Assembly: GCA_028282805.1 (NCBI GenBank)
Contig: JANQHD010000042.1
Location: 1 to 37,829, forward strand
Length of the DNA: 37,829 bases
Direction of reading: 5' to 3'
Source of the DNA: Phycisphaeraceae bacterium
GTDB taxonomy: Bacteria > Planctomycetota > Phycisphaerae > Phycisphaerales > Zrk34
A program made the translations under genes and the position numbers. Below are positions 1 through 37,829 of the stretch, one piece after another. Each line of letters begins with the position of its first letter. The stretch's first letter is position 1. A model generated the notes under the pieces. It saw nothing but the letters and a program-made list of their open reading frames with translations, was not told the DNA's origin and did not search any database.

Positions 1-1627
1 CGACCGATATTACGTTCTGTATTTGCTCGCCGGGTTCACCAGTCTGCCCAACGGTATCAACTTTTCGTCGCAGTAGCTCAGCCAGCTCCTGCTTCGTTAG
101 CTTCCGGTCAAGCAATCCTTCGTCGTCATTCTGCCTTTCGTCGTTCCCGTTGCTTCCGAGCTCGGGTACTTCGTCTAGAGATTCGGCTTTATCAAGCACC
201 TTTGAATCTATGTGTAATGTTCGCTCAGAATCGCAAAGCTCTTCAATCCGAATCTTACCGTGATCAAAGGCGTACTTTACCCTAGCCGCGGTCTCTGTTC
301 GATTTGCTACGGTAATCATCACCGGTGGGGTTTTGAATCCAATATGCTTCCACCATCGATTCGTTTCTAACCAGTCCACACCTAACAGGTAATAAGCGTT
401 GCTCAAAAGGTCCGGTAGCGGCACGTGCTCCTCGGCCTTCCGGTTAAGGTCGGTACATACTTCCGGATCTATATAGATGTGATACAGCCGCGGCTTGTAG
501 GTTTTTGCGTCTGGTAGCGCATCAGTTCGCACAACCACCCGTGGTGTCTTTACCAGTCCAGACTCAATTGCATCATTCAATCCGAAGTCACTCACGATCC
601 AACCGAACAATGCTTCTTTACTGCTCTTCTTTCCCGTCGGGGCAAATGGTGTCGCCGAGAAGTCGTAGCAGTTGAGAATCCCACGAGCCCGATGAATCCG
701 ATCCAGGCCACCGATCCATTTTGTAGCTTCATCCCGATCCGCTCGACTTACACTAGCGATGTGCTTGCCTTCAGGGATTCGCCATGCATGGTGTGCCTCG
801 TCATTCACAACAAGAATATTGCGGCTAGTCGCCATATCGCCTAGCACATCCCGCACATAGGCTTCATCGCTCTTCGCCCCGCGCTTGTCCACGCTCTTCT
901 TCTTGGCGATCTGCTCTTCAGTCTCCCAGTCCAGCTTGTGCCAGTTGAGCACCCGAACCTTGCCTTGCCTCAGCTTGTCGTGAAGCGCTGGTGGCACGAT
1001 GTTGAAAAGGTCGTAGTAATTCCCGTCCCGGTCGGGGATAATCACCGCAAGCCGGCTCTTCACCGTCAGTCCGGGCGCAACCACCAGCACGTTCTTTGAG
1101 AACTGGGCCAGTTGCGGATACGTCACCTTGTTGAGCACCTGCCACGCGATGAGCATCGACATCACGATCGTCTTGCCCGAGCCCGTCGCCATCTTGGCAC
1201 ACAGCCTGAGAAATTCCCCTCCATCGCCCGGAATCTCTATGCCCTGCTTGTCTGCGGCCGACGCCTCGGCCAGCCAGATTAGCGTTTCAATCGCTTCCAG
1301 TTGGCAGAAGAAGAACGCCCATTGCCTCTGGCTGCGGTCATGCCAATGTTCCAACAGTCGCCGGGTGATACCTGTTACACCGGGATATCCCGCCTCACGC
1401 CACGTCTGCACCCGTGGGCGAATCTGGTTCACCAGCGGCAGTTCCACGAACACCCCCGGATCGTCGAACCCCTGAGCCTCCGGCGTTGCCATCACATATC
1501 CTGCCGGCCTGCGTCCGGACATTCGTTCGAACATCCTTATCTGACGGTCGTAACGCCAATGCTCCCGTGGTTCTTCGTACGGAGAGTTGATGATGAGTTT
1601 GTCTATATGAAACTTACGCTCTGGCAT
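1..1627 (-). CDS. Helicase-type restriction subunit (type III Res-like, BPTD_3080-like), C-terminus off the left edge
   Basis: Reading the reverse strand from the ATG at 1627 gives an open frame of 542 residues that runs off base 1. Residues 147-153 are a Walker A motif (ATGSGKT), 276-279 are DEAH, and an SAT motif III lies near residue 324: an SF2 DEAD/DEAH helicase core as in Res subunits that translocate and cleave DNA. The N-terminus (INSPYEEPREHW, then FFFCQLEAIET) resembles what I recall of the BPTD_3080 family of restriction endonucleases; this is from memory. The nuclease domain would lie in the missing C-terminus. The ATG directly follows the TAG of the upstream gene (TAGATG), so translation is probably coupled. 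With the methyltransferase upstream it should form a DNA-cleaving defence system. Base composition is much lower in GC than the right half of the window. Confidence 0.9.
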   Translation of the reverse strand, partial: MPERKFHIDKLIINSPYEEPREHWRYDRQIRMFERMSGRRPAGYVMATPEAQGFDDPGVFVELPLVNQIRPRVQTWREAGYPGVTGITRRLLEHWHDRSQRQWAFFFCQLEAIETLIWLAEASAADKQGIEIPGDGGEFLRLCAKMATGSGKTIVMSMLIAWQVLNKVTYPQLAQFSKNVLVVAPGLTVKSRLAVIIPDRDGNYYDLFNIVPPALHDKLRQGKVRVLNWHKLDWETEEQIAKKKSVDKRGAKSDEAYVRDVLGDMATSRNILVVNDEAHHAWRIPEGKHIASVSRADRDEATKWIGGLDRIHRARGILNCYDFSATPFAPTGKKSSKEALFGWIVSDFGLNDAIESGLVKTPRVVVRTDALPDAKTYKPRLYHIYIDPEVCTDLNRKAEEHVPLPDLLSNAYYLLGVDWLETNRWWKHIGFKTPPVMITVANRTETAARVKYAFDHGKIRIEELCDSERTLHIDSKVLDKAESLDEVPELGSNGNDERQNDDEGLLDRKLTKQELAELLRRKVDTVGQTGEPGEQIQNVISV

Positions 1628-2137
1628 CTAATGCTCTATCTTGCCGGTGAGTTCTTTGGATACATTGATCATCGTAATTGGTACAAATCCTATTGAATCG
1701 TTGTTGATAGTGAAACGACGCATAGAGCACTTTAGCTCTGCGTGAATCAATAGTGTTGCGGGAGGTATTCGCTCCAACCTTTCAAAACGCTTGCCGAAGT
1801 CAATGCCTTGCCCGCCTCGTAATCTCACATCAACTGCGCTTATCGGTGGCACCTTGATTCGACGGCTAATAGTTAATGGCTGGCACAACTCTCCATTGCA
1901 ACGAACAGAGGCTTCGGCGTGTTCAATTTCTAGTGCGTAAGGCAGGGCATTCCACAGGCGAAGATAAAGGTCAACGCTGGACGGATCACCTCCCGACAAC
2001 TCCAATGGTCTTCCTCGTGGTCGTACATCTATTGACACGTAGCGGCGTAACCTAGATTCAGTCCAGTACCATCGAACCAATATCGCGGGCGCAACAGTAA
2101 GAATCCATCGACAAATAGTGGCAATAAGTATCTTCAT
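1628..2137 (-). CDS. Small membrane-anchored protein of unknown function between modification and restriction genes
   Basis: 169 residues. I do not recognise a family. The N-terminus (residues 2-24) is hydrophobic and followed by Arg-rich sequence, as in a single N-terminal membrane anchor. The remainder is a soluble, beta-rich looking domain with two cysteines close together (VRCNGELC). The gene starts 33 bases after the methyltransferase stop, and its TAG abuts the ATG of the restriction subunit, so it belongs to the operon. It could be an accessory factor or a passenger gene. No catalytic motif is visible. Confidence 0.7.
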   Translation of the reverse strand: MKILIATICRWILTVAPAILVRWYWTESRLRRYVSIDVRPRGRPLELSGGDPSSVDLYLRLWNALPYALEIEHAEASVRCNGELCQPLTISRRIKVPPISAVDVRLRGGQGIDFGKRFERLERIPPATLLIHAELKCSMRRFTINNDSIGFVPITMINVSKELTGKIEH

Positions 2138-2170
2138 CGACTTGAATCAATCTATGCGATCCGACTGGCC

Positions 2171-4780
2171 TCATTCTGTATCAACGGTCCTCAAGCTTTC
2201 AATCCCGCGGTCGTCGACGATCTTCACAGCGACACGCTTGTAATCGCCAAGTTCGAACGGCAGCGATTTTGTGCCCCGGTAGGCTTCGATTCTCTCCTGA
2301 TCGATCTCAGCCTTGAGGCTCTTGGCTAACCGCGCCCAGCCATCCTTCGCGCCGGCCATGGGGAAGAACACCTGCCGCGGGTAGAGGCTTCGCCCGTCGT
2401 AGTTGGTGTCCAGCATCCACATCGCGATCTTGTTCGTCTCCCCTGAATCTACCTTGCCCGTCCTCGGATTGTAGTAGTCGAAGCCGTGAACTTCGACTGT
2501 CCACTTGCCCTTGTCTTCGCCCCTGGCGATCTGGCGAAGCTCCACGTCGGGTTGGCCGATGAGCCAGAAGCTCTCATTGCTCGCCCGTTTCTTCTTCAAA
2601 TCTTCAGTCAACAAATCGGCATTCATCTGGACCTTGAGGAAAGTCATGCCTGTCTTCTCAGGTGTCAGTTCGTCAATGTCCTTCGCCGCTTCGGGATCGA
2701 ACTGGAACGCCGCGAAGACGAGCATGTCCGGCTTCGGATTCAACGTTCGCGCTTCATCCCACGCCTGCTCAACCTGCCGTTGCTCTAACGGGGCATGCTC
2801 CGGGCCGAACGAAACGACTACACGCCTGGCGTCGCCGTCCTTTGTCTCACCTGTGGCGTGCAGGAACCGCGTTCCGCCGAGCGGTTCGATGCGGCTAAAC
2901 TCGATCTGTTGGCCGCTTCGTCCGCGTATGCCTGTGGATTGGAGTTCGCGGCGCCACTCGTCTTGCCGTGCCGTAGAACCAGATCGAGCGAGCGACTTAT
3001 CGGTTGCCGGCTCGGTTTCAAGGTCATCCAACGGTCGAACAGAAATTGAAGGCACTGCCTCAACGGTGAAAGGGCCTGCCACGCGGACTTGAGAACTGTC
3101 GGGTTTCGGCTGGTCGTAGAGTGTTTCCTGATCTGCATACTTGCAAACGAGTGCCTGCGCTTCTTTTCGATTTAGTCCTTCTATCAGTTCTGGATTATTC
3201 GCGATCGACCGTAGCATGATGTGAGGTACGGTTCGATACACGAATCCACTTGCCACTCCTTCATCCTTATGAGCAAGTACGTAGTATTCATATGTCGCAG
3301 TCATCACTCGTTGCTTGGCTAGTGTCACTGCCACACGGGAAGTATCACATGTTATCCATCTGCGTCCCCACTGCTCGGCAATGTATGCAGTAGTGCCTGA
3401 TCCACATGTAGGATCGAACACAAGGTCGCCAGGGTCCGTACACAGCAGCATGCATCGCGCTGCAACCTTCAGATTGGTCTCGACTACATATCGCTTGTCA
3501 GACGCAAATCCGGCCGTAGTAGTGTCATCCCATAGATTTGTGATTGGGTAGACAGGAAAATCGTCGATGTACCTTACGTAGTAAAGACCAGTGCCAGTCG
3601 AAATCAGTCGGTTGGCGACGCGCAGCCGCGCCATGCCTTCTTCGTTGGTTTTCCATCGACTCTTGGATCCAGGAAGAAATTCCTTGCCATCCAGTTCTAC
3701 CGGGAACCAACATGCTGCCCCTTCACCTTTTTGTCGCCCAACACTTTGGCTTTGGAGATTGTCCAACCGAAAGATACGGGCATCTGGTGGCAAGGCTTCG
3801 GGAGACACGCGTTCCTTAGCCGTCATGCGGCGTCGTTCGCCATTCGCCAATTCCAGCCATGAGTAAGGACCGCGAACAGCCTCTGCGATGTTCTTGTCCT
3901 TGTGTAATGGACGAAATTTCAACAACTCTCTGTTCTTGGCGAAGAAGAGCAAATAGTCATGCGTCGCGCCAAGATACTGTCGCGTCGATCCACTTGTTGT
4001 AACAAAGGGAATCTGAGCCACGAAGGCATTCGCACCAAAAATCTCGTGGCAGATTTCACGTGCGTGATGCACATTTTCTTGGCCGATCTGCACAAAACAC
4101 GCGCCAGAGTCTGCTAAGAGTTCACGCGCTAGAAGCAGGCGATCGCGTAGATATGTGCAGTATGAATGGATGCCAAGTTCCCACGTGTCGCGGAAGGCAC
4201 GAAGCATCTCCGGTTCATGCGTTAGGTCTTCATCCTTGCCATCTGATACATCGCGTTTGTCAACGAACGGCTGAAAGTTAGACCCGTAACGAATACCATA
4301 AGGTGGATCAATGTACACCATTTGTACCTTGCCGGCCATGCCCTCTTTTTCTAGTAGGGAGTTCATAACCAGCAGCGAGTCGCCGGCGATGAGGCGGTTC
4401 GTCCAGTTATGCGGATGCTTGTAGAAGTCCAAAGCATCGCGTAACGGCGGATTCTCGTCGGGTGATTCGAACAGGGGCATCTGCGGATCGTGCCTGTTGC
4501 CATTGCGGGCGCGGACAGCCTCGATGATCGTCTGCGGATCGATCCGTTCGTGAACGTGCAGCGAGACAGTCGGTACTTCGAAGCTGGTCCGCTCAGCCTT
4601 ACCGGTCCAGACCAATTGCGGGTCAAGGTGCGGATCGTATTGGTAGGTGGTTTTGCTGTCGTCGTCCGGATCAGTCTTGGGCGTAACGAGGCCGACTGGC
4701 GGATTGTTCACTCGCTGTTTATCGGAGTGATCGTATTGTTCGATCGGACGTTTCTTAGACTTAGGCTTCTTCTTTGCCAT
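2171..4780 (-). CDS. Site-specific adenine DNA methyltransferase, type III Mod-like
   Basis: 869 residues. Motif IV DPPYG is at residues 158-162 and the SAM-binding motif FDPTCGSG at 455-462. This order (IV before I) is that of beta-class N6-adenine or N4-cytosine methyltransferases and matches Mod subunits of type III systems. The long segment between the motifs (about 290 residues) probably holds the target recognition region. The Lys-rich N-terminus (MAKKKPKSKKRP) may be disordered. It should methylate the recognition site and protect host DNA from the helicase-type subunit downstream. It is the first gene of a leftward operon with the genes at 1628-2137 and 1-1627. Local GC falls to about 40% in places, supporting horizontal acquisition. 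Confidence 0.92.
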   Translation of the reverse strand: MAKKKPKSKKRPIEQYDHSDKQRVNNPPVGLVTPKTDPDDDSKTTYQYDPHLDPQLVWTGKAERTSFEVPTVSLHVHERIDPQTIIEAVRARNGNRHDPQMPLFESPDENPPLRDALDFYKHPHNWTNRLIAGDSLLVMNSLLEKEGMAGKVQMVYIDPPYGIRYGSNFQPFVDKRDVSDGKDEDLTHEPEMLRAFRDTWELGIHSYCTYLRDRLLLARELLADSGACFVQIGQENVHHAREICHEIFGANAFVAQIPFVTTSGSTRQYLGATHDYLLFFAKNRELLKFRPLHKDKNIAEAVRGPYSWLELANGERRRMTAKERVSPEALPPDARIFRLDNLQSQSVGRQKGEGAACWFPVELDGKEFLPGSKSRWKTNEEGMARLRVANRLISTGTGLYYVRYIDDFPVYPITNLWDDTTTAGFASDKRYVVETNLKVAARCMLLCTDPGDLVFDPTCGSGTTAYIAEQWGRRWITCDTSRVAVTLAKQRVMTATYEYYVLAHKDEGVASGFVYRTVPHIMLRSIANNPELIEGLNRKEAQALVCKYADQETLYDQPKPDSSQVRVAGPFTVEAVPSISVRPLDDLETEPATDKSLARSGSTARQDEWRRELQSTGIRGRSGQQIEFSRIEPLGGTRFLHATGETKDGDARRVVVSFGPEHAPLEQRQVEQAWDEARTLNPKPDMLVFAAFQFDPEAAKDIDELTPEKTGMTFLKVQMNADLLTEDLKKKRASNESFWLIGQPDVELRQIARGEDKGKWTVEVHGFDYYNPRTGKVDSGETNKIAMWMLDTNYDGRSLYPRQVFFPMAGAKDGWARLAKSLKAEIDQERIEAYRGTKSLPFELGDYKRVAVKIVDDRGIESLRTVDTE

Positions 4781-4994
4781 CGACCGTGTTTTCCAATGAG
4801 GCGATGCGTGTCGACCAATGTATCGGAATCAAATTGTCTGCGCCACTCGTTGCCTAGCAAGAGGTCAATGATTGACTATTATTTCCGGTCCGGATCATCC
4901 AACCCAAGTGTGCTGCACGCGGCTTAAAGAACGTCACGTTCCAATTAACCTCGCAAATTGATGTCAGATGGTTGGTGTAGCCTGACAAGGTGTT
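4781..4994. other. Intergenic region upstream of the methyltransferase
   Basis: About 210 bases upstream of the leftward operon and of the small rightward reading frames. It should hold the operon's promoter, but I see no convincing -35/-10 pair or operator on either strand. Confidence 0.4.
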
Positions 4995-5183
4995 GTGTTT
5001 GGTGTATTTGCGGCCGATTCGAAAATACCAGACGCATTGCCAAACATTGCCCGCCGGTCACGAGAAAAAGTAGTGAGAATATCAGATAGCTTGGCCACAT
5101 ACCGCCCCGATATTAAAGGTGAGCCAGTAAGATACCCGCTTGGCTACCGATGGTACAGGAAGTTCATGGCGGAGAGTGTATGA
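4995..5183 (+). CDS. Possible small gene upstream of the GIY-YIG frame
   Basis: A 62-codon frame from a GTG start. Its TGA (5181-5183) overlaps the best ATG of the GIY-YIG-like frame (5180-5182) as ATGA, the usual arrangement of translationally coupled genes. The product is basic at its C-terminus and resembles no family I know. No clear ribosome binding site precedes the GTG. It may be chance or an N-terminal remnant of the next gene. Confidence 0.3.
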   Translation: MFGVFAADSKIPDALPNIARRSREKVVRISDSLATYRPDIKGEPVRYPLGYRWYRKFMAESV

Positions 5184-5735
5184 TATGTGGAACTGTAATC
5201 ATCGACACATTTGCTCATGTGTTTGGCATAATGAATGACCTCGTGTCTTTGGGTAATACGGATATGCTTAAGCCGCAAGGTCCATGGGAAATCCGTGAAC
5301 TGATTGGCCACCCCGAATCACCTATCCCAGAAGCACATGGTGCTTATGTCATATCCATTCTTGAACACCGATACGACCCGGCATGTCATGGACACTCGCG
5401 ATTCATCTACATTGGTGGTGTGAAAGCAGGCGAGAATTCCACTCTCGCTAAACGTGTGGGCGAATGGTTTGGGGCTGCATTCGGATTCATGCCGTACCAC
5501 GGTCCAGGCCAAAGGTTATTTAGAGAGCGGCAGGCCCATGGGCTCTCGCCATGGGACATGGAATTGCGATGGTATCTGCACGATGATTCGGAGTGTTTGG
5601 AGAAAACACTTGGATAGCTATCGCGATGCCTTTGACAGCCGACCGCTTGGAAACAAGCAATGGAAACGTAAGGGATGTAGCACAGGACCCCACACAATAG
5701 AAGTCGCGATTCCGTGGGACGCTTTCTCAAAATGA
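5180..5735 (+). pseudogene. GIY-YIG nuclease-like gene broken by a +1 frameshift in an A-tract
   Basis: From the ATG at 5180 (GGAG at 5171-5174) the frame carries a GAYVI segment, then FIYIGG, then an Arg in LAKRVGEW: the GIY and YIG strands and the conserved Arg of the GIY-YIG family. It stops at 5617 after ECLEKTLG. The +1 frame continues the domain as LDSYRDAF...PLGNKQ to a stop at 5735. Reading AAA instead of AAAA at 5603-5606 joins them as ECLEKHLDSYRDAF, restoring the family's metal-binding Glu and the Asn of GNK in one protein of about 184 residues. The break is either a real inactivating mutation or a sequencing error. The role is probably a DNA endonuclease in the defence island; its partner is unknown. 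A start at 5150 is possible but has no ribosome binding site. Confidence 0.65.
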
Positions 5736-5948
5736 GCGGTACAATGCCATCATGCTTTTTGTTGATGGATTGGCCTTCCTGCCTTCCGCCAATTAGTGTG
5801 CGGCAGGCCGGTAGGCGTGCCAAAGCTCAGCGGGATCGAAGCACGTCAGACCGATAAGAATGATCCGCCAGATAGGCCGCATGGCCTGTCCGTGTATAAC
5901 CATTTGAGATTAAGCATCTTACGTGATACGAAGATGTCGCGCCACGCA
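5736..5948. other. Intergenic region with a weak hairpin
   Basis: About 210 bases between the GIY-YIG frame and the operator array. CCTGCC (5778-5783) and GGCAGG (5802-5807) can pair around an 18-base loop but no U-tract follows, so a terminator role is uncertain. Nothing else is recognisable. Confidence 0.4.
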
Positions 5949-6002
5949 TTTCACTTAATATATTGATTTCACCGCGCGGTGAAACTATGATTTTAAGTGA
6001 AA
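5949..6002. promoter_or_regulatory. Operator unit A: nested inverted repeats
   Basis: A perfect 18-base palindrome (TTTCACCGC and its complement, 5967-5984) is flanked by TTTCACTT (5949-5956) and AAGTGAAA (5995-6002). Both pairs share the centre 5975.5. This gives four TTTCAC/GTGAAA half-sites, the outer ones 18 bases from the inner ones. The palindrome fills the spacer of the predicted promoter. AbiEi-type antitoxins are known to repress their own operons by binding inverted repeats, so the downstream wHTH protein is the likely ligand. Confidence 0.8.
5963..5991 (+). promoter_or_regulatory. Predicted sigma-70-type promoter of the AbiE-like cassette
   Basis: TTGATT (5963-5968) and TATGAT (5986-5991) are separated by 17 bases. 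They match the -35 (4/6) and -10 (5/6) consensus, and the operator A palindrome occupies the spacer. Transcription would start near 5998 and include operator unit B in the leader. Confidence 0.6.
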
Positions 6003-6015
6003 CATCTGCCGATGA

Positions 6016-6069
6016 TTTCACTGGTGTGCATACTTTTACCGCGTGGTGAAACAATGCTCAGGAGTGAAA
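6016..6069. promoter_or_regulatory. Operator unit B: second copy of the nested inverted repeat, ending at the start codon
   Basis: The inner near-palindrome (6034-6051) differs from unit A at 2 of 18 positions. The outer half-sites TTTCACT (6016-6022) and AGTGAAA (6063-6069) share its centre (6042.5). Geometry is the same as unit A, exactly 67 bases downstream. The last half-site overlaps the ribosome binding site GGAG (6061-6064) and ends one base before the GTG start at 6071, so a bound protein would also cover the translation start. Confidence 0.8.
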
Positions 6070-6070
6070 C

Positions 6071-7165
6071 GTGGACCGAGACTTGACGAGTGAAGCCATC
6101 ACCTGGATCGAGCGGGTCGGTCGCGAGACCGAGGCGTTCGAGGTGGTGGAGGACGGGTACGAACCGGACTACCGCAGCGATGCGATTGTGACCATCCGCC
6201 CCAGCGGGTTGCCCCACGTGGCGCTGTTGGTTGAGACAAAGAAGCGTCTAACGCCGCGCGAGGCGATGGCGTTGGCGCCCGTGCTTCGACGTCCCGATGA
6301 GCCGGGTATCCCGGTGGTGTGCTGCCCCTTCATCTCGCCGCGTGTGGCTGAGATTCTGACGGGCGAGCGGGTGGGCTACATCGACCAAGGTGGCAACGCC
6401 CGCATCGCGGGGCAGGGTTTTTTCCTACATGTCACTGGTCGGGATAATCCCGCGCCGGACACCAGGCCGCTGACGAATCCGTTCTCCCCGAAATCCAGTC
6501 GGATTGTCCGATTGATGCTGGAGGAGCCCGAGCGGCCGTGGCACGTGCAGGAATTGGCGCGCGAGGCGGATGTGAGCATCGGCTTGGTGTCCAAGGCCAA
6601 GCAGGCCCTTATGGAAGAGGGCTACCTGCGGTTCCTCGAAGGGTTCCTGCGCCTCAGCGATCCCGATGGTCTTCTGCAGAGCTGGTGTCGTTCGTATACG
6701 AACCGTGATGAGACGGTCAGCTACTACATGATGTCGGATGAGCGCGACTTAATCAAGCGACTGAGTTCCTGGTGTGAACGCCAGCAGGTGAAGTGGGCGC
6801 TGTGTGACTTCAGCGGCGCGTGGCGATTATCTCCGATGGTGCGCCACAAACTGACGAGCATCGCGGTACTGAACGTGGGCGCCGGAGAATGGCGACGCGA
6901 TTTACTGGAGCACCTGCGTGCCAAGCAAGTAGATAGCGGTGCGAATCTGTCGTTGCGCTTCACGGGTGATAAATACACCTTCTACAAGTCCCGCGCACTT
7001 GACGTAGTGACTGTGTTGTCACCCTTGCAGTTGTATCTTGACCTGAAGGTCAAGACGGGTCGGGGCGAAGAAGCAGCGGAGGCGCTTTACGATCAGCATA
7101 TGCGCGAGCATTTTGCGGCCTGCCGCAATGAGCACACCCACCGGAGGATTGAACATGAATGCTGA
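6071..7165 (+). CDS. AbiEi-like antitoxin/transcription regulator with PD-(D/E)XK-like N-terminal domain
   Basis: 364 residues from a GTG start with GGAG six bases upstream. Residues about 139-195 form a winged helix-turn-helix (helices HVQELAREADVS and GLVSKAKQALMEEG, wing YLRFLEGFLRL), as in AbiEi-family antitoxins that bind operator DNA. The N-terminal part has the order Asp37 ... Glu55-Thr-Lys57 (SDAIVTI, LLVETKK), then GYIDQGGNARI near 102-112, resembling a restriction-endonuclease-like fold; activity is unproven. The C-terminal half (200-340) would by family analogy neutralise the toxin. It overlaps the nucleotidyltransferase gene by 11 bases, typical of toxin-antitoxin pairs. The nested operators upstream fit autorepression. 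It is longer than many AbiEi proteins (about 200-280), hence 'AbiEi-like'. Confidence 0.75.
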   Translation: MDRDLTSEAITWIERVGRETEAFEVVEDGYEPDYRSDAIVTIRPSGLPHVALLVETKKRLTPREAMALAPVLRRPDEPGIPVVCCPFISPRVAEILTGERVGYIDQGGNARIAGQGFFLHVTGRDNPAPDTRPLTNPFSPKSSRIVRLMLEEPERPWHVQELAREADVSIGLVSKAKQALMEEGYLRFLEGFLRLSDPDGLLQSWCRSYTNRDETVSYYMMSDERDLIKRLSSWCERQQVKWALCDFSGAWRLSPMVRHKLTSIAVLNVGAGEWRRDLLEHLRAKQVDSGANLSLRFTGDKYTFYKSRALDVVTVLSPLQLYLDLKVKTGRGEEAAEALYDQHMREHFAACRNEHTHRRIEHEC

Positions 7166-7967
7166 GCGGGATCAACGCGACGTCGAAGTCGATGTGAGCC
7201 ATCGCGTGCTCGTCGATGTGCTGACGGTGCTGGGCGCTTTCGTTGAACAGATGGTCGTCGTGGGTGGCTGGGTACCGGAGTTGGTGTTCCCGGAGTCCGG
7301 TCACATCGGATCATTGGACGTGGACCTGGCCCTCGATGGCCGTCGCATCGAACCGGCGGCCTACAACACGATCCGGACGCGGTTGCTGGACGCTGGCTAC
7401 CGCGAGAAGACACCGGGCGTAACCAACATCTTCTTACGAGACGTGGAAGAGACCGGTCAGACCATCACGGTGAAACTCGACCTGATCACAGGCGAACACG
7501 CCGGATCGGTTTCCGAGAGGGCGCACGAGCATATACATGGGATGAACGTCTCGAAGTTGCGCGGGACGGACCTTGCGTTGGATCACGCCATCGACGTTCA
7601 GATATCAGGTGAACTGCCGGACGGTGGCGAGAAGCAGGTAAAGGCTCGTGTGGCGGCGATCCCAGCGTTCGTCTGTATGAAGGCCATCGCGATGATCGAG
7701 CGGAAGAAGCCGAAGGATGCGTACGACATCCTGTTTTGCCTGCGGCACTACGGCAACGGCCCGGAAGATCTGGCCAAAGGCCTGATGGTCATCGGCGACA
7801 GCCCGCTCGTGCGGGAAGCGGTCGATTCACTTCGGACGCATTTCGATTCGGAAAGAGCGGTCGGGCCAGTGTGGGCCGGCCAAGTGGCGGCCGAACACGG
7901 TGAAGATGAGGAAATTGCGGCCCGAGATGCTTACGAACGAGCGAAGTTACTACTCGAATCGGTATGA
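7155..7967 (+). CDS. AbiEii-like nucleotidyltransferase (probable toxin)
   Basis: 270 residues from the ATG at 7155 with GGAGG at 7143-7147; a longer frame from 7113 lacks such a site. The polymerase-beta-type nucleotidyltransferase motif is visible: VVGGW (35-39), then GSLDVDLAL with Asp55 and Asp57, and a third acidic strand VKLDL (Asp109). A later KKPKDAYDI segment (184-192) is typical of the AbiEii/AbiGii family. In characterised AbiE systems this protein is a nucleotide-transferring toxin that halts growth during phage infection. Here it overlaps the regulator gene and lies 22 bases before the ATPase gene, so all three are probably cotranscribed. The substrate (tRNA or other) cannot be read from the sequence. 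Confidence 0.8.
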   Translation: MNAERDQRDVEVDVSHRVLVDVLTVLGAFVEQMVVVGGWVPELVFPESGHIGSLDVDLALDGRRIEPAAYNTIRTRLLDAGYREKTPGVTNIFLRDVEETGQTITVKLDLITGEHAGSVSERAHEHIHGMNVSKLRGTDLALDHAIDVQISGELPDGGEKQVKARVAAIPAFVCMKAIAMIERKKPKDAYDILFCLRHYGNGPEDLAKGLMVIGDSPLVREAVDSLRTHFDSERAVGPVWAGQVAAEHGEDEEIAARDAYERAKLLLESV

Positions 7968-7989
7968 GACTCGTTGCGGAGGAGGCACC

Positions 7990-10551
7990 ATGCCAGAGCA
8001 TTCAGACGCCACAGGTTACCTTCTTGATCTTCGCGATGACATTGGCTTCGACTGGTTCAGTCTTGCCTGTGATCTCGCGATGATGTCGAATGATGGTTCT
8101 ATATCCGACGACGACAGGAAGCAATTGTGGCAGCAGTTCACCAGTGGGGCTGCGTATTCGCCACAATCAATCAGCCCTAGCTCGTCGTCTTCGTCCGCAT
8201 CACCGACCACCTATTCGTGTATTGAGTCGATCGGTGGCTTCCGCAATTTCCGACGCCTGACAGACGGCCTCGGAGTATCGTTTAGAAAACCACTGACCGT
8301 GATCTTTGGCACGAACGGTAGTGGCAAATCGAGTATCTGCGATGCCGTGCGGATCCTAGCTAGCGCGTCGCCGCCTCCCGCTGAGTACGCCAACATTGTG
8401 TCGCGCGACAAGCCCTTTGGTTTCGAATACAAATTTCGGGGCCAGACGCTTAGCCCATGGAACAATGGCGACGGATTTGGATTCCACGCGGGTACACTAC
8501 GCTACTTCGACACTACAATAGCGATCCGTCACCTTGAAGCCTCACTTGATGCTGGGCGAGTGGTGGAGCTATCGCCGTTCCGGCTAGAGGTTTTTGACTA
8601 CTGCAGGGCACTTGTGCGTGAACTCAAAGCCGTAGCGGACGGGAAGGCTAGAGAGAGCCGTGATGCGGCCCAGCTGCTCATCGACCCAGTTGTGAAGGGA
8701 TTCGGCGATCAACTCCCAGAAGGCGAGACGGCAATCACATCACTCGCGAAAGGCGATTGGAAGCCGTTGAAAACGGCGATCGAATCGCACAAACCGCTGA
8801 CTGATGAAGACGCGAAAGAGGCCAAGGAAGCGGAGGAGAAGATCGCACGCCTAAAGCAGGCGGGAAGCGAAGAGGGCCTGCGTGCCCTCAAGACAGAAGT
8901 GCAGATCCTCAAGCAACTCGCGACATGGCTTGAAGACTATACGAAGGCGGCCAGTGCCGAATCCGTCCGCGGCATCTTCAAGAAACAGGTGGATTTAACA
9001 GCACTGGAGCAACAGCGTTCCGTCTTGGTTAAGGCCGTTACGCCAACCGATCTCACGGCAGACTCGTTCATCCAGTTCCTCCAAATCGCTCACGAAGCAG
9101 CAAGCATTGGCGAGGACCGGGATGACTGCCCACTCTGCAGGCGTGTGTTAGACGCAGACGCGAGGGCAGTATTTGCGCAATACCGAGAGCTTGTTGCCAG
9201 CGAACTGTCATCCCGCATCGCGAACGCCGAAGTCGAGTTGAAGAAGGCATGGAACACCCTCGTCGCAGTAAAGCGACTCAAGTTACCCGAGCTCGCCAAC
9301 TACGAAGCATTGTTGGCTGATGACATTCGAGAAACTATCAAGCGGCAGTACGACACCCTTATCAAAGCAATACCGGTTAAGCGCGAAGATGCAACTGACG
9401 AACTTGCAGACGTGTATGACAAAGCCTGCAAAGTTGATGGCCCCAAGGAGACCGTCTCGGATGCTATCAAGTCGCGAGAGGCGAGCGTCGCGACCTCGCA
9501 AGAGGGTAGGGAGGCGAGAGAAAAGGAGATTGTCGCCGCTGAGGCACTGGTCCGTATGCAAAAGTACCGGCGCAACTTTGAGGACTGCTTGGACACGCTG
9601 AAGAAGATCATCAGCCACTTGGGGATGGCCGATACAATCGATCAGCTTGTCAAAATCACCGATTTCCCAACCGTCCTTCGGAAAATGTCAAACCTTGGCA
9701 AGACGGTACACGATGAGTTGGTGATCGACCAGTTCCGCCAGCGACTCGACGCCGAATACCAAGCACTCACAGGCAAGAAGATGGCGGACTTCGGGATTGA
9801 GCTAGTTAGGCGTGCATCAGATCAGGATGTAACCATTGACCCGCAGATCGGTGGCGCAGCAATACAACGCGTCTTGAGTGAAGGTGAGCAGAAGGTACAC
9901 GCCCTATCACTGTTTCTTGCCGAGGCGAGTGTCAATCCAACTGATGTGATCGTGCTCGACGATCCCGTTAACAGCTTCGACTACAATTACACCCGTACGT
10001 TCTGTGAGCGATTGCGTGATCTGATTCGAGCGACACCTGAACGGCAGTTCATAATCTTCACACACAGTTGGGAGTTTTTCTGCCGAATCCAAAACGTACT
10101 GAACAATTCTGGACTCAACAATAGTTACGAGATACAGGTCGTCGAGGAGTGCTCCACGGTGAAGCAGTACAAGGAGCGAATCGACGAGCTTAAGCAAGAT
10201 ATCCAGAATTCACTCGCCGCCAAGGCACTCTCGCGCCACGAGAAGGAGGATGTAGCGAAGTGGATCAGGATTCTCGCGGAAGCGGTGGTGAACGCTAGAG
10301 CCTTCAATGGCCAACGACAGCAGTACAAGCAAAGCGGCCAGAAGGTGTCAGACTTCACTGCCTGTACCAAGCTGGTCGCGCTAACGGAGAACGACGCGAT
10401 CAAGCTCAAGGATGTATTCGGCAGGATGAGTCCGCAAGAACACGACGACGTCAGCACTTTCTATACATCGCTAGACGTTGCTATCCTGCAGGCGAGTTAC
10501 GACGACGTACTCAAGGTCGAAGCGGACCTCATGGCGCGCAGGCCGAAATAG
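7990..10551 (+). CDS. SMC/RloC-like ATPase with zinc-hook motif
   Basis: 853 residues from the ATG at 7990, preceded by GGAGGAGG (7978-7985); the frame is open further upstream but without a better start. An N-terminal domain ends in a Ser-rich linker (about 59-70). Then come Walker A GTNGSGKS (107-114), a coiled-coil region with a CPLC motif (380-383) that could form a zinc hook, the ABC signature LSEGEQ (629-634), Walker B VIVLDDP (near 653) and a switch His in FTHSWEF. This is the layout of ABC-type SMC/Rad50-like ATPases of the AAA_13/RloC/PrrC kind. I could not identify the RloC/PrrC anticodon nuclease residues, so the C-terminal activity is unknown. Position after the AbiE-like pair suggests it senses infection or DNA ends for the toxin module. 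Confidence 0.8.
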   Translation: MPEHSDATGYLLDLRDDIGFDWFSLACDLAMMSNDGSISDDDRKQLWQQFTSGAAYSPQSISPSSSSSSASPTTYSCIESIGGFRNFRRLTDGLGVSFRKPLTVIFGTNGSGKSSICDAVRILASASPPPAEYANIVSRDKPFGFEYKFRGQTLSPWNNGDGFGFHAGTLRYFDTTIAIRHLEASLDAGRVVELSPFRLEVFDYCRALVRELKAVADGKARESRDAAQLLIDPVVKGFGDQLPEGETAITSLAKGDWKPLKTAIESHKPLTDEDAKEAKEAEEKIARLKQAGSEEGLRALKTEVQILKQLATWLEDYTKAASAESVRGIFKKQVDLTALEQQRSVLVKAVTPTDLTADSFIQFLQIAHEAASIGEDRDDCPLCRRVLDADARAVFAQYRELVASELSSRIANAEVELKKAWNTLVAVKRLKLPELANYEALLADDIRETIKRQYDTLIKAIPVKREDATDELADVYDKACKVDGPKETVSDAIKSREASVATSQEGREAREKEIVAAEALVRMQKYRRNFEDCLDTLKKIISHLGMADTIDQLVKITDFPTVLRKMSNLGKTVHDELVIDQFRQRLDAEYQALTGKKMADFGIELVRRASDQDVTIDPQIGGAAIQRVLSEGEQKVHALSLFLAEASVNPTDVIVLDDPVNSFDYNYTRTFCERLRDLIRATPERQFIIFTHSWEFFCRIQNVLNNSGLNNSYEIQVVEECSTVKQYKERIDELKQDIQNSLAAKALSRHEKEDVAKWIRILAEAVVNARAFNGQRQQYKQSGQKVSDFTACTKLVALTENDAIKLKDVFGRMSPQEHDDVSTFYTSLDVAILQASYDDVLKVEADLMARRPK

Positions 10552-10735
10552 CGGCAGGAATCGCTCAATGCTAAGTTGAGTCTCTGTTGAGCTAGCTTAT
10601 CCATCAGCTATCCAAGTACCGTCTACACGTGGTCCTTGATTTCGGGCTTGGCCATGGGCCCATGGTTCGCACGATATCATTTTGCGTCCAGCCGCGATGA
10701 TGTCCTGGCCGCAGTGGAACAGCCTCAACGTTGCC
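10552..10735. other. Spacer without recognisable features
   Basis: Between the ATPase gene and the transposase relic. No convincing terminator, gene or repeat is seen. Confidence 0.5.
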
Positions 10736-10858
10736 ATGGCCGGTAAGCATTACACGGAAGAGCAGATCGCCTTTGCCCTACGTCAGGCGGAGTCGGGGGC
10801 GCCGGTAGTCGAGATTGTTCGGAAGATGGGGATCAGCTACCGGCTAAGCTACCACTGA
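10736..10858 (+). pseudogene. IS3-family transposase OrfA remnant (N-terminal 40 codons)
   Basis: The 40-codon frame starting MAGKHYTEEQIAFALRQAES and ending VRKMGISYRLSYH matches the N-terminal helix-turn-helix of IS3-family OrfA proteins (compare the typical FTEEQIAFALRQAE...CRKMGIS). It ends in a stop where the second DNA-binding helix should continue (usually EATFYRWK). No OrfB or terminal repeats follow, so this is a decayed fragment beside the island boundary. Confidence 0.8.
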
Positions 10859-10909
10859 ACAGTGGGGTACTTTAAAAGCTCTTGAGAAAATGGGTTGCGA
10901 AATAGCCTA

Positions 10910-10956
10910 GTGGTTTTGTAAACCGCAGGTTTCCGGTTCGAGTCCGGTCGGTGGCT
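10910..10956 (+). other. 3' half of a tRNA-Thr(UGU): probable attachment-site scar
   Basis: The sequence folds as an anticodon arm (stem 10910-10914 with 10922-10926, loop TTTGTAA, anticodon TGT at 10917-10919), a 5-base variable region, a T-arm with loop TTCGAGT (10937-10943, outermost pair mismatched), a 3' acceptor strand CGGTGGC (10949-10955) and T discriminator. The matching 5' acceptor strand (GCCACCG) and D-arm are absent upstream, so it is not a complete tRNA. Such 3' tRNA duplicates mark where integrative elements entered; the low-GC defence genes lie to its left. Confidence 0.75.
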
Positions 10957-11053
10957 TTTTCATGGCGGCGATCGCCAACGGCGACGGCTCAGCATCGCGA
11001 GTCGACCTCGGCTTCATCGGCACGAAACTTCGGCTAACCCACGCCCCTCGCGC

Positions 11054-11076
11054 CCCCCGGTAAAACCGGGGGCTAA
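11054..11076 (+). repeat. REP-like hairpin repeat, copy 1
   Basis: CCCCCGGT, loop AAA, ACCGGGGG, followed by CTAA. The same unit recurs near 12352, 13326 and, with a shorter palindrome, 27954. Confidence 0.75.
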
Positions 11077-11111
11077 CGGTGCTGCCGTGGGGCAACGTGC
11101 GTATCACGAGG

Positions 11112-11139
11112 TTGACATTAATTGATATTGCAATATCAT
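11112..11139 (+). promoter_or_regulatory. Promoter with palindromic operator upstream of the MerC-like gene
   Basis: TTGACA (11112-11117) and TATCAT (11134-11139) are spaced by 16 bases, close to the sigma-70 consensus. A perfect 16-base palindrome, TGATATTGCAATATCA (11123-11138), lies across the spacer and the -10 box. An AT-rich palindrome here resembles sites of Fur/Zur-family metal repressors, but the regulator is not in the window. Confidence 0.65.
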
Positions 11140-11196
11140 TATCGCCCGTTGCCCGCTTGGGCCCGGTTCACGGTCTGATTGGGACGCGATAACCCC

Positions 11197-11742
11197 ATGA
11201 CACAGCTTTCATGCCAAGCAACGGTTGACGCACAAGCGGCCGGGCGCAACTGGATGCCCGGGATGGACAAGCTCGGGATCGCCGGGTCGCTGGCCTGTGC
11301 GATCCACTGCCTGGTCGCGCCGTTCCTGATCCTGCTGATCCCCGCGGTGGGGCCGGCGTGGTCCCACCCGGCGGTGCATTGGGCGTTGGCCGGGCTGGTG
11401 TTGCCATTGGCCCTGATCGTGATCTACCGCGGTTACCGCGTTCACCGGCGCCGATCCGCGCTGGTCGCTGCGGTGCTGGGCTCGGTGTTGCTCATCGCCG
11501 GGCTTCTCGTGCCGGAAGCCGCCGCCGAAACTTCGGCTGCCTCGACGACATGCACCGACTCGTGCTGCCCCACCATCGAGTACGACCCAGCGACCCAGGC
11601 CGCAAGCATCCATGTCCCCCCGGCCAGCGCGGCGAACCTCGCCGCGAGCGTGCTATTGATCCTGGCGCACGGCATCAACCTGCACGGCTGCCGCTGCTTC
11701 CGGCAGGGATCCGAGCCCACCGGCTGTCAGTGCACGGGCTGA
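11197..11742 (+). CDS. MerC-family membrane protein
   Basis: 181 residues from the ATG at 11197. It has the MerC signature of a paired Cys in the first membrane helix (CAIHCLVAPFLILL), further hydrophobic helices (GLVLPLALIVIY, AAVLGSVLLIAGLLV) and a Cys-rich part (TCTDSCC, then GCRCF and CQC at the C-terminus). MerC proteins of mercury operons carry metal ions across the inner membrane; homologues outside mer operons are often linked to other metals. No mer genes are near. The convergent His-rich protein and the palindromic operator suggest zinc or a similar metal (inference). The Cys-rich region between helices is longer than in short MerC proteins. Confidence 0.8.
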   Translation: MTQLSCQATVDAQAAGRNWMPGMDKLGIAGSLACAIHCLVAPFLILLIPAVGPAWSHPAVHWALAGLVLPLALIVIYRGYRVHRRRSALVAAVLGSVLLIAGLLVPEAAAETSAASTTCTDSCCPTIEYDPATQAASIHVPPASAANLAASVLLILAHGINLHGCRCFRQGSEPTGCQCTG

Positions 11743-11787
11743 GGGAGAGGTCGCCGTCGGAACGGAACCAGACCGGCAGCTGCGCGT

Positions 11788-12153
11788 TTAGCCCTGAACG
11801 ATCTCCACGGGTCCGTGATCGTCGCAGTGGTCGCCGTGCGGGTGGTGGAGGCGCGCATTGCCATCCGCGTCGATCACGAGGTAGTCGATGTGATCGCCGT
11901 GCGGGACCGGCTGGTGTCCACAACCGGGGCCGCACACGTGCCCGGGTTCATGCCCCGAGGCGTCAACCGGTTGGCACTGATCGGGGTTCGTGCTGCTGAC
12001 CTCGATGGTGTGTTCGAGCACCTTGTCGCCTTGCTGGTGATGGAGGTGTCCGTCATGAAGATAGTCAACATGGCCGTTGTGACGGATCGCCGTGTGTCCG
12101 CATCCGGGGCCGTGCTGGTGAGGGTGTTCGCCATGGTGTTCCTGATCACTCAT
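11788..12153 (-). CDS. His-rich metal-binding protein
   Basis: 121 residues, start chosen at the ATG preceded by AGGAG. About one fifth of the residues are His, in runs such as HHGEHPHQHGPGCGH and HHPHGDHCDDH. Two related blocks each contain a GPGCGH element followed by GH(V/I)DYL or DHIDYL, so the protein seems to be an internal duplication. There is no signal peptide, so it is probably cytoplasmic and binds zinc, nickel or a similar metal for storage or buffering. It is convergent with the MerC-like gene (45 bases between stops), supporting a joint metal role. Confidence 0.75.
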   Translation of the reverse strand: MSDQEHHGEHPHQHGPGCGHTAIRHNGHVDYLHDGHLHHQQGDKVLEHTIEVSSTNPDQCQPVDASGHEPGHVCGPGCGHQPVPHGDHIDYLVIDADGNARLHHPHGDHCDDHGPVEIVQG

Positions 12154-12221
12154 CGGGATCGCTCCTTTGCTCGGTTGCGTTTGGCACCTTGGGACGAATC
12201 GGATTCATGAGCATTCGGCCT

Positions 12222-12236
12222 TTAGATATTATAACC
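12222..12236 (-). promoter_or_regulatory. Possible metal-repressor site upstream of the His-rich gene
   Basis: On the reverse strand the AT-rich stretch reads GTTATAATATCTAAA, resembling Zur-type boxes, and it shares GATATT with the palindrome before the MerC-like gene. It lies about 70 bases upstream of the start. The symmetry is imperfect. Confidence 0.3.
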
Positions 12237-12276
12237 AACAAGCGGCGCCGACCTTGCTACTAATTTCATGCCGCCT

Positions 12277-12374
12277 GTGGGTTGGCCGATAGGCCAACCC
12301 ACGCCCCTGTCGCCCGCCGTGCCCATTAGCCCCGGGTTCTACCCGGGGAGCCCCCCGGTGAAACCGGGGGCTAA
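12277..12374. repeat. Cluster of three GC-rich hairpins (REP-like, copies in opposite orientation)
   Basis: Hairpin 1 pairs 12277-12287 with 12292-12302 (11 bp, loop GATA). Hairpin 2 is CCCCGGGT/ACCCGGGG (12330-12348), preceded by TTAG. Hairpin 3 is CCCCCGGT/ACCGGGGG (12352-12370), followed by CTAA. Hairpins 2 and 3 face each other like paired REP elements. Together they fill most of the gene-free stretch 12154-12539. Confidence 0.75.
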
Positions 12375-12539
12375 CGGTGTTGCTGATCGAGGAGGTGGAT
12401 CGGTTGGCGATTGGGGTTTCGCGTCGGTTTGCCTCATCGCGAACTTGCGCTAAACCGCTGCTTTGGCCGCACGCGTGCGTAACGGGATCGCTTATCATGG
12501 ACGGTTGAGCCGCGGCACGCCGTGAAAGGGGTGTGGGCC

Positions 12540-12929
12540 ATGGTGAGCGTCGACGAGTTCCGACGGAAGCACGATGAGTACTTACGGGCGACCCACCGCG
12601 CGTTCGTGCGCGGCGTCTTACTCGTGATACTAGGGATACTGGTGGCCGTCACGGCCTGGTATTTCGTGGTCGACGACCTGGTGGTGCGGTGGGGTCAAGG
12701 CGTACGCCAGTTGCTCATCATCGTCATCTATCTGCCCATGTTCCTGTGGTTCATCCCGCTGATCCTTGTGAACCGCAAGCACCGCGATGAGACCGTGCTG
12801 CACTGCCCGCACTGCCGGGCCAACCTGGCGCACGTTCGCCGGGGCCGGGTGGTGATCGCGTCGAAGCACTGCCCCGAGTGCGGGCGGCGCGTGTTGCACA
12901 AAGATGACGGCGAGGCCGACTCGTGCTGA
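12540..12929 (+). CDS. Two-helix membrane protein with C-terminal zinc ribbon, paralogue 1
   Basis: 129 residues from ATG 12540 (GTG 12522 is an alternative). Two membrane segments (about 24-45 and 59-78) precede a cytoplasmic tail with CPHC and CPEC pairs about 21 residues apart, the layout of a small zinc ribbon. No family is recognised. Its TGA overlaps the ATG of the next gene (TGATG), which encodes a protein with the same layout, so the pair arose by tandem duplication and is probably cotranslated. Confidence 0.75.
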   Translation: MVSVDEFRRKHDEYLRATHRAFVRGVLLVILGILVAVTAWYFVVDDLVVRWGQGVRQLLIIVIYLPMFLWFIPLILVNRKHRDETVLHCPHCRANLAHVRRGRVVIASKHCPECGRRVLHKDDGEADSC

Positions 12930-13348
12930 TGACGGTGGCGACATTCCGCGATGGGTGTTCGGCGAGAAACCGCGCCAGCCGGCGGCGTGGGGTGGTTGTG
13001 TTGGTGGTTGGATTCGCGTTGACAATCGGTTTGATGGTTGCATTCGGCATGATGAGGGATCAGCCGTACCTGCACGACGTCGACGAGTGGGGCGACCTTG
13101 TCGTGCCCACTTTGCAGGCGCTGTCGGTCGTGGCCGTGATGGGCGTTAGCTTGTGGTACGGCTGCAAGCTCTGCGTAAGCAGGCGGCCGTTGCCCTGCCC
13201 ACACTGCGGCGCGAACCTCGCCGAGTTGGGCGCGGGCCTGATCATCGCCACCAAGCACTGCCCCGAGTGCGGCGGGCGCGTGTTGGAGGAGGTTGATGAG
13301 GAACCCCCCGGTTATGCCCCCGGGCCCCCCGGTGAAACCGGGGGCTAA
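12929..13348 (+). CDS. Two-helix membrane protein with C-terminal zinc ribbon, paralogue 2
   Basis: 139 residues from ATG 12929, which overlaps the upstream stop codon. Two membrane segments (about 22-42 and 63-80) are followed by CPHCGANLAELG and KHCPECGGRVL, closely matching the tail of the preceding protein (CPHCRANLAHVR, KHCPECGRRVL). The last dozen residues (YAPGPPGETGG) and the TAA are encoded by a REP-like hairpin, so the C-terminus seems to have been extended or reset by repeat insertion. Function unknown. Confidence 0.75.
   Translation: MTVATFRDGCSARNRASRRRGVVVLVVGFALTIGLMVAFGMMRDQPYLHDVDEWGDLVVPTLQALSVVAVMGVSLWYGCKLCVSRRPLPCPHCGANLAELGAGLIIATKHCPECGGRVLEEVDEEPPGYAPGPPGETGG
13326..13348 (+). 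repeat. REP-like hairpin repeat, copy inside a gene's 3' end
   Basis: CCCCCGGT (13326-13333), GAA loop, ACCGGGGG (13337-13344), then CTAA whose TAA is the stop codon of the overlapping gene. The unit matches the copy at 12352-12374. Confidence 0.75.
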
Positions 13349-13420
13349 CGGTGGGGGCGGTGCGAATCTTGCACCGGTGTTGTTTATTCAAGATCATGGG
13401 GTTACAACCGGCCGCGAAAG

Positions 13421-14932
13421 GTGGCGTGCGTGCGTTGTCTGTGGTGTGTCATACTCGGTTTGCTGCTGTGCGTAACAAGCGCGGCGTGGGGGCAGTCGGA
13501 CGTCGCCGACGTCCGCTCGCAGCGCAGGGCGGTCGGGGGCGACGAACGGCAGAGCTACTTTTTGATCAACGCGCACCCGGATCGGCCGACGCCCAAGGGC
13601 GGGTTCGGCCTGGTCGTCGTGCTGCCGGGTGGGCCGGGCTCGGCGGATTTCAACCCGTTCGTGAAGCGCATCGCCAAGCACGCGGCGCCGGCCGACTGCC
13701 TGGTGGTGCAGCTCGTGGCGCACAAGTGGGCCGCCGACCAACAGATCGTCTGGCCCACGTACCGCAACAAGGTCGAGGGCCAAAAGTTCACCACCGAGCA
13801 GTTCGCCATGGCGGCCATCGACGAGGTGCGCAGCCTGCACGAGATCAACCCGCAGCGTATCTACGCGATGGGCTGGTCGTCGAGCGGCATGCCGGTGTAC
13901 TCGATGGTGATGAAGCACGGCTCGGTGATCACCGGCGGGTTTGTGTCGCAGTCGGTCTTCAAACCCGATCAACTACCGCCCATGAAGCAGGCGAAGGGCA
14001 GGGCGTTTTACATCGAGCACGCGCCCGACGACCGCGTCTGCCCGTACCGCCTGGCCGAGCTGGCGCGGGACACGCTCAAGGGGGCGGGGGCCAACGTGAA
14101 GTTTGCGCCCTACCGCGGCGGGCACGGCTGGCGCGTCGACGTGTGGGGCCGGATGAGGCGCGCGTTTACCTGGCTCGAGAAGACGCAACCCGACCGCGCC
14201 GTGGGCAAGAAGGGCTTGGGCATCACGCTGAAGAACATCGGCGCGCACCCCGACGCCGTGGCGCACGCCCGGCTCGACTGGTACTACAACTGGGGACTCG
14301 AGCCGTTTGACGCCGACACCGAGCTCGGACGCGCGCTCGCGGGCGCGGAGTTCGTGCCGATGATCTGGGGCAAGTGGGGCGTGGACAAGCTCGACGCCGT
14401 TAAGCGGACGCCGGGCGTGACCACGCTGCTCGGTTACAACGAGCCCGACAAGGGCGATCAGGCGAACATGACCGTCGACGAGGCGATCGAGCACTGGCCG
14501 AAGCTCGAGGCCACGGGCCTGCGCCTCGGCAGCCCGGCGTGCGTCAACGCCGAGGGCGAATGGATGCGGCAGTTCATGAAGCGGGCCGCGGAGAGGAACC
14601 TGCGCATCGACTTCGTCTGCGTGCACTGGTACGGCGGCAAGAGCGGCCCGAACTTCATCGCCAAGCTCGAACGCATCCACAAGCTGTACAACAAGCCGAT
14701 CTGGGTCACCGAGTTCTGCCCCGCCAACTGGGACAACCCCGAGAAGGTCACGGTCGCCGACCAGGTGAAGTTCATGCGCGACGTGCTGCCGCGGCTCGAG
14801 CGTTTGGATTACGTCGAGCGCTACGCGTGGTTCACCGGCAACCGCGCCAAGCACGCGGTGCTCAACTCGGGCTGCCTGCACGACGACGAGGGCAAGCCCA
14901 CGCCCCCGGCCGACGAGTACCGCAAGCACTGA
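13421..14932 (+). CDS. Secreted esterase-like / GH128 glycoside hydrolase fusion
   Basis: 503 residues from a GTG start; no strong ribosome binding site. A signal peptide (about 1-24, ending AAWG) suggests export. Residues 45-255 look like an alpha/beta hydrolase of the PHB-depolymerase/esterase type: nucleophile Ser153 in GWSSSG, Asp203 or Asp204, and His235 in GGHGW. Residues 265-500 look like a GH128 (Glyco_hydro_cc) barrel: YNEPD with Glu341 as likely acid/base and WVTEFC with Glu431 as likely nucleophile, plus VHWYGG. GH128 enzymes cleave beta-1,3-glucans. The combination would suit removal of ester groups and cutting of an acylated polysaccharide. Substrate is inferred, not shown. Confidence 0.75.
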   Translation: MACVRCLWCVILGLLLCVTSAAWGQSDVADVRSQRRAVGGDERQSYFLINAHPDRPTPKGGFGLVVVLPGGPGSADFNPFVKRIAKHAAPADCLVVQLVAHKWAADQQIVWPTYRNKVEGQKFTTEQFAMAAIDEVRSLHEINPQRIYAMGWSSSGMPVYSMVMKHGSVITGGFVSQSVFKPDQLPPMKQAKGRAFYIEHAPDDRVCPYRLAELARDTLKGAGANVKFAPYRGGHGWRVDVWGRMRRAFTWLEKTQPDRAVGKKGLGITLKNIGAHPDAVAHARLDWYYNWGLEPFDADTELGRALAGAEFVPMIWGKWGVDKLDAVKRTPGVTTLLGYNEPDKGDQANMTVDEAIEHWPKLEATGLRLGSPACVNAEGEWMRQFMKRAAERNLRIDFVCVHWYGGKSGPNFIAKLERIHKLYNKPIWVTEFCPANWDNPEKVTVADQVKFMRDVLPRLERLDYVERYAWFTGNRAKHAVLNSGCLHDDEGKPTPPADEYRKH

Positions 14933-15014
14933 CCGCGCAGGGACGCGCTGGCCATTGCGCTGGGCGGGGTGTTATCGGTTACAATATGATTTCATGTAAC
15001 CACTAGGGGGCAAC

Positions 15015-15761
15015 ATGGCAACTATCACCGAACGTATCGTTGTAATGGCTCGAGACATACTCGAGGCGAATCCTGAGGGTGTGCGGTACTCCGAACTCGT
15101 GCGCCAGATACAATCTCGTGACGACAAGCTAAAACACAACACTATTCACGGTGTTGTCTGGAATCTTCATGAGCAATATGTGGACACGATCTATAAACCT
15201 GCTCGTGGGTTGTTCCGTTTAACCAAGTATCGCAGCCCAGATACAGATCAGCTCAAAGACGAGCTGGTGCCGAAACAGCAGAAAAAGATTAAGGAAGAGG
15301 AGTTTTACGAGCCATTTGCGGACTGGCTTGTCAATGATGTTGAGGAATGCACCAAAGCGATCGCATTGGGTGGTAGTTGCTTTAGAGATAAGTGGGGAAC
15401 TCCTGATGTGATCGGCAAACGCGAAACAAAGCGCAGCGATATAATTCAGGCACCGATTGAAATTGTGTCCGCGGAGGTCAAGCCAGATACGTCTCAATTA
15501 GTTACCGCATTCGGCCAAGCTTGTGCGTACTGCCTGTTCAGCCACAAGAGCTATTTGGTGATTTCTGATAAGTCACCGGATGATGAAATCGCAAGGCTGG
15601 ATGCGTTGTGCCAGGTTTTTAGTATTGGCTTAGTGTTGTTTGACGCAGACAACCCCAAAGACCCGCAGTTTGTGATTAGGTCGCGTGCCAGATTCCAGCA
15701 GCCCGATTTGTTTTATGCTAATCGTTACATGAAGCATGTTGAAGGCGAATTATTCTCGTAA
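15015..15761 (+). CDS. Orphan PD-(D/E)XK nuclease-like protein with N-terminal winged-helix
   Basis: 248 residues, ATG with a G-rich ribosome binding site (AGGGGG). Residues 1-70 look like a HARE-type winged helix (ILEANPEGVRYSELVRQI ... GLFRLTKY), a putative DNA-binding part. Residues 95-230 contain PD (130-131) in KWGTPDVIG, then Glu154-Val-Lys156 (SAEVK), then Gln168 in AFGQACAY: the order of a PD-(D/E)XK nuclease core. GC is about 45-50% between neighbours near 70%, and no methyltransferase accompanies it, so it looks like a recently acquired single gene, perhaps a solitary defence nuclease. Confidence 0.65.
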   Translation: MATITERIVVMARDILEANPEGVRYSELVRQIQSRDDKLKHNTIHGVVWNLHEQYVDTIYKPARGLFRLTKYRSPDTDQLKDELVPKQQKKIKEEEFYEPFADWLVNDVEECTKAIALGGSCFRDKWGTPDVIGKRETKRSDIIQAPIEIVSAEVKPDTSQLVTAFGQACAYCLFSHKSYLVISDKSPDDEIARLDALCQVFSIGLVLFDADNPKDPQFVIRSRARFQQPDLFYANRYMKHVEGELFS

Positions 15762-15909
15762 TCAATAGCCCTATTCTGTGATCATTGTGCCGGTGGTGAC
15801 TTATCATTCATACGCTCCCCTTCGGGTCACGGCTAAACGGCAGATTTTCAGCGCCAGCGACGTCTAGTTTGCGAGCGCGAAGCGCATCACATGTGAAGGG
15901 ATGGTACGC

Positions 15910-17373
15910 ATGGTTCATCGCATCTTGTTTGGTGTGTTGTTTTTCGTTCTTGCGATCCCGGTCATCGCTCAGGCCGGTGCGCCGCGGCCGAACGTGTTGG
16001 TTATCCTCACCGACGACGTGGGGTGGGGCGACCTGCGGTGTTACAACCGGGCGGGCAAGATCCCCACGCCGAACATCGACGCGCTGGCGCGGGGCGGCAT
16101 GCGGTTCACCGATGCGCACACGCCGGCGGCGCTGTGCGCGCCGACGCGGTACTCGATGCTGACCGGCAACTACGCGTGGCGCGGGCGCGCGGCCGGGGGG
16201 ACGTGGGGGTTCAACGTGCCGTCGCAGATGAAACCGGGGCAGCTGACCGTGGCGCAGATGCTCAAGGCCGGGGGCTACCGCACGGCGATGTTCGGCAAGG
16301 CGGGCATCGGCGGGTACTGGGCCGACGCAGGCACCAGCCGGCCGAAGCAGACGCTCGCCCCGATCGAGTGGGGCTTCGACTACTCGTACCTGATCCCGCG
16401 CGGCCACCAGTCCAAGCCGCACGCGTTCTACGAGAACGGCGTCGCCGTCGGCGAGGTCGAGGGCCGGGGCGTGAACACCCGGGCCGTTGACTGGGACCAC
16501 AGCAAGGTCGGCGAACGCTTGCTGAACAAGGCGATGGCGTTCCTGGACGACTGGGAAGCGCGCAACGCGCGCGGCGAGGCCCAGCCGTTCTTTATGCACT
16601 TCTGCACGGACGGGGCGCACGGGCCGTTCCACCCCGCCGAGACGCTCGCGGGCGAGCCGCTCAAGGGCGTGACCAAGATGACGGACCACACCGACATGGT
16701 GCACGAGACCGACATCCTCACCGGCAAATTAGTTGAGTCGCTGCGGCGGCGCGGCGTGCTGAACAACACGCTGGTGATCTACACCTCCGACAACGGCGGC
16801 ATCCCCTACGAGCGCCGGTTCGGTCACGACGCGGTCGCGGGGCTGAGGGGCATGAAGAGCACGATCTTCGAGGGCGGCCAGCGCGTGCCGTTCATCGCGT
16901 ACTGGCCGGGCACGGTCGAAGCCGGCGCGGTGCGCGACCAGGTGGTCGGGGCGCACGACGTCGTGGCCACGGCCCTCGAGCTGGCGGGCGTCGACGTGCC
17001 CGAGGGCCAGGCGATCGACTCGGTGAGTTTGGCGCCCGTGCTGCTCGGCCAGCGCGACGACCGCAACCCGGTGCGCGAGCATTTGCTGGTGCAGTCGAGC
17101 CCGGGGCGTGGGCCGACGAACGACTACGGCTTCCGCGCCAACCAGAGTGGCCCGGACGTAGCGGACAAGGCGAAGAAGGACAGGGTGCTCGGCTTCGCCC
17201 TGTACGAAGACGACTGGAAGCTGGTGTTCGCCGGCGACGCCGACGAGCCCGCGGCGTTGTACAACCTCACGGAAGACTTGGCCGAGGAACACAACCTCAT
17301 CGATCGCCCGGAGCACAAGGATCGCATCGAGCGGATGAGCGCGGTTTACTGGGGAGTTCGCAGGGGTCAATGA
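15910..17373 (+). CDS. Secreted type I (formylglycine) sulfatase
   Basis: 487 residues from ATG 15910; the ATG at 15901 is possible, but the AAGGG before it is better placed for 15910. A signal peptide ends near AQAGA. The metal-binding strand NVLVILTDDVGWGD follows, then CAPTR with Cys76 as the residue converted to formylglycine (C-x-P-x-R). Later motifs include YTSDNGG and the C-terminal WKLVF...LYNLTED(L). The enzyme would hydrolyse sulfate esters of polysaccharides outside the cytoplasm; such enzymes are numerous in Planctomycetota. Activation needs a formylglycine-generating enzyme, not in this window. It probably acts with the other secreted carbohydrate enzymes nearby. Confidence 0.93.
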   Translation: MVHRILFGVLFFVLAIPVIAQAGAPRPNVLVILTDDVGWGDLRCYNRAGKIPTPNIDALARGGMRFTDAHTPAALCAPTRYSMLTGNYAWRGRAAGGTWGFNVPSQMKPGQLTVAQMLKAGGYRTAMFGKAGIGGYWADAGTSRPKQTLAPIEWGFDYSYLIPRGHQSKPHAFYENGVAVGEVEGRGVNTRAVDWDHSKVGERLLNKAMAFLDDWEARNARGEAQPFFMHFCTDGAHGPFHPAETLAGEPLKGVTKMTDHTDMVHETDILTGKLVESLRRRGVLNNTLVIYTSDNGGIPYERRFGHDAVAGLRGMKSTIFEGGQRVPFIAYWPGTVEAGAVRDQVVGAHDVVATALELAGVDVPEGQAIDSVSLAPVLLGQRDDRNPVREHLLVQSSPGRGPTNDYGFRANQSGPDVADKAKKDRVLGFALYEDDWKLVFAGDADEPAALYNLTEDLAEEHNLIDRPEHKDRIERMSAVYWGVRRGQ

Positions 17374-17386
17374 CGCGTCACAGAAT

Positions 17387-17436
17387 AGCCGGCGGCATAC
17401 CTGCCGCCGGCTGACCGGCACCAGGTATGGTGCCGG
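17387..17436. repeat. Two adjacent GC-rich hairpins after the sulfatase gene
   Basis: Hairpin 1 pairs 17387-17397 with 17402-17412 (11 bp, loop TACC). Hairpin 2 pairs CCGGCACCA (17415-17423) with its complement (17428-17436; loop GGTA). There is no U-tract. They may protect the mRNA end or be REP-like elements. Confidence 0.65.
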
Positions 17437-17547
17437 CTGTTGGGGGGTGGTTTGTGAAATTCAGGCAAACACTTCCGTGCGTTATGGCGTCTTATAGGTG
17501 AAGCGGACGGCGTAGAATGCCGTCTACCTGTTGGGCGAGCGAAACGC

Positions 17548-18201
17548 ATGAGATACCGCAGAAAAACGGTGGCGACCGGGGCGGCGGCGATCGTGGGGAT
17601 CTGGTTGCTGGCGTGGCTGGGGATCAGCTGGGCGGGCAGCCTGGCGCCGACGCCGGAGAAGGTCGTCGCGTACGCCGGGGCGCAGGACCTGTCGACGCTG
17701 ACCGGCGCGGCGCGGGCGCGTTACCTCGACGGGTTGGCCGACCGGGTCAACGCGCTGACGTTCGAGCAGCGGCGCGAGCTGGCGATGAACCACGAACTGG
17801 CGCGGGTGTTTGACCGGATGACCGAAGCCGAACGGCTGGAATACCTGCAGCGCGTGCTGCCGCGCGGCTTCCAGCGCGCGATGGAAGCGCTGAACAACAT
17901 GAGCCCGGCCGATCGCCAACGGCTGGTTGCGCTGGCGCTGAAGGAGCTGCGCAAGGCGCACCGGCGCGCGGGCCACGACGAGATCGACGGAGCGATCGAC
18001 GAACAAACGCTCCAACGCATCATCGACGCGGGCCTGGCGACGTACTTCTCGGAGGCGTCGGCGGAGACGAAGATCAACCTGCAACCCCTGATCGAACAGA
18101 TGCAGGCCATCATGCAGCGCGGCCGACACCACCAACGGGGGCCCGGCGGACGCCGCCGCATGCCCGACGCGGACCAGCCGATCCAAAAGGAAGAAGATTA
18201 A
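17548..18201 (+). CDS. Membrane-anchored helical protein of unknown function
   Basis: 217 residues. An N-terminal basic stretch (MRYRRK) and one membrane helix (about 9-29) are followed by a helical, charged domain with repeated Arg/Glu-rich segments (FEQRRELAMNHELARVFDRMTEAERLEYL) and a basic, disordered C-terminus. I recognise no family. The domain faces the periplasm if the helix is an uncleaved anchor. The gene precedes an ABC-2 exporter pair and could be cotranscribed with it, but a 105-base inverted repeat lies between. Confidence 0.65.
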   Translation: MRYRRKTVATGAAAIVGIWLLAWLGISWAGSLAPTPEKVVAYAGAQDLSTLTGAARARYLDGLADRVNALTFEQRRELAMNHELARVFDRMTEAERLEYLQRVLPRGFQRAMEALNNMSPADRQRLVALALKELRKAHRRAGHDEIDGAIDEQTLQRIIDAGLATYFSEASAETKINLQPLIEQMQAIMQRGRHHQRGPGGRRRMPDADQPIQKEED

Positions 18202-18297
18202 CCACAGAGGCGCAGAGACACAGAGGCTTTTTGATTCGATGCGCAACGCAGCCCACGTCAACACAAACGCATCTCTGTGCCTCTGCGCCTCTGTGGT
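18201..18297. repeat. ACCACAGAGG-type inverted repeat
   Basis: Left arm 18201-18225 (starting ACCACAGAGGCGCAGAG) and right arm 18273-18297 are reverse complements with one mismatch over 25 bases, around a 47-base loop. From memory, similar ACCACAGAGG units are scattered through many planctomycete and verrucomicrobial genomes. The left arm begins at the last base of the upstream stop codon; the right arm ends 9 bases before the ABC ATPase start. Confidence 0.8.
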
Positions 18298-18306
18298 AAA
18301 AACAAC

Positions 18307-19194
18307 ATGATCGAACTCGAACACGTCAACAAGCGATTCGGCAAGCAGCACGCGGTGGTGGACCTGTCGCTGGTCGTGCCGGAGGGCAGCGTGTTCGGCC
18401 TGCTCGGGCACAACGGCGCCGGCAAGAGCACGGCGCTGGGCATGCTGCTGGGGCAGGTGTTCCCCGACTCCGGCGCGCTGCGCATCGAGGGGCGGGACGT
18501 GTTTGCCGATCGGCCGGGCGCGCTGCGGCGGGTGGGCGCGATCTTCGAATCGCCCGTGTTCTACAACTACCTGTCGGGCTGGCGGAACCTGTGCATCTTC
18601 GCGAGCTACTCGCACCCGGTGCCGCGCCGGCGCATCGACGAGGTCGTCGAGCTCGTCGGGCTCACCGGGCGCATCCACGACCGCGTGGGGGCGTACTCGC
18701 ACGGCATGCGTCAACGGTTGGCGCTGGCCCAGGCGCTGCTGCCGGATTCGAAGCTGCTCATCCTCGACGAGCCGGCCGACGGGCTGGACCCCGAGGGCAT
18801 CGCCGAGCTGCGCGACCTGATCGCCCGGCTGAACCGCGAGATGGGGCTGACCATCTTGTTCAGCTCGCACCACCTGTCGGAGGCCGACCAGGTCTGCACG
18901 CACGTCGCGGTCATGCGCCAGGGCCGGCTGCTGCACAGCGGCGCGTGGCACGATGCGCACGGCTGGGTCGAGCTCCAAGTCGACCGCGCCGACGAGGCGG
19001 TCGCGCAGCTGCAATCGCTCGGCATGGTCACCGAGGCCGTCGACGGGCGCGTCCGGCTGAGCGAGGGCCTCGAGCCGGCCGACCTGACCGAACACCTCGT
19101 GCGCAGCGGCTTCCGCGTGAGCACGGTCAAGCCCATCAAGCTCACGCTCGAATCGTTCTACCTGAAAACCATCGACGACGGGGGGGCCGCGTGA
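18307..19194 (+). CDS. ABC-2 type exporter, ATP-binding subunit
   Basis: 295 residues from ATG 18307. Walker A GHNGAGKS is at 34-41, the signature YSHGMRQRLALAQAL near 133, Walker B LLILDEPADGLD near 150, and an H-loop His in FSSHHLSEADQ. The C-terminal extension after residue 215 is typical of CcmA-like ABC-2 ATPases. It powers the permease encoded immediately downstream (GTGA overlap). The exported substrate (lipid, polysaccharide or drug) is not indicated. Confidence 0.92.
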   Translation: MIELEHVNKRFGKQHAVVDLSLVVPEGSVFGLLGHNGAGKSTALGMLLGQVFPDSGALRIEGRDVFADRPGALRRVGAIFESPVFYNYLSGWRNLCIFASYSHPVPRRRIDEVVELVGLTGRIHDRVGAYSHGMRQRLALAQALLPDSKLLILDEPADGLDPEGIAELRDLIARLNREMGLTILFSSHHLSEADQVCTHVAVMRQGRLLHSGAWHDAHGWVELQVDRADEAVAQLQSLGMVTEAVDGRVRLSEGLEPADLTEHLVRSGFRVSTVKPIKLTLESFYLKTIDDGGAA

Positions 19195-20039
19195 AGCGAT
19201 TCGCACAACAGTTCGGCCACGAGCTCTTGAAGATGTTCGCGCGCAAGCGCACCTACATCGGCTACGGCGCGTTCTTTGTCGTGCAGGTGACGATCTTGGG
19301 CCTTTTGCAACTGCCCGCCGCGCGCGAGAGCTTCGAACAGTTGCTCAAAGACAACGGCTACGGCCTCGACGAGTTCTACGGCGGGCTGACGCTGTCGGTG
19401 GTGATGATCGTGGCCACGTTCATGCTGCTCGGCGCGCTGTACCTGGCGCTGGTGGCCGGCGACATCATCTCCAAGGAGGTCGAAGAGGGCACCATGCGCA
19501 TGGTGCTCGCCCGACCGATCTCGCGGCTGCGCCTGCTGGTCATCAAGTGGGCCAGCTGCACCGTGTACACCGTGACGCTGATCGCGTTCCTCGGCGTCGT
19601 CGCGCTGGTCGCGGCCACGCTCTACCGCGGCTACCTCGGCAAGCTGTTCGTCTTCGCGCCCGAGGAGGGGCTGTTCGCCGTGTTCGACACCGCCGAGGGG
19701 CTGTGGCGCTACGCGCGCGGCATGCTGTTCCTCGCCCTCTCGGCGCAGGTGATCAGCAACATGGCGTTCATGTTCAGCTGCTTCCGCATGAAGCCCGCCG
19801 CGGCGACGATCATCACGCTGTCGATCCTGTTCTTCGACGTGGTGCTCCGCAACATCCCGTACTTCGAGAGCTACAAGCGGTTCTTCATCACCAACCACAC
19901 CGTCAAGTGGACGCACACCTTCTTCGACCCCGTCGCGTGGCACACCGTCGGCCAGTCGTACATCTACCTGCTGGCGCTGAACGCCACGCTGGTGATCGTC
20001 GGCATGGTCCGCTTCTGCACGCGCGACCTGAAGGTCTAA
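19191..20039 (+). CDS. ABC-2 type exporter, permease subunit
   Basis: 282 residues from the GTG at 19191, which overlaps the TGA of the ATPase gene. It starts VKRFAQQFGHELLKMFARKRTY, the usual cytoplasmic entry before the first membrane helix of ABC-2 permeases, and has about six hydrophobic segments. The segment DIISKEVEEGTMRMVLARPISR is the characteristic family motif before helix 3. It forms the membrane channel for the ATPase encoded upstream. Confidence 0.9.
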   Translation: MKRFAQQFGHELLKMFARKRTYIGYGAFFVVQVTILGLLQLPAARESFEQLLKDNGYGLDEFYGGLTLSVVMIVATFMLLGALYLALVAGDIISKEVEEGTMRMVLARPISRLRLLVIKWASCTVYTVTLIAFLGVVALVAATLYRGYLGKLFVFAPEEGLFAVFDTAEGLWRYARGMLFLALSAQVISNMAFMFSCFRMKPAAATIITLSILFFDVVLRNIPYFESYKRFFITNHTVKWTHTFFDPVAWHTVGQSYIYLLALNATLVIVGMVRFCTRDLKV

Positions 20040-20045
20040 GCACGC

Positions 20046-21368
20046 TCACTCCTCGCGGATGCGCAGGTTGCGCCAGTGGATCTCCTTGCCCTCGGATTGG
20101 AAGCCGATCGGGCCCTCGGTCAGCTCGCAGCCGGACACGGTCGAGATCAACGCGCCGTTGATGAAGATCTTCATCTCGCCGCCGTCGACCTCGATGACGT
20201 TCTTGTTCCACTGGCCGACGGGCTTGCGCACCTTGTTGAGCGCTTCGCGGTCGAAGGTGTGCTTGCACTTGACGCTGCGGGGGATGGGCAGGATCAGCCC
20301 GGCGTCGCGGTACATGCCTTGGACCTCGATGCTCACGGGCCAGATGTTCAGCGCGTTGGCCTTGCCGATGTGGATCAGGCAGCCGCTGTTGGCGCGGAAC
20401 TTCGCGTCGTCCGTCAGGTTCTCGGGCCGCTTGAACGCCCACTCGTACTCGAGCGTGTACCGGCTGTACGACTCGGCGGTGTAGATGTAGCCGGCCGGCC
20501 GGCCGGTGCAGACGATGGTGCCGTCGACGGCCTTGAAGGTGCCCTTGTTTTCCGTGCCGGTCTTACCGAGGTGGAACTTCCAGCCGGTAAAGTCCTTGCC
20601 GTTGAACAGGTCGACCCACTCTTGTTTCGGCAGCTTCTTGATGCGGATGTTGCGGAACTGCACGAGCGCGGAGGCGGGGTTCCATTGTTTCTTTTTGGCG
20701 TTGTACCCGCCGTGGTGTTGCAGGGCGATGGGGCCCTTGGACCCGATGCCGGGCATGACGGTGTCGATCACGGTTTGGCCGTTGAGCACGACGGTGATCT
20801 TCTCGCCGCGCACGGTGATCTGCATCTCGTTCCACTGGCCGACGGGCCGGTCGGCCTTGACCCTCGGCAGCGCGCCCTTGCGGAGCGCGGGGTCTTTGTG
20901 GGTGTGGTACGACCAGAGCTGGCCCGAGCCGCACGGCCAGCACCAGAGGTTGACCTGCGACTTGCCGGTGCCGCGCACGTAGATGCCCGAGTCGGCGTTG
21001 GCGACGGGCCGGGTCATGGGCTTGCCGTTTTCGTCTTTCTTCTGGGTGCCGTCGGGGTTGAAAACTTTCGCGTGGTAGGGCGGGCCGGCGGTGCGTTTGA
21101 AGCGCCACTCGAAGCGGAGGGTGTAGTCTTCGAACTGCTCGGCGGTGACGAGGTTGCCGCCCTTGGCCTCGTAGTCGATCACGCCGTCGACCACGCGCCA
21201 GGTGTGGTCGTTTTGAGGGGTGACCCAGCCGGTGAGGTCCGTGCCGTTGAACAGGCTGATCCATTCAGCTTCATTGGCGGGCGGGTCGGCGGCGAGCCGG
21301 GTTTGACTCGCGATGAGCAGGGCCAGGCACGCAGCGAGGGCGCAGGTGGTGCGACGGGTTTGGTCCAT
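20046..21368 (-). CDS. Secreted protein with two DUF1080 (3-keto-disaccharide hydrolase) domains
   Basis: 440 residues from ATG 21368, with GGAGAT upstream; a longer upstream frame is not supported. A signal peptide (about 1-27) precedes two DUF1080 units, about residues 36-230 and 248-440. Each has the opening WxxLFNGxDxTGW and the later strands TLxxEWxF. DUF1080 proteins have a concanavalin-like beta-sandwich, are expanded in Planctomycetota, and some are annotated as 3-keto-disaccharide hydrolases. Tandem doubling suggests binding or cleavage of a repeated glycan. The gene ends 6 bases from the exporter permease stop on the opposite strand. Confidence 0.85.
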   Translation of the reverse strand: MDQTRRTTCALAACLALLIASQTRLAADPPANEAEWISLFNGTDLTGWVTPQNDHTWRVVDGVIDYEAKGGNLVTAEQFEDYTLRFEWRFKRTAGPPYHAKVFNPDGTQKKDENGKPMTRPVANADSGIYVRGTGKSQVNLWCWPCGSGQLWSYHTHKDPALRKGALPRVKADRPVGQWNEMQITVRGEKITVVLNGQTVIDTVMPGIGSKGPIALQHHGGYNAKKKQWNPASALVQFRNIRIKKLPKQEWVDLFNGKDFTGWKFHLGKTGTENKGTFKAVDGTIVCTGRPAGYIYTAESYSRYTLEYEWAFKRPENLTDDAKFRANSGCLIHIGKANALNIWPVSIEVQGMYRDAGLILPIPRSVKCKHTFDREALNKVRKPVGQWNKNVIEVDGGEMKIFINGALISTVSGCELTEGPIGFQSEGKEIHWRNLRIREE

Positions 21369-21660
21369 ATTGACATCTCCGTTGGGCGGCCGGCGGCGGC
21401 TGCCCCAACCAAGACGCAACTGGGCTGTGGGGCCTGTCACCGGGCGGTTGGGCGGGCGGGGTGCGGCGATGTAAGTGTTTGTTGGCAAAAAAGGTAAAGA
21501 AGGCCGCGGTGCTCATCGTTTTTTAACCAAACCCAACCATTTCCTAATCGCGTGGGGGCTGACACGCCGCCGATATCGGCTATGTTTTCGTGCCCACCCG
21601 ATGGGAGACAGGTGATCGCGGCGGCGGAGCCGACCGCGCATCGACCAATCGAGCACGACC

Positions 21661-22533
21661 ATGGCGATACGACTGGAATACCGCTCGGTCTTCATCAGCG
21701 ACCTGCACCTCGGCTCGCGCGGCTGTCGCGCCGACGACCTCAACGCTTTCCTCAAACGCATCAAGTGCGAGAAGCTGTACCTCGTCGGCGACGTGATCGA
21801 CATGTGGCGGCTGAAGCAGCGCTGGTACTGGCCGAGGGCGCACAACAAGGTGATCCGCCGGCTGCTGCGGCTGGCCAACCACGGCACGGAGGTGATCCTC
21901 GTGCCGGGCAACCACGACGAGGCGGCGCGGCAGTTCGTGGGGCTGACGTTCGGCGACGTCAAGCTCAAGCGCCACGCTGCGCACGAGACCGCCGACGGCA
22001 AGAAGCTGCTGGTCACGCACGGCGACGAGTTCGACTTGGTCGTGCAGAACGCGCGGCTGCTGAGCGTGGTCGGGTCGTGGGCCTACGACTGGCTGGTCAC
22101 GGCCAACCGTTTCTACAACCGCGTTCGGCAGGCGATGGGCATGCCGTATAAGTCTTTCAGCCAGGCGATCAAGCTCAAGGTCAAAAGCGCCTGCCGGTTC
22201 ATCAGCGACTTCGAGACCACGCTCGTCGAGCAGGCCCGCCGCAAGGGGTTCGACGGCGTGGTGTGCGGTCACATCCACAAGGGTGAGTGCCGGCCGGACG
22301 GCGAGGTGGCCTACTACAACTGCGGGGACTGGGTCGAGTCGTGCACCGCGCTGGTCGAGCACGACGACGGCAAGATCCAGCTTATCGACGGGCTGGCGCT
22401 GGTCGAGCAGCTGCGTGAGCAGGAAGCGCAGATGAAGCAGGCCGACCTGCGCCTGCGCGGTCACGGGGCGGGCGCGGGCGAGGCGTCGGGCGCGGGGGTT
22501 GGGGCCGGTGGGGGCATGGACGCGATCCGCTGA
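21661..22533 (+). CDS. LpxH-like metallophosphoesterase
   Basis: 290 residues. The calcineurin-like phosphoesterase motifs are complete: FISDLHLGS (Asp14, His16), VGDVIDMW (Asp44), PGNHDE (Asn84, His85), THGDEFD (His120) and CGHIHKG near 201. The DMW element and the overall order resemble UDP-2,3-diacylglucosamine hydrolases (LpxH/LpxH2) of lipid A synthesis, but no other lpx gene is nearby, so the substrate is uncertain. The C-terminal 30 residues are a Gly/Ala-rich tail outside the fold; its DNA is shared with the 3' end of the convergent membrane protein gene. Confidence 0.82.
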   Translation: MAIRLEYRSVFISDLHLGSRGCRADDLNAFLKRIKCEKLYLVGDVIDMWRLKQRWYWPRAHNKVIRRLLRLANHGTEVILVPGNHDEAARQFVGLTFGDVKLKRHAAHETADGKKLLVTHGDEFDLVVQNARLLSVVGSWAYDWLVTANRFYNRVRQAMGMPYKSFSQAIKLKVKSACRFISDFETTLVEQARRKGFDGVVCGHIHKGECRPDGEVAYYNCGDWVESCTALVEHDDGKIQLIDGLALVEQLREQEAQMKQADLRLRGHGAGAGEASGAGVGAGGGMDAIR

Positions 22534-23162
22534 TAGACCCGGCCGGCGAGCTTGACGTGGTCGTCGTCGACGCGCTGGAACGACCAGGTGACCGTTTCAC
22601 CGACCCGGACGTTGTTGGTTTGCTCGATGATCTCGGTGACGTGCAGTTCGAGCTGGCCGCGTGAGATTTTCCACGTGCCCATGAAGTCGGCGCTGTCGGC
22701 GCCGGAGAGCATGAAGCGGAACTTGCGGTTGACGTCGAAGCGGATGTCGAGCGGCTCGCTGAGGTCGTTGACCGCGTAGTCGCCGCGCCAGATGCCGATG
22801 AGCAGGGCTTCGTTTTGCCGGTCGGCGTCGGGGTCGTTGGAGGTGGCGGCGCCGTTGGCGAACGCCCAGACGATGATGCCGGCGATGATGGCGTGCATGC
22901 ACAGGCCGGTGATGGCGGTGGGGCGGATGTTCAGCTCGCGCTGGTGGGTGGTGCGGACCATGGCGCTGATGCCCGCGACGCCGCCGACGGCGACGCAACC
23001 GATGCTGATGTAGAACAGCAGGTTGAGGGTGTCGACGTTGACCCGGCCCGGGTCGCGGCCGAAAAAGAACATGCCGATCTGTATCGCCATGGCGAACAGC
23101 GCCAGGGCCAGGCAGAGCCGGGCGGCGCGTTGCGCGGACGGGGGCGTGGCGTGTTCGGTCAT
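22461..23162 (-). CDS. Membrane protein with C-terminal lipocalin-like domain, unknown function
   Basis: 233 residues. Three hydrophobic segments (about 14-34, 46-66, 84-104) are followed by a beta-rich domain (IGIWRGDY ... FDVNRKFRFMLSG ... GTWKISRGQLELHV) resembling small lipocalin-like modules. The tail is Pro/Ala-rich (PPPAPTPAPDASPAPAP) and is antisense to the Gly/Ala-rich tail of the phosphoesterase gene, with a 73-base overlap. No specific function can be assigned. Confidence 0.7.
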   Translation of the reverse strand: MTEHATPPSAQRAARLCLALALFAMAIQIGMFFFGRDPGRVNVDTLNLLFYISIGCVAVGGVAGISAMVRTTHQRELNIRPTAITGLCMHAIIAGIIVWAFANGAATSNDPDADRQNEALLIGIWRGDYAVNDLSEPLDIRFDVNRKFRFMLSGADSADFMGTWKISRGQLELHVTEIIEQTNNVRVGETVTWSFQRVDDDHVKLAGRVYQRIASMPPPAPTPAPDASPAPAP

Positions 23163-23279
23163 GGCATTAGCATCGACACGGCGTGGGCCGGGGGTTTAAG
23201 ACGCCGGGGCGGAAAACCGCTTACCGGGCCATCAGCGTACCGGTTTTCGTGCGTCGTGTCTGTTCGGGGCGGTTGGGGG

Positions 23280-23984
23280 CTAGGCGTCGAGCCGGGCGCG
23301 GACGTCGGCGAGCACCTGCCGGAACATGGCCATGGTCAGCCGGCCGGTGAAGGTGTTTTGCTGCGAGACGTGGTAGGCGGAGGCGATGAAGGGCAAGCCG
23401 GCGCCTGGTTCGAGCACGAGGCCGTGGCCGAACCTGGGCTTGGGTTTGGGGATGGGCCAGCCGAGTTGCCGGCCGACCTTGAGCGCGGCGTCGAAGGCGA
23501 TGCCGCCGAGGCAGAGCAGGCCGCGCAACCGGGGCATGGCGGCGATGGTGTCGACGAGGTGTGTGCGGCAGTTGTTTAACTCGAGGGCGGTGGGCTTGTT
23601 GCCGGGCGGCGCGCAGTGGGCGGCGGCGGTGATCACGCAGTCGATGAGTTCGAGGCCGTCGTCGCGCGTCGTGGCCTGGGGTTGGCTGGCGAAGCCCTCG
23701 GCGTGCAGGGCGGCGAAGAGGAAGTCGCCCGACTTGTCACCGGTGAACATGCGACCCGTGCGGTTGGCGCCGTGGGCGCCGGGGGCGAGGCCGACGATGA
23801 GCAGGCGCGCGTCGGCGGGCCCGAGGTTGGGCACGGGCTTGCCCCAGTAGTCGAAGTCGCGGTACGCGGCACGTTTTTCGGCGGCGACATCGCGACAGTG
23901 AGCGATCAACCGCTCGCAACGCTCGCAGGCTAACACCCTTCGGTTCACATCGTTAAACTGTTGGGTCATGTCGGGCCGCAGCAT
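23280..23984 (-). CDS. Uracil-DNA glycosylase, family 5 (UDGb-like)
   Basis: 234 residues from ATG 23984, preceded by AAGGA; an upstream TTG is less likely. Motif 1 is GLAPGAHGANRTGRMFTGD, characteristic of family 5 (UDGb), which lacks the catalytic Asp/Asn of other families, and motif 2 is HVSQQNTFTGRLT. N-terminal Cys20, Cys23 and Cys30 fit the Fe-S cluster ligands of this family. It removes uracil and other deaminated bases from DNA as the first step of base excision repair. It is divergent from the malQ gene, with 68 bases between starts. Confidence 0.9.
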   Translation of the reverse strand: MLRPDMTQQFNDVNRRVLACERCERLIAHCRDVAAEKRAAYRDFDYWGKPVPNLGPADARLLIVGLAPGAHGANRTGRMFTGDKSGDFLFAALHAEGFASQPQATTRDDGLELIDCVITAAAHCAPPGNKPTALELNNCRTHLVDTIAAMPRLRGLLCLGGIAFDAALKVGRQLGWPIPKPKPRFGHGLVLEPGAGLPFIASAYHVSQQNTFTGRLTMAMFRQVLADVRARLDA

Positions 23985-24052
23985 CGACTTCCTTATGCAC
24001 GCTGTCAAACGGTGCCGCCGGATCGCCCGCGAGACCTCGGAGTTGGACGCCG

Positions 24053-25573
24053 ATGGCCAAGCAGTTCACGTTTAACGAACGCCGCGCGGGCTTGCTGTTG
24101 CACCCGACGTCGTTGCCGGGCAGGTTCGGCTCGGGCGACATCGGCCGCGAGGCGCTGCGGTTCATCGGCTACGCGGCCAAGGCGCAGCAGGGGTGGTGGC
24201 AGATGCTGCCCATCGGCCCGGTGCTGGGCGACGGCGGGCCGTACAGCAACACCAGCGCGTTCGCCGGCGGCGCACACCTGATCGACCTTGAACAGTTGCG
24301 AGATGAAGACCTGCTCACGCGGCGCGACCTGCGCCTCGAGCAACCGCTGCCGAGCGACGCGGTCGATTACCCCGCGGCGATCGGGTTTCGCATGTCGCGC
24401 CTGCGGCGGGCGTACGGGCGTTTTGTGCGTAACGGCGGCGACAAGCGCACCGCGTATCGAACGTTCTGCCGTACGCACCGCGGCTGGCTCGACGATTATG
24501 CGCTGTTCGCGGCGCTCAAACGCACGAACGGCGACAAGCCGTGGTGGCGGTGGCCGAAGGGCGTGCGGCTGCGTGAGCCCGATGCGATCGCTCGGGCACG
24601 GCGCGAATTGCGCGACGAGGTTGGCTTTGCGCGGTTTGTGCAGTATACGTTCGACCGCCAGTGGCGCAAGCTGCGGCGCGCGGCCAACCGTGCAGGGGTG
24701 GGGCTGATCGGCGACCTGCCCATTTTCGTGGCGCTCGACTCGGCTGACGTGTGGGCGCACCGCGAGCTGTTTCAGCTCGGCCACAACGGCAAGCCCAAGG
24801 TGCTCAGCGGCGCTGCGCCCGACGCGTTCAGCAAGACCGGCCAACGCTGGGGCCACCCGTTGTACGACTGGAAGGCGCACCGCAGAACCCGCTACCGCTG
24901 GTGGATCGCGCGGTTTGAACGGCTCATGCAGCAGTTCGACGGTGTGCGCATCGACCACTTTTTAGGCTTCAACCGGTGCTGGGCCGTGCCCGCACGCGCG
25001 AAGACGGCACGGAACGGCAAGTGGCAGCGCGGCCCGGGGGCGGGGTTTTTCGAGGCGATATTCGACGCGCTGGGCGACGTGCCGATCATCGCCGAAGACC
25101 TGGGCATACTCACGCCCGCCGCCGAGAAGCTGCGCGACCGTTTTGCACTGCCGGGCATGCGTGTGATGCAGTGCGGGTTTGTCAGCCGCAACAGCTACCA
25201 CGCGCCGCACAACTTCCCTAAGAACTCGGTCGCGTACACCGGCACGCACGACAACGCCACGGTGCGCGGTTGGTTTGATCAACTCAAGCCCAGTCGCAAC
25301 AGCAAACTCAGTGAACGGCAGCGGGCCCTGGCGTACCTCAACGCCACGCCGAAGACGCTGCACTGGGACATGATCCGTGCGCTGCTCGCGTCGTCGGCCG
25401 ACACGGCTGTCGTGCCGATGCAGGACGTGCTCGGCTTGGGCGACGAAGCCCGCATGAACCTGCCCGGCACCACCGGCCCACACAATTGGACGTGGCGGCT
25501 ACAGGCCCGCGACCTGCGCACCGCCGACGCCCGGAAACTCGCGAACTTGGTCGAGCTGTATGCACGCCGTTGA
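24053..25573 (+). CDS. malQ: 4-alpha-glucanotransferase (amylomaltase)
   Basis: 506 residues, the usual length for bacterial MalQ (GH77). The N-terminal RAGLLLHPTSLPGRFGSGDIG and the QMLPIGP...GPYSNTSAFAG segment are diagnostic. Catalytic residues are Asp301 (GVRIDHFLG), Glu348 (IIAEDLG) and Asp400 (TGTHDN). The enzyme transfers glucan chains between maltodextrins, turning short oligosaccharides into longer substrates for the phosphorylase encoded 265 bases downstream on the same strand. Confidence 0.95.
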   Translation: MAKQFTFNERRAGLLLHPTSLPGRFGSGDIGREALRFIGYAAKAQQGWWQMLPIGPVLGDGGPYSNTSAFAGGAHLIDLEQLRDEDLLTRRDLRLEQPLPSDAVDYPAAIGFRMSRLRRAYGRFVRNGGDKRTAYRTFCRTHRGWLDDYALFAALKRTNGDKPWWRWPKGVRLREPDAIARARRELRDEVGFARFVQYTFDRQWRKLRRAANRAGVGLIGDLPIFVALDSADVWAHRELFQLGHNGKPKVLSGAAPDAFSKTGQRWGHPLYDWKAHRRTRYRWWIARFERLMQQFDGVRIDHFLGFNRCWAVPARAKTARNGKWQRGPGAGFFEAIFDALGDVPIIAEDLGILTPAAEKLRDRFALPGMRVMQCGFVSRNSYHAPHNFPKNSVAYTGTHDNATVRGWFDQLKPSRNSKLSERQRALAYLNATPKTLHWDMIRALLASSADTAVVPMQDVLGLGDEARMNLPGTTGPHNWTWRLQARDLRTADARKLANLVELYARR

Positions 25574-25621
25574 TCGCGTGTAAATGATTTTTATTGTGAA
25601 GTTTACGTTGCTGACTATTAA

Positions 25622-25642
25622 TCTATTTTCGACGAAAATAGA
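25622..25642. promoter_or_regulatory. AT-rich perfect palindrome between malQ and the phosphorylase gene
   Basis: TCTATTTTCG (25622-25631) and its exact reverse complement (25633-25642) are separated by a single A. This could be an operator for a local repressor or a weak hairpin. No U-tract follows, which argues against a simple terminator. Confidence 0.5.
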
Positions 25643-25838
25643 CTAACTTGAACCGCGTACCAAGCGGGCAGTCAGTGGGGGGTGATTTCGTTGTTTTGTG
25701 ATTTGCGGTTTGCTTCGGGCGCAGGCACGGGGTATACGTTTTCGTTCTGGATGCACGATCACGGCGTGGCACGCGCTTCGTCGATCGGTTTGAGAGATCA
25801 CTCGTACAATCAAGCAGGTTCGGGGTGGAGGCAGCCGC

Positions 25839-27944
25839 ATGGCTCGCAAGCGATCCGTTTCGTCGGAGCAACTGACCGCGCGCGTCGAGGCGTTGGCGCG
25901 CAACCTGTTTTGGACCTGGCACCACCCGACGCAGCGCCTGTTCGCCCGGCTCGACCCGGTGGCGTGGGACGCGACCAACCATCACCCGGTCAAAACGCTC
26001 GGTTGCGTCACGCCGCAGCGCATAGCGCAATTGCTTGACGACCCGGGCTTCGTCAATGAACTGGCCGCGTGCGAGAAGGCGTTGCGCGACTACCTGCGCG
26101 GCAAGACGTGGTACGCCCGGCGCAAACGCAAGCGGATGCGCGTGGCGTACTTCAGCATGGAGTTCGCGCTGCACGAATGTTTGCCGATCTACTCGGGCGG
26201 CTTGGGTGTGTTGGCCGGCGACCACCTCAAGAGCGCCTCGGATTTGGGCGCGCCGTTGTGCGCGGTGGGGTTGATGTACCGCCGGGGTTACTACACGCAG
26301 CGGATCGGGCGCGACGGGGCGACGATCGTCGAGTACCCGCAGCACGACTTCGACGCCGCGCCGGTGCACGACACGGGCGAAGCGGTCGACGTGCCGATGG
26401 GCCGGCGGACGGTGCGGGCGAAGGTGTGGCGGGTGGACGTGGGGCGGGTGCCGTTGTACCTGCTCGACACGGACCTGAAGCAGAACCGCAAGGCCGACCG
26501 CGCCCTGACCAGTCATTTGTACGGCGGCGACAACGAAACGCGTATTCAACAAGAGGTGTTGCTGGGCATCGGCGGCACGCTCGCGCTCGACGCGGTCGGC
26601 GAGAAGCCCACGGTTTATCACCTCAACGAGGGCCACGCCGCGTTTTGTGCGCTCGAGCGCCTCCGCCGCTTGCGGCTTAGCGGCAGGTCGATGAACAAGT
26701 CCGTCGAGAAGGTACGCCGCTCAACCGTGTTCACCACGCACACCCCCGTGCCCGCGGGCCACGACCGGTTCACGCCTGCGCAGGTGTCGCGCTACCTCGG
26801 CGACCTCGCCGCCGACGCGGGCCTGTCGCGTAAACAGCTGTTGGCGTTCGGCCGGGTCGACGCGAATGACAACAAGGAACCGTTCTGCATGACGGTGCTG
26901 GCGTTGAAATTGGCGGCACACTGCAACGGCGTGTCGAAGCTGCACGGCGAGGTGTCGCGGCAGATGTGGCAAGAGGTGTACGACGCCAAACGCCCCAGCA
27001 ACGTGCCGATCGGCCACGTGACCAACGGCATTCACAGCCGCACTTGGCTCGCGCCCGAGGCCGAGGCGGTGTACCGCAAGCACCTGCGGCCGAGGTGGGA
27101 CGGCGCCGGCCCCGACTTCAACCCGTGGCGGAACGTGGGGCGCATCCCCGCGGCGGAGTTGTGGGCGATGCGTTGCAACCTGCGCAGCAAACTGGTCAAC
27201 TTCATCCGCCAGCGGTTGGCGATCGAGATCGACCGGCGCGGCGAGCCCTTGAGCGAACTGGTCGCGGCGCACGAGGTGTTCAGCGGCGAGGCGTTGACCA
27301 TCGGTTTTGCTCGAAGGTTCGCCACGTACAAGCGCGCCCCGCTGATCTTCAAGGATGTCGAACGACTCAAGCGGATCGTCGGTGACCCGGAGATGCCGGT
27401 GCAACTGGTGTTCGCCGGCAAGGCCCACCCGGCCGACGCGGCGGGCCAGGCGTTCGTCAAGAAGGTGTACGGCATGGCACGGCGTGCGGGCCTGCGTGGG
27501 CGCGTGGTGCTGATCGAAAATTACGACATGCACGTCGGCCGCATGCTCACCAGCGGTTGTGACGTGTGGCTGAACAACCCCATCCGCCCGCACGAAGCCA
27601 GCGGCACCAGCGGCATGAAGCCCCCGCTGCACGGCGGGCTGAACTGCTCGATCCTCGACGGCTGGTGGCCCGAGTGCTACAACGGCCGCAACGGTTGGGA
27701 GATCGGCGGCGGCGTAGAGCACCGCGCGCAAGCCAAACAAGATGCGCACGACGCGGAGTCGATCTACGAACTGTTAGAAGACGAGATCGTGCCCACGTTC
27801 TACGAGCGCGACGGCAAGGGCATCCCGCAGGCGTGGGTCCGCATGATGCGCGCGTCGATGAAGACGGTGTGTGCGCAATTCAGCACGCAGCGCATGGTGG
27901 GTGATTACATCAGCAACTATTATTTGCCGGCGAACGGGGCGTGA
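25839..27944 (+). CDS. glgP: Alpha-glucan phosphorylase (short GlgP type, GT35)
   Basis: 701 residues; GGAGG 7 bases before the ATG. The YFSMEFALHECLPIYSGGLGVLAGDHLK segment near 105 and NEGHAAF are typical of the shorter alpha-glucan phosphorylases (TIGR02094 type). The pyridoxal-phosphate Lys is Lys594 in EASGTSGMKPPLHGGL. It lacks the longer N-terminal regulatory region of GlgP proteins of about 800-850 residues. It releases glucose-1-phosphate from glycogen or maltodextrins, working with MalQ upstream. The N-terminal DUF3417-like part (NLFWTWHHPTQRLFARLDP) is present. Confidence 0.93.
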   Translation: MARKRSVSSEQLTARVEALARNLFWTWHHPTQRLFARLDPVAWDATNHHPVKTLGCVTPQRIAQLLDDPGFVNELAACEKALRDYLRGKTWYARRKRKRMRVAYFSMEFALHECLPIYSGGLGVLAGDHLKSASDLGAPLCAVGLMYRRGYYTQRIGRDGATIVEYPQHDFDAAPVHDTGEAVDVPMGRRTVRAKVWRVDVGRVPLYLLDTDLKQNRKADRALTSHLYGGDNETRIQQEVLLGIGGTLALDAVGEKPTVYHLNEGHAAFCALERLRRLRLSGRSMNKSVEKVRRSTVFTTHTPVPAGHDRFTPAQVSRYLGDLAADAGLSRKQLLAFGRVDANDNKEPFCMTVLALKLAAHCNGVSKLHGEVSRQMWQEVYDAKRPSNVPIGHVTNGIHSRTWLAPEAEAVYRKHLRPRWDGAGPDFNPWRNVGRIPAAELWAMRCNLRSKLVNFIRQRLAIEIDRRGEPLSELVAAHEVFSGEALTIGFARRFATYKRAPLIFKDVERLKRIVGDPEMPVQLVFAGKAHPADAAGQAFVKKVYGMARRAGLRGRVVLIENYDMHVGRMLTSGCDVWLNNPIRPHEASGTSGMKPPLHGGLNCSILDGWWPECYNGRNGWEIGGGVEHRAQAKQDAHDAESIYELLEDEIVPTFYERDGKGIPQAWVRMMRASMKTVCAQFSTQRMVGDYISNYYLPANGA

Positions 27945-27953
27945 CCCATACAA

Positions 27954-27975
27954 CCCCCGGCATGCCGGGGGCTAA
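27954..27975 (+). repeat. REP-like palindrome
   Basis: An 18-base perfect palindrome, CCCCCGGCATGCCGGGGG (27954-27971), followed by CTAA, as in the copies at 11054, 12352 and 13326. It lies between convergent genes and could act as a bidirectional transcription barrier. Confidence 0.7.
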
Positions 27976-27984
27976 ATAAGTCGA

Positions 27985-29046
27985 TCAGTTCGTCAGCACG
28001 ACGACGTCGGCGGCGTTGAAGGCGAGGCGGACGGGCTTCGACCAGTCGCGGTCGCGGGGGGCCAGCTCATCGACCTCGACGGTCAGGTCGTCGCCGATGG
28101 CGAAGCGGTGCTGGGCGACGTTGCCGAGGTACACGGTGGACAGGTGCCGGCCGGCCACGACGTTCTCGGCGTCGCCGGCGTCGACGATCTTCATCGCCTC
28201 GGGGCGCACGGAGCAGGTGACGTTGCCCTTGTCGGGGCAGTCGTCGGGCAGCACGGTCGAACGGATCGGCCCGGCGGGCGACTCCATGACCAGGGCGCCG
28301 TTGTCGCGGCGCTGCACGGTGGCGGGGATGAAGTTGGTCGTGCCGAGGAAGTCGGCGACGAACCGGCTGTGCGGCCGATCGTACACCCCGCGCGGCGGGC
28401 CGACCTGCATAAGGTCGCCGTCGCGCATCACGGCGATGCGGTCGGCCATCGACAGGGCCTCTTCCTGGTCGTGCGTCACGTAGATGGTGGTGATGTTCGC
28501 GGTCTTGCAGATGCGGCGGATCTCGGTGCGCATCTCCATGCGCAGCTTGGCGTCGAGGTTGGACAGCGGCTCGTCGAGCAAGAGCACGTCGGGGTTGACC
28601 ACCAGCGCCCGCGCGAGCGCCACGCGCTGCTGCTGGCCGCCCGAAAGCTGCGTGGGCCGGCGGCCGGCCAGGTCGCGCATCTGCACGCGGGCCAGCGCCT
28701 CGTTGACGCGGGCCTGTTTCTCGTTGGCGGGCACCTTGCGGACGTCGAGCCCGAACGCCACGTTCTGCGCCACGGTCATGTGCGGCCACAGCGCGTAGCT
28801 CTGAAACACCATCGCGCAGTTGCGTTTGCCGGTGGGCTGGTCGGTCACGTCGGCGTCGCCGAACCGGATGCGGCCGGCGGTGACCTCGTTGAGCCCGGCG
28901 ATCATACGCAGCAGCGTGGTCTTGCCGCAGCCCGACGGGCCGAGCAGAAAGAACAGCTCGCCGGGTTCGATCGCCAAGTCCACGTCGTTGACCGCGACCG
29001 TCTGGCCGAACCGCTTGGTCACCTTGTCGCACGTGACGGGGATCAT
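27985..29046 (-). CDS. Fe3+/thiamine-type ABC importer, ATP-binding subunit (FbpC-like)
   Basis: 353 residues from ATG 29046. Upstream in-frame sequence to 29142 comes from repeats and is not credible as coding. Walker A GPSGCGKT is at 36-43, Q-loop in VFQSYALWP, signature LSGGQQQRVALARAL at 134-148, Walker B VLLLDEPLSNLD at 154-165, and a switch His in VTHDQEEALS. A C-terminal TOBE-like domain follows residue 235. This is the MalK/FbpC/PotA class. The binding protein gene is divergent across the octamer arrays, and the matching permease lies at 35625-37370. Confidence 0.9.
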   Translation of the reverse strand: MIPVTCDKVTKRFGQTVAVNDVDLAIEPGELFFLLGPSGCGKTTLLRMIAGLNEVTAGRIRFGDADVTDQPTGKRNCAMVFQSYALWPHMTVAQNVAFGLDVRKVPANEKQARVNEALARVQMRDLAGRRPTQLSGGQQQRVALARALVVNPDVLLLDEPLSNLDAKLRMEMRTEIRRICKTANITTIYVTHDQEEALSMADRIAVMRDGDLMQVGPPRGVYDRPHSRFVADFLGTTNFIPATVQRRDNGALVMESPAGPIRSTVLPDDCPDKGNVTCSVRPEAMKIVDAGDAENVVAGRHLSTVYLGNVAQHRFAIGDDLTVEVDELAPRDRDWSKPVRLAFNAADVVVLTN

Positions 29047-29115
29047 GAGGGGTAAGGATATCAGATCGCTCTCGTGCGGGGGAAACGCCGCGGCTTTGGC
29101 GGGTGGCGGAGTGGC

Positions 29116-29187
29116 GAATTGGTGAATCAGTGAATCGGTCAATCGGTCAACTGGTCAACTGGTCAACTGGTCAACTGGTCAATCGGG
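29116..29187 (+). repeat. Octamer tandem array 1
   Basis: Nine contiguous 8-base units: GAATTGGT, GAATCAGT, GAATCGGT, CAATCGGT, four CAACTGGT, CAATCGGG. There are no spacers. The array faces the complementary array at 29214-29261 across 26 bases. Confidence 0.85.
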
Positions 29188-29213
29188 CGAATAAAAGGGT
29201 ATGTGTCAAATCT

Positions 29214-29261
29214 GATTGACCGATTGACCGATTGACCGATTCACCAATTCGCTGATTCACT
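29214..29261 (-). repeat. Octamer tandem array 2, inverted relative to array 1
   Basis: Six contiguous 8-base units: three GATTGACC, GATTCACC, AATTCGCT, GATTCACT. The reverse complement contains CAATCGGT and GAATCGGT units like those of array 1, so the two arrays form a large inverted repeat. It ends 15 bases before the ATG of the binding protein gene. Confidence 0.85.
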
Positions 29262-29275
29262 GCTAAACTAACGGC

Positions 29276-30727
29276 ATGAAGGACTGGCTGCCGCGGGTCA
29301 TCATCGGGGTGTTGTTCATCGCGACGCTCGCGTTGCCGCTGCTGTGGGGCGGCGGCGGGCGTGAGGCGGTGAGCGATGATGCGTTGCGGTTGGTCGTCGT
29401 CACGCCGCACAACGAGCAGATCCGCCACGAGTTCGCGCGGGCGTTCAGCGCCTGGCACGAAAAGCACCACGGCAAGCCGGTCGCGGTCGACTGGCGGAAC
29501 ATCGGCGGCACCACGGACATCGTGCGCACGCTGAGCAACCAGTACCGGCTGCTCGCCGAGGCCGGCCGGGAGGACGAGGGCTGCGGCTTCGACATGATGT
29601 TCGGCGGGGGCGACTACGAGTTCGACGTCAACCTCAAGCCGGGCGTGAAGGTCACGACCCTCGGCGACGACGGTAAGCCGGCCGAACGCCGCGTGTCGAT
29701 GAGCCAGCCGGTCGGGCGCGACGAGTTGGGCGAGGCGTTGTTGCGCGCGGCGTACCCGACGCACACCATCGACGGCAAGAACAAGCTGTACGACGCCGAC
29801 GGGCACTGGTGGGGCGTGGTGCTGTCGAGCTTCGGCATCGTGTACAACCGCGACGTGCTGGCGATGCGCGGCCTGGGCGAGCCGACCACGTGGTCCGACC
29901 TGGCCGACCCGAAGTACGACCGGTGGGTGGCGCTGGCCGACCCGTCGCACTCGGGTTCGGTGAAGGTCACGTACAACGCGATCATCCAGCGCTACGGCTA
30001 CGAGCGCGGCGTCGCGACGCTGCGCCGGGTGTTCGCCAACGCGCGTTACTTCGCCGACGGCGCCTCGAAGGTGCCGATCGACGTGAGCCAGGGCGAGGCG
30101 GCGGCGGGCATCTGCATCGACTTCTACGGCCGGTACCAGTCGCAGGCCGTCGGCGGGGGGCGGCGCGTCGGGTTCGTCGCGCCGGCGGGGGCGACGCTGG
30201 TCTCGTCGGACCCGATCGCCGTGCTGCGCGGCGCGAAAAACCGCGAGACCGCGGTGCGCTTCATCCAGTTCTTGTTGAGCAAGGAAGGCCAGGCGGTGTG
30301 GAACTTCCGCGTGGGCGACGAGATGGGCCCGCGGCGTTTCGAGCTCCGCCGCAGCCCGATCCGGCGGGACATGTACGCGCTGTACACCGAGCGCATGATC
30401 GACCGCGTCAACCCGTTCGAGATCGCCGAGCCGGTGGCCGAGGGCGTGCCGAGCTACAACTCGGTGATCCCCACGCTGCTGCACGCGATGTGCATGGACA
30501 TCCACGACGAGCTGCGCGCCGCCTGGCGCGCGATCTACACCTGCGAGGACCCGGCCCTGAAGGCGGAGATGCTCGCCGAGTTCGACCGCATGCCCTTCAC
30601 CCACGCCGAGCTGTTCGAGGCGAAGCAGAGCTGGAAGAACAACGACCGCAAGAAACAGGAAGACCGCATGGCGTGGACCGCGTTCTTCCGCGCCCAGTAC
30701 CGCAAGGTCGTCGCGATGGCGCGTTAG
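29276..30727 (+). CDS. ABC importer extracellular solute-binding protein (FbpA-like)
   Basis: 483 residues. A single N-terminal hydrophobic segment (about 5-25) serves as signal or anchor; there is no lipobox Cys. The following domain (LRLVVVTPHNEQIRHEFARAF ... YEFDVNLKPGV ... WWGVVLSSFGIVYNRD ... GICIDFYGRYQ ... FLLSKEGQAVWNF) has the order of type II periplasmic binding proteins for iron(III) or related ligands. It is longer than typical FbpA (about 340 residues), with an extra C-terminal helical part after residue 370. The ligand cannot be assigned. It should work with the ATPase at 27985-29046 and the permease at 35625-37370. Confidence 0.87.
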   Translation: MKDWLPRVIIGVLFIATLALPLLWGGGGREAVSDDALRLVVVTPHNEQIRHEFARAFSAWHEKHHGKPVAVDWRNIGGTTDIVRTLSNQYRLLAEAGREDEGCGFDMMFGGGDYEFDVNLKPGVKVTTLGDDGKPAERRVSMSQPVGRDELGEALLRAAYPTHTIDGKNKLYDADGHWWGVVLSSFGIVYNRDVLAMRGLGEPTTWSDLADPKYDRWVALADPSHSGSVKVTYNAIIQRYGYERGVATLRRVFANARYFADGASKVPIDVSQGEAAAGICIDFYGRYQSQAVGGGRRVGFVAPAGATLVSSDPIAVLRGAKNRETAVRFIQFLLSKEGQAVWNFRVGDEMGPRRFELRRSPIRRDMYALYTERMIDRVNPFEIAEPVAEGVPSYNSVIPTLLHAMCMDIHDELRAAWRAIYTCEDPALKAEMLAEFDRMPFTHAELFEAKQSWKNNDRKKQEDRMAWTAFFRAQYRKVVAMAR

Positions 30728-30732
30728 ATGGT

Positions 30733-31773
30733 TTACGCGATCGGCGCGGCGCCGGCGAACTCGTTGATGCGGTCGATCATGATGCGCAGCAGGCCGTAGT
30801 CGCGCCGGCTGGAGACCCACGACAACCGGTTGAGTTCGAGGTGCGCGGTCTCGCCCTCGAGCGGGCCGGACTGCTCGATGCGGCCCTCGTCGACGAGCGG
30901 GCCGAACGTGTCGTTGAGCTCTTCGATCTGGTCGTCGGAAAGCGGCCGCTGGATGCGCAGCACGATGCGGTCCTTGACGAACCGCTGCGAGTGGTAGTTG
31001 CGGTAGAAGTCGAACACGTGGTGCGACGCGTCCTTCGTGTCGTCGGTCACGTAATACAGCCGCACGTCTTCCGGGCTGATCATGCCCTTGGCCAGCAGGT
31101 GCTCGCGCACGTATTGGTCCCACTGCTTCCAGTAGTCGTCGCCGGGCGCGTCGACCATGACCAGCGGGATCAGCGGGCTCTTGCCGGTCTGGATCATGGT
31201 CAGGGTCTCGAAGCCCTCGTCGTGGGTGCCGAACCCGCCGGCGAACAGCGCGATGGCGTCGGACTGGCTGAGGAACATCAGCTTGCGCGTGAAGAAGTAG
31301 CGGAACGTGACCAGCTTGCTGTCGCCGGCGATGATCTCGTTGGCGGTGGTCTCGAACGGCAGGCGGATCGCCACGCCGAAGCTGCCGGCGCGCCCCGCGC
31401 CGCCGTGGCCCGCCTTCATGATCCCGTCGCCCGCGCCGGTGATCACCATCCACCCCCGGTCGCTCATCTTGCGCGAGAAGTCGATCGCCGCGGTGTAGGT
31501 CGGGTCGTCTTCGGGCGTGCGCGCCGAGCCGAAGATGCTGATCTTCCGCACGCCCCCGTACGGCCGGAACACCTTCATCGCGTAACGCAATTCCTTAAAC
31601 GATCGGCTGATCAGCTTCAGCTCGCCCGTGTCCGCCCCGTCGCGCACCAGCTTCAGCGCGGTCTGCATCATCTCGCGCACGAGCTGGCCCTCGAACCGCT
31701 CCGGCTCGCCGCCGAGCGCGGCGATCAGCGCGTTCAACTGCTCGACAACTTGGGGGTCGTGGGGTTGTGCCAT
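30733..31773 (-). CDS. LOG-like (TIGR00730-type) Rossmann-fold protein
   Basis: 346 residues. The Rossmann entry KISIFGSART (77-86), the GWMVITGAGDGIMKAGHGGA loop and the FTRKLMF segment (Arg163, Lys164) match the LOG/'lysine decarboxylase' family of cytokinin-activating phosphoribohydrolases. The hallmark PGGxGTxxE appears as AGGFGTHDE (178-186), so the Pro is replaced while Gly, Thr and Glu are kept. An N-terminal helical region and about 100 extra C-terminal residues make it longer than classical LOG proteins (about 190). The likely role is hydrolysis of a nucleoside monophosphate N-glycosidic bond; substrate unknown. It is convergent with the binding protein gene, with 5 bases between stops. 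Confidence 0.8.
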   Translation of the reverse strand: MAQPHDPQVVEQLNALIAALGGEPERFEGQLVREMMQTALKLVRDGADTGELKLISRSFKELRYAMKVFRPYGGVRKISIFGSARTPEDDPTYTAAIDFSRKMSDRGWMVITGAGDGIMKAGHGGAGRAGSFGVAIRLPFETTANEIIAGDSKLVTFRYFFTRKLMFLSQSDAIALFAGGFGTHDEGFETLTMIQTGKSPLIPLVMVDAPGDDYWKQWDQYVREHLLAKGMISPEDVRLYYVTDDTKDASHHVFDFYRNYHSQRFVKDRIVLRIQRPLSDDQIEELNDTFGPLVDEGRIEQSGPLEGETAHLELNRLSWVSSRRDYGLLRIMIDRINEFAGAAPIA

Positions 31774-31899
31774 GGCGAACCATCATATCGGCCAAAACAC
31801 GGGACCGCCTTGATTCACCAAACGCCGCCCGCTGCACCCAGCGCACCACCCACACCGTCCAGCACGACCGCACCCGACACCCCGCAATCGCCGCGCGCA

Positions 31900-31933
31900 A
31901 TGATTCTAAAGTTCTTAAGAACATTAGAATCAT
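31900..31933. repeat. 34-base near-perfect palindrome
   Basis: ATGATTCTAA and TTAGAATCAT form the outer arms and GTTCTTAAGAAC the core (31911-31922). Only one base pair (A opposite A) breaks the symmetry. It lies upstream of the LOG-like gene and downstream of the kinase gene in an otherwise GC-rich sequence. It could be an operator or a dispersed repeat. Confidence 0.7.
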
Positions 31934-32015
31934 ATCCGACCACAAACACCTGCAAAATAAGGGGGTAAACGCGTTTTGCCGGGGTGGCGTGTCGCCGGGC
32001 GACCGGGTGGGGTGG

Positions 32016-32561
32016 CTACGCGCCGGCGAGCAGCGCCGCGACCTCGCGCCGCTTGCGCAGCCGGATGCGCGACAGGTGCGACCACCGCGGGTCGGCGAAG
32101 ATCGCCCCGTACTCCCGCTTGCGCCGGCGGTACGTCTTGATCGACCAGTACACGATCCCGTCGCGGTCCAGGAAGCAGTGGCGGAACGTCTCGCGGTTGC
32201 CGTGCCACAGCGCCTCGCCCGTCCAGCAACGGCGCAGCGTGCGCTTGAGCACACGCCAGTGCACCACCCGGCGGGGCAGGTCCAGCCAGATCAGCGTGTC
32301 GGCCCTCTGCAATATCAGCCGATCCACCGGGTGTTTGGGGTCGCTGAGGTTGCCGTCGATGGTCCACGCCTCGCCGCGCGTCGCCTCGTCGAACATCGCG
32401 TGGCGCTCGTCGGCGTCGCGCAGCGTCCAGTTCGGCCCGTGCAAGATCTCATCGTTGCACACGTACCGAACCCCCAGCTTCGCCGCCAGCGCCTCGGCCA
32501 CATACGTCTTGCCCGCGCCCGACGCCCCGCCCACGATGATCCGCCGACCGATGGGGTGCAT
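32016..32561 (-). CDS. P-loop adenylate-kinase-like / topology-modulation-type protein
   Basis: 181 residues. The P-loop GASGAGKT is at 12-19, followed by the substrate region VCNDEILHGPNWTLRD and the TIDGN strand, then RADTLIWLDLPRRVVHWRVLKRTLRR, the core and lid order of small nucleoside-kinase-like proteins often annotated as FlaR or 'DNA topology modulation'. The substrate is unknown; the annotation name is historical. It is 27 bases upstream of nothing on its own strand except the LOG gene 240 bases further on, and 27 bases downstream of the MmeI-type gene. Confidence 0.8.
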   Translation of the reverse strand: MHPIGRRIIVGGASGAGKTYVAEALAAKLGVRYVCNDEILHGPNWTLRDADERHAMFDEATRGEAWTIDGNLSDPKHPVDRLILQRADTLIWLDLPRRVVHWRVLKRTLRRCWTGEALWHGNRETFRHCFLDRDGIVYWSIKTYRRRKREYGAIFADPRWSHLSRIRLRKRREVAALLAGA

Positions 32562-32588
32562 GGCCGCAGTTTACACGACGCGGCCGCG

Positions 32589-35528
32589 TCACGGCCGGAT
32601 GCAGTCGTCGGTCACGAGCCGGTCGGGGTCCGGGTGGTTCGGCGGCACGCCCGGCGCGGTCACGTCTTCGCCACGTTCGATGCGGTCGGCCACGTCGAGG
32701 TTCAAATCGAGCAACTGCCCGAGCAGGTCTTTGTTGGCGTCGAAGCCGTAGGCCTTGAGCACGGCGGCGTCGAGCGCGGCGTGGGCGTCCTTGAGCGGGT
32801 TGCGGCCGGGCAGTTCCATCGTCCGGTACACCGCCCGCAGCCCGCCGGTGATGTTCTGTAACGCCTGCGCTCGCACCCGCCGCACTTCCCGCCCCGCCTC
32901 CGCCACCGCGTCGATATCCCTCACCGACGGCGACTGCGGCCAGGGGAAGGTGTCAAACACCGACTCGGGCGTGTAACGGAAATCGCTTTTGAGCTTCGAG
33001 CACTTGGCGACGAACCATTGCCAGTGAGCATCCGATTGCAACAGGCCGAAGCTGTAGTCGTCGTCGAAGGCGAATACCTCCATGGTTTTATCGGCACGAA
33101 TATCTGCATCGATAAAGGCCATAATTGGACGCTTGGTCACCTCGGCGCACGCGATGTAGCGTTGCCGATCACCAATTGCATCCAACATCTCCTTTCGTGC
33201 GCGAAAATGTTGCCACCAGGTTTTGAGCCAGTTTTGATCCTGTCCCGTCTCTCTACCGGTTTTCTGGCGTTCTGTGTTTGCAAGTTGCTCTACGTGGGGT
33301 AACACGTGTTCAGCAAGATAAGCAAAGGGTTGCGGATAAGACTTGGCGATCAAGATGTCCATGTCACGGAAATCAATCACGCATCGGTCTGGTTTGCCAT
33401 CTGTCAGCATAATCCGGCCGACCATCGAAGGGTGGATAATATCTCGGTTACGCCTGTCCGCTTCGATCATCGAATCGGCTTGTCCTTCTGTTAGCTTAAA
33501 CCCTGCGTGTCGCGGGTACTGGCCATTGAAAACGACTTGTGGCTCGGTGTTGCACCGCAAGATCAAGGCCCCCGTCACATCGGTTTGATCCGACAGCGCG
33601 GCGTTGATGTGGTCGGCTTGGCGGTGGTCGAGTTCGTAGTCCTTGGTAGCGGGGCCGTCACCGCGTTTGCGTTTTTTCTTGGCGCCGGGGGTGGGGTCGG
33701 TCTTGAACCAGAGCTTCTTCTTTTCAGGGATGAGCAGCGCATCGGGGTCGGTGTCGGGGGCGTGTTTCACCCAGTTGGCGATGGAGACGTGGACGTTGGC
33801 TTCGCCGGACCAGGGCTGGTTGTCGACGGCGTCGACGACGGTGCCGGAGGCGGCGATGTGGTCGAGGCCGCCCTCGCGTGACTTGTTGTTGCGGATGTTC
33901 TGCGTGCCGACGAGGCCGGCGCGTCCGGCGAAGGGGGCGTCGGGGGTGCAGGGGGCGAGGTGGTCGTGGGTGCGTCGGAACCAGTAGACACAGTAGTCGG
34001 CCATGCCGGGCACGCCGGGGTAGAGGGCGCGGACGGCGTTGACGTAGTCTGCGCCGCGCTCGGGCTTGAGGCGTTTGGCGCCGAGGAACGGCGGGTTGCC
34101 GATGACCACGTCGGCGTCGGGCCAGGCGGTGGGGTGGCCTTGTTCATCGATCAGCGCATCGGCGCACTGGAAGTTGTCGTCGAGGTTGTCGAGCGGCAGG
34201 GCGGGCTCGTCGGAGTGCAGCTCGTCGATGGCCAGCTTGTGGGCGAGCATCATGGTGACCTTGGCCAGTTCGACGGCGAAGGGGTTGATGTCCATGCCGA
34301 AGAACTGTTTGGTGGTCACGAAAGACAGCCGCATCTGGTCGGCGTCCTGGCGCTTGGAGAGTTCGGCGATGCGGTCGTTGAGCTTCTTTTCGAGGCGCTT
34401 GAGTTCTCGGTAGGCGAGGTAGAGGAAGTTGCCCGAGCCGCAGGCGGGGTCGAGCACGCGGTAGGTGTGCATGCGTTCCTGTAGCTCGCGGAGGCGTTTG
34501 AGGGTTTTTGCGCCGTCGATCAGGCGCTCCCAAGGCTCGACGATGGTGGGGCGGATGATCTTGTAGATGTCGACGGCGGAGGTGAAGTGCGCGCCGTAGG
34601 CGTGGCGCTCGTCCTGGTTGCAGGTCTGTTCGAAGATGGTGCCGAAGATCTCGGGGCGGACCATGGACCAATCGTCTTCCGCGGCCTTCTTGATCTGGTT
34701 GAGTTCGTCGGGGTGGAGCTCGACGTGGGCGGGGTCGGCGAAGATGCCGCCGTTGAAGTAGGGGATGCCCTTAAAGCGGCCGCCCCGTCGGAGGTCGGGC
34801 TCGTTCATGGCTTCGAACAGGCCGCCGATCAAGTCGTAGCTGTCCTGGGGTTGCTTGCAGTCGGCGACGAGGCGTTCGATGGTGTATTGGTCGAGCAGGC
34901 CGATGTCTTCGGCGAAGAGCGCGACGAGCAGTTGGAGGACGAAGCGTTGCGCCTTGTCGTGGCCGACGTCTTGGCGGACGCTGAGCTTGTTAAAGAGCAC
35001 GGCGAGGCGTTCGGCGGCCTCGCGTGTGACCTTTTCGTTGTCGTTGCCGAAGACGGGTGTCTCGTGGGTGGGGAACAGGAACGCGAGCGGGCCGTAACGC
35101 CGGGGCAGTTCGGCCAAAGGTACACGGTCGACGGGGGTATCGATCTGAACGTCGAAGTCGTAGACCCAGACCTCGTCGAAGTTGCACAGCAGGACGTAGT
35201 GCGGTCGGCCGGGTGTGAGGCGGGTCCAGTAGTCGAAGGCCTGGCGGTGGTGGCGGGCGAGGTCTTCGCCGCGTTTCTTCATCTCGACCAGGACGTGCGG
35301 CTTCCAGACGTAATCGGCGAAGGCGGTGCCGCCGCCGTCTTCGCGCGCCTTGCGGATGCGGAACTCGGGGGTGCCGCCGACGTCGAGGCAGCCGGCGTGG
35401 CCGAACGCCTGGAAGAGGCGCTCGAGGAATATCTGTGCTTCGCCCTTTTCGTCGCCTTTGGTGTTGGCGCTGACCCAATCGACGAATTGCTCGAGGCGTT
35501 CGGTACGGTCCGGGTCTGGTGGGGTCAT
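32589..35528 (-). CDS. Type IIL restriction-modification enzyme, MmeI family
   Basis: 979 residues from ATG 35528, with AGGGA upstream. A longer frame to 37244 is antisense to the permease and not real. The N-terminal nuclease site is Asp72 ... Glu82-Met-Lys84 (FADYVWKPHVLVEMKK), the same spacing as the Asp70/Glu80/Lys82 site I recall for MmeI. A helical spacer follows, then SAM motif I DPACGSGNF (360-368) and motif IV NPPF (478-481), a gamma-class adenine methyltransferase. The target recognition domain lies about 640-850. Such single-chain enzymes cut and methylate, modifying one strand of the site. GC falls from about 70% to about 50% over the recognition domain, suggesting exchange of specificity. 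Confidence 0.88.
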   Translation of the reverse strand: MTPPDPDRTERLEQFVDWVSANTKGDEKGEAQIFLERLFQAFGHAGCLDVGGTPEFRIRKAREDGGGTAFADYVWKPHVLVEMKKRGEDLARHHRQAFDYWTRLTPGRPHYVLLCNFDEVWVYDFDVQIDTPVDRVPLAELPRRYGPLAFLFPTHETPVFGNDNEKVTREAAERLAVLFNKLSVRQDVGHDKAQRFVLQLLVALFAEDIGLLDQYTIERLVADCKQPQDSYDLIGGLFEAMNEPDLRRGGRFKGIPYFNGGIFADPAHVELHPDELNQIKKAAEDDWSMVRPEIFGTIFEQTCNQDERHAYGAHFTSAVDIYKIIRPTIVEPWERLIDGAKTLKRLRELQERMHTYRVLDPACGSGNFLYLAYRELKRLEKKLNDRIAELSKRQDADQMRLSFVTTKQFFGMDINPFAVELAKVTMMLAHKLAIDELHSDEPALPLDNLDDNFQCADALIDEQGHPTAWPDADVVIGNPPFLGAKRLKPERGADYVNAVRALYPGVPGMADYCVYWFRRTHDHLAPCTPDAPFAGRAGLVGTQNIRNNKSREGGLDHIAASGTVVDAVDNQPWSGEANVHVSIANWVKHAPDTDPDALLIPEKKKLWFKTDPTPGAKKKRKRGDGPATKDYELDHRQADHINAALSDQTDVTGALILRCNTEPQVVFNGQYPRHAGFKLTEGQADSMIEADRRNRDIIHPSMVGRIMLTDGKPDRCVIDFRDMDILIAKSYPQPFAYLAEHVLPHVEQLANTERQKTGRETGQDQNWLKTWWQHFRARKEMLDAIGDRQRYIACAEVTKRPIMAFIDADIRADKTMEVFAFDDDYSFGLLQSDAHWQWFVAKCSKLKSDFRYTPESVFDTFPWPQSPSVRDIDAVAEAGREVRRVRAQALQNITGGLRAVYRTMELPGRNPLKDAHAALDAAVLKAYGFDANKDLLGQLLDLNLDVADRIERGEDVTAPGVPPNHPDPDRLVTDDCIRP

Positions 35529-35624
35529 GTCGTTTTCCCTGGGAAGCCGGGGCCAATGGTAGCACGAACCTAACGGTGCGTGTGATTTGCGGGCCGGCGG
35601 GGCAGCGCCCACAATGCTTGGCGC

Positions 35625-37370
35625 ATGAAGCCCGCGACGTTCAGCAAGTACGCGATCTACCTCGGCTGCCTGGCGGTGCTGGTGGTGTTCCTCATCGGGC
35701 CCATCGCGCTGACCGTGAAGGACGCGTTCATCGAACGCGGCGAGGCCGGCTCGAGCTTCACGCTCGCCTACGTCTTCGACGTCGTGCGCGACCCGGTCAT
35801 GCGCGACGGGCTGGTCAACTCGCTGCTGATCGCGGCGGTGACCACGGCGCTGTGTCTGGCGATCGCGCTGCCGTTGGCGTCGATCGCCACGCGCTACAAC
35901 TTCCCGGGCAAGGCGATCTTCTCGGCGTTGCTGCTGATCCCGCTGATCCTGCCGCCGTTCGTGGGGGCGATCGGCCTGCGGGCGCTGCTGGGGCGCATGG
36001 GCTCGCTCAACACGCTGGCCATCGACGCGGGCCTGGTCGACCCCCACGACCCGCTCGACTTCCTCGGCGGGGCGCGGTTCTGGGGCGTGGTGATCACCGA
36101 GGCGCTGCACCTGTACCCGATCATCTACCTGAACGTGACCGCCGCGCTGGCGAACCTCGACCCGGCGATGGAACAGGCGGCCGACAACCTGGGCGCGTCG
36201 CGTTGGACGCGCTTCCGCCGGGTGGTGCTGCCGTTGATCCTGCCGGGGGTGTTCGCGGGTTCGACGATCGTGTTCATCTGGTCGTTCACGGAGCTGGGCA
36301 CGCCGCTGATGTTCGACTACACGACCGTCGCGCCCGTGCAGATCTTCTGGGGCATCCAGGAGATCGGCTCGCCGCGCCCGTTCGCGCTGGTGGTGGTGGT
36401 GCTGGCGATCAGCGCGGCGTTGTACATGCTGGGCAAGTTCACGCTCGGGCGGCGCAGCTACGCGGCGACGACGCGGGCGTCGACGCAATCGCTGACCACC
36501 GACCTGCCGTGGGGCAAGGGGTTGATCGCGCTGACGCCGTTCGCGCTGATCACGTTCCTCGCGGTGCTGCCGCACATCGGCGTGGTGCTGGCGTCGGTGG
36601 CCGAGCCGGGCACGTGGTACCGGTCGGTCTGGCCGGAGAAGCTGACGCTCGAGCACTACGTCGGCGAGCAGGGGGCGCTGGCGCACCCGCTGGCGTCGGG
36701 CTCGATCCGCAACTCGCTGATCCTGTCGGTGCTGGCGATGAGCGTCGACATCGTGCTGGGCTTGACGATCGCTTACCTGGTGGTGCGCGGCAGGGTGTTC
36801 GGCGGGCGCGTGCTCGACGCGTTGGCGATGCTGCCGTTGGCCGTGCCGGGGCTGGTGATGGCGTTCGGCTACGTGGCGATGAGCCAGACGGTGAGCGGCT
36901 GGTTCGACGACCCGCCGCGCTGGTTGCAGGTCGTGGGCGAGAACCCGAACCCGATGGTGTTCCTGGTCATCGCGTACGCGGTGCGGCGGCTGCCGTACGT
37001 GGTGCGCAGCGCGTCGGCGGGGCTGGAGCAGACGCCGGTGGATTTGGAAGAGGCGTCGCTGATCCTGGGCGAGAGCAAGCTGGGCACGATCCGCAAGGTG
37101 GTGATGCCGCTGATCATGGCGAACCTGATCGCGGGCGGGCTGCTGGCGTTCAGCTTCGCGATGCTGGAGGTGAGCGACTCGTTGATCCTGGCGCAGACGC
37201 CGCAGCACTTCCCGATCACCAAGGCGATCTACGAGCTGTTCCAACGGCTGGGCGACGGGCCGAACGTCGCCAGCGCGATGGGCGTGTGGGGCATGGTGCT
37301 ATTGGCGTTAACGCTGATCGGTGCATCGTTGATGCTGGGCAAAAAACTGGGCGCGATCTTTCGCATCTGA
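35625..37370 (+). CDS. Fe3+/thiamine-type ABC importer, fused double permease (FbpB-like)
   Basis: 581 residues with about 12 hydrophobic segments. Two BPD_transp_1 units each carry an EAA loop for ATPase contact: EQAADNLGASRWTRFRRVVLP (about 184-204) and EEASLILGESKLGTIRKVVMP (about 486-506). Fused double permeases are typical of FbpB and ThiP importers. The partner ATPase and binding protein lie at 27985-30727, so the transporter locus is split by the three reverse-strand genes at 30733-35528. The start at 35625 is divergent from the MmeI-type gene with 96 bases between. Confidence 0.9.
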   Translation: MKPATFSKYAIYLGCLAVLVVFLIGPIALTVKDAFIERGEAGSSFTLAYVFDVVRDPVMRDGLVNSLLIAAVTTALCLAIALPLASIATRYNFPGKAIFSALLLIPLILPPFVGAIGLRALLGRMGSLNTLAIDAGLVDPHDPLDFLGGARFWGVVITEALHLYPIIYLNVTAALANLDPAMEQAADNLGASRWTRFRRVVLPLILPGVFAGSTIVFIWSFTELGTPLMFDYTTVAPVQIFWGIQEIGSPRPFALVVVVLAISAALYMLGKFTLGRRSYAATTRASTQSLTTDLPWGKGLIALTPFALITFLAVLPHIGVVLASVAEPGTWYRSVWPEKLTLEHYVGEQGALAHPLASGSIRNSLILSVLAMSVDIVLGLTIAYLVVRGRVFGGRVLDALAMLPLAVPGLVMAFGYVAMSQTVSGWFDDPPRWLQVVGENPNPMVFLVIAYAVRRLPYVVRSASAGLEQTPVDLEEASLILGESKLGTIRKVVMPLIMANLIAGGLLAFSFAMLEVSDSLILAQTPQHFPITKAIYELFQRLGDGPNVASAMGVWGMVLLALTLIGASLMLGKKLGAIFRI

Positions 37371-37428
37371 TCAACGGGTGCGCGCATCTCGCGGCGCGTT
37401 TAATTCGCATCTTCGAGCGGTGTTAATC

Positions 37429-37448
37429 TGGGCAACCGATGTTGCCCA
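37429..37448 (+). terminator. Hairpin after the permease gene, possible terminator
   Basis: TGGGCAAC and GTTGCCCA (8 bp) enclose the loop CGAT, about 60 bases after the permease stop. No U-tract follows, so factor-independent termination is uncertain. Confidence 0.4.
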
Positions 37449-37742
37449 AGGCTGTCGTTGCGTGGCTCGGCGAGATAATCGATTAACTTTTTATAAACGG
37501 TCTTTCGCGGGGCCCGGGTGATTTGGTAATGTATAGTCCGGATGACGAGAGGGAGCTGGTTGGCAGTTCTTGCCGAACCGCTCCACGCCTGATCATCAGT
37601 TGTTGGCCGGTGCGTTTTTCAGCACGCGGCGACAATCCCAAACCAGAGAGAGAGCCGGAGTTGTGATTGTTATCGCGTCGCGTTGACGCTGAAGTGATTG
37701 ATGTACACGAACCCAGCACACGAACGGAAGAAGGAGTCGGAG
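37449..37742 (+). other. Leader/promoter region of the last gene
   Basis: About 290 bases before the last start codon, part of a 372-base gene-free gap. A short TATAGT near 37534 could be a -10 box but has no good -35. AAGGAG (37726-37731) is the ribosome binding site of the next gene. Nothing else is recognisable. Confidence 0.4.
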
Positions 37743-37829
37743 ATGCTGAGAAGAATTGGAACGTGGGTGGTCTTACTGGTCGTCGCCGCGACCGCGTCGG
37801 AGGGCATGGGCGCGTTGATCGCGTCGACG
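37743..37829 (+). CDS. N-terminus of a secreted protein, cut by the window edge
   Basis: 29 codons from an ATG with AAGGAG upstream, open to the end of the window. The product MLRRIGTWVVLLVVAATASEG begins with a basic N-region, a hydrophobic core and a likely signal cleavage near ATASEG. The exported protein's identity cannot be determined. Confidence 0.65.
   Translation, partial: MLRRIGTWVVLLVVAATASEGMGALIAST

Follow-up and report, generated by a model that had tools for sequence, protein, structure and literature searches.

A four-box repeat of fixed geometry as the probable autoregulatory operator of AbiEi_2-family antitoxin genes

INTRODUCTION

What reads a pair of elaborate repeats that lie over the putative promoter and ribosome binding site of a toxin-antitoxin-like cassette? 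The question is raised by a contig of a Phycisphaeraceae bacterium (GCA_028282805.1, contig JANQHD010000042.1), of which 37,829 nt were analyzed; we call this whole stretch the window, and all coordinates refer to it. A preliminary description had proposed that the repeats are bound by a 364-residue winged helix-turn-helix (wHTH) protein encoded immediately downstream. We followed this proposal from the repeats themselves to their occurrence in related loci, and from there to the residues that may read them.

RESULTS

Two units upstream of a putative toxin-antitoxin cassette

Unit A (5949-6002) consists of the boxes TTTCAC (5949-5954), TTTCAC (5967-5972), GTGAAA (5979-5984), and GTGAAA (5997-6002) and reads TTTCAC ttaatatattga TTTCAC cgcgcg GTGAAA ctatgattttaa GTGAAA. 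Unit B (6016-6069) consists of TTTCAC (6016-6021), TTTTAC (6034-6039), GTGAAA (6046-6051), and GTGAAA (6064-6069) and reads TTTCAC tggtgtgcatac TTTTAC cgcgtg GTGAAA caatgctcagga GTGAAA. Both follow the 54-bp layout TTTCAC-N12-TTTCAC-N6-GTGAAA-N12-GTGAAA, with boxes starting at 0, 18, 30, and 48 and with dyad centers between 5975 and 5976 (unit A) and between 6042 and 6043 (unit B). The centers are 67 bp apart, which leaves 13 bp between the units. Seven of the eight boxes are exact, the sole deviation being a single mismatch in the box at 6034-6039, and the units score 18/18 and 17/18. The preliminary description had claimed two 54-base units of identical geometry, each with an inner 18-base palindrome and, around the same center, outer half-sites 18 bases away; the sequence agrees in every respect. 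When the region was shuffled 300 times with dinucleotides preserved and about 230 geometries were tried on each shuffle, the best four-box score was 16. Likewise, 100 shuffles yielded no copy of the half-motif TTTCAC-N12-TTTCAC, of which the window has 3. No further unit scoring at least 15 was found elsewhere in the 37.8-kb window, nor any other match to the pattern in the 3.9-Mb genome.

The units overlie the signals expected to control the cassette. A tentative plus-strand promoter, TTGATT-17-TATGAT (5963-5991), matches at 9 of 12 positions, with 0.6 such matches expected by chance. The inner palindrome of unit A (5967-5984) covers the last two bases of its -35 element and 16 of the 17 spacer bases, so the earlier claim that the unit fills this spacer holds to within one base, for a promoter that is itself weak. 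Downstream, unit B behaves as had been described: its last box is overlapped by the ribosome binding site AGGAG (6060-6064, plus strand, assigned from sequence), and one base separates its end at 6069 from the GTG start codon at 6071.

Three plus-strand genes follow. Gene 1 (6071-7165) encodes a 364-residue repressor or antitoxin of the AbiEi_2 family (PF09952, 34.7 bits against a cut-off of 21). Gene 2 (7155-7967), which overlaps it by 11 bp, encodes a 270-residue AbiEii-type nucleotidyltransferase and putative toxin (PF08843, E 9e-7, above the cut-off) with a DxD motif in GSLDVDLAL. An AbiEii/DUF1814 nucleotidyltransferase gene directly downstream of an AbiEi-type gene is the arrangement of an AbiE type IV toxin-antitoxin system, and a DxD-bearing second open reading frame also comes after the AbiEi_2 gene in most homologous loci. 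Gene 3 (7900-10551), whose true start may be the ATG at 7990, encodes an SMC/RloC-like ATPase of the candidate defense family PDC-S06 (AAA_13), matching the PADLOC model across nearly its full length (E 3.1e-52). On the minus strand, an N6/N4 DNA methylase gene (2171-4780) lies upstream of the cassette, and the other end of the contig carries a type IIG restriction-modification gene (32589-37244).

The gene 1 product has three domains. An AlphaFold2 model built on 48 alignment rows (pLDDT 92.8) contains a canonical wHTH at residues 139-196, with pLDDT above 90, that structurally matches wHTH proteins and has a weak IclR-type similarity. Residues 222-349 (6734-7120) form a nucleotidyltransferase-like C-terminal domain that resembles the toxin MenT1 (8rr5, a moderate Z of 8.8, rmsd 3.2, 123 residues aligned) and ANT(2'') (4wqk, Z 8.5; also 5kqj and 5uvd). 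This domain apparently lacks the DxD pair and is possibly a pseudo-enzyme copy of the fold of the partner toxin. Residues 1-116 (6071-6430) match restriction-type nuclease folds (PaqCI, Z 8.5; 1y88, 7.7; EndoMS, 7.5). These Z values are weak by themselves; we call the domain PD-(D/E)XK-like because a D...ExK motif is conserved (D37 in 47 of 48 rows, E55 in 37, K57 in 38) and because some family members match Mrr_cat or NucS_C by sequence. Of the aligned homologs, 44 of 48 match PF09952, and a sequence search of the PDB with the family profile gave no matching chain. The extra N-terminal domain departs from the two-domain plan of AbiEi antitoxins, a wHTH and a C-terminal domain only, and places gene 1 on a branch of its own, outside canonical AbiEi.

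Conservation of the geometry across homologous loci

Homologs of gene 1 are encoded in 36 of the 397 genomes of the window's class; a phylum-wide search adds more, and 75 plasmid records, mostly from Pseudomonadota, hold others. Scans of genome and viral contigs with the window protein alone returned no relatives, and neither did an alignment-based scan of the viral contigs. The regions upstream of 69 loci were examined on a grid of inner spacers of 4 to 24 and center gaps of 0 to 20 (441 combinations, score of at least 15). The geometry of the window (12,6) was found in 47 of 69 loci; the median for all 441 geometries was 0, and (12,8) and (12,4), which rank next, arise from the same palindrome by a shift of one base per arm. 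About one third of these homologs have no clear four-box unit. The letters vary from locus to locus (TTTCAC, TTTCAG/A, GTTCAC, GTTGAC, TTTTCC) within the fixed geometry, such that L006 has TTTCAC four times, L024 GTTGAC four times, L049 and L055 GTTCAC four times, and L064 TTTTCC four times. Units are often duplicated, mostly 65 to 77 bp apart. Conservation of half-sites in related loci had been set beforehand as the test of the proposal, and what is conserved is the geometry, with changing letters. Upstream of canonical AbiEi_4 genes from the same phylum, the four-box layout appeared in 1 of 30 cases, and the repeats seen there were varied two-arm ones. From these sequence comparisons, the four-box build is typical of the AbiEi_2 family rather than peculiar to this locus, and the computation establishes that the repeats are maintained elements.

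The overlap with expression signals is also shared. In 119 unique loci, sigma-70-like pairs cluster inside the left arm of the unit, with the -10 box lying 12 to 18 bases ahead of the center, and the downstream unit's fourth box, RTGAAA, is in frame and supplies the first possible start codon plus a lysine in 50 of 80 loci under a heuristic choice of start. In the window, the fourth box of unit B is out of frame, with the GTG one base further on. In the closest relatives, L005 and L006, TATAAT occupies the right arm, at the place corresponding to TATGAT in unit A. The closest-relative loci L287 (genome G376, 4187-4240) and L288 (genome G057, 5622-5675) have a single unit with TATAAT in the right arm and a GTG few bases downstream, so their transcripts would be nearly leaderless. 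Position thus supports an operator that overlays the core promoter across the family and, with it, the ribosome binding site or start codon.

The association can be recovered from DNA alone. We searched about 85,000 species genomes, leaving protein data aside, for the 20-base skeleton TTTCA-N13-TTTCA-N8-TGAAA-N13-TGAAA, which was found at a minimum of 118 loci. Among the 118 matches listed, at least 81 are followed, within 900 bp and in the right orientation, by the start of an AbiEi_2-family domain; these include each of the 15 two-unit loci listed, whose units are 65 to 76 bp apart, and inspection showed that a further match (L086) encodes an AbiEi_2-like protein. About 36 of the matches listed have no adjoining AbiEi_2 gene; several are chance occurrences in coding sequence, and some are unexplained. 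Record titles name Pseudomonadota, Acidobacteria, Verrucomicrobia, Chloroflexi, Planctomycetes, Gemmatimonadota, Nitrospirae, Elusimicrobia, Armatimonadetes, Patescibacteria, and others, many of them metagenome-assembled genomes. Within the window's class, with one mismatch allowed, 13 of 397 genomes matched and 15 of 18 places adjoin an AbiEi_2 gene, against no matches for a reversed control pattern in the same genomes. Only one of 93 matches in viral contigs adjoins such a gene, and the viral matches are mostly chance in AT-rich DNA.

Some units stand apart from the family. Seven convincing four-box units have no recognizable adjoining AbiEi_2 gene (L120, L135, L157, L158, L161, L182, and L190); they may represent operators left without a partner gene, the traces of decayed cassettes, or elements that control other genes. 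In genome G132, which holds locus L285, extra units occur at 5691 and 8341, and genome G103 has an orphan (contig C115, 67521); these lie beside AbiEii-like open reading frames or alone in a syntenic place. We considered a regulon for them and dropped that reading, as their neighborhood is shared and they resemble remnants, possibly of excised or decayed cassettes.

Covariation between the recognition helix and the boxes

We aligned the helix after the turn (residues 166-183 of protein P0001) with the boxes, and the two change together, subfamily by subfamily. In 56 representatives below 60% identity with TTTCA-type inner boxes, lysine or arginine at residue 175 accompanied C as the sixth letter of both inner boxes in 12 of 13 unmixed cases, and asparagine accompanied A, G, or T in 33 of 34 (12:1 versus 1:33; Fisher 3e-9). 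No other column of the protein has a corrected mutual information as high as that of column 175. Because relatedness can imitate covariation, we built a tree without residues 166-184; over its 164 branches there were 12 residue changes and 14 box changes, of which 9 coincided (Fisher 2e-9). The window protein fits the rule, with K175 and inner boxes that end in C. The sequences thus support a first predicted residue-to-base contact, that of helix residue 175 with box letter 6. At the outer boxes, the sixth letter covaries weakly with residue 175, and across all loci the inner boxes tend to TTTCA[G/A]C and the outer boxes to TTTCACT. The four sites are therefore not equivalent: the outer sites share the core of the inner sites and not their whole context.

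DISCUSSION

Operator reading and proposed mechanism

Our results suggest that gene 1, which encodes a wHTH repressor or antitoxin of the AbiEi_2 family, is autoregulated through these repeats as its operator, a reading to which we assign a probability of about 0.87. It rests on the occurrence of the same four-box layout before the same repressor gene in many phyla, while the letters change together with the helix that would read them. On this evidence, the operator assignment made in the preliminary description is strongly supported. We propose that one wHTH reads each 6-bp box (TTTCAC/GTGAAA) as a half-site, so that each 54-bp unit would offer four dyad-symmetric sites in two 24-bp bipartite arms. 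Four boxes with equal cores are suggestive of four protomers per unit, which would be the simplest way to fill it. Unit A would block RNA polymerase at the core promoter; unit B, which extends over the ribosome binding site to the start codon, would block promoter clearance or elongation and add affinity. Repression would keep both the AbiEii nucleotidyltransferase and the PDC-S06 ATPase in check, and loss of the repressor through infection, curing, or competing DNA would release genes 2 and 3. The preliminary description had gone on to cooperative binding of a multimer and tight control of a toxic operon; tetramer binding, cooperativity, and operon toxicity are points that we infer, as are the occupancy number, the direction of regulation, and the physiological trigger.

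Other explanations fit parts of the data. Control could act on RNA, with a leader hairpin formed by the inner palindrome and outer arms of unit B hiding the ribosome binding site and the palindrome of unit A serving as a terminator-like stem. The predicted leader fold does pair 6016-6022 with 6063-6069, which hides AGGAG, and the palindrome of unit A does score as terminator-like. Yet the folding of the leader is unexceptional (z -1.29, with 25 of 200 shuffles as good), and a hairpin would not require that the outer boxes be identical to the inner ones, that a unit A precede the transcript, or that the boxes covary with a protein helix. In many relatives, moreover, a promoter located within the unit means that the transcript contains little of that unit, and we regard control by RNA as very improbable. 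Recognition of the boxes by some other regulator of the host, with no relation to gene 1, would accommodate the few matches that lie away from any AbiEi_2 gene, but it would leave unexplained why the geometry tracks AbiEi_2 genes across many phyla and plasmids, why the letters follow the recognition helix, and why the window genome has no other copy of the pattern. We give this idea scarcely any weight.

A variant of the operator reading itself deserves more attention. One protomer might occupy each 24-bp arm, with its wHTH on the inner box and another surface, such as the PD-(D/E)XK-like domain, on the outer box, so that a dimer would fill each unit. Published AbiEi and Rv2827c bind as one monomer per 23-bp repeat (PMC7319586), and inner and outer boxes differ at letters 6 and 7, only the inner letter tracking residue 175. 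However, the first five letters are equal in inner and outer boxes and change together between subfamilies (GTTGAC, GTTCAC, or TTTTCC at all four boxes), which makes reading of both boxes by the same wHTH the simplest account. We consider the dimer somewhat unlikely, while taking it seriously. A bolder extension of the autoregulatory operator is that widespread tripartite regulators (PD-(D/E)XK fold, winged helix, and nucleotidyltransferase-like domain) assemble on the four-box platform before defense operons, their own nuclease domain being a regulated effector, such that release from the operator during infection would link derepression of toxin and ATPase to DNA cleavage. This is speculative, and we think it doubtful.

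Some homologous cassettes precede BREX (BrxL), type I restriction (HsdR), TIR, AbiJ-like, or ATPase defense genes, and for that reason the AbiEi_2/AbiEii module is probably a regulatory or addiction front end for different defense genes. In six loci (L125, L185, L186, L126, L113, and L133), the gene pair is followed directly by BrxL, HsdR, TIR-domain, or AbiJ-domain genes. Together, our findings derive, from what was a curiosity of a single locus, a regulatory rule that can be tested in a large and barely studied antitoxin family. The DNA geometry is fixed, a DNA pattern is enough to find AbiEi_2/AbiEii modules, some of them before defense genes, and direct tests are possible of how such cassettes stay silent and of the number of protomers per unit, four or two.

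Comparison with known systems

Multi-repeat autoregulation of AbiEi-type antitoxins is known. In the literature searched, which covered few subscription journals, we found no account of the four-box unit, of how widely it is conserved, of its absence upstream of AbiEi_4 genes in the same phylum, or of the helix-box code. Tetrameric IclR-family regulators such as TtgV offer a parallel: their multi-box operators are bound by tetramers, and helix and operator are correlated (PMC8222616, citing Lu et al. 2010). Gene 1 shares with them the multi-box operator and a wHTH with weak IclR-type similarity, but it has no IclR effector domain, and box spacing, symmetry, and partner genes differ from those described there. 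The likeness is best taken as an analogy of mechanism, not as membership.

AbiEi itself is closer. The published DALI matches of AbiEi include 5KQJ and 5UVD (PMC7319586), so that it has these matches and a nucleotidyltransferase-like C-terminal domain in common with gene 1. The operator of AbiEi in S. agalactiae and S. suis consists of two 23-bp repeats 3 bp apart (PMC7319586, PMC11062541), and the S. agalactiae protein binds as a monomer with positive cooperativity (PMC7319586). As at gene 1, these accounts describe inverted arms of similar length in the promoter, a wHTH antitoxin, and an AbiEii toxin gene downstream. In contrast to the single arm pair that they describe, units A and B have four 24-bp arms, each internally repeated, and not two 23-bp inverted repeats at a 3-bp interval.

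The closest match in layout is Rv2827c, the M. tuberculosis homolog of AbiEi, whose promoter carries four inverted repeats of about 23 bp between -1 and -131 relative to the start codon that are bound with negative cooperativity (PMC7319586). Here, as at gene 1, four arms in two pairs overlap the promoter of an autoregulated antitoxin with a DUF1814 nucleotidyltransferase partner, and the spans are nearly equal (about 122 bp for Rv2827c and 121 bp for units A and B). The comparison is one of layout, and the gaps differ: the 23-bp arms of Rv2827c are separated by 13, 4, and 13 bp, and the 24-bp arms of units A and B by 6, 13, and 6 bp. Rv2827c has two domains, whereas gene 1 has the additional nuclease-like domain, and a search for PF11459, the branch of Rv2827c, gave no match, control genomes included. 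The earlier claim that the operator is more elaborate than the inverted repeats known for AbiEi therefore gives way in regard to number, because Rv2827c already has four repeats, and survives in regard to internal build, which differs and was met upstream of just 1 of 30 canonical AbiEi_4 genes: unlike in Rv2827c, each arm in units A and B carries one 6-mer twice in direct orientation, 18 bp apart.
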